From the NCBI GenBank assembly GCA_020439285.1, contig JAGQSZ010000009.1:1-33278 (forward strand): a stretch of DNA of 33,278 nucleotides, written 5' to 3'. Under the pieces are notes generated by a model. It did no database searches. It saw nothing but the letters and a program-made list of their open reading frames with translations, and was not told the DNA's origin. The position numbers and the translations under genes were made by a program. Each line of letters begins with the position of its first letter. Position 1 is the first letter of the stretch. Source of the DNA: Microthrixaceae bacterium. Lineage in GTDB: Bacteria > Actinomycetota > Acidimicrobiia > Acidimicrobiales > Microtrichaceae. Positions 1-33,278 of this stretch are shown piece after piece.

Positions 1-642
1 CCAATCGGTCACATCCGCCAAGTGACGTTCAAGGTGGGTGGACCCGGCCGATGAGAGTTCGAGATTCGCGAAGCGCTCGGCCGCGTTGTCGATGTTCTGA
101 ATCCCGGCGAGCACATCGATCATCTGCGCCTGGAGCCGAGCCCGATCGTCACTCGTTGCGTCGAAGAGCCAGTTGTCGCCGAATGTGTAAGGAAGGACAT
201 CAGGTGGGACCTTCCCGGCGACTCTGGTCATGATGAAGAACGATCTGCCCAACACTCCGGGATCGGATTCGGACCACCACAGTTCTGGCACCGGCACGTC
301 CGACAACTCCGCGACCTTGGCGATGGTGTCGAACTGTTGGGCTAGGTCATAACGGGGGAATACGAGCAGTTCGCTCTCGTCGGGAGCGATGCGTGCGACG
401 AATCCTTGCTTGCGCACGTCGCCGGCTTCTTGCCATGTTGCGTCGAAGAGAACGGTGTCGCTCGACATGCCATTCGTTGCGTTTGCGTCGAAGTCGCTGA
501 CCGCCGGGTCTGCGCCCTCGGGGAGTCGGCTGGCGAGCCAAGCACCCAACCGGTCCGCTATCTGAGATCCGTCGCTGTTGTGTTGGATGTCGACGTACCG
601 TGCCGCAGCGACATCCCGGCTGGCAGACGATGAGTCCGTCAT
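1..642 (-). CDS. Aminoglycoside-phosphotransferase/kinase-like protein, C-terminus cut by window edge
   Basis: The minus frame is open from ATG at 642 to base 1, giving 214 residues without a stop. The start has a strong ribosome binding site (AGGGGGA, 5-6 bases upstream). Residues about 60-160 resemble the N-lobe of the phosphotransferase (APH/choline kinase-like) fold: an F-V-A-R-I-A-P strand, as in the nucleotide-binding K/R strand, then a helix containing FDTIAKVAEL, then VPVPELWW and FFIMTRVAGKVPPD, which match the usual 'P.P.....D...G..F.vm..v.G..p' pattern. The catalytic HGD..N loop would lie beyond the window. Such proteins phosphorylate small molecules; the substrate cannot be told. 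A TAGCCT box at 684-689 is a likely -10. The family call is from motif shape only. Confidence 0.72.
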   Translation of the reverse strand, partial: MTDSSSASRDVAAARYVDIQHNSDGSQIADRLGAWLASRLPEGADPAVSDFDANATNGMSSDTVLFDATWQEAGDVRKQGFVARIAPDESELLVFPRYDLAQQFDTIAKVAELSDVPVPELWWSESDPGVLGRSFFIMTRVAGKVPPDVLPYTFGDNWLFDATSDDRARLQAQMIDVLAGIQNIDNAAERFANLELSSAGSTHLERHLADVTDW

Positions 643-683
643 GTGATCCCCCTGAATTGGGCGGCCCCCGATGCCGCCACAGC

Positions 684-689
684 AGGCTA
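684..689 (-). promoter_or_regulatory. Candidate -10 box (TAGCCT) of the phosphotransferase gene
   Basis: Read on the minus strand, TAGCCT fits the actinobacterial TANNNT -10 consensus. It lies about 41 bases before the ATG at 642, leaving room for a short leader with the AGGGGGA ribosome binding site. No clear -35 was found. Confidence 0.35.
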
Positions 690-762
690 GCAACGCGACG
701 AAGGGCGGGAACCCACTACGGGCACCCACCCTTGATCACATGAACCAGAACTGTCCGTCGGT

Positions 763-1479
763 TCAGAACTTCCGGGGGAACTGAGAAATGAGTCCCGCGG
801 AGAGCATGTCGGCCATCTCTGCCATGTGTGCCTGCGCCTGGTCGTATTGGACGATGGCGTCGGCGTGGTCCCCTGTGAGAACCGCGGTCGCGTAGCCGAT
901 CGTCTGGGTGATGTGGCCCTTCATCATCTCTGGCATGTCCTCGCGTGCCCATGCAGGGTTGGCAGATTCGAGGAACTCACCGATACGACGGGCGTTGTCG
1001 TACCAGTCGTCGACAGCGGTCTGGAGCGCCGCGGTATCGCCAGCCTTTGCTGCGGTCAGCACCGGCACTGCCTCTTGGATGTGCTCGGTCAACAGATCGG
1101 TGAGTTGTGCTGCTGCGTCTGCGCCATAGAACGGTGCGATCGCGTTGCCGATATCGGCCTGGTTGGCCAACAGTCTGTTGAGCGTGGCATCGAGATTCTC
1201 CGAACCTGCGGCGAACGCAACGATCGTGTCGTAGGTCCACTGCATGTGCTGATCCCACAGGGTTCTCATGGTCGTGTACAGCGCGATCTTCTTGGCCTGT
1301 GAGGACTGCTTGGGGCCCGAGTGGTCCATTCCGGAGTGGTCGCCGTGGTTGCCACCGCCGACGAGGGGCCCTCCCGGTGCGCCGCTGTTGCACGCTGTCA
1401 GCATCCCGCCCGACAGAGCCAGAACTGAAACGGCCGACGCTGCAGCGATGCGGAACTTCTTCGATCGATTCTCAACCAT
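763..1479 (-). CDS. Secreted lipoprotein with His/Asp-rich linker and helical domain, function unknown
   Basis: A 238-residue protein starting at ATG 1479, chosen because AGGAGA precedes it by 6 bases and a signal peptide follows directly; the frame runs further upstream but through a repeat region. Residues 1-29 are a basic then hydrophobic signal, ending in a lipobox (LTAC, Cys30), so it should be lipid-anchored outside the membrane. A flexible stretch at about 31-55 carries NHGDHSGMDHSG, rich in His, Asp and Met and possibly metal binding. The rest looks all-helical, with a conserved-looking LWDQHMQWTYDTIVAFA start and a QFPRKF end. I recall similar Streptomyces and Firmicutes proteins under unreliable names, so no function is assigned. 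It is transcribed away from the ECF sigma gene across a hairpin-bearing gap. Confidence 0.8.
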   Translation of the reverse strand: MVENRSKKFRIAAASAVSVLALSGGMLTACNSGAPGGPLVGGGNHGDHSGMDHSGPKQSSQAKKIALYTTMRTLWDQHMQWTYDTIVAFAAGSENLDATLNRLLANQADIGNAIAPFYGADAAAQLTDLLTEHIQEAVPVLTAAKAGDTAALQTAVDDWYDNARRIGEFLESANPAWAREDMPEMMKGHITQTIGYATAVLTGDHADAIVQYDQAQAHMAEMADMLSAGLISQFPRKF

Positions 1480-1587
1480 GACGTATCTCCTTGTTTCAAC
1501 AACTACGTGAACGAGTCGGCCGGTCATTCGGGCGACTGTGAACAGATACGTGTCATGAATCGGGTCGGGTCTTACCGACCTCGTCGA

Positions 1588-1634
1588 ACTTTTGTGGAGT
1601 TTTGGTTGGTGGCCAACGCGAACTCCACAAAAGT
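1588..1634. repeat. Hairpin repeat unit 1 (14-bp perfect arms)
   Basis: ACTTTTGTGGAGTT at 1588-1601 is the exact reverse complement of AACTCCACAAAAGT at 1621-1634. The 19-base loop contains TTGG and CCAA, which can extend the pairing. There is no T-run after it and it lies between divergent genes, so it is not a simple terminator. It may be a REP-like mobile palindrome or a large operator. Confidence 0.85.
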
Positions 1635-1693
1635 CGCGCCGGGCCGACGGGCCGGAATACATGTCGACTGCCACGCCCCCGACTCCTCCCCGA

Positions 1694-1739
1694 ACTTTGT
1701 GGAGTTTTGGTTGGAGGGCAACGCGAACTCCACAAAAGT
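1694..1739. repeat. Hairpin repeat unit 2 (same orientation, one base shorter)
   Basis: The left arm ACTTTGTGGAGTT (1694-1706) is one T shorter than in unit 1; the right arm AACTCCACAAAAGT (1726-1739) is identical. The loop (TTGGTTGGAGGGCAACGCG) differs from unit 1 at few positions, and the flank GTCGC(A/G)CCGGG is shared. The two units are direct repeats 106 bases apart. Confidence 0.85.
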
Positions 1740-1914
1740 CGCACCGGGGTCGTGCCCGAGGCGGCGGCCGCGCCCGGGCCGCGCACAACCCGGCGAGGTA
1801 AGACCGGCGCCCCTGGGTGACACAAACCAGGTATGAGCGTCGCGACCCGAACGACAATCCTCGAGTCCGCAATCGATCCCCGTGCTATCGGCGGCTCGTG
1901 CATCTACAACATTC

Positions 1915-1940
1915 GGAACCCAAGGATTGATAGAAACGAG
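1915..1940 (+). promoter_or_regulatory. Possible ECF-type promoter (GGAAC-N17-CGAG)
   Basis: GGAAC at 1915-1919 and CGAG at 1937-1940 are 17 bases apart. GGAAC is the usual -35 of many ECF sigma factors, which often drive their own gene. If real, transcription would begin at about the GTG at 1944, supporting a short or leaderless sigma message. The -10 half is weak. Confidence 0.3.
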
Positions 1941-1943
1941 ACT

Positions 1944-2654
1944 GTGATTTCGTCGCTGGCATCAGAACCCGAGGAGGCCAACGGTCGTTCGCCACGAACA
2001 CTCGGGGATCGCCCAAACGATGGCGAATGGATTGCACGCCTGAAATCGACCGGGCCAGCACGTGATTCCGCTGTTGCTCATCTGCACGAGTTGTTGCTCA
2101 GAGCCACTCGCCATCAGGTGAGCCGGATGCCCGAGGCGATCCCGCTCGGAGCGGCTCTGCGCGATGAGATCATCCACTCCTCGGCTGACCACGCGACGCT
2201 GTCGGTGCTCGGCAAACTCAACGACTTCGAGGGGCGCAGCAAGTTCACCACTTGGGCCTACAAGTTCGGGATTCTGCGCGCCGGGGTCGAGGTTCGCCGC
2301 TCGGTGTGGCGAGATCGAGACGTGCGACTCGCCGACATCGCCGAGACCCGTGAGCACCACGCATCCTCACCAGAGGCCCAGGCCGAGGGCCGGGATCTGG
2401 CTTCGGCTGTGCAACAGGGGCTGAACGAAGCGCTCACCGATCACCAACGCAAGGTTGCGATCGCGTTGTTGATCCAGGAGATACCGATCGATGTGCTCGC
2501 CGATCACATGGGCACCACACGCAACGCTCTCTACAAGACTCTTCACGACGCGCGGAAGAAGCTGAGGGCCTACTTGATAGAACAGGGCTATCCGCAACCC
2601 GGCGTCCCCGGCACCGCAAGTACAACGACAACAACAACGAAGGAGGCGAACTGA
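1944..2654 (+). CDS. ECF-family RNA polymerase sigma factor
   Basis: The protein begins with the sigma region-2 pattern DGEWIARLKSTGPARDSAVAHLHELLL, followed by a core helix (FEGRSKFTTWAYKFGILRAG, where TTWAYK is typical of region 2.3/2.4). Its region 4 is a helix-turn-helix (LTDHQRKVAIALLIQEIPIDVLADHMGTTRNALYKTLHDARKKLR). It should direct RNA polymerase to a stress or envelope regulon under control of the next gene. I chose GTG 1944 because the GGAAC element lies just upstream; an in-frame ATG at 1833 would add 37 residues with no sigma similarity and no ribosome binding site. The C-terminal tail is a Thr run. Its TGA overlaps the ATG of the anti-sigma gene by one base, so the two are translationally coupled. 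Fold call is firm; the start is not. Confidence 0.88.
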   Translation: MISSLASEPEEANGRSPRTLGDRPNDGEWIARLKSTGPARDSAVAHLHELLLRATRHQVSRMPEAIPLGAALRDEIIHSSADHATLSVLGKLNDFEGRSKFTTWAYKFGILRAGVEVRRSVWRDRDVRLADIAETREHHASSPEAQAEGRDLASAVQQGLNEALTDHQRKVAIALLIQEIPIDVLADHMGTTRNALYKTLHDARKKLRAYLIEQGYPQPGVPGTASTTTTTTKEAN

Positions 2655-2947
2655 TGGCTGACGAGACCCAACTGACTCCAGAGGTGATTGAGCGCCTCAC
2701 GACCTTGAGCGACCCGTGGCTGTCATGTGACGAGTGCTTCGAACAACTCGACGTTCAAGTCGACGAAGTGGTCGGCGAGGCCGGGTCGTTGGATGAACCC
2801 TTCCGTGTCCACCTGCTCAGCTGCGGCGTCTGTCATGACGAGGCCCGCTCACTCGCCGAACTCATCGCTAGCGACTACGACTTGAGCGAAGCACAGGCGA
2901 TCGAACGACTCGACCACGCGATCTCCCACATCGCTCCCGGGGCCTAA
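2654..2947 (+). CDS. Zinc-type anti-sigma factor, soluble
   Basis: A 97-residue acidic protein coupled to the ECF sigma gene through a TGATG overlap. It carries HLLSCGVC, which fits the H-x3-C-x2-C zinc motif of ZAS anti-sigma factors, and an earlier CDECFEQLDVQVDEVV segment matching the N-terminal part of that domain. No transmembrane helix is present, so it would act in the cytoplasm, possibly with a redox-sensitive zinc site. Inferred role: it binds and silences the upstream sigma factor until a signal arrives. The gene pair alone makes this the best reading. Confidence 0.82.
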   Translation: MADETQLTPEVIERLTTLSDPWLSCDECFEQLDVQVDEVVGEAGSLDEPFRVHLLSCGVCHDEARSLAELIASDYDLSEAQAIERLDHAISHIAPGA

Positions 2948-2993
2948 CCAGTCGCCCGAGCCGCTTCGGCAGGCAACACGGCGAGCTGCGTTC

Positions 2994-2999
2994 TAGGTT
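2994..2999 (+). promoter_or_regulatory. -10 box (TAGGTT) of a leaderless message
   Basis: TAGGTT ends 6 bases before the GTG at 3006 and no Shine-Dalgarno sequence is present. This fits leaderless transcription, as seen at several other genes in this window. Confidence 0.55.
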
Positions 3000-3005
3000 C
3001 CTGTT

Positions 3006-4028
3006 GTGCATGTTTCGATGACGGTTCCGACCGAGGACCTGTCCGAAGTCCGTTCGATCTATCCACGACTCGAAGAACTCGGTTATGACCGTGCGTTCTC
3101 CTTCGAAGCGAAGCATGATCCGTTCATTCCCCTCGCCGTTGCGGGAGAACACACATCGCGGATCGAGCTCGGGACCGCGATTGCGATCGCTTTCGCTCGC
3201 ACACCGATGACTCTGGCGAACGTCGCTTGGGATCTGCAGACGGTGACCCGAGGGCGATTCACACTCGGCTTGGGGTCTCAGATCCGACCGCATGTCGAAC
3301 AGCGATTCTCGATGCCGTGGGCCCAGCCGGTTGAGCGAATGAATGAGCTGGTGCGAGGCGTCCGGGCCATCTGGGACGCTTGGCAGAACGGCACTCAGCT
3401 CGACTTCGAAGGCGATTTCTATACCCACACGAGAATGATTCCGGCGTTCAATCCGGGGCCCAACGAGTTCGGTCCCCCACGGATCCTTACCGCTGGGTTC
3501 GGACCGAAAATGACCGCTGTTGCTGGCGAGGTTGCTGACGGGTTTCTGGTTCATCCAGTGAACACTCGGCGCTCGCTTCTGGAGCAAACCCTGCCGGCCT
3601 TGCGCAGCGGTGCTGCCAGATCCGGCAGGTCGCTCGAGGACCTGGAGATCGTTTGCGTGACGATCATTGTCACGGGTCGCGACGAAGCGGAGTTCGACCG
3701 CAGTCGCGAGGCCGTGCGTGAACAGCTCGCCTTTTACGGAACGACTCCGGCCTACCAACCCGTGTTTGAACTGCACGGCTATGGGGACCTTCACCCCGAA
3801 CTCAAGGCACTCGCTCGACAGGGGCGCTGGTCCGAGATGAGCAATCTGATCGATGACCATCTGATAGAGACGGTGGCAGTGGTCGGGGAGATCCACGAGA
3901 TCGCAGGCAAGGTTCGCGCCCGGCTCGAAGGCATCTCCGACTCGGTGAGCCTGGTGAACAACCGAGCCCCTGACCCCGGACACCTCGCCGAAGTGGTCGC
4001 TGCACTCAAATCTGATCAACACCCCTGA
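3006..4028 (+). CDS. F420-type LLM-class oxidoreductase
   Basis: A 340-residue luciferase-like TIM barrel, the usual length for the F420-dependent LLM group. Visible marks are the N-terminal strand HVSMTVPTEDL, LEELGYDRAFSFEAKHDPFIPL, TSRIELGTAIAIAFARTPMTLANVAWDLQTVTRGRFTLGLGSQIRPHVEQRF (the 'RF.LGlG.q...' motif), and PRILTAGFGPKMTAVAGEVADGFLVHP. It most resembles the subgroup annotated as TIGR03617. Members transfer hydride between F420H2 (or flavin) and a small organic substrate; the substrate is unknown here. The GTG start is set by the TAGGTT box just upstream. It stands alone on the plus strand, 58 bases after the anti-sigma gene. Confidence 0.9.
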   Translation: MHVSMTVPTEDLSEVRSIYPRLEELGYDRAFSFEAKHDPFIPLAVAGEHTSRIELGTAIAIAFARTPMTLANVAWDLQTVTRGRFTLGLGSQIRPHVEQRFSMPWAQPVERMNELVRGVRAIWDAWQNGTQLDFEGDFYTHTRMIPAFNPGPNEFGPPRILTAGFGPKMTAVAGEVADGFLVHPVNTRRSLLEQTLPALRSGAARSGRSLEDLEIVCVTIIVTGRDEAEFDRSREAVREQLAFYGTTPAYQPVFELHGYGDLHPELKALARQGRWSEMSNLIDDHLIETVAVVGEIHEIAGKVRARLEGISDSVSLVNNRAPDPGHLAEVVAALKSDQHP

Positions 4029-4138
4029 CCCCTAGGGCGATTTGGGGGATCGGCCCCATAGTCACTGCCACCCGTGTGGGTGACGATTGGATCGGGCGCC
4101 AACCGGCGTCGCGGAATCCAAGAACAAAGGGCATCACA

Positions 4139-4699
4139 ATGATCCTGTTGATCATCGGGCCATCGGGTAGTGGCAAGTCCAGCGTGGTCAGCGCGCTGAG
4201 TGGATCGGGATTGCTCCAACCACATCCAACCTGGACAGACAGGGCACCCAGGCAGGGCGAGTTGGACGGGATAGAGCACCGGTTCACTACTGCCGAGCGG
4301 TTCAACGAGTTGACCGACTCCGGGTATTTCATCGGAACCACGGAGCGTTTCTCGCACCACTACGGACTCGCCCGTTGGCCAGACCGACGAACCGGCGTCC
4401 TGACCGTCGTGCTCCGGGCGGATCTGGTCGACCTGTTCGCCGCTGCAGCAGCGCCGGAACCCGTGCTCGTCTATCAGATCACTGCGAGCCGACAACAGGT
4501 CATCGAGCGGCTACACGAGCGCGATCTACCGGACGACGAGTTCCGCTCGCGGTTGGATGAGCACGACAGCGAACTCGCGCTTGGTACATCAATTGCAGAC
4601 AGAACCTTTGTGAACGACACGGACCTGGCCACCACCATCGCAACGGTCAAAGCCGCGGTCGAGGCCGACTTTCAGGTCGACGAAAAGCAGGTGGCGTGA
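4139..4699 (+). CDS. Guanylate-kinase/PhnN-like P-loop protein (paralogue 1)
   Basis: ATG 4139 follows AAAGGG by 8 bases, giving 186 residues. Residues 7-14 are a canonical Walker A loop (GPSGSGKS). TDRAPRQGELDGIEHRF matches the GMP-binding 'TTR.PR.GE.dG..Y.F' motif of guanylate kinases. GYFIGT then matches 'geFlE', and IADRTFVND matches the C-terminal 'D..i.N' motif. The GMP-contacting parts are only partly kept (YGLARWP in place of the YGT segment) and no arginine-rich lid is clear, so a substrate other than GMP is possible; the ribose bisphosphokinase PhnN has this fold. It is not likely to be the housekeeping Gmk. It is translationally coupled to the next small membrane gene. A related gene lies at 10004-10633. 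Confidence 0.8.
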   Translation: MILLIIGPSGSGKSSVVSALSGSGLLQPHPTWTDRAPRQGELDGIEHRFTTAERFNELTDSGYFIGTTERFSHHYGLARWPDRRTGVLTVVLRADLVDLFAAAAAPEPVLVYQITASRQQVIERLHERDLPDDEFRSRLDEHDSELALGTSIADRTFVNDTDLATTIATVKAAVEADFQVDEKQVA

Positions 4700-4926
4700 T
4701 GGAACCACAAGGTGTCCACCAAAGCAACAGCCAAGTCGCCCAACCCGACCCGGCCGATGAGCTTGAGCAGGCCACGAAGCGTCCGTGGTGGAGCAAGAGC
4801 CCGTTGATCACCGTTGCGATTGTGCTCATCGGTGTTGCGCTGGCCGCCGGTCTGCTGGTGCTCATCGTCTTCATCGTGTTGATGGCCTGGATCATGTCCA
4901 CCGGCGGACTGTTCCCCAACAAGTAG
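4699..4926 (+). CDS. Small single-pass membrane protein
   Basis: A 75-residue protein whose ATG (4699) overlaps the TGA of the upstream kinase-like gene; a GTG one codon earlier is also possible. The first 40 residues are polar and charged. A single hydrophobic helix follows (about 41-68, from LITVAIVLIGVAL to VLMAWIM), with a short tail ending in FPNK. The coupling suggests it may work with the kinase-like protein, perhaps as a membrane partner. No family was recognised. Confidence 0.7.
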   Translation: MEPQGVHQSNSQVAQPDPADELEQATKRPWWSKSPLITVAIVLIGVALAAGLLVLIVFIVLMAWIMSTGGLFPNK

Positions 4927-4939
4927 GTAGAGCGATCTC

Positions 4940-6055
4940 ATGAATTCACTCCTGAACGACAAACACATTCGAGTCGAACGCGGACCGGTCACGGTCCAAT
5001 CGATCAAGTCCAAGGCAGCCGCAGCGCTAGGGCTCATCCGCCCACCGTTTGCTCTGTTGGTGTTGATGTTCGCCCAACTCGGAGCAAGCCAGAGCGGCAA
5101 TCGACTCCGGCTCACCACCACAGTCACCCTCGTCACCGCGGTAGCGGGTTGGATTCTCGCCGTGGTGTCCATGAACGAACTCGGCGACGAGGACGTCGAC
5201 TCACACAACATCGACCGACAGAATGCTCGCCCGCTTGTCACCGGTGCACTTTCGCGGATCCAGATGTGGACCATCGTCGGCACATGCTCGGCGGCGGCCA
5301 CAGTCGCTGCGTCGTTGCTGGGTCGCGCGGCCTTGGTGACTGTGCTCGGCGGATTGGTACTCGGCGCCGCCTATTCGCTCCCACCGTTGCGACTCAGTCG
5401 ACGGGGTCCAGCTACATCGCTGCTGTTGCCTCTGGGATATGTGACCGTGCCGTTCATGATGGGTGCCTTCGCTGCATCGAGGAACGGAATTCCTGCACCC
5501 ACACCGGGTACGACAGCCGCAGGAACCTGGATGCTCATCACCGGGCTCTATGTCAGCTTCCTCGGACGACTCCTCCTCAAGGATTTCCGAGATCTGGAGG
5601 GAGACATGCTCTATGGCAAGCGAACCTTCCTGGTTCGCTATGGACGGATCACAACGATCAGCGTCAGTTCCGCACTATGGGTCATAGGCGGAATCCCGAT
5701 CGTCGCTGCTGCTCGGTCCGCCGAACTAGCGGTGTCCTACGGCTTGGGTGCGGCTGTCGCTCTGTGGTTGTTGAACCGTCTGGCGGGCAGCGCAGATGAC
5801 CACACCGACGACGTGCTCATCGCTGCAGTCGCGGCGGTTGGCAGATCGGTACTGCTCGCGACGATCGCCCTCTATGAGACTCGACTCGTGTCGGCTCCGG
5901 CATGGGCTGCCATCACCCTCGTCGGGGGATCCGTGGCCCTCGGGTTGATCGGCACTCAGCGCTACATCGGCGAACTCGACCTTGCAGCAGTCACGCCGCT
6001 CAGGGGAGATGCGCGTCGTGACCACGTGCGCTACTCACTGCAGGACAACTCGTAG
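4940..6055 (+). CDS. UbiA-family prenyltransferase
   Basis: A 371-residue multi-pass membrane protein with both aspartate-rich motifs of the UbiA superfamily: N79-E-L-G-D83-E-D-V-D87 (the NDxxDxxxD-type site) and K-D215-F-R-D218-L-E-G-D222, which bind Mg-diphosphate. About nine hydrophobic helices are visible. The family moves an isoprenoid chain onto an aromatic or sugar acceptor, for quinones, decaprenylphosphoryl sugars or chlorophyll-type lipids. The acceptor cannot be told here and no quinone-pathway genes are adjacent. The gene starts 13 bases after the small membrane protein, so it probably shares its transcript. Confidence 0.88.
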   Translation: MNSLLNDKHIRVERGPVTVQSIKSKAAAALGLIRPPFALLVLMFAQLGASQSGNRLRLTTTVTLVTAVAGWILAVVSMNELGDEDVDSHNIDRQNARPLVTGALSRIQMWTIVGTCSAAATVAASLLGRAALVTVLGGLVLGAAYSLPPLRLSRRGPATSLLLPLGYVTVPFMMGAFAASRNGIPAPTPGTTAAGTWMLITGLYVSFLGRLLLKDFRDLEGDMLYGKRTFLVRYGRITTISVSSALWVIGGIPIVAAARSAELAVSYGLGAAVALWLLNRLAGSADDHTDDVLIAAVAAVGRSVLLATIALYETRLVSAPAWAAITLVGGSVALGLIGTQRYIGELDLAAVTPLRGDARRDHVRYSLQDNS

Positions 6056-6160
6056 CGCGCAACAGCAAGATTCGCAGGCACTGACGGCGAGACCGCGCTG
6101 TAGTGTGCGATTGAAATGGGTGGCACTTCGATATGTCACCAGTTGACATCGGGGGCGTAC

Positions 6161-7414
6161 GTGTCAGAGGACCTTTTCGAGTTGTCGCGACAACTATTGA
6201 GTGGCGAAACGAGCATCGGGGACCATCACCCGCTTCGCATGGGCACCCAAGCTGCGATCCAGTTGGTGACCGAGTCGGTGATCTTCGTCGAATCGTTTGC
6301 GAACGCGATCGCGACACGCACCGGCGCCGGACTCGTCCTCGTCGACGGCGGCAGCCCGCTACACGCTCAGGCGATCTTCGGCGCCGTCAGATCCTGGACC
6401 GACGAGAGACTCGACACCGCCATCTACACCCATGGACACGTGGACCACATCTACGCGATCAGGAACTTCGAGGCCGAGGGCAACGGTCCCGCACGGGTCG
6501 TGGCACATCAGGCGGTACCCGACAGGTTCAAGCGCTATGAGCTGACCAATGGGTACAACGGGGTGATCAACCAACGTCAGTTCCAACTCGGCGGACCGTT
6601 GTTCCCCGCGGGTTACCGCTATCCCGATGAGACCTATAACGATTCGCTCGACGTGACCGTTGGTGGCACGGAATTCAGCCTCCATCACGATCGCGGCGAA
6701 ACCGACGATGGCACCTGGGTGTGGATGCCTCAGGCGAAGATTCTGTGCACCGGTGACCTGTTCATCTGGGCGAGTCCCAACTGCGGTAATCCCCAGAAGG
6801 CTCAGCGTTACTGCGACGAGTGGGCAGTTGCATTGCGAAAGATGGCGGCGTTGGGTGCCGAGTTCCTGTTGCCCGGTCACGGACTACCGATCGCTGGGGC
6901 TGACGTGATCAGGGGCGTATTGGAGGACACGGCGACCTATCTGGAGTCGTTGTTCACGCAGACGATCGAGATGATGAACTCGGGAGCTCGACTCGATGAG
7001 ATCATCCACACGGTTCAACCAGCAGCCGAGGTCAGCGACCGCCCCTGGTTGCAGCCTGTCTATGACGAGCCCGAGTTCATCGTCCGCAATATCTGGCGGC
7101 TCTACGGCGGTTGGTATGACGGCAATCCCGCCAATCTGAAACCGGCTGCGGATCGGGCATTGGCAACTGAGCTCGCCACCTTGGCGGGAGGTGCCGACAA
7201 GCTGTCCGAACGAGCGCTCGAACTGTCGAACGTCGGCGAACATCGCCTGGCTTCGCATCTGGTGGAGATGGCGTCCCTCGCCGCGCCCGACGTCGCCGAG
7301 GTTCGTAGTGCACGTGCGACCGTGTTCGCTGCTCGAGGTCAGACAGAGACCTCGACAATGGCCAAAGGCGTTTTCGCTTGGGCGGCCAACGAGTCAACAG
7401 ACCAGCCGGAGTAG
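6161..7414 (+). CDS. MBL-fold hydrolase with alkylsulfatase-type dimerisation region
   Basis: The metallo-beta-lactamase zinc motif THGHVDH is at about residues 90-96 from the chosen start. It is followed by HHDRGETDDGTWVW, then CTGDLFIWASPNCGNPQKAQRY and LLPGHGLPI, the remaining metal ligands. The C-terminal half contains NIWRLYGGWYDGNPANLKPA, the signature of the alkyl sulfatase (SDS hydrolase) dimerisation domain. Members hydrolyse sulfate or other esters with two zincs; the substrate is inferred only from the domain. GTG 6161 has GGGGGC 4 bases upstream; an ATG at 6116 (15 residues more) without a ribosome binding site is the alternative, 9 bases after TAGTGT. It has no signal peptide, so it is cytoplasmic. 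Confidence 0.85.
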   Translation: MSEDLFELSRQLLSGETSIGDHHPLRMGTQAAIQLVTESVIFVESFANAIATRTGAGLVLVDGGSPLHAQAIFGAVRSWTDERLDTAIYTHGHVDHIYAIRNFEAEGNGPARVVAHQAVPDRFKRYELTNGYNGVINQRQFQLGGPLFPAGYRYPDETYNDSLDVTVGGTEFSLHHDRGETDDGTWVWMPQAKILCTGDLFIWASPNCGNPQKAQRYCDEWAVALRKMAALGAEFLLPGHGLPIAGADVIRGVLEDTATYLESLFTQTIEMMNSGARLDEIIHTVQPAAEVSDRPWLQPVYDEPEFIVRNIWRLYGGWYDGNPANLKPAADRALATELATLAGGADKLSERALELSNVGEHRLASHLVEMASLAAPDVAEVRSARATVFAARGQTETSTMAKGVFAWAANESTDQPE

Positions 7415-7511
7415 TCGAACCGACCGAGTGACCCTTGGGAACGGCCCGCTGTCTGGTTGAATCGGTGTGGCGCGAACAGCGCTCACAGATCCCCTGCCCG
7501 GAGGCCGACCC

Positions 7512-8162
7512 GTGCTCGTAGAAATTTGGTCCGACATCGTTTGTCCCTGGTGTGCTGTGGGTCGAGCGCGGTTCGTCAAGGCGCTGAGCACCTTCGAACA
7601 TCGTGACGAGGTCGAGATCCGGTTGCGGAGCTTCGAACTGGACCCCAACGCCCCGGCCCTTCGCACCGGTTCGATGGCCGAGCATCTGTCGAAGAAATAC
7701 GGCATGTCCGTCGAAGAGGCCCAGCGTTCGAATGACCATTTGGAGGAAGTCGCTGCGCTCGACGGGGTCGAGATCCACTTCGGGAAGATGCAGGCAGGCA
7801 ACACCTTCGACGCCCACCGTTTGTTGCACTTGGCCCATGATCACGGATGCCAACTGGAACTGAACGAGGAGTTTCTGCACGCCGTGTTCCGTGACGGTCG
7901 TGCTATCGGAGACGTGACCGTCCTCGCCGAGATAGCGGCATCGGTCGGTCTCGACATGGCCGAGGTGAGTGACGTTCTGGCGAGCGACCGCTATGCCGAC
8001 GCTGTTCGGGATGACGAGATGCGTGCGAGCGAATTGGACATCACCGGTGTGCCGTTCTTCTTGATCGAGGGTCGCTACGGGATCCCGGGCGCTCAGTCTG
8101 TTGAACGCTTCGCTCTGGCTCTCGACAAGGCGTGGGAGAAGGTCACCGAAGCCGCGTCATAA
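7512..8162 (+). CDS. DsbA/FrnE-like thioredoxin-fold oxidoreductase
   Basis: GTG 7512 is preceded by GGAGG with a 7-base gap, a near-ideal start; an earlier in-frame GTG at 7467 would only add 15 residues. The protein opens with VEIWSDIVCPWC (Cys11 and Cys14 form the CxxC site), typical of FrnE-like DsbA proteins. The inserted helical domain follows, and ITGVPFFLIEGRYGIPGAQSVE carries the cis-Pro loop (GVP) and the usual C-terminal 'i.GaQ' motif. It has 216 residues, a normal length, and no signal peptide, so it is a cytoplasmic dithiol oxidoreductase or isomerase. It ends 21 bases before a convergent gene. Confidence 0.92.
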   Translation: MLVEIWSDIVCPWCAVGRARFVKALSTFEHRDEVEIRLRSFELDPNAPALRTGSMAEHLSKKYGMSVEEAQRSNDHLEEVAALDGVEIHFGKMQAGNTFDAHRLLHLAHDHGCQLELNEEFLHAVFRDGRAIGDVTVLAEIAASVGLDMAEVSDVLASDRYADAVRDDEMRASELDITGVPFFLIEGRYGIPGAQSVERFALALDKAWEKVTEAAS

Positions 8163-8183
8163 CGGAGCGAACACGCCCTCGAC

Positions 8184-8567
8184 TCAGGCCGTTTGAGCTT
8201 CTCCGGCGTCGCTCGAATCGTCCTCGGCTTCGATCAGCACGTCGCCCGCATCGGACAGGAGCACCAGTCGGTCAGAGGAGAACTCCACCTGTGTCGAACG
8301 TTCGAGTGCGGAGGCGAGGGCCGACTCCTGTTCCATCACACCTTCGGGTTGAGCGCAGAACATCATCGTCTGCACCGGCGCGGTGAACGAGATGTTGTTG
8401 CCCGGGTCCAAGGTCCAAGTGGAATGAACGCTGTTGCATCCGGTCTTCACCAGCACCCTGTTGTCGGCCGAAAATTCGATCTGGGGCTGGGTGGAAGCGA
8501 TGGGGACTACAAGGGAGTCCTCTCGCCAGTACCGAACGATGAGCCATTCTCCGACTACAGAACTCAC
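8184..8567 (-). CDS. META-domain (HslJ-like) protein
   Basis: A 127-residue protein with the META domain pattern: GEWLIVRYW near the start, then KTGCNSVHSTWTLDPGNNISFTAPVQTMMFC (GCN motif and the 'T.M.C' strand), then EFSSDRLVLLSDAGDVLIEAE at the end. META/HslJ proteins are often envelope or stress linked, but no biochemical role is firm. No signal peptide is visible. Its GTG start shares its G with the TAG stop of the upstream oxygenase gene, so the two are translated in tandem. The C-terminus is acidic. Confidence 0.8.
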   Translation of the reverse strand: MSSVVGEWLIVRYWREDSLVVPIASTQPQIEFSADNRVLVKTGCNSVHSTWTLDPGNNISFTAPVQTMMFCAQPEGVMEQESALASALERSTQVEFSSDRLVLLSDAGDVLIEAEDDSSDAGEAQTA

Positions 8568-9637
8568 TACATCACCTCTGACGCCAGGTCCGGGAACACC
8601 CGGGCAACCTTCATGATCAGGTACTCACCGTAGGTCCCTTTGAGGTCTTCGAGGACCGTTCCGTCCCATCGTTGAAGATCGGCGATGCCTTTCCCACCTG
8701 CATCGACATCTTCGTCGACTGGCAGCGGCTTCACCTCCACGTCCCATCCAGGATCGAAGAAGAATGGGAACGACAGCCTGGAGCTCTGAGAAGGCGGTCG
8801 CACCCGATGCAGCGTCGAGCGGTACCGACCAGAGGTCATGCGATCGAGCATGTCGCCGATGTTGCAGACCAACACGTCGGGGTCTGCGGCCACCGGCACC
8901 CACTCACCGTTGATATCGACTTCGAGTCCGCCCGAGCGATCCTGGGCGAGGAGGGTCAACAAGCCGTAGTCGGTATGAGCGCCGACTCCCCAGGTCTCGG
9001 CGCCGGGATCGGGATCGACTCTTGGATAGTGGAAGATTCTGAACAGCTGAATCGGGTCACTGATCAGGTTGGTTTCGAACCACATCGCTTCGAGTCCGAG
9101 CCCGATCGCCATTGCGCTCAGCACGGCTCGACCGACACGGTCCATCTCGGCCATCCATTGTTCGACCACCCGACGGAAGCGAGCAGGTCGCTCGGGCCAC
9201 AGGTTCGGGCCATGTAATGGTCGACCAGCGAGGACCCGTGGATCCTCAGGTGGCAGTTCGGTACCGAAATAGATGCCCTCTTTGATATCGGGTTGCCCCG
9301 ATGTCAGTTCGTTTCCCACTGGAAACCAGCCGCGCCACGCGACACCGCCGAGCGCCATTGATATCTCGGACTTCTCTGTGTCATCCGACGCGAAGAACTC
9401 CCGAGAGAGATCCTCGAGTTCCTCACGTAGCCCGGCCGCCACGCCATGTCCGACAACCGTGAAGAACCCGACGTTTCGACACGCAGAGTCGATCGCATCA
9501 GCCACCGACAGCACCGCAGCGGGTGACTCGGTAGATGACGTCGACACTCCAAGGAGTGGACCGATATCAATCGGTTCGAGTGCGGTTCGACCACTCACGG
9601 ACCCCTTGATAGCACCGTCACGGTGGGAGATGTCCAT
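8567..9637 (-). CDS. Isopenicillin-N-synthase-like 2-oxoglutarate/Fe(II) oxygenase
   Basis: The double-stranded beta-helix has the iron site H221-x-D223 (GAHTDYG) and a distal H277 (STLHRV), with the R-x-S co-substrate motif (R287, S289, SRLSFPFFFDP). The N-terminal part (CRNVGFFTVVGHGV) is the DIOX_N domain. Members hydroxylate, desaturate or cyclise small metabolites using O2 and 2-oxoglutarate. The substrate is unknown, and nothing nearby marks a biosynthetic cluster. I chose ATG 9637 (356 residues); an upstream ATG at 9682 would add 15 residues and a GTG at about 9595 would shorten it. It is in operon with the META-domain gene. Confidence 0.9.
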   Translation of the reverse strand: MDISHRDGAIKGSVSGRTALEPIDIGPLLGVSTSSTESPAAVLSVADAIDSACRNVGFFTVVGHGVAAGLREELEDLSREFFASDDTEKSEISMALGGVAWRGWFPVGNELTSGQPDIKEGIYFGTELPPEDPRVLAGRPLHGPNLWPERPARFRRVVEQWMAEMDRVGRAVLSAMAIGLGLEAMWFETNLISDPIQLFRIFHYPRVDPDPGAETWGVGAHTDYGLLTLLAQDRSGGLEVDINGEWVPVAADPDVLVCNIGDMLDRMTSGRYRSTLHRVRPPSQSSRLSFPFFFDPGWDVEVKPLPVDEDVDAGGKGIADLQRWDGTVLEDLKGTYGEYLIMKVARVFPDLASEVM

Positions 9638-10003
9638 GGCCGACCCGCGTAGATGACCTGAAGTACCCGATATCGGCGCCAATTAGGGAGATTGGGCTTC
9701 GCTCTGTCGGTGGCGCATGGCATGATTGAACCCCACCGATCCTGAAGTAGGTCAGGGTGCCCGGAACGCCAACCAGAGAGGCGTGCGGTCGCCCAGATTT
9801 CCCCGGCCTCTGTGCGATCGAGCGGGAAGGATTTCATTCACTTGTTGGACAACCGGTCGTTTACTGCTGACGACACTTCATCGGACCAAAAACCGAAGCC
9901 TCGCTCACAGAACGTGGCTGGCACCTCACCGAACGCTACCGGCTATGGTGACCCAAGGGTGTCCGGTGACGAACTCAGGGCCGCCGCAAATAGGGAGACT
10001 CCA
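9638..10003. other. Divergent intergenic region
   Basis: About 365 bases lie between the oxygenase (minus) and the second guanylate-kinase-like gene (plus). Short open frames cross it, but none has a ribosome binding site or a recognisable translation. It contains a 10-bp perfect palindrome (CCGATATCGG, 9666-9675) just upstream of the oxygenase, a possible operator, and a TATGGT box at 9944-9949. Confidence 0.5.
9944..9949 (+). promoter_or_regulatory. Candidate -10 (TATGGT) of kinase-like paralogue 2
   Basis: TATGGT fits TANNNT and lies 54 bases before the ATG at 10004, leaving a leader of about 47 bases that ends in AGGGAG. No good -35 is visible. Confidence 0.4.
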
Positions 10004-10633
10004 ATGATTCTCGTAATAATCGGCCCGTCTGGCAGTGGCAAGGCTGCAGCAGTCACGATCCTGGGTGCTGAGGGAGTACTCCACCCCCATGCGACGTTCA
10101 CGGACAGGGCAATCCGCCCCGACGACAAAGACTCGATTGAGCATGTCTTCATCTCCAAACAGGAATTCGATGAACGCCTCAAGGACGGCTTCTTCCTGGG
10201 CACCGCAGAACTGTTCACCAACCGGTTCGGAATGGCTCCATGGCCCGAGGAGCGCAACGGTCTCCTGACCGTGATCCTGCGCGCCAACCTGGTTGACCAG
10301 TTCGTGCAGGGCGCCGGAGTGGAGAAGGTGATCATCTATCAGATCCAAGCTCCGCGCGAGCACCTGGCTGCGACCCTCGCGGAACGTTCACTGTCCAACG
10401 CCGAGTTCAACGCACGGCTTGCCGAACACGACGGCGAGACGGCTCTGGGCACCATGATCGCGGATCGAATCTTCAACAACGAAGGCTCGTTGAAGGACCT
10501 AGTCGATCAGATCCGCGAAGCGGTCATCGAGGACACAGGCGGAGTCGTCGACCTGAGCTCCTCAGCGCCTGTCTCGACCAACGACGACGTCGACCTGCGT
10601 GCTCAGGATCTGAAGACCGAAACAGTCTCCTGA
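10004..10633 (+). CDS. Guanylate-kinase/PhnN-like protein with altered P-loop (paralogue 2)
   Basis: ATG 10004 follows AGGGAG by 7 bases; the product has 209 residues. It aligns along its whole length with the protein at 4139-4699: MILVIIGPSGSGK, FTDRAIRP, SIEHVFIS, GFFLGTAELF, LLTVILRANLVDQF, DRIFNNEGSL. The Walker A residue after the invariant lysine is Ala (GPSGSGKA, A14), where active P-loop kinases have Ser or Thr to hold Mg. The GMP-binding R-PR-GE motif has become DRAIRPDDKD. The segment IFNNEGSLKDLVDQI resembles PhnN more than Gmk. This copy may be a binding or regulatory protein instead of an enzyme. The last 40 residues form an acidic, Ser-rich tail that paralogue 1 lacks. It is convergent with kup. 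Confidence 0.82.
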   Translation: MILVIIGPSGSGKAAAVTILGAEGVLHPHATFTDRAIRPDDKDSIEHVFISKQEFDERLKDGFFLGTAELFTNRFGMAPWPEERNGLLTVILRANLVDQFVQGAGVEKVIIYQIQAPREHLAATLAERSLSNAEFNARLAEHDGETALGTMIADRIFNNEGSLKDLVDQIREAVIEDTGGVVDLSSSAPVSTNDDVDLRAQDLKTETVS

Positions 10634-10688
10634 GACCCTGCGCTCGGTCTACGTCCGCAGGCCAATCAGCGGCATAGACCCGATCGGG

Positions 10689-12674
10689 TCAGATTTCGAC
10701 CTGCGAGCCGACCTCGACCACACGGTCCGGTGGGAGTCGGAAGAATCGGGCTGCTCCGGCAGCGGAGCGTAACTGGAAAGCGAACAGCCGCTCGCGCCAG
10801 TCGGCCATTCCGTGGATCGGCGTGGATATAACCGTCTCGCGTCCCAAGAAGTACGTGAAATCTCCGCTGCTCAGATCGAGGTCGGGTCCGGCGATCGACC
10901 GAAGTGAATTGTCGACGTCGGGGTCCTCGTAGAACCCGTAGACCATGTTGATCTGGAAGAACCCGTTACCGAAGTCGACGATCGCGATTCGGTCAGCGGA
11001 ATTGACGTATGGGGAATCCGCTGTGCTCACCGAGACGATCACAACTTGTTCGTGAAGCGCGTGGTTGTGTCTGGTATTGGTCAACAATGCTGGCGGCGCG
11101 GCACCGGTTCCTTTGAACAGATACACAGCCGTTCCCGGTACACGTCTGATCGTCGCCGGATCGAGGTTCTGCATGAAGGTGTCGATCTCGACCTGACCTC
11201 TGCGGATCCGCTCCGCGAGCAACCCTCGACCGGTTCGCCAAGTGGTCATGAACAAGATGATCGCGACGGCGACCGCTATGGAGAACCATCCACCTTCGGG
11301 GATCTTGGCAACGTTCGCCAGGAAGAACGAGAGATCGATGACCAGCAACGGCGCTGATACCGCAACCACTTTCCACATCGGCCATTTCCAATTGGCGTGC
11401 ACGAACGCGGCCATCAACAACGTGGTAATTCCCATGGTGCCCGTGACGGCAATCCCGTATGCGGCAGCCATTCCCGTAGACGTCTTGAACGCGATCACCA
11501 GCGAGATGCTGCCGATCATCAAGAGCCAGTTGACGCTCGGCACATAGACCTGTCCCATGTGTGACTCGGAAGTGTGCGTGATAGCGAGACGAGGCAGGTA
11601 GTCCATCTGAACGGCCTGGACGGTCATCGAGTACGCACCCGAAATGAGCGCTTGGGACGCAATGATCGCAGCAAGTGTCGCCAGACCGACCAGGAAGGGC
11701 CGCAGCCATGCCGGCCCCAACAAGAAGAACGGATTGGACACCGCGCTGGGGCTCTCGAGCAGCAACGCGCTCTGGCCGAAGTAGTTGAGCATCAGACACG
11801 GGAGCGCCAGCGAGAACCAGCCGATCTTTATCGGGGTCTTCCCGAAGTGTCCCATGTCCGCGTAGAGCGCCTCGCCACCGGTGACGACCAGAAACACGCT
11901 GCCGAGTGAGAGGAACCCGTTGAGTCCGTTGTGGAGCAGATAGCTGATCCCATACGCCGGGTTGAGGGCACGCAGGACTTCCAGATTGCCCATCGCCTTC
12001 CACAAGCCGAGCGCTCCCAGGGTCAGGAACCAAAGGGTCATGATCGGCCCGAACACCTTGCCGACCGCTCCGGTGCCTCGACGTTGAACGGCGAATAGTC
12101 CCATCAGGATCAACACGGCGATCGGCACGATGTACGACGACAGTTCTGGTCGCACCACCCCAACGCCTTCAACGGCGCTGAGCACCGAGATGGCAGGGGT
12201 GATCACCCCGTCGCCGTACAACAGCGCCGTACCGAAGAGTCCAAGAATGATGAACCACTTGATTATGCCGACCGCCTGACCGCCCGCACGCGGCGCCACC
12301 AGTGCGGTCAACGCAAGGATTCCACCTTCCCCCTTGTTGTCAGCCCGCAGCACATAGAGCAGGTACTTGACCGACACCACCAGGATCAGCGCCCACATCA
12401 CCAGCGAACACGCTCCGATGACGTTCACCTCTGTGACCGGTAGATGATGAGACTTGAACGTCTCCCTGAACGAGTACAAGGGGCTGGTTCCGATGTCGCC
12501 GTAGACGACCCCGAGCGCGCCGAGTGTGAGCGCACCCATGCCCACTTTCGCGTGACCTGAGGATCGTTCGGGACCGTTGGACCCACTGACCGCGTCAGAT
12601 TCGCCTGCGGAATCAACAGGGACTCCATCGATGGGTTCCCCAGTGCTTCCGGGTTCTGGCGTTGAATCTGACAC
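10689..12674 (-). CDS. kup: Kup-type low-affinity potassium transporter
   Basis: A 661-residue protein with the Kup signature near residues 45-75 (LGALGVVYGDIGTSPLYSFRE) and ADNKGEGGILAL after the second or third helix. About 12 transmembrane helices are followed by a cytoplasmic C-terminal domain of about 150 residues. Kup proteins import K+ together with H+. The first 40 residues are a polar, acidic, Ser/Gly-rich extension not needed for the fold. The start GTG 12674 follows a TAGATT box (12683-12688) by 8 bases and has no ribosome binding site, so the message is probably nearly leaderless. The stop overlaps a palindrome (GACCCGATCGGGTC, 10677-10690) in the 55-base gap to the convergent kinase-like gene. 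Confidence 0.95.
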   Translation of the reverse strand: MSDSTPEPGSTGEPIDGVPVDSAGESDAVSGSNGPERSSGHAKVGMGALTLGALGVVYGDIGTSPLYSFRETFKSHHLPVTEVNVIGACSLVMWALILVVSVKYLLYVLRADNKGEGGILALTALVAPRAGGQAVGIIKWFIILGLFGTALLYGDGVITPAISVLSAVEGVGVVRPELSSYIVPIAVLILMGLFAVQRRGTGAVGKVFGPIMTLWFLTLGALGLWKAMGNLEVLRALNPAYGISYLLHNGLNGFLSLGSVFLVVTGGEALYADMGHFGKTPIKIGWFSLALPCLMLNYFGQSALLLESPSAVSNPFFLLGPAWLRPFLVGLATLAAIIASQALISGAYSMTVQAVQMDYLPRLAITHTSESHMGQVYVPSVNWLLMIGSISLVIAFKTSTGMAAAYGIAVTGTMGITTLLMAAFVHANWKWPMWKVVAVSAPLLVIDLSFFLANVAKIPEGGWFSIAVAVAIILFMTTWRTGRGLLAERIRRGQVEIDTFMQNLDPATIRRVPGTAVYLFKGTGAAPPALLTNTRHNHALHEQVVIVSVSTADSPYVNSADRIAIVDFGNGFFQINMVYGFYEDPDVDNSLRSIAGPDLDLSSGDFTYFLGRETVISTPIHGMADWRERLFAFQLRSAAGAARFFRLPPDRVVEVGSQVEI

Positions 12675-12682
12675 AGCGCCAA

Positions 12683-12688
12683 AATCTA
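12683..12688 (-). promoter_or_regulatory. -10 box (TAGATT) of kup
   Basis: On the minus strand TAGATT lies 8 bases before the GTG start at 12674, with no Shine-Dalgarno sequence. It matches the leaderless spacing seen elsewhere in the window. Confidence 0.45.
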
Positions 12689-12771
12689 CGCGCGCAAGTC
12701 ACCAACTACTCAAACCTGAGAGGCGATTCTTGTTCGCCGGTCTCGAAAAGCCGACGGCTAGCGGTTGTCGG

Positions 12772-12777
12772 TAGCCT
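12772..12777 (+). promoter_or_regulatory. -10 box (TAGCCT) of the S33-type hydrolase gene
   Basis: TAGCCT ends 8 bases before ATG 12786. This supports the ATG as the start over the earlier GTG at 12765, which would lie upstream of the transcription start. Confidence 0.5.
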
Positions 12778-12785
12778 CACCGGAC

Positions 12786-14549
12786 ATGGGTCTCCGCAAA
12801 CCAGCAGCAGCGCTGGTGATCGTTCTTTCTCTGCTCGGCGCCGCCTGCAGCACTGGCGAAGCATCCAAAGCCAAGATCGAACGAACCGGACGGACAACAT
12901 CTTCGGGCACCAACTCGACCGGGAACACAGCTTCATCGAAGCTGGACTGGACCGTGTGCGAGAACAAACTCGCCAGGGCGGCGAACCTCGAGTGCTCGAC
13001 CCTTGCGGTACCACTCGATCCCTCGAAACCAGCTGGCGACACGATCACCTTGGCGCTGGCCCGTCAGCGTGCCACCGGAGCCGCAACGGACCGGATCGGT
13101 TCTCTTGTGCTCAATCCAGGGGGCCCAGGCGGGTCGGGTATCGAGTTTCTTGCCGCTGCAGCGTTGAGCTTCCCGGATGAACTCACCACGAAGTTCGATC
13201 TGGTTTCATTCGATCCGAGGGGCGTGGGCGAAAGCACACCCGTCCGTTGTCTCACCGACAAACAAAAGGAGAGCCAGCTCTCGGGCGATCTCACGCCTTC
13301 GACCGACGCCGAGATCGATGCTGCCCTAGATGACCAGAAGGAACTCCTCAAGGGTTGCGAAAAGGATCCCGCAGATCTCATCACCCATATGAGCACAGCC
13401 GATGTGGCGGCAGACCTTGACCAGATCCGCTCTGCACTCGGCGACGACAAGTTGACCTATGCGGGTTTCTCCTATGGCACATCCATCGGTGCTGTATACG
13501 CAACGCTGTTCCCAGAGAACACTCGGGCGTTGGTACTCGACGGGTCCGTGAGCCCCAGCACAACGGTCGAACAAGAGTCGCTCACCCAAGCAACCTCATT
13601 CGAACAGGTGCTCACCCGTTTCGAGAACGCGTGCGACGCGAGCACCGCGTGTTCACTGGCGCCCAACTCTGCCGCCAAGATCGCGAAGGTACGCCAGGAT
13701 CTGACCAAGTCTCCGGTGAAGGTGAACTCCAAGACCGACAAACGGCTCCTCGGCGTCGACCAGTTCGACTACGCGCTCGCAACCGGCCTCTATGACACCT
13801 CGCTTTGGGGCGTGCTCGCTGACGCCATCACCAACGTTCGCAACGGAGGCGCCGCAACCCTGTTCTCGTTGATGGACCGCCAGACCGGTCGCAACACCGA
13901 CGGCACCTTCGACAACTCCTCGGACGCTCAGGTGATGGTCTCGTGTGCTGATACCCAGGAGCGACCCGATCTCACCGAAGCCGTTCAATCTGCAGAACGA
14001 ATCCAACAAGCAGCACCGATCTTCGGATCCATCACCGGTTGGAGTTCGATCAGCTGTCTCAATTGGCCCAAAGCGACGAACCCGCTGCCGACCATCACGG
14101 GTGACGGGGCACCTCCGATTCTGGTAATCGGAACCGTGGGCGATCCCGCGACGCCCTATTCCTGGGCTCAGGAAATGGCCACCGCTCTCGAATCAGCAAC
14201 GCTGCTCACCTATGAGGGCAGCGGGCACACGGCCTTCATGAAGGGCGGCCCGTGTGTGGACAACGCTGTGGTCAACTATCTGGTGGCCTTGAAGGTCCCC
14301 GCTGCGGGAACAACATGCCCTGAGGTAGCAGCGTCCATTTCCTTTGACACCCTGGCTCAGCAAATCATCACCACGATGGTCAACAGTGGCCTGTCCGAGG
14401 ATGTCGCCAATTGCATCGTCAAGGGCGCCATCGACGAGGTCGGCGAAGCCGAGTTCAACAAGATGGCACTCGGCGACGACGCGGAGAGCATGACCCAGGT
14501 CATCATGGCCAAAACTCTCGCCTGCGTTCAGAAGAAGGGTCCGAACTGA
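12786..14549 (+). CDS. Secreted alpha/beta-hydrolase lipoprotein (S33 family, TAP-like)
   Basis: A 587-residue lipoprotein: signal MGLRKPAAALVIVLSLLGAAC with lipobox Cys21, then a Ser/Thr-rich linker. GGPGGSG at about 113 forms the oxyanion hole. GFSYGTS holds the nucleophile Ser229, DPATPY the acid region and GSGHTAF the catalytic His. The arrangement matches the tripeptidyl-aminopeptidase-like S33 hydrolases of Actinobacteria, which trim peptides or cleave esters outside the cell. After the hydrolase, about 75 residues form a separate helical unit with two cysteines (VANCIVKGAIDEVGEAEF and TLACVQ), a tail type I associate with Acidimicrobiia lipoproteins (recollection, not verified). The start is set by the TAGCCT box. 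Confidence 0.9.
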   Translation: MGLRKPAAALVIVLSLLGAACSTGEASKAKIERTGRTTSSGTNSTGNTASSKLDWTVCENKLARAANLECSTLAVPLDPSKPAGDTITLALARQRATGAATDRIGSLVLNPGGPGGSGIEFLAAAALSFPDELTTKFDLVSFDPRGVGESTPVRCLTDKQKESQLSGDLTPSTDAEIDAALDDQKELLKGCEKDPADLITHMSTADVAADLDQIRSALGDDKLTYAGFSYGTSIGAVYATLFPENTRALVLDGSVSPSTTVEQESLTQATSFEQVLTRFENACDASTACSLAPNSAAKIAKVRQDLTKSPVKVNSKTDKRLLGVDQFDYALATGLYDTSLWGVLADAITNVRNGGAATLFSLMDRQTGRNTDGTFDNSSDAQVMVSCADTQERPDLTEAVQSAERIQQAAPIFGSITGWSSISCLNWPKATNPLPTITGDGAPPILVIGTVGDPATPYSWAQEMATALESATLLTYEGSGHTAFMKGGPCVDNAVVNYLVALKVPAAGTTCPEVAASISFDTLAQQIITTMVNSGLSEDVANCIVKGAIDEVGEAEFNKMALGDDAESMTQVIMAKTLACVQKKGPN

Positions 14550-14550
14550 T

Positions 14551-14581
14551 TCAGGTCGTTTAGGTGATCGAAGTCACCTGA
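14551..14581. terminator. Possible bidirectional hairpin between convergent genes
   Basis: Just after the hydrolase stop, TCAGGT (14551-14556) can pair with ACCTGA (14576-14581). Alternatively AGGTGA (14562-14567) pairs with TCACCT (14574-14579). There is no T-run, so termination strength is uncertain. Confidence 0.35.
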
Positions 14582-14605
14582 GGGGCAAGACGATCAGCGC
14601 TCGCC

Positions 14606-14920
14606 TCACTTGAACAGGCTGGCCAGTCCCCAGATCGCAGCTATCCCACCGATGGCCACCATCACGACTGTCCGCCCGAGCGGCGGTCGTGTTTCCTGCT
14701 CTGCAGGAGGTCGCAACAGAGCCAAGATATTGCCGACGACCATCGCCGCTCCGAGCGCCAGAACGATCCAAGCGAGCGAGTCATCTCCAAGGAACGCCCA
14801 TGATTCATCGCCGTCTCCCTGGGCGGTGAGGGCGAGGAGTATCTGATGAAAGTTTCTGCTCAAGTTCGGGACCTCGGTGACGATCATATTCGTACCGGTG
14901 GACTCGCCCCCACCGGACAC
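14606..14920 (-). CDS. Small two-helix membrane protein
   Basis: A 104-residue frame with two clear hydrophobic helices: about 50-70 (LAWIVLALGAAMVVGNILALL) joined by a charged loop (RPPAEQETRPPLGR) to about 85-103 (VVMVAIGGIAAIWGLASLF). The N-terminal 45 residues are soluble. No family was recognised. The start is uncertain: GTG 14920 or ATG 14887, neither with a good ribosome binding site. The codon bias and membrane pattern support a real gene on this strand. Confidence 0.55.
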   Translation of the reverse strand: MSGGGESTGTNMIVTEVPNLSRNFHQILLALTAQGDGDESWAFLGDDSLAWIVLALGAAMVVGNILALLRPPAEQETRPPLGRTVVMVAIGGIAAIWGLASLFK

Positions 14921-15192
14921 AGCAGGGGTTCAGGAGTGTGGATCACAACTCCCTCCAACGCATCGCAACAGCGCTTTCCCAGGTGCTGGCTGCTTCCGTG
15001 GTTCACGCTCCGCCCCACTGCTGCACAGCCCCCGGTCACCTCAATGACCGCCGAGATGGGACCCGGGTCGTTACAGGCGGCATGCGATGGATGGTCACCG
15101 CTAGCCTGACGGCAGACACCAGAAATACGAGGTACAGAATTCTTGGGCATCTGTTCTCAACTCGTTGGCAAAACCGCCGATTCAAAGAGTAG

Positions 15193-15987
15193 ATGTCCTC
15201 GACCGAATCCTCCTTCCACGACCCGGCCCGACTTGATGAGTGGCTCCGACCGGGACCCGAGACCGGGTTCCCGGTGCCCGATGGCGGCGCCCATCCATCA
15301 GATGACAACGAACGAATCCAGATGACTTCGAGCAACAGCACTCCTGACGACGTACCCGCTTCCGCCGGCTCTGGATACTCCGCCGATAGCGCGGGCGCTG
15401 ATGCTGGGGCCGTCGACGAGTTGACCAATCTGCGCTCGGCGTTGGAAGCCGCTCAGCAGCGGATCAGCGAACTCGAGTCCGAACTGACCCGACTTGCGGA
15501 TCACGGAGCCGATCCCGATGAGCACTCACTTCTGCTCGACGACGACTCCAACTTGTACTCAGAGGCGTACTTCAACGTGGCACTCGACGCGCGTGTAGCC
15601 GCGGCCAAGAGGCACCTGCGGCCAGTCGCCGTCGCATTCTTGGAGTTCAGCGAAGGCAACGGGACCAACCGTTCCCCGGCACCGGCGAATCGTGGCGCAG
15701 AAGCGATCCGCCAGACGCTGCGAGACGCCGACACTGCTTGTCGGCTCAAGAACGGCACATTCGCGCTCATCTTGGAGGACACTCCCGAGAACGGAGCGGT
15801 GTGGACCGTTGAGCGAGTACGGCGAAACCTGGTCAGCCGCTTCGGCGCTCACACCATGTGGGCTGGCGTCGCGTGCTATCCGGCGCACGCTTTCTCGGCC
15901 GAGGAGCTGATCACTCAGTCCCAGGCTGCTCTGGTGTCGGCCCGGGACTGGAACCAGGACCGGATCGAAGTAGCGATTTCCGAATAG
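15193..15987 (+). CDS. Degenerate GGDEF-domain protein
   Basis: 264 residues: a disordered acidic N-terminus (1-70), a short coiled coil (about 74-103, LRSALEAAQQRISELESELTRL), then a GGDEF-like domain (about 118-260). The domain keeps the usual outline: LYSEAYFNVALDARVAAAKRHLRPVAVAFLEF, then IRQTLRDADTACRLKNGTFALILEDT, then GVACYPAHAFSAEELITQSQAAL. The catalytic GGDEF is replaced by KNGTF (186-190), and the metal-binding IDxDxFK is replaced by LEFSEGNG. It should not make cyclic di-GMP; it may bind a nucleotide or a partner, as other inactive GGDEF proteins do. The 3' end overlaps the convergent CoA-transferase gene by 77 bases. Confidence 0.78.
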   Translation: MSSTESSFHDPARLDEWLRPGPETGFPVPDGGAHPSDDNERIQMTSSNSTPDDVPASAGSGYSADSAGADAGAVDELTNLRSALEAAQQRISELESELTRLADHGADPDEHSLLLDDDSNLYSEAYFNVALDARVAAAKRHLRPVAVAFLEFSEGNGTNRSPAPANRGAEAIRQTLRDADTACRLKNGTFALILEDTPENGAVWTVERVRRNLVSRFGAHTMWAGVACYPAHAFSAEELITQSQAALVSARDWNQDRIEVAISE

Positions 15988-17077
15988 CGTCGCCATCGGC
16001 GTCGATCCCACGTCCAGCGTGACGGATCGTCCCCGGCGTGGCTGATAGTCGGGCCACGACGTCAGGCATCGGAACCCCGTCGACGTCGATTATCGAGCGA
16101 CGCGCTTGGAAGTGCGGATCGTCGAATATGTCGCCCATGTCGTAGACGGGTGCCGCTGCAGCGTGCACCCGTTCGAACTCATCGAGAACCTCTTGAGCGG
16201 AACGGGCAGCGATCCATTCACCCAACCGTTGATCGATCTCGACTCGATGGGCGACACGGTCATCGAAGGTCGCGACCCGAGGGTCACCTCCGAGCCCGAT
16301 CAACTCCATTACTCGCTGTGCGACGCTCTCGGCACTCGACGAAATCGCGATCCAGATCCCATCGGCGCTCCGGTATGTGTTGCGCGGAACGGTGTATGGG
16401 ATTCCGGCACCAAGACGCTCCTGTTTCTCGCCGAGCATTCCGAACAACGGGACCTGTGGACCCATGAACTGAAGCATCGATTCCATCAGGCTGACATCGA
16501 CGACCTGTCCCACCCCGGAATGCACGGCGACCATCGTGGCGAACGCTGCGACGATCGCAGCTAGTTCATCGGTGAGCGCGATTGGCGGCAGTAGTGGCTG
16601 ACCATCCGGCTCTCCGTTGATGGCAGCGAATCCGGACAGGGCCTCGGCCTGGGTGGCGAAGGCGGGACGGTCACGATACGGGCCGTCCTGACCGAATCCG
16701 GTCACCCTGGTGACGACCAGTTTTGGGTTCCGTTTGATCAGTTCGGTCGGGTCCAAACCGAGTCGTTCCAAAGTGCCGGGCCGGAAGTTCTCGACTAGGA
16801 CATCCGCAGAGTCACACAGCGATTTCATGACGGCAAGATCATCCGGGTCCTTGAGATCCAACTCGATGGTGGACTTGTTGCGCGCCAAGATTTTCCACCA
16901 CAGGGAGTCGCCGTCAGTGGGGTGTTTCCAACCGAGTCCGCGGGCCGTGTCTCCCCCTGGTCGCTCAACCTTGATGACATCGGCTCCGTAGTCCGCCAGG
17001 TATCGGGCGCATCCCGGGCCGGCGACAACGGTCGCCACATCGATCACTCGGAGGTCTGAAAGTGGGCCGGTCGTCAC
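15911..17077 (-). CDS. CaiB/BaiF family (class III) CoA-transferase
   Basis: A 388-residue protein with the family's N-terminal block (LSDLRVIDVATVVAGPGCARYLADYGADVIKVERPGGD), the KSTIELDLKDP and VLVENFRPGTLERLGLD motifs, and Asp170 in ALTDELAAIVAAF at the place of the catalytic aspartate of formyl-CoA transferase. It moves CoA between organic acids; the substrate is unknown, and relatives serve carnitine, bile acid, oxalate or methyl-branched acids. The last 20 residues are a Gly/Pro/Ser-rich tail. It starts 23 bases after the metallophosphoesterase stop, so the two probably share a transcript. Confidence 0.93.
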   Translation of the reverse strand: MTTGPLSDLRVIDVATVVAGPGCARYLADYGADVIKVERPGGDTARGLGWKHPTDGDSLWWKILARNKSTIELDLKDPDDLAVMKSLCDSADVLVENFRPGTLERLGLDPTELIKRNPKLVVTRVTGFGQDGPYRDRPAFATQAEALSGFAAINGEPDGQPLLPPIALTDELAAIVAAFATMVAVHSGVGQVVDVSLMESMLQFMGPQVPLFGMLGEKQERLGAGIPYTVPRNTYRSADGIWIAISSSAESVAQRVMELIGLGGDPRVATFDDRVAHRVEIDQRLGEWIAARSAQEVLDEFERVHAAAAPVYDMGDIFDDPHFQARRSIIDVDGVPMPDVVARLSATPGTIRHAGRGIDADGDAIRKSLLRSGPGSSPGPTPEQPGTE

Positions 17078-17100
17078 CCGCCAAGCATTACGTCGCGGGG

Positions 17101-18114
17101 CTACAGGTGCCAGTCGGGTACCGGGATCTCGAAGCAGCGTTCCTCGAGTTTGCCGAACGCGTACTCGCCGTAGAAGCCCTCGAACATGTGCCGGGCTCGC
17201 TCGCTCCAGTTGAGCGCCTCGGGGGTGGAGATACGTCGGTGTACCTGCAGGATGTTCCCCTCGAATACGCGGTACTCAGCCCAGGTTCCGGGGTAGTCCT
17301 TCACACATGCAACCTCGGCGAACACCTTGTTCGGGGCGGATCCAACGACGGTTCGACCGTTGCGATGAGTGTGCCCTGCGAAGTACCCCACCATGAGTGG
17401 TCGGCGTTTCATGACTTCGATCAGTTGCTCGGTAGCGTACGGGACGAGTCCGAAGGTGTCATCGGAGCGGGGTTCGACCGATTCGTTCCAGATCGGGTGG
17501 TGCCCGAACACCATGACGGGTCTGTCGGCACGCGACCCGAGTTCGTCTAAGAACTCCAACTGATCCTGTGACAGCGAACCGTTTATCTGCCCGTCGCGTG
17601 AAGTATCGAGGAGCGCAATCGTCACGCCTTCCAGATTCCGTTCCTGGAAGGGCATGTTGCCTTCATCGAAGTAGTTGTAGCTCTCGTGATTGCCGCGGAT
17701 GTACAGGAGACGATCCCCGAACGCCCCGTCGTAGACCTGCAGAAACTGTTTGAATTCCGCCATCGTGCCATTGGAGGTCAGGTCCCCCTTGACCACTACC
17801 GCTGCGGGATCGATGCGGCTGATCTCTCGGACCGCGCCCTCGTTCATGAACTCCGGATACGGACGGTCATCGGGCGCGGGACGCAACTCAGTCGGCATCT
17901 CGGGACCGATGGACTCACCGAAGTGCAGATCGTTGACCGTTGCGAACGTTGCGAGCAGTTCACCCTTGCGGGGCAGGGTACGTGTTTCGAATCCGCCGAA
18001 TTCGACCACGGTGTCGGGTCGTAGATCGCCCACGCGCTCCACCGACGCGCCACGGTGGATGACGATTTCGTCGTCAGCAACCGTTGTCAGTTCACCCTGA
18101 GTGGTCGACTGCAC
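17101..18114 (-). CDS. Calcineurin-like metallophosphoesterase (CpdA-like)
   Basis: A 337-residue protein with the full set of metal motifs: D62-L-H64 (VNDLHFG), GDLTSNG, IRGNHE, VFGHHP and FAGHTHRN. This layout fits the 3',5'-cyclic-nucleotide phosphodiesterase (CpdA)-like group, though the substrate may be another phosphoester. The first 55 residues form a beta-rich N-terminal extension. No signal peptide is seen, so it acts in the cytoplasm. The start is GTG 18114, 16 bases after a TAGGTT box, with a palindrome between them (see 18121-18136). Confidence 0.9.
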   Translation of the reverse strand: MQSTTQGELTTVADDEIVIHRGASVERVGDLRPDTVVEFGGFETRTLPRKGELLATFATVNDLHFGESIGPEMPTELRPAPDDRPYPEFMNEGAVREISRIDPAAVVVKGDLTSNGTMAEFKQFLQVYDGAFGDRLLYIRGNHESYNYFDEGNMPFQERNLEGVTIALLDTSRDGQINGSLSQDQLEFLDELGSRADRPVMVFGHHPIWNESVEPRSDDTFGLVPYATEQLIEVMKRRPLMVGYFAGHTHRNGRTVVGSAPNKVFAEVACVKDYPGTWAEYRVFEGNILQVHRRISTPEALNWSERARHMFEGFYGEYAFGKLEERCFEIPVPDWHL

Positions 18115-18120
18115 AGTGTT

Positions 18121-18136
18121 GTTCTAACAGAACCTA
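18121..18136 (-). promoter_or_regulatory. Palindrome overlapping -10 of the phosphoesterase gene
   Basis: GTTCTAACAGAAC (18121-18133) is a palindrome with 5-bp arms and a 3-base centre. It overlaps the minus-strand -10 box TAGGTT (18131-18136) and lies just before the GTG at 18114, a typical place for a repressor operator. Confidence 0.4.
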
Positions 18137-18199
18137 CGGCGACTGCTACTGCTCAATTGCAATGATTCTGAGAGTTTGACCGTCAATAGGCCGAATCTG

Positions 18200-18400
18200 T
18201 TACAAATGCGGTCGGGCACGACGCAGCGGCACAGGTCGCGACCACCAGCGTCCCGAGAACCGCCAACGCGACGGTTCACGTTGACCGTTGCCCTCGTCCG
18301 CGCCGCCACTCAACGCAACGTTCACAGCTGCAGCGATCGCGGCGGCCTCTTCCTCGGAAGGCTCAGGACGGATGGAAGAATTGAAACTCGACGAAGTCAT
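18200..18400 (-). CDS. Acyl-CoA carboxylase epsilon subunit-like small protein
   Basis: A 66-residue protein starting at ATG 18400, 8 bases after the stop of the carboxylase beta gene. It has the epsilon pattern: IRPEPSEEEAAAIAAAVNVAL (the 'P.p.e.E.AA..A.l' helix) followed by a basic, Trp-rich tail (SRWRFSGRWWSRPVPLRRAR). In Actinobacteria such small subunits bind and stimulate the beta subunit of acetyl/propionyl-CoA carboxylase. The assignment rests on position plus this pattern, since the family is weakly conserved. A longer reading frame upstream overlaps accD and is not needed. Confidence 0.75.
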   Translation of the reverse strand: MTSSSFNSSIRPEPSEEEAAAIAAAVNVALSGGADEGNGQREPSRWRFSGRWWSRPVPLRRARPHL

Positions 18401-18408
18401 GGCCGGGC

Positions 18409-19959
18409 TCACAGCGGCATGTTGCCGTGCTTGCGGTTGGGCAGGTCCTCGCGCTTGCTGCGAAGGATTTCGAGTCCGGCAATGATCTTGGCTCGAGTCT
18501 CGGCGGGGTCGATCACGTCGTCGACGTAGCCACGGTCCGTGGCTTCCCACGGGTTGAGGTAGGTGTCCTCGTACTCGGCGATCAGTTCCGCTCGCCTGGT
18601 TTCGGGATCATCGGCTTCTTGCACGGTGCGGCGGTGCACGATCTCGACCGCGCCACTCGCGCCCATCACGGCCAGTTCTGCTGATGGCCAGGCGAAGGTC
18701 AGATCCGAGCCGATGGACTTGGAGTCCATGACGACGTACGCGCCACCGTATGCCTTGCGGGTGATGATCGAAATGCGCGGCACGGTCGACTCGCAATAGG
18801 AGTACAACAGCTTGGCTCCGTGGCGGATGATTCCGCCGTGCTCCTGTGCGACGCCAGGCAGGAACCCCGGAACGTCGACGAAGGTGATGAGGGGAATGTT
18901 GAACGCGTCGCAGGTGCGGACGAACTTCGCTGCCTTGGATGACGACTCGATATCGAGCACACCCGCGTAAACCGCAGGGTTGTTGCCGACGATGCCAACG
19001 GCCTGTCCACCGAAGCGGGCGAAACCACATGTGATCGAACCGGCCCAGGTCGACGCGTATTCGAAGAAGTCGCCGTCGTCTGCGACGACCCTGATGACAT
19101 CGCGCATGTCGTAGGGCTGATTAGGGGACTCGGGAATGATGTCGTAGAGCTCTTCGCAACGACGATCGGACGGATCATCGGTCGGGATCTCGGGAGCCTC
19201 ATCCAGGTTGTTCTCCGGCAGGAAGCTCAACAGGTACTTGACGTCATCGAGAGCCGAACGGTCATCAGGAGAAATGAACTGCGCGACGCCGGAGGTCGCG
19301 GTGTGGATACGGGCGCCGCCGAGGTCCTGTTGTGAGACGTCCTCGCCGGTGACCTGCTTTACGACGTCAGGACCGGTGATGAACATGTAGGAGGTTTCGT
19401 CGACCATGAACACGAAGTCGGTCATGACCGGGCTGTAAACGGCGCCGCCGGCGCATGGGCCCATGATCACCGAGATCTGGGGAGTCACGCCCGAGGCCTT
19501 CACGTTGCGGTAGAAGATTCCGCCGTAGCTGTCGAGGGACACGACGCCTTCTTGGATGCGGGCACCGGCACCGTCGTTGAGTCCGATGACCGGAGCGCCG
19601 ACCTTCAGGGCCATGTCCATCAGCTTGTGGATCTTCTCGGCGAACACCCCGCCGAGCGCCCCACCGAAGACCGTGAAGTCCTGGGAGAACACGAAAACTC
19701 TTCGTCCGTCGATCGTTCCCCAACCGGTGATGACACCATCGCCATAGGGCCGTTCCGGCAGCGCGTCGCCGGCCCGGTGGCGGGCGAGCATGTCGAGCTC
19801 GTTGAACGAACCTTCGTCGAGCAGATACTCGAGCCGCTCCCGGGCGAGCATCTTGCCTCGTTCGTGCTGACGAGCGATTGACCGCTCCGACCCTGGCTGA
19901 ATGGCCTGTTCACGACGCTGTTGCAGGTCGGTTACACGGTCCCTCATCGGCTGTTGCAT
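18409..19959 (-). CDS. Acyl-CoA carboxylase carboxyltransferase (beta) subunit
   Basis: A 516-residue carboxyltransferase of the propionyl/acetyl-CoA carboxylase type. N- and C-terminal crotonase-like halves carry the oxyanion glycines (GGALGG; MGASGAVEI). Other marks are GLNDGAGARIQEGV, MGPCAGGAVYSP and FVDVPGFLPGVAQEHGGIIRHGAKLLY. At the position that sets acyl preference in Streptomyces PccB/AccB (GGAYxVM) it has Val, a small hydrophobic residue like the Ile of AccB and unlike the Asp of PccB, so both acetyl- and propionyl-CoA may be used (inference). The biotin-carrying alpha subunit is not in this window. The start is leaderless: TACTTT lies 6 bases before ATG 19959. Confidence 0.96.
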   Translation of the reverse strand: MQQPMRDRVTDLQQRREQAIQPGSERSIARQHERGKMLARERLEYLLDEGSFNELDMLARHRAGDALPERPYGDGVITGWGTIDGRRVFVFSQDFTVFGGALGGVFAEKIHKLMDMALKVGAPVIGLNDGAGARIQEGVVSLDSYGGIFYRNVKASGVTPQISVIMGPCAGGAVYSPVMTDFVFMVDETSYMFITGPDVVKQVTGEDVSQQDLGGARIHTATSGVAQFISPDDRSALDDVKYLLSFLPENNLDEAPEIPTDDPSDRRCEELYDIIPESPNQPYDMRDVIRVVADDGDFFEYASTWAGSITCGFARFGGQAVGIVGNNPAVYAGVLDIESSSKAAKFVRTCDAFNIPLITFVDVPGFLPGVAQEHGGIIRHGAKLLYSYCESTVPRISIITRKAYGGAYVVMDSKSIGSDLTFAWPSAELAVMGASGAVEIVHRRTVQEADDPETRRAELIAEYEDTYLNPWEATDRGYVDDVIDPAETRAKIIAGLEILRSKREDLPNRKHGNMPL

Positions 19960-19965
19960 ATCCGA

Positions 19966-19971
19966 AAAGTA
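19966..19971 (-). promoter_or_regulatory. -10 box (TACTTT) of accD, leaderless
   Basis: On the minus strand TACTTT is followed by exactly 6 bases and then the ATG at 19959. No ribosome binding site is present. Confidence 0.55.
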
Positions 19972-20025
19972 GCGGTGGAACGGGGCTCACCCAAAAGCCC
20001 GTGTCATTGGGGACCACCTGACCGG

Positions 20026-20031
20026 TAGGGT
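20026..20031 (+). promoter_or_regulatory. -10 box (TAGGGT) of the LOG gene, leaderless
   Basis: TAGGGT is followed by 7 bases and the GTG at 20039. Together with the accD box, this places two divergent leaderless promoters within a 79-base gap. Confidence 0.55.
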
Positions 20032-20038
20032 TTCGGGA

Positions 20039-20644
20039 GTGCAAGCCGGTTCCCGACCCCGAATCTGTGTCTACTGCGCGTCACGCCAAGGGTCGGATCC
20101 CGCCAACCACGAAGCGGCCGCCACGGTCGGAAAACTCTTGGTGGACCGCGGCGCAGACCTGGTCTACGGCGGTGGCCACGTCGGACTCATGGGAATGGTC
20201 GCTGATGCCGTTCTGACCGGCGGCGGACACGTTACGGGAGTTATCCCGCAGCACCTGGTGGACATGGAAGAAGCTCATTCGGGACTTAGCGACCTTCGGG
20301 TCGTGGCGGACATGTCAGAACGAAAACGCATGATGTTCGATCTCTCCGACGGCTTCCTCACCCTGCCCGGCGGGTTGGGCACCATGGAAGAGATGTTCGA
20401 GGTGCTCACCTGGCAGTACCTCGGACTGCATTCCAAACCCGTCGGACTGCTCAACGTCGAGGGTTACTACGACCATCTGATCGCCTTTCTCGACAGTGGA
20501 CGTGACCGCAAGTTGATCTCGGATCGGGCAAGGTCGGTGCTGATCGACTCGACCGACCCCGAGCAACTCATCGACGACCTTTTGGAGGTCGTCGCCCGCA
20601 ACGGTCACTCGACAGCCCCGAACTGCGAATCGCAAAGCGTTTGA
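20039..20644 (+). CDS. LOG-family cytokinin-type nucleotide phosphoribohydrolase (TIGR00730)
   Basis: A 201-residue Rossmann-like protein with the LOG motif P110-G-G-L-G-T115-x-E-E and the conserved R/K pair in MSERKRMM just before it. VYCASRQG and YGGGHVGLMGMVADAVL mark the N-terminal half. Such enzymes cleave N6-modified or plain nucleoside monophosphates to base and ribose 5-phosphate; in Actinobacteria they release adenine- or cytokinin-like bases. The leaderless GTG start is supported by TAGGGT. The gene ends just before ligC, so the two probably share a transcript. Confidence 0.93.
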   Translation: MQAGSRPRICVYCASRQGSDPANHEAAATVGKLLVDRGADLVYGGGHVGLMGMVADAVLTGGGHVTGVIPQHLVDMEEAHSGLSDLRVVADMSERKRMMFDLSDGFLTLPGGLGTMEEMFEVLTWQYLGLHSKPVGLLNVEGYYDHLIAFLDSGRDRKLISDRARSVLIDSTDPEQLIDDLLEVVARNGHSTAPNCESQSV

Positions 20645-20646
20645 TC

Positions 20647-21735
20647 ATGGACCTACCAGTCCTGCCCCCGGTGAAACCGATGCTCACCAGGGCAGTGACC
20701 GAACTGCCCATCGGGGATGTCCTCTACGAACCCAAGTGGGACGGGTTCCGAGTCCTGATTTTCCGTGACGGCGACGAGGTCGAACTGACGAGCCGTAACG
20801 AGAAGCCACTCACCCGGTACTTCCCCGAGCTGCTCGAACCGTTGAAGGCCGCTCTTCCCAATCGCTGTGTCATCGATGGCGAACTCGTGGTGTCTACGGG
20901 CACCGGACTCGACTTCGATCTGTTGAGCCAGCGGATCCATCCCGCCCGCTCCAGAGTGGAGAAGTTGGCTGTGCAGACCCCGGCGAGCTTCGTCGCTTTC
21001 GACATCCTCGCTCTTGACAATCTGGACCTTCGACCCCTGCCTTTCGCCGAACGTCGCGGCACTTTGGAACAGCTCTTGGGATCGGCATCGGGACCTGTCC
21101 ATCTGACCCCGGCGACCAGGGATGCCGACGTTGCCCGCGACTGGTTCGAGCGTTTCGAAGGATCGGGTTTCGACGGTGTGGTGGCAAAGCCTCTCGATGG
21201 TCCTTATGTCTCTGACAAACGCGTTCAGTTCAAGATGAAGCATCACCGCAACGTCGACTGTGTCGTTGCGGGTTACCGGCTGCACAAGACCGGTGGTGTC
21301 GGTTCGTTGCTGCTCGGTCTTTACGGCAGCGATGATGCCGAATCATCTGGTCCGGCAATGCCTCCGGGCCTGCACCACATCGGGGTGTGCAGCGGATTCT
21401 CCACCTCGCAGCGGCGCACCATGGTGGGTGAGTTATCGCCCTATGAACTCGACTCGATCGCTGATCATCCGTGGGCCCACTGGGGTAAGGCCGAGGCGCA
21501 CACCGAAGGGACACGGATGCCCGGTGCGCCGAGTCGGTGGAGTCAAGGCTCATCAGATTGGACCCCGTTGAGGATCGAGCTGGTGGTCGAGGTGACCTAT
21601 GAGAACTTCACCAACGGACGCTTCCGCCATCCGGCCCGGTTCATCCGGTGGCGGCCGGACAAGTCGCCAGCTGACTGCACCTATGACCAGGTAGAGATTC
21701 CAGCACCGCTCGAATACCGCCAGATCTTCACCTGA
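20647..21735 (+). CDS. ligC: ATP-dependent DNA ligase, LigC type
   Basis: A 362-residue ligase with the adenylation lysine K30 in EPKWDGFR (motif I, KxDG), SRNEKPLTRYFPEL, the CVIDGELV strand (motif III region), FVAFDILAL, FDGVVAKPLDGPY (motif IV) and QFKMKHHR (motif V), followed by an OB-fold C-terminus. The size and lack of fused polymerase or nuclease domains match mycobacterial LigC. In mycobacteria LigC works with Prim-PolC in excision repair; here the PrimPol gene lies directly downstream on the other strand. The start is ATG 20647; a TTG two codons earlier overlaps the LOG stop. Confidence 0.93.
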   Translation: MDLPVLPPVKPMLTRAVTELPIGDVLYEPKWDGFRVLIFRDGDEVELTSRNEKPLTRYFPELLEPLKAALPNRCVIDGELVVSTGTGLDFDLLSQRIHPARSRVEKLAVQTPASFVAFDILALDNLDLRPLPFAERRGTLEQLLGSASGPVHLTPATRDADVARDWFERFEGSGFDGVVAKPLDGPYVSDKRVQFKMKHHRNVDCVVAGYRLHKTGGVGSLLLGLYGSDDAESSGPAMPPGLHHIGVCSGFSTSQRRTMVGELSPYELDSIADHPWAHWGKAEAHTEGTRMPGAPSRWSQGSSDWTPLRIELVVEVTYENFTNGRFRHPARFIRWRPDKSPADCTYDQVEIPAPLEYRQIFT

Positions 21736-21754
21736 TCCCGCGACCTACGGCCCA

Positions 21755-22807
21755 TCAGTCCTTCTTGTCCTTCTTCCGTCGACTTGGAGCCACACGTAGT
21801 GCCTCGCCCTCGACTTTCGGGAAGTTCGGTGGCCAAGGTGCGTCGCCAAGCCCGCCGGCCTCGTCATGTGCGGCGAGTTCGAGCAGCGATGCGAGCGAGC
21901 CGGCCGATCCGTCGATCCCCGGCACTCCATTGGCGGCGTCGCCTGCTTCGAGATCACCAACGGATGCCCAACGCTCAGGCATCGACTCGACAGTGAAATC
22001 GTCGAGTTCCATGGTCGGCACCTCATCCCAGTGCACCGGTGCTGACACCCTGGCATTGGGTGTGGGCCGAACCGAATACACCGATGCGACCGTGCGATCC
22101 CGCGCGTTCTGGTTGTAATCGAGCAGCACCCGCTCGCCCCGTTCCTCTTTCCACCATGCACTCGTCGCGACATCGGGCGCTCGACGTTCAACTTCTCTTG
22201 CGAGCGCAAGCGCTGCGCGGCGGACGTCGGTGAAGTCCCAGAGCTGATGGATCCGGACACATATGTGGATCCCTCTGGACCCGGAGCTCTTTGGCCAGCC
22301 GACAAGCCCATGTTCGGACAGAACCTGTCCGGCGAGCAGGGCCACGTCGCGCACTGCGGAGAACGGAACGCCGGGCATCGGATCAAGATCGATACGCAAC
22401 TCGTCGGGGTGTTCGACGTCGAAGCGGCGCACTGGCCACGGGTTCAGGTCGATGCAACCCAGGTTGACCGCCCAGACAATGTGAGCCATGTCCACCGGGC
22501 ACAGTTCGAGCGCGGTCCTTCCTGACGGGAAAGCGATAGTCACCGTCTGGAGCCACTCGGGACGTTTCTCGGGGACCCGTTTCTGGAAGAAGAAGTCGCC
22601 CTCGGCACCGTTGGGGTACCGCTTGAGCACCGTCGGCCTGCTCTTCACGCCACGCAGGACCCCTGGCCCAACCGACAGGTAGTGGTTGATCAGACCGAGC
22701 TTGGTCAACCCCGTCGCCGGAAAGAACACCTTGTCCGGATTGGAGATCGGAACTTCGATTCCGTCGATCTCCAGAACCGTCTTCGGTGAAGCCATGGCGA
22801 CAATCAT
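21755..22807 (-). CDS. LigD-type primase-polymerase (Prim-PolC-like)
   Basis: A 350-residue archaeo-eukaryotic primase-type polymerase like the Pol domain of LigD, encoded alone. The catalytic acids D140 and D142 lie in LRIDLDPMPG; the SGSRGIHI motif (His181) binds the nucleotide phosphate; LLDYNQNARDRTVASVYSVRP carries the third acid and the following conserved block. It fills short gaps with ribo- or deoxyribonucleotides. The tail is Lys-rich (RRKKDKKD). The start is ATG 22807 or 22795, neither with a clear ribosome binding site. It lies 41 bases after the exonuclease gene on the same strand, and convergent with ligC with a 19-base gap. Confidence 0.93.
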   Translation of the reverse strand: MIVAMASPKTVLEIDGIEVPISNPDKVFFPATGLTKLGLINHYLSVGPGVLRGVKSRPTVLKRYPNGAEGDFFFQKRVPEKRPEWLQTVTIAFPSGRTALELCPVDMAHIVWAVNLGCIDLNPWPVRRFDVEHPDELRIDLDPMPGVPFSAVRDVALLAGQVLSEHGLVGWPKSSGSRGIHICVRIHQLWDFTDVRRAALALAREVERRAPDVATSAWWKEERGERVLLDYNQNARDRTVASVYSVRPTPNARVSAPVHWDEVPTMELDDFTVESMPERWASVGDLEAGDAANGVPGIDGSAGSLASLLELAAHDEAGGLGDAPWPPNFPKVEGEALRVAPSRRKKDKKD

Positions 22808-22848
22808 TGCCGACGTGTGGCGGGCAGGAACCCGCGGGCTGGCTCGCT

Positions 22849-23718
22849 CTAGCCAATCAGCTTGTCGACCCGTTTGAGGACATCGGTCGCGTCGAGTCGC
22901 TCACACCAGCCCGCCAGGTCATCGGTGGGGCCGCTCCAATGCCAATCGTCGACTTCGCCGACGTCGATGTCGGTTGCCAGAGTCGCTAGTTGTTTGAACA
23001 ACAAAGCGTTCTGGTACTGCTCGGCGAGGGTAGCCGCCAGTTTCTTTGCGCCTCTGACACCGTCCACGTCCCATTGACCTGGTTCGTGTGGAATCTCCTC
23101 CAGATGCCCATAGCGCCGCAGGACCGCGGCAGCGGTCTTTGCTCCCCAGCCGGGCAGCCCCGGGAACCCGTCCGCCGTGTCCCCGACGAGAGCCAACCAA
23201 TCGGGGATCGATGCTGGCTCCACACCGTACTTTTCGAGGATCTCTCCTGGCCCACGGATCTCATCGGCTCGTCGATCGAATTGGACGACCTTGCCACCGA
23301 CGCATTGCGCCAGGTCCTTGTCCGGGGTGCAGATCAGGACTCGCTCGACCCGGTCATCAGCCGCTGCCTTCACAGCCGCCGCGCCGAGCGCGTCATCGGC
23401 CTCGTATTCGACCATCGGCCACACCGTCACACCGAGTGCTTCAACCACGTCCTCGAGCAGAGGGAACTGCGAGAACAGGTCCGGGTCGATTCCGTCGCCG
23501 GTCTTGTACCCGGCCCACAGATCGTTGCGGAACGACTGAATGACGTGATCGGTCGCGACACCCAAATGCGTCGCTCCACCTTCGAGCATCGAGACGAGGG
23601 ACCGGAGCACTCCCCTAGCTGCCCCCACCGACTCACCCGACGCGTTCACGTGCCGACCGCTCGGCGAGTAGTAGTAGCGGAACAGCTCATAGGTGCCGTC
23701 GACGAGGTGGACCTGCAT
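22849..23718 (-). CDS. 5'-3' exonuclease (Pol I N-domain/FEN-like)
   Basis: A 289-residue stand-alone exonuclease with the acidic metal cluster of the family: VHLVDGTYELFRYYY at the start, EYEADDALGAAA, CTPDKDLAQCV, and LVGDTADGFPGLPGWGAKTAAAVL (the helix-hairpin-helix with preceding GD..D). It should remove 5' flaps or RNA ends. Placed directly upstream of the PrimPol gene and facing ligC, it completes a small gap-processing set: nuclease, polymerase, ligase. An 11-bp palindrome (CCTGTCACAGG, 23727-23737) lies 8 bases upstream of the start. Confidence 0.93.
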   Translation of the reverse strand: MQVHLVDGTYELFRYYYSPSGRHVNASGESVGAARGVLRSLVSMLEGGATHLGVATDHVIQSFRNDLWAGYKTGDGIDPDLFSQFPLLEDVVEALGVTVWPMVEYEADDALGAAAVKAAADDRVERVLICTPDKDLAQCVGGKVVQFDRRADEIRGPGEILEKYGVEPASIPDWLALVGDTADGFPGLPGWGAKTAAAVLRRYGHLEEIPHEPGQWDVDGVRGAKKLAATLAEQYQNALLFKQLATLATDIDVGEVDDWHWSGPTDDLAGWCERLDATDVLKRVDKLIG

Positions 23719-23791
23719 ACCGCGAGCCTGTCACAGGTTTACCGGCTCGTTCGGCCGGGGCGCTGCGTTCGAGAGAGTGTTGTCCGTAGGG

Positions 23792-24031
23792 TCAGGCAGA
23801 CACCGAGCGGTTGAGCGTCGCACGGATACGCTCGACCTCCGCCAAGGCGGTGACCTCATCGACTGATTCGTATCCGGGATCCGTTTGCACCCAGACCCAA
23901 AGATCCGGCGACTCGGTCCACTCACCGATCTCGACATCGAAGTACTCGAAGCTCTCGGGATTGTCATGATCGCCGCGGCCCACGCTGACTACGTCATCGT
24001 CAGGGAAGTCCGTAATCAACCAGTACCTCAT
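23792..24031 (-). CDS. Small acidic protein downstream of RelA/SpoT-like gene, possible antitoxin
   Basis: A 79-residue protein with about 19 Asp/Glu, 5 Arg and no Lys; no family was recognised. It opens MRYWLITDFPDDDVVSVGRG, has a Trp-rich middle (PDLWVWVQTD) and a short C-terminal helix. It begins 9 bases after the stop of the RelA/SpoT-like gene. A TAGAAT box begins in that stop codon and ends 6 bases before this ATG, so it may also be made from its own leaderless message. Small acidic partners next to toxic nucleotidyltransferases are often antitoxins; that role is inferred from position and charge only. Confidence 0.72.
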   Translation of the reverse strand: MRYWLITDFPDDDVVSVGRGDHDNPESFEYFDVEIGEWTESPDLWVWVQTDPGYESVDEVTALAEVERIRATLNRSVSA

Positions 24032-24037
24032 GAGATT

Positions 24038-24043
24038 ATTCTA
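24038..24043 (-). promoter_or_regulatory. -10 box (TAGAAT) inside the operon, overlapping a stop codon
   Basis: TAGAAT on the minus strand starts with the TAG stop of the RelA/SpoT-like gene and ends 6 bases before the ATG at 24031. It is one base from TATAAT and has the leaderless spacing used elsewhere in the window. Confidence 0.5.
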
Positions 24044-24610
24044 CCCGTGTCGCTCAGGGATGGGAACCGTGGCGAAGGTCGCGTCGGATTCATCCTTGAG
24101 CAGATGCCTCACGGCCTTGGGCGTTGAGCGGTCCCTAATCTGCTCGTAAAAGTAATGGGATGATTCCGCGGCTTGCAGGCTTTCTGACGTATGGACCTGC
24201 ACCTCAAATAGTTGTCCGCCCGATGACCTGACGGTCACATTGCGCCCCTTGTATCCAGGCAGGTCCCATAGATTGAGATCCTTCACCACTTCATAGCCCC
24301 TGACGCGAAGTAGAGCTAGGAGTTCATCGCCACCAGACCAATAGGTTCGGTGGTCGATCACTGCTGTGTACCGGATCACGTCATTCACCCGCTCAGGCCG
24401 CCGCCGAAAACCCCGATTAGCTGCGACTTTTCGGGTGAGCGAGCCTTCGGTCTTTAGAACCGATCCTGCTCGTGCTCTGGTGGCGCCTGAGGCAGTGATC
24501 GCAGCTTCGACGTCCAAGGTGATCCCTCGTTCTGCTTGTTTCGCGGCCGCGAGTAGCTGTCGTGCCGTGTCACGAGGGTCGTCGGTACCAGCGACCCCAG
24601 CACGCTTCAT
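24041..24610 (-). CDS. RelA/SpoT-like nucleotidyltransferase-fold protein
   Basis: ATG 24610 follows AAGGTGG by 4 bases, giving 189 residues (a GTG at 24640 is the long alternative). The C-terminal two-thirds match the RelA/SpoT synthetase-like outline: RVNDVIRYTAVID (D77, as in the 'D..g.Ri' strand), then LRVRGYEVV, then PGYKGRNVTV (as in 'GYqslH'), then QLFEVQVHTSESLQAAESSHYFYEQIR (E136, as in 'vEiQiRT', then a conserved E..H helix). The N-terminal 60 residues are helical. Both acidic residues expected for catalysis are present, so it may make an alarmone or transfer pyrophosphate to another target, as small toxic synthetases (toxSAS) do. No hydrolase domain is present. It is sandwiched between an ATPase and an acidic small protein. 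Confidence 0.68.
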   Translation of the reverse strand: MKRAGVAGTDDPRDTARQLLAAAKQAERGITLDVEAAITASGATRARAGSVLKTEGSLTRKVAANRGFRRRPERVNDVIRYTAVIDHRTYWSGGDELLALLRVRGYEVVKDLNLWDLPGYKGRNVTVRSSGGQLFEVQVHTSESLQAAESSHYFYEQIRDRSTPKAVRHLLKDESDATFATVPIPERHG

Positions 24611-24641
24611 GAAACCACCTTCACTGCGACGACGTCCCACG

Positions 24642-25988
24642 TCACTGGCCTTGACGTGTTCGACCCATCACCAGTTGCGTTGCTGTTTCAAACTCGGTCC
24701 ACGACACAATAGGAACACCGCCATAGCGACCTTCCAGGTACCGCTTCTCGATTGCCTCGTTCTTGCGCGGCTTCATGTCGGCAAGCGAGTACAGATTCGT
24801 TGCCCCATCGTTGGTCTTCTCGGTGAGCCAGATTTGGTCACGCCCGAGTGAGTGGCTATCCGCGTCTAGAAGGGTGACGTCATGTGAGTTGAAGATCAGC
24901 TGTGCCCGCCTCGGGTTGGTCGACTGATCCTGGAACAACCGAACCAGCTGTCGCACCAACGCAGGGTGCAAGCTTGTGTCGAGCTCATCAGCGAGCAGGA
25001 CGACACCTCTGTCGAGTGCATCAAGAACCGGTCCAACAAGTCCGAACCAAACGAGAGTGCCAAGGCTCTCCTCTTCGGGAGGGAACGGCAGGTCCCCCTC
25101 TGGACTGTGATGCGTGAGTCTGACCAATGATCCAAGCTCAATATTGAAATCGGATTCGGAGTCATCGGTCTCGCCCGCGAGATTCCGGAGAGCTTTGGCG
25201 ACGCGCTCCTTCGCCTTCGGATCCACTTCGTGACGGATAGCACCAGTGATGCCCAGGTCAGCGGCTCGAAGCAGCGCCATAACCCCAGCTCTGCGTTCAG
25301 GGTCCTCCATCATCTGAGCCGTGAACGCCTGCCTAGGGTTCTGAGTGTCAACTTCAGCGAGAAGGAGATGACGGTGGAACCATTCAAAAAGTGGGAGCAG
25401 GGCCCGATGATTGGACGAAGCCGCTGTAGACAGGAACAGCGCGTTTGGACGCAACATGTCGAATGCAGCACGGCTGCTGCGCCGAGCATCGCTGCCGAAG
25501 TCAACTTCGTCGCCGTTACGGTCGAAGAGGAGCTTCGCCCGACCTTTGGGGAAGTAGAAGGCCCATTCTGAAAGGACCCTGTCATCATCAAAGGTAACCC
25601 CGTACTCGTAGCGGACACCGCGAACGATCAGGTCCACCTCGAAGCGTGTCGGTCGCTCCGAGGAGTCATCTAGACGAAACGGATGCCGTTCGATTCCGCC
25701 AGTCGGAACGCCAAGCCGAAAGGATGTCAGGACCAGACGACGCATGTCATTCATGACTCGAAGCAGATTGGACTTCCCAGAAGCATTTGCTCCGAGCACT
25801 CCCGCTACAGGAAGGACATCAAGGGTCGATCCGCCCTCGCGCCAAGGTACCTGCCGAGGGACTCCAGGCTCAGACATCGCAGTTGGAAGTAGCGAAAGCT
25901 CAATGTCATCACGGAACGATCGAGCGTTCTCAGCACGAAAGGCCAACAGGACCGATGGAGCTGGTTGACCCTCACAAATATTGCTCAC
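24642..25988 (-). CDS. AAA15/OLD-like ATPase (COG1106-type)
   Basis: A 448-residue ABC-type ATPase with the SMC/OLD N-terminal strand (LAFRAENARSFRDDIELSL), Walker A GANASGKS (66-73), EEESLGTLVWFGLV near 305 in place of an ABC signature, Walker B LLADELD (331-337) with TSLHPAL, and the switch FNSHD (366-370). It matches the RloA/AbiL-type ATPases found in defence loci, whose usual partner is an RloB/TOPRIM-like nuclease. Here the next gene is the RelA/SpoT-like protein instead. GTG 25988 was chosen because GATAAT lies 6 bases upstream (leaderless); a TTG at 26015 would add 9 residues. Its stop lies 31 bases before the next start. It is the first gene of the island operon. Confidence 0.85.
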   Translation of the reverse strand: MSNICEGQPAPSVLLAFRAENARSFRDDIELSLLPTAMSEPGVPRQVPWREGGSTLDVLPVAGVLGANASGKSNLLRVMNDMRRLVLTSFRLGVPTGGIERHPFRLDDSSERPTRFEVDLIVRGVRYEYGVTFDDDRVLSEWAFYFPKGRAKLLFDRNGDEVDFGSDARRSSRAAFDMLRPNALFLSTAASSNHRALLPLFEWFHRHLLLAEVDTQNPRQAFTAQMMEDPERRAGVMALLRAADLGITGAIRHEVDPKAKERVAKALRNLAGETDDSESDFNIELGSLVRLTHHSPEGDLPFPPEEESLGTLVWFGLVGPVLDALDRGVVLLADELDTSLHPALVRQLVRLFQDQSTNPRRAQLIFNSHDVTLLDADSHSLGRDQIWLTEKTNDGATNLYSLADMKPRKNEAIEKRYLEGRYGGVPIVSWTEFETATQLVMGRTRQGQ

Positions 25989-25994
25989 AAGTAA

Positions 25995-26000
25995 ATTATC
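25995..26000 (-). promoter_or_regulatory. -10 box (GATAAT) of the ATPase operon, in AT-rich DNA
   Basis: GATAAT differs from TATAAT at one base and lies 6 bases before the GTG at 25988. The surrounding 25970-26045 stretch is much richer in A and T than the rest of the window. Confidence 0.5.
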
Positions 26001-26119
26001 GCAACTTTCTTGCAAAATATGTATTCAAATTGCGTTTTGTGATCCAATCAAGATGTGGCAGTCCTCGTTCAGCCGCCCGAGACACCATCGGTTGAACAAC
26101 TCCACATCTGGGTAGCAGT

Positions 26120-27904
26120 GTGGAGATGGCTGTGACCGAACCGAGCGAACCGACCGAACCTCGCGACACAAAGCAACCCTCCGATCCGGTTCGGCCGACT
26201 CTGACGCTCGGCGAGGATCGCGTCGATCTAGAGACTTGGGCCGGGTCGATTCCACAGACCGGCGGGATCGGTCCGCGGATCCGTGTGGGTCGCAATCGCT
26301 GGTTCGCCCTGTTGTGGCTACTGCCGCTCGGGTTCGTGGTCGTGATCGCGTCGGTCGCCGCTGCAAAGGGTCTGCGGAACATCCCGGCGGTAGAGAGCTT
26401 CATCACCAATCATCCCGGAACGCTGATCACTGCGAGAGCGCGAGCAAACCCGGGCTTCCCGTGGTGGTTGAACGCGCAACATTTTCTGAATCTGTTCCTG
26501 ATGACGTTCATGATCCGGTCAGGTTGGCAGATCCTGGCTGATCACCCGCGGCTCTACTGGACCCGGCACAGCACACCGGGCAAGGAATGGTTTCGCATAC
26601 AAAAGCCTGTTCCGGAGAATCCCCTGTGGACAGCCAAGGAGGACTCTGTCCGACTACCCCGCCATGTAGGTCTGCCGGGCACCCGCCACACCATCGGTCT
26701 CGCACGTTGGTGGCACCTGGGTGTCGACGTCATCTGGTTGGCCAACGGGATCTTGTTCTACGTCTTGTTGTTCGCGACGGGTCAATGGCAACACTTGGTG
26801 CCAACCTCATGGGAGGTCTTCCCGAACGCGTTGTCGACAGCGATCCAGTACGCGTCGCTCGATTGGCCGACCGAACACGGTTGGGTCGCCTACAACGGAC
26901 TGCAGTTGATCGCCTACTTCGTCACCGTGTTCATCGCAGCACCGCTGGCCCTGTTGAGCGGTCTCGGAATGTCACCCGCGCTGTCGACTCGTTTCAAGAG
27001 GATCAGCAAGGTGCTCAGCATCCAGGTGGCCCGCTCGCTCCACTTCTTGGTCATGGCCTGGTTCGTGTTCTTCATCGTCATCCACGTGACCATGGTGTTC
27101 ACCACGGGCATGCTCGTGAACCTCAACCACATGTTCGCCGCACGCAATTCCAACTCGTGGCTCGGGTTCTCTGTCTTTGCTATCGCAATGGCTTTTGTTG
27201 CGATCACATGGCTCTCGGCATCTCCGTTCACGATTCGCCACCCTCGGTTAGTCCAACGAACCGGCCGGCGGATCATCGGCCCGGTCGAGCACCTCTTCGA
27301 GCACCTCGACTCCGCTCCCGGCGAGTACAGCGAGGCCGACATCTCCCCGTACTTCTGGCACAACGGCAGATATCCGGACTCAGCCGAATACCAACATCTC
27401 GCCGAGGGCAACTTCGAGGACTACCGCTTGGCGATCGGGGGACTCGTGGACTCTCCGGTGGAACTGAGCCTCGCTGACCTGCATGCACTTCCCCACCACG
27501 AACAGATCACCCAGCACTTCTGCATCCAAGGATGGTCCGGTGTCGCAAAGTGGGGTGGCGTGTCGATGCAGACGATTCTCGATCTGGTCCACCCTTCGAG
27601 CGAGGCCAAGTGGGTGGTGTTCTACTCATTCGGTGAAGGCGCCGACGGAGGCCCCTACTACGACGCCCACCCGATCAACGAGATGAGTTATCAGCTGACG
27701 ATGCTCGCCTATGACATGAACGACGAGCCTCTGACCTTTGGCCATGGCGCTCCGCTACGGCTGCGCAACGAGGTAGAACTCGGTTTCAAGCAGGTCAAGT
27801 GGATTCGCAGCATCGAGTTCATCGCAGAGTTCAGCGAGATCGGCAGCGGGTTCGGGGGTTACAACGAGGACCACGAGTTCTTCGGCTACCGCCAGGCGAT
27901 CTGA
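26120..27904 (+). CDS. Membrane cytochrome b-like and molybdopterin oxidoreductase fusion
   Basis: 594 residues in two parts. Residues about 60-380 hold five to six transmembrane helices with His residues placed as in the cytochrome b561/formate-dehydrogenase gamma group (LNAQHFLNLFLMTFM, RWWHLGVDVIW, ARSLHFLVMAWFVFFIVIHVTMV). Residues about 420-594 form a sulfite-oxidase-type Mo-cofactor domain with the Mo-binding cysteine C468 (QHFCIQGWSGVAKWGG) and PLRLRNEVELGFKQVKWI. This looks like a one-chain version of the MsrP-MsrQ type pair: haem membrane anchor plus Mo catalytic unit. The substrate is unknown. No Tat signal is seen, so the side of the membrane on which the Mo domain folds is an open point. 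The start may be GTG 26120 or ATG 26126. Confidence 0.88.
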   Translation: MEMAVTEPSEPTEPRDTKQPSDPVRPTLTLGEDRVDLETWAGSIPQTGGIGPRIRVGRNRWFALLWLLPLGFVVVIASVAAAKGLRNIPAVESFITNHPGTLITARARANPGFPWWLNAQHFLNLFLMTFMIRSGWQILADHPRLYWTRHSTPGKEWFRIQKPVPENPLWTAKEDSVRLPRHVGLPGTRHTIGLARWWHLGVDVIWLANGILFYVLLFATGQWQHLVPTSWEVFPNALSTAIQYASLDWPTEHGWVAYNGLQLIAYFVTVFIAAPLALLSGLGMSPALSTRFKRISKVLSIQVARSLHFLVMAWFVFFIVIHVTMVFTTGMLVNLNHMFAARNSNSWLGFSVFAIAMAFVAITWLSASPFTIRHPRLVQRTGRRIIGPVEHLFEHLDSAPGEYSEADISPYFWHNGRYPDSAEYQHLAEGNFEDYRLAIGGLVDSPVELSLADLHALPHHEQITQHFCIQGWSGVAKWGGVSMQTILDLVHPSSEAKWVVFYSFGEGADGGPYYDAHPINEMSYQLTMLAYDMNDEPLTFGHGAPLRLRNEVELGFKQVKWIRSIEFIAEFSEIGSGFGGYNEDHEFFGYRQAI

Positions 27905-27907
27905 TGA

Positions 27908-27935
27908 TTGTCCTGTGACACGCACTCGGTAGAGT
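27908..27935 (+). promoter_or_regulatory. Promoter of the MFS exporter gene (TTGTCC-N16-TAGAGT)
   Basis: A -35 TTGTCC (27908-27913) and a -10 TAGAGT (27930-27935) are 16 bases apart. The predicted leader carries GGAG (27955-27958), 6 bases before a TTG start at 27965. This makes the long frame beginning at 27908 unlikely, because it would start within the promoter. Confidence 0.5.
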
Positions 27936-27964
27936 CCAAGAGCCCTTCAACACCGGAGCCAACA

Positions 27965-29524
27965 TTGAGCGACCCGAACTCCACCGCATCTCTGACACCA
28001 CAAGAGATGCGGATCCACTCACGGCGCTGGTACACGCTCGCCGTGTTGTGCCTGAGCTTGGTTCTCATCGTCGCAGGCAACTCATCACTCAACGTCGCGC
28101 TACCAGACATCAGCGAACGACTCGGATCGAGTCCCACGGGACTCCAGTGGATCGTCAATATCTACGGCCTGGTCTTTGCCGGTTTGCTGCTCCCCGCAGG
28201 CGCGCTTGCGGATCGCTACGGACGCAAGACCGCTCTACAGGGCGGACTTCTGGTCTTCGCACTCGCTGCGTTCGCTGCGTCGTTCGGAACCGCGACCTGG
28301 CACCTGATCGTGGCACGCGGATTCATGGGACTCGGCGCTGCTTTCATCATGCCGGGAACCCTGTCGATCCTGGCCAACGTGTTCAAGGAACCAGCCGACC
28401 GCCGTAAGGCGATCTCAATCTGGGCCGGGTTCGCCGGGCTCGGTGGCGCTCTCGGGACAGTGCTTTCAGGACTGTTGTTGATCAACTCGACCTGGTCATC
28501 GACCTTCATGATCAACGCTCCGATCGCCCTGCTCGCTCTGATCACCGGGCTGTGGCTGGTGCCCAACTCGTCAGATCCCAAGGACGCCGTTCTCGACCCG
28601 CTCGGAGTGGTGCTCGCCATCTCGGGAACCGGCGCCCTGATCTTCTCGATCATCGAAGCACCCGTGTACGGATTCCTCGACCCGAAAATCATCGGCGTGG
28701 GCGCAGTCGCCATCGTGTTGTTGGCCGGGTTCGCGTGGTGGGAACTCCACACCGATCACCCGATGCTCGACGTGCGGCTCTTTCGCCAACGCGGTTTCTC
28801 GATCGGATCCTCGACCATCGCTTTGCAGTTCATGGCGATGTTCGGCCTCTACTTCGCAGTCACGCAGTACCTACAACTGGGCCACGGTTACTCGGCACTC
28901 GAGTCGGCCATGATCGGTTTGCCTGTGGGCATCTTCGCACTCATCGGCGCTCCCATCAGCGGGATGAACGTCGGCCGTTTCGGAGCCCGTGCCGTGGTCG
29001 CCTCGGGCCTTTTGATATCTGGATCCGGACTTGTGCTCCTGGGCCTTACTGCTTCGCCGACGGTGAGCGTTGCCATGTTGTTGTTGGGCCTGTCGATGGT
29101 CGGGTTGGGCAACGGTCAGACGACCGCTCCGTCAACGACTCTGATCATGAACTCGGTGCCCCGGGCCAAGGCCGGTGTCGGTTCAGCTGTCAATGATCTG
29201 TCCCGAGAGACCGGCGGGGCGCTCGGGATCGCTTTGTTCGGGTCGATCATGAACATCGCCTACCAGAACGACATCGCATCCCGGTTGGCCAACTTCCCGG
29301 AACCACTCCGTAAGCAGGCGCAGGTTTCGATCGTCGCAGCGTTCGAAGCGGCCGGCAAGATGGGCAAGTCCGGCCGTTCAGCCGACGCCGCCCTGATCGT
29401 GGAGCAGGCCAAAGCGGCGTTCAGCCACGCGTTCGGGCGGACGATGCTGTACGCCTCGATCATCATCTTCATAAACGCTGCGATCGTTTGGAAGTTCCAA
29501 CACCGTCACGAATCCGTCGAGTAG
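27965..29524 (+). CDS. MFS drug exporter, DHA2 (EmrB/QacA) type
   Basis: A 519-residue protein with 14 hydrophobic helices expected for the DHA2 group. It has motif A in the first loop (GALADRYGRKTAL), LQWIVNIYGLVFAGLLLPAGA in helix 2, and motif C-like ARGFMGLGAAFIMPGTLSIL. It should export toxic or self-made compounds by proton antiport; the substrate is unknown, and no TetR-type regulator is adjacent. TTG 27965 is chosen from GGAG spacing and the upstream promoter. It is convergent with the SigF-like gene; a TCGGCGCCGA palindrome (29531-29540) lies between them. Confidence 0.92.
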   Translation: MSDPNSTASLTPQEMRIHSRRWYTLAVLCLSLVLIVAGNSSLNVALPDISERLGSSPTGLQWIVNIYGLVFAGLLLPAGALADRYGRKTALQGGLLVFALAAFAASFGTATWHLIVARGFMGLGAAFIMPGTLSILANVFKEPADRRKAISIWAGFAGLGGALGTVLSGLLLINSTWSSTFMINAPIALLALITGLWLVPNSSDPKDAVLDPLGVVLAISGTGALIFSIIEAPVYGFLDPKIIGVGAVAIVLLAGFAWWELHTDHPMLDVRLFRQRGFSIGSSTIALQFMAMFGLYFAVTQYLQLGHGYSALESAMIGLPVGIFALIGAPISGMNVGRFGARAVVASGLLISGSGLVLLGLTASPTVSVAMLLLGLSMVGLGNGQTTAPSTTLIMNSVPRAKAGVGSAVNDLSRETGGALGIALFGSIMNIAYQNDIASRLANFPEPLRKQAQVSIVAAFEAAGKMGKSGRSADAALIVEQAKAAFSHAFGRTMLYASIIIFINAAIVWKFQHRHESVE

Positions 29525-29530
29525 GCAGAC

Positions 29531-29540
29531 TCGGCGCCGA
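29531..29540. terminator. Possible short hairpin between convergent genes
   Basis: TCGGCGCCGA is a 10-bp perfect palindrome in the 26-base gap between the MFS and sigma-factor stops. It has no loop and no T-run, so this is a weak call. Confidence 0.2.
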
Positions 29541-29550
29541 CTGAACCGTC

Positions 29551-30324
29551 TCAGGCCGATGGGACGTTGGTTCCGTCAGACCCGTTGCCGTCACTCATCT
29601 CGGCAAGTTCCTGTAACGCCGCTCGCAACAGTCGCGACACGTGCATCTGACTGATACCGAGCCGTGCAGCGATCTCGTCCTGACTCAGTTCGTCGACGAA
29701 CCGCCCGTGGATGATCTTCTGTTTGCGCTCATCGAGTTGGCTCACCAGCGATGACACCAACATCCGGGTGGTCGCTGCATCCATCTGGTTCTCGCCACTC
29801 GCGATCATCGAACCGAGCGACTCGCCGCCCTCACGAACCGGGGTGGACAGCGATCGTGCCTTGTACCAACGACCGGCTTCGAGCGCCTCGATCACGTCCT
29901 CCACCGACATGCCCAGATGCTCGGCGACCTCGGCGGGACGGGGGGAACGACCGAGTTCGAACTCCAGGTCCTCCATCGCCGAGCGGACCCGCGGGACGAG
30001 TTCCTTGACCGATCGCCGCACTGAACCGCTCCATGTCCGATCCCTGAAATAGCGCTTCAATTCGCCCAGGATCGTCGGGATCGCGAAACCCGGGAACGGC
30101 ACTCCGCGTTCGGGATCGAAACGCTCAACGGCCCGGATCAGCCCAAACCTGGCGACCTGTTCTAGGTCCTCCATCGGTTCACCACGGTTACGGAACCGAT
30201 GCGCCATGGCTGATGCCAGGTCCATGTATTCAACGACTAGTTCGTTGCGAAGCGCGACACTTCCGGTGCGTCGATACCGCAGGAAGACCCGTTGGATCGC
30301 CTCTTCGTCTCGCTCTTCGATCAC
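29551..30324 (-). CDS. SigF/SigB-type (group 3) RNA polymerase sigma factor
   Basis: A 257-residue sigma-70 factor with regions 2, 3 and 4: EPMEDLEQVARFGLIRAVERFDPERGVPFPGFAIPTILGELKRYFRD (region 2.1-2.4), SVKELVPRVRSAMEDLEFELGRSPRPAEVAEHLGM (region 3), and LSQDEIAARLGISQMHVSRLLRAALQEL (region 4 helix-turn-helix). This is the general-stress/sporulation class normally held by an RsbW-like anti-sigma factor, and such a gene lies just upstream. The GTG at 30324 is close to forced: a stop codon (TAG) lies two bases before it. It lies 19 bases after the RsbW-like gene. Confidence 0.94.
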   Translation of the reverse strand: MIEERDEEAIQRVFLRYRRTGSVALRNELVVEYMDLASAMAHRFRNRGEPMEDLEQVARFGLIRAVERFDPERGVPFPGFAIPTILGELKRYFRDRTWSGSVRRSVKELVPRVRSAMEDLEFELGRSPRPAEVAEHLGMSVEDVIEALEAGRWYKARSLSTPVREGGESLGSMIASGENQMDAATTRMLVSSLVSQLDERKQKIIHGRFVDELSQDEIAARLGISQMHVSRLLRAALQELAEMSDGNGSDGTNVPSA

Positions 30325-30343
30325 AGCTATCGGCGGTGGATCG

Positions 30344-30889
30344 TCATTGGGCCGGATCCGAGCCCGGATCGCTGCCGTGTAGCGAACGGCAGAACCAACC
30401 GGTCAACACCGACGCCTGACCAGCGTTCGACTCGGCGGGCTCATCGAGCGCTAGCCCGACTCCGTCTGCTCCGTCGACTCGTTCGACTTTCCATGTCGGC
30501 TGGGCAGCAGAACAACCATGCACCACACCGAAACGGTCGGTAGCCGCGCCCATGATCAAAGCGACGATCTCGTCGAGTTCACGCACGTTCTCGGCTCGGT
30601 CCACCTGGGCGTGCACTCCGATCAACACCGGGCTCTGTTCACCCAGACGCATTGTTGCGGCGTGAACGATCAGGCGTCCACCAGTTGGTGCATGCGCCAT
30701 CAGATGCGCGCACATGTCGTCGGTCGCGATTCTCAGATCCTCGAGATCATCGACGCTCGCGCCATGGTTCGTGCCGAACGCCGAGATGAGCAGACGCACC
30801 ATGCGCAGGTTCTCGGTCGAGGCCCACACATCAATGCTCGCTCGGTCGAGGAGTTCGATTTCGGCGTCGACGTGAACACCTTGGGTCAT
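30344..30889 (-). CDS. RsbW-like anti-sigma factor with altered ATP site
   Basis: A 181-residue protein directly upstream of the SigF-like gene. ENLRMVRLLISAFGTNHGASVDDLEDLRIATDDMCAHLMAHAP matches the first helices of RsbW-type GHKL kinases ('..vR......g....d..l.laveEa..N...Ha'). The N-box E/N pair has become D and H (DDMCAH), and the later GTGxG-type lid is not clear, so it may bind the sigma factor with weak or no kinase activity. ATG 30889 has GGAGAG 2-5 bases upstream; a TAGTTT box lies at 30915-30920. Inferred role: it holds the downstream sigma factor until released by an anti-anti-sigma factor that is not in this window. Confidence 0.75.
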   Translation of the reverse strand: MTQGVHVDAEIELLDRASIDVWASTENLRMVRLLISAFGTNHGASVDDLEDLRIATDDMCAHLMAHAPTGGRLIVHAATMRLGEQSPVLIGVHAQVDRAENVRELDEIVALIMGAATDRFGVVHGCSAAQPTWKVERVDGADGVGLALDEPAESNAGQASVLTGWFCRSLHGSDPGSDPAQ

Positions 30890-30914
30890 GACTCTCCGAA
30901 GCTCTGGGAACGTG

Positions 30915-30920
30915 AAACTA
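30915..30920 (-). promoter_or_regulatory. Candidate -10 (TAGTTT) of the RsbW-sigma operon
   Basis: TAGTTT on the minus strand lies 25 bases before ATG 30889, leaving a leader of about 18 bases with the GGAG site. No sigma-F type GTTT-N15-GGGTA element is seen, so autoregulation is not indicated. Confidence 0.35.
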
Positions 30921-30981
30921 CAGGCCGCCGGGCGACCTTCATCTAGGACAATGACCCGCTGGTTGTCGGATCAAACACCGA

Positions 30982-31350
30982 TCAGAGATTCGGGTCCTTT
31001 TCCTTGGTGTCCTCTGCGGACTTTCCGTTGGATCCGACCGAGCCGTTGGTTGCCGCAGAATTATTCGTCGAGGACGTGCTCGCGCTTCTCGTCGGGGTAG
31101 TAACAGGTGGCGCGATCTGGGTGGTGTTCGATCCGCCGCCGAGGAGCTTCTTGGCGATCAGTACTGCCACACCGATGACGCTCAACACCAAGACCAACTT
31201 GAACAACTTGCGTGACTTCTTCGCGACGCTGGCCGCCGCGAGATCAGCCTTTTCGGCTGCTCGGAGCGCTTGTTGGGTTCGTTCCAACGCGGTCTCGATG
31301 ATTTCCAGATTCTCCTGCGCCTTGGCGGATCGCTTCGCGATCTTTCCCAT
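30982..31350 (-). CDS. Small membrane protein with coiled-coil head and Ser/Thr/Asn-rich tail
   Basis: 122 residues in three parts. An N-terminal amphipathic, Ala/Lys/Glu-rich helix (1-45, likely coiled coil) is followed by one membrane helix (about 49-68, LFKLVLVLSVIGVAVLIAKKLL). The C-terminal 50 residues are low-complexity, rich in Ser, Thr and Asn (TRSASTSSTNNSAATNGS). ATG 31350 has AGGAAC just upstream. The tail probably faces outward and the coiled coil the cytoplasm, from the lysines flanking the helix. No family was recognised and the neighbours give no clear hint. Confidence 0.75.
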   Translation of the reverse strand: MGKIAKRSAKAQENLEIIETALERTQQALRAAEKADLAAASVAKKSRKLFKLVLVLSVIGVAVLIAKKLLGGGSNTTQIAPPVTTPTRSASTSSTNNSAATNGSVGSNGKSAEDTKEKDPNL

Positions 31351-31499
31351 GTTCCTGACCCCTTGCGTCGCGAATTTGCTCGTCGATCCGAGCCTACGTC
31401 ACGACTCGTCTTCTGATCCGTCGGAAGCGACGAGCACCGCCACCACCTGACAGGAATCGAAGGGCCGCTACAGGAATCCCGACATGTTGACCAATTTTT

Positions 31500-31516
31500 T
31501 GAGAGTATCACTCTCA
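31500..31516 (+). promoter_or_regulatory. 17-bp palindromic operator at the start of the SRPBCC-sulfatase operon
   Basis: TGAGAGT (31500-31506) and ACTCTCA (31510-31516) are perfect 7-bp arms around ATC. The site abuts the ATG at 31516 and follows TTGACC (31487-31492) and a run of T. A dimeric repressor of the TetR or GntR type is likely; none is encoded in this window. Confidence 0.6.
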
Positions 31517-31932
31517 TGGCAACTGTTAGACGGGAACGTCTGATCCACCACCGTGCCGACGCGGTCTGGGGGATCCTGGGGGATCCGGAGTCGCTACCCA
31601 GGTGGTTCCCGGGTATCGCAACCTGTGTCTATTCCGACTCCGACGAACCGGGCGTGATCGGCACCAGAGCGGTCACCACCCGAGCCGGTCTGAGCCTGAA
31701 CGAGGAGATCATCACCCTCGATCCACTGTTGCGCCGACTGCAGTACCGGATCGCTGGCGGTGTGCTCTCGCATCACCTTGCGACGGTAGACGTGATCGAA
31801 CTGCCCGACGATCAGTGCATGGCGATCTATGGGACCGACGCCGAACCAGCGGTCATGGCCCTGGTGCTCGGTGGGGCAGCAGGTGAGGGACTCGAGAACG
31901 TTGAACGGATCCTTGACGGAACCGAGGAGTGA
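31516..31932 (+). CDS. SRPBCC (START/polyketide cyclase-like) family protein
   Basis: A 138-residue protein with the helix-grip outline: RRERLIHHRADAVWGILGDPESLPRWFPGI at the start ('i.ap...vw..l.d....p.w.p.i'), alternating strands through IGTRAVTTRAGLSLNEEIITLD and LQYRIAGG, and a long C-terminal helix (MALVLGGAAGEGLENVERIL). The fold binds hydrophobic ligands; the exact role is unknown. It is the first gene of an operon with the sulfatase, whose ATG follows its stop by 5 bases. Its ATG overlaps the palindromic operator, so the message may be leaderless. Confidence 0.85.
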   Translation: MATVRRERLIHHRADAVWGILGDPESLPRWFPGIATCVYSDSDEPGVIGTRAVTTRAGLSLNEEIITLDPLLRRLQYRIAGGVLSHHLATVDVIELPDDQCMAIYGTDAEPAVMALVLGGAAGEGLENVERILDGTEE

Positions 31933-31937
31933 TCTGA

Positions 31938-33278
31938 ATGGCGAAACGAATTCTTTTCATCACAACTGACCAGCAGCGCTACGACACGCTCGGGTGCAAC
32001 GGCGCGACCGTCGGACGCACGCCAACCCTTGACGGGCTCGCCGCTCAGGGCATCCGCTACGAACGTGCCGTTCCGCAGTCCGTAGTGTGCATGCCGTCGC
32101 GTTCGACGATCATCACCGGTCAGCACCCCGCCACACACGGGGTCTGGATGAACGGCGTGCCGCTACCTGTCGATGCCCCGTCAGTGGCGGCCGTTCTGCA
32201 CCAGGCCGGGTTCCGGACCTCGCTGTTCGGCAAGCCGCACTTCGAACCATTCCTGGACCCGCTCGGCCGCTATGCAGAGAACATGCTCGCGTCGATGAAG
32301 GTCCCGACCGTCGACGACGCACAGTTCGGCGGAGGCATCGGTCCTCACCGAGGGTTCGAACACATGGAGTTCTCCCAACACGGTGCGACCGGATGGCTCC
32401 ACTATTCGCAGTGGATCCGTGAGAACCATCCCGAACACATGGGCAGCTACTACCCGGTGCTCGATTCCCGCCTGGAGGTCAACGCCGATGGTTACGGCGA
32501 CTCGGGTGGCCCACAGACCAAACACAACCCGATCCCCCGCGAGATCTATCACACCGACTGGGTGGCCGATCGGGCACTCGATTGGTTGGGTGGGCTATCC
32601 AACGATGACGACTTCTTTTGTTGGATCAGCTTCCCCGATCCCCACCACCCGTGGGACCCGCCGCAGTCCGAGTTGCATCGGGTGGACTGGCGCGAGGTCC
32701 CTCTTCCAGCCGGTTACCCGGAGTCCGCGGCGGAACGCGAACGCCTCTTGGATACCAAACCTCGCCATTGGCGTATGTGGTACGAGGGGCAGTTGGTCTC
32801 CAACTATGAGGCACCCGCCTCGTGGGTTCCAGCAACCCTGACAGCCGATCAGGTCCGTGAGATCAACGCGCTCAACGCCATCGAATGCGAGTTGGTCGAC
32901 GAGGCGATCGCCCGGGTGATCAAAGCGATCGACGCCCGCGGTTGGAGCGAGGACCTCGACGTGATCTTCACTACCGATCACGGCGAGTTCCAGGGCGACT
33001 TCGGACTGTTGTTCAAAGGCCCCTACCACGTGGATTCACTGATGCGACTCCCACTCATCTGGCGTCCCGCGCCGTCACGACAGGTGACCGCCGCAACAGT
33101 CACATCCCCGGTCGGGTTGATCGACCTGGCCCCCACCTTCTGCGACATCGCAGGCTTGGAAACACCGCAGTGGATGCAGGGTTCAGCCCTGCCGGTCAGC
33201 AACGACGACGCGCAGGCCCGCGGATTGGATCAACAGTTGACGGGCTGGGACAGCGAACTGTTCGGCGTGGATGTTCAC
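31938..33278 (+). CDS. Type I sulfatase, C-terminus cut by window edge
   Basis: The frame stays open from ATG 31938 to the last base (447 residues). GAGGAG lies about 8 bases before the start. ILFITTDQQRYDTLGCNG is the N-terminal metal-binding strand (D11). C51-M-P-S-R is the C-x-P-S-R motif whose cysteine is converted to formylglycine. LFGKPHFEP, ISFPDPHHPWDPP and IFTTDHGEFQGDFG supply the other active-site Lys/His/Asp residues. It should hydrolyse sulfate esters or, as some relatives do, phosphonates. No signal peptide, so it acts in the cytoplasm. A formylglycine-generating enzyme is not in view. Being behind an SRPBCC gene and a repressor site suggests induction by its substrate. Confidence 0.93.
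   Translation, partial: MAKRILFITTDQQRYDTLGCNGATVGRTPTLDGLAAQGIRYERAVPQSVVCMPSRSTIITGQHPATHGVWMNGVPLPVDAPSVAAVLHQAGFRTSLFGKPHFEPFLDPLGRYAENMLASMKVPTVDDAQFGGGIGPHRGFEHMEFSQHGATGWLHYSQWIRENHPEHMGSYYPVLDSRLEVNADGYGDSGGPQTKHNPIPREIYHTDWVADRALDWLGGLSNDDDFFCWISFPDPHHPWDPPQSELHRVDWREVPLPAGYPESAAERERLLDTKPRHWRMWYEGQLVSNYEAPASWVPATLTADQVREINALNAIECELVDEAIARVIKAIDARGWSEDLDVIFTTDHGEFQGDFGLLFKGPYHVDSLMRLPLIWRPAPSRQVTAATVTSPVGLIDLAPTFCDIAGLETPQWMQGSALPVSNDDAQARGLDQQLTGWDSELFGVDVH

What the first reader, a model, noticed from the sequence alone, without database searches (positions are those of the whole stretch)
23792..25988. Three-gene island: AAA15/OLD-like ATPase, RelA/SpoT-like protein and small acidic protein
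The ATPase is of the kind (RloA/AbiL, COG1106) that normally pairs with a TOPRIM/RloB nuclease in phage-defence loci. Here the second gene has the outline of a RelA/SpoT synthetase-like fold (D77, GYKG, FEVQVHT with E136) and no hydrolase domain, and the third is a 79-residue protein with about 19 acidic and 5 basic residues. RelA/SpoT-fold toxins (toxSAS, CapRel) are an established defence theme. The three genes run in one direction with gaps of 31 and 9 bases. An ATPase-regulated alarmone-type toxin with an acidic antitoxin would be a new combination to me, though I cannot search for it.
Basis: partly seen in the sequence, partly recalled or inferred. Interest (0 to 1): 0.78.

Follow-up and report, generated by a model that had tools for sequence, protein, structure and literature searches.

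The report
RloA ATPase with alarmone toxin–antitoxin pair
An actinobacterial genome carries a small acquired island in which an ATPase that normally works with a nuclease in phage defence sits instead in front of a predicted ATP-depleting alarmone toxin and its small inhibitor, a combination found in no other genome searched here.

Summary
The middle gene (24041-24610, -) is a small alarmone synthetase. Its AlphaFold2 model (pLDDT 93) matches the exported Streptomyces synthetase SaEAS (8vx3, Z 20.6). All six SaEAS active-site residues are kept, and it has the RYT / GxN / xH motifs of Apk2-type (p)ppApp synthetases. The small acidic gene (23792-24031) belongs to the IapK-like proteins that follow such toxins: an independent HMM ranks it first of 505 window ORFs (E 0.0012, next 1.6). 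So toxin and inhibitor are a known kind of pair. The ATPase (24642-25988) is RloA/AbiLi, in a clade (support 100/99) whose other seven members have RloB (six) or an HNH gene (one); here the RloB slot holds the toxin pair. ATPase and toxin share an atypical GC3 (0.60, against 0.72±0.03 for 23 window genes), and the site is empty in the one same-genus relative held. The ATPase is not decaying, and no RloB was found in this genome (76% complete). The pairing is a single case: none of 87 toxin loci has such an ATPase within 6 kb, and none of about 75 ATPase loci has the toxin. Functional coupling is plausible but unproven. Verdict: new variant of a known kind.

The parts
24642..25988 (-). RloA/AbiLi-type AAA/ABC ATPase, 448 aa (alternative TTG start 26015), with Walker A GANASGKS, Walker B LLADELD and H-loop NSHD intact
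   Evidence: AAA_21 7.4e-35; PADLOC AbiLi 9.5e-90; 38 of 39 residues invariant in RloB-paired kin are kept; in a 100/99-supported clade of RloA proteins
24041..24610 (-). Stand-alone small alarmone synthetase (SYNTH) toxin, 189 aa, Apk2/SaEAS-like; predicted ATP 3'-pyrophosphokinase
   Evidence: phmmer to 8vx3 1.9e-19 and Tas1 0.026; profile to 8vx3 1.1e-61 and Tas1 3.3e-5; AlphaFold2 pLDDT 93.3; Foldseek 7.3e-15 and VIA Z 20.6 to 8vx3; D77, R80, K110, N124, E136, Q138 match the SaEAS residues D121, R124, K154, N169, E182, Q184
23792..24031 (-). Small acidic IapK-like immunity/antitoxin protein, 79 aa
   Evidence: HMM of 19 small proteins found next to SYNTH genes (window left out) ranks it first of 505 window ORFs, E 0.0012, next 1.6; same position and size as IapK after phage Apk2 genes
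23719..26119 (.). Acquired island between the 5'-3' exonuclease gene (22849-23718) and the molybdopterin gene (26120-27904)
   Evidence: GC3 of ATPase 0.597 and toxin 0.600, against 0.722 (sd 0.033) for 23 window genes; in same-genus genome G001 the exonuclease (79%) and MFS (80%) genes are direct neighbours

Best explanation
The island is a defence-type operon built by partner exchange. An RloA/AbiLi ATPase lost its usual RloB (TOPRIM-like) partner, and an Apk2-like toxin-immunity cassette took its place. Shown here: the identity and intactness of the three parts, the shared foreign composition of ATPase and toxin, and the empty site in a relative. Inferred: in the resting cell the small protein blocks the synthetase active site, as IapK does for Apk2, and the ATPase holds or licenses this complex. 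When a phage or other invader is sensed through the ATPase, the synthetase is freed and transfers pyrophosphate from ATP to the 3' OH of ATP/ADP (and perhaps GTP/GDP). That drains the ATP pool and stops growth or kills the cell before the phage multiplies. The toxin-inhibitor part of this statement is about 0.9 likely; the link to the ATPase is the uncertain part.
For: Toxin: fold, active site and Apk2-type motifs (motif meaning from PMC12226406). Inhibitor: IapK-like family and position. ATPase: in an RloA clade with 100/99 support; at sites conserved in its three nearest kin it differs in 12.9%, against 9.4-18.4% for those kin treated the same way, so it is not decaying. Partner exchange is a habit of these ATPases: RloB in most, HEPN in L231 and L233, HNH in L201; PMC10440598 describes AAA ATPases as a hub antitoxin with RloB, HNH, HEPN and RNase-like partners. 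ATPase and toxin share GC3 0.60, against 0.72 around them, lie co-directional 31 bases apart, and sit at a site empty in G001. No RloB was found elsewhere in the genome.
Against: One instance only. None of the 87 SYNTH loci from genome and viral contigs has an RloA-type ATPase within 6 kb, and none of about 75 RloA-type loci has SYNTH next to it. The toxin brings its own inhibitor, so no ATPase is needed to restrain it. The small gene's GC3 (0.74) fits the host and not the other two, though it has only 79 codons. The genome is 76% complete, so an RloB elsewhere cannot be excluded. No transcription, interaction or phage data exist.
Confidence: 0.45

Rival explanations
1. Two neighbours without a joint function: an orphan RloA ATPase whose RloB was lost, and an independent Apk2-like toxin-antitoxin pair that landed behind it in an insertion site. 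The pair works as an ordinary toxin-antitoxin module and the ATPase is idle or acts alone.
For: The pairing was seen once in roughly 160 loci. Stand-alone SYNTH + small protein pairs without an ATPase exist (M. fortunisiensis L056; degraded copy L224). RloA-type ATPases without RloB occur (Selenomonas, Streptomyces, Klebsiella plasmids). RloAB can decay (G064: both genes broken).
Against: The ATPase is intact and as constrained as RloB-paired kin. ATPase and toxin share the same foreign GC3. The toxin occupies exactly the RloB slot, with no RloB remnant in the 31-base gap.
Confidence: 0.4
2. The SYNTH gene is an exported or interbacterial toxin (as in MuF, type VII or Sec-exported relatives) with its immunity gene, and not a defence effector.
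For: Most relatives are long proteins with MuF or other trafficking parts, or carry a signal peptide (PMC12691689).
Against: The window protein is 189 aa with only about 12 residues before the domain and no signal peptide or trafficking domain, and no secretion genes lie next to it among the window genes looked at.
Confidence: 0.08
3. The SYNTH enzyme is a tRNA-modifying toxSAS (like CapRel, FaRel2, PhRel) and not a nucleotide alarmone synthetase.
For: Same superfamily fold; CapRel Z 12.8, FaRel2 Z 7.9.
Against: By sequence the nearest solved structures are SaEAS and Tas1, both nucleotide pyrophosphokinases, and the RYT / GxN / xH motifs are those of Apk2.
Confidence: 0.07

Closest known systems
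Apk2 MuF toxin with IapK immunity protein (pneumococcal and Pasteurellaceae prophages; PMC12226406)
   Same: SYNTH domain with RYT, GxN and xH motifs, followed directly by a small protein of about 70-80 aa
   Different: No MuF or other trafficking domain (189 aa stand-alone); no Aph1 hydrolase gene seen next to it; an RloA ATPase lies in front
SaEAS exported alarmone synthetase (8vx3; PMC12691689)
   Same: Closest solved structure, with all reported ATP-site residues conserved
   Different: SaEAS is Sec-exported and has no immunity gene; the window protein has no signal peptide and has a partner gene
RloAB / AbiL (AbiLi-AbiLii)
   Same: The ATPase is a full RloA/AbiLi protein, 51-58% identical to RloB-paired ones
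   Different: RloB/AbiLii is missing; a toxSAS and inhibitor sit in its slot
PARIS (AriA-AriB)
   Same: Family-related AAA_21 ATPase in front of an effector gene; AriA holds AriB inactive until a phage trigger binds (PMC12409363)
   Different: The effector is a synthetase, not a TOPRIM nuclease, and has an extra dedicated inhibitor
NetFlax AAA (D29) antitoxin hub systems, such as AarT:AAA (PMC10440598)
   Same: One ATPase family combined with many toxin types
   Different: The text of that paper names RloB, HNH, HEPN and RNase-like partners; a toxSAS partner is not mentioned there (its datasets were not read)
CapRel and FaRel2 toxSAS defence
   Same: RelA/SpoT-fold toxin restrained by an antitoxin
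   Different: Those modify tRNA and have other antitoxin folds; no RloA-type ATPase is described

Membership tests
RelA/SpoT-fold small alarmone synthetase (SYNTH) | SYNTH fold without hydrolase domain | tested here: met
   AlphaFold2 pLDDT 93.3; Foldseek 8vx3 7.3e-15, RelQ/RelP about 1e-5; VIA Z 20.6 and 13.8. Pfam PF04607 alone is only 0.16, below cut-off.
RelA/SpoT-fold small alarmone synthetase (SYNTH) | Catalytic and ATP-site residues present | tested here: met
   D77, R80, K110, N124, E136, Q138 align with SaEAS D121, R124, K154, N169, E182, Q184 (alignment; residues from PMC12691689); D77, R80, N124, E136, Q138 invariant in 40 aligned sequences.
Apk2-type (p)ppApp synthetase | Syn motifs RYT, GxN and xH | tested here: met
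   R80-Y81-T82, G122-R-N124, V139-H140 (motif description in PMC12226406).
Apk2-type (p)ppApp synthetase | N-terminal MuF domain | tested here: not met
   The protein is 189 aa, with the SYNTH domain from about residue 12. It is therefore Apk2-like in domain and not filed as an Apk2 MuF toxin.
Apk2-type (p)ppApp synthetase | Makes (p)ppApp from ATP/ADP | not testable with these tools
   Needs an enzyme assay. SaEAS, which shares the motifs, makes both (p)ppApp and (p)ppGpp (PMC12691689).
IapK-like immunity protein | Small protein encoded directly after the SYNTH toxin, same sequence family | tested here: met
   HMM E 0.0012, best of 505 window ORFs. The score is modest (14.2 bits); identity to single members is low, and a pairwise test with the M. 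fortunisiensis protein alone was not significant.
IapK-like immunity protein | Binds and blocks the toxin active site | tested here: inconclusive
   AlphaFold2 of toxin and small protein joined by reading the TAG between them gave pLDDT 27-56 for the small part, so no interface can be read.
RloA/AbiLi ATPase | AAA_21/RloA sequence family with intact ATPase motifs | tested here: met
RloAB / AbiL system | RloB (AbiLii) partner gene | tested here: not met
   No RloB next to the ATPase or elsewhere in the genome (PF13707; genome 76% complete).
toxSAS type II toxin-antitoxin module | Toxin inhibits growth and is neutralised by the adjacent gene | not testable with these tools
   Needs expression tests.

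The most novel reading that the evidence does not exclude
A new kind of abortive-infection system in which an RloA/AbiLi ATPase serves as phage sensor for an ATP-consuming alarmone toxin that is also held by its own IapK-like inhibitor: a three-part, doubly locked defence that drains ATP instead of cutting nucleic acid.
Probability: 0.4. Interest if true: 0.75.

Novelty: new variant of a known kind. Interest (0 to 1): 0.5.

Why it matters
If the genes work together, the effectors commanded by AbiL/RloA ATPases would extend from nucleases to an enzyme that empties the ATP pool, and (p)ppApp toxins, so far known from secretion, prophage heads and toxin-antitoxin pairs, would become phage-triggered defence effectors. 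It also makes a general idea testable: that the ATPase is a reusable sensor into which different toxins can be plugged. Even if not linked, the locus shows a stand-alone Apk2-like toxin-immunity pair at the RloB position of an RloA gene.

Tried and rejected
Recurrence of the triad: single-sequence scans of genome and viral contigs found nothing. A nine-sequence alignment was too diverse to scan with; a four-sequence one gave 62 genome and 25 viral SYNTH loci, none with the ATPase. A 716-aa concatenated query in plasmids gave no record covering 80%. SYNTH searches of 99 relatives and 396 phylum, 247 class and 387 order genomes gave few hits and no second triad. Small protein: no match in Pfam, PADLOC or NCBIfam at E 1 or in PHROGs at 0.01, no plasmid match, no relevant PDB match; pairwise similarity to the M. 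fortunisiensis partner was not significant, which led to the HMM approach. Joint structure of toxin and inhibitor: the fusion by stop read-through was only a modelling device and failed for the small part. A mixed alignment of toxins and small proteins was misaligned by MAFFT and dropped. XopAD hits were taken only as evidence for the domain; that effector was not fetched. No promoter or terminator signal above chance inside the operon. Literature: no paper in the held library that pairs AbiLi/RloA with an alarmone synthetase; most subscription papers and all preprints are missing there, so absence is weak.

Full report
What is there. On the - strand, between a 5'-3' exonuclease gene (22849-23718) and a molybdopterin oxidoreductase gene (26120-27904, +), lie three genes reading in one direction: an ATPase (24642-25988), a 189-aa protein (24041-24610) and a 79-aa acidic protein (23792-24031). 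The window is a contig of a draft genome (519 contigs, 76% complete).

The middle gene is an alarmone synthetase. Pfam RelA_SpoT is only a weak hit (E 0.16), but phmmer finds the solved exported synthetase of Streptomyces albidoflavus (8vx3) at 1.9e-19 and the type VI effector Tas1/Apk1 at 0.026. A nine-sequence profile gives 1.1e-61 and 3.3e-5. The AlphaFold2 model (40-row alignment) has pLDDT 93.3 and pTM 0.88. Foldseek and VIA-align give 8vx3 (7.3e-15; Z 20.6), then RelQ, RelP, CapRel and Tas1 (Z 12-14). The SaEAS residues D121, R124, K154, N169, E182 and Q184, named in PMC12691689, correspond to D77, R80, K110, N124, E136 and Q138 in the alignment. The motifs RYT, GxN and xH, which PMC12226406 describes for Apk2-type (p)ppApp synthetases, are all present. 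I therefore predict pyrophosphate transfer to adenosine nucleotides, possibly also guanosine ones, as SaEAS does both. This step is inference.

The small gene is the cognate inhibitor type. Across the SYNTH loci a small acidic protein, mostly 69-98 aa, follows the toxin within -4 to +23 bases in most phage and many actinobacterial cases, while Sec-exported relatives lack it. In pneumococcal, Mannheimia and Pasteurella phages a small gene (69-72 aa by its coordinates) stands at this position directly after apk2; PMC12226406 names the gene after apk2 iapK and shows that IapK occludes the toxin active site. An HMM of 19 such proteins, built without the window, ranks the window protein first of 505 window ORFs (E 0.0012; next 1.6). 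The score is modest, so I call it IapK-like. A joint model of toxin and inhibitor, made by reading through the TAG between the two in-frame genes, had no confident small part.

The ATPase is RloA/AbiLi (PADLOC AbiLi 9.5e-90). Nine relatives at 50% identity or more were examined: G290, Nonomuraea, G488, G705, G565, G506 and viral contig L225 have RloB, G064 has a broken RloB, and G665 has an HNH gene instead. In a maximum-likelihood tree the window ATPase falls in a clade of eight with 100/99 support. Thus RloB was most likely the ancestral partner and was replaced here. At alignment columns identical in the three nearest relatives the window ATPase differs in 12.9%; the same measure for those relatives is 9.4-18.4%, so it is not decaying. 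Partner exchange is seen elsewhere in the family: HEPN proteins in L231 and L233, HNH in L201. PMC10440598 reports AAA ATPases as a hub antitoxin with RloB, HNH, HEPN and RNase-like toxins.

The island came from outside. GC3 is 0.597 for the ATPase and 0.600 for the toxin, against 0.722 (sd 0.033, minimum 0.668) for 23 other window genes; the small gene has 0.74. In the only same-genus genome held (G001) the exonuclease and MFS genes are direct neighbours with a gap of under 200 bases. There the molybdopterin gene lies on another contig, so the empty site may reflect more than one event. No other of the 98 relatives has the toxin or the small gene.

Is it one system? For: position in the RloB slot, shared composition, intact ATPase, no RloB found elsewhere, and known partner exchange. 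Against: it is a single case. Among 87 SYNTH loci none has the ATPase within 6 kb; among about 75 RloA-type loci (31 viral, the rest from genomes and plasmids) none has SYNTH. The toxin also has its own inhibitor. I put coupling at 0.45 and mere neighbourhood at 0.4.

Likely mechanism, if coupled. In PARIS the related ATPase AriA holds the effector AriB until a phage protein binds (PMC12409363). AbiLii is toxic in one tested case, though AbiLi did not neutralise it there (PMC3985639), while RloB-type toxins were neutralised by their AAA partner in PMC10440598. By analogy the RloA here would sense infection and free the synthetase, which drains ATP. The small protein would be a second safety lock. 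None of this has been tested.

Judgement. The parts are known kinds; the combination is new to me and to the searched collections and papers. That makes it a new variant of a known kind, of moderate interest, with a clear route to proof or refutation.

Noticed in passing
L201 (G665), 512-1303 and 1501-3111: A close RloA relative (54%) is followed by an HNH/zinc-ribbon protein instead of RloB: another partner exchange in the same clade.
   Followed up: partly
L231 4273-4974 and L233 4250-4978: RloA-type ATPases on viral contigs are followed by HEPN (RiboL-PSP) proteins instead of RloB.
   Followed up: partly
L224 (G916), 1238-2081: A stand-alone SYNTH gene split over two frames, followed by an IapK-like sequence, in the same order as the window: apparently a degraded toxin-inhibitor pair without ATPase.
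   Followed up: no
L038 (G064), 4488-6042: RloA split into two ORFs and RloB cut to 77 aa: an apparently decaying RloAB locus in the same order.
   Followed up: no
L036 4923-7175 (same locus as L056): In Mycobacterium fortunisiensis a stand-alone SYNTH and a 98-aa protein are followed about 0.75 kb on by an HD-domain protein, resembling the Apk2-IapK-Aph1 order.
   Followed up: partly
window 26120-27904: A molybdopterin oxidoreductase fused to a cytochrome b561-like part lies between the island and the MFS gene; in same-genus G001 it is on another contig.
   Followed up: partly
window 24029-24043; L085; L098: The toxin stop codon and the start of the small gene are in frame with 9 bases between; the same spacing occurs in L085 and L098.
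   Followed up: no
L047, L051, L052: Rhodococcus and Curtobacterium plasmids carry HD-domain gene - SYNTH - about 180-aa protein operons, resembling toxSAS with an alarmone hydrolase.
   Followed up: no
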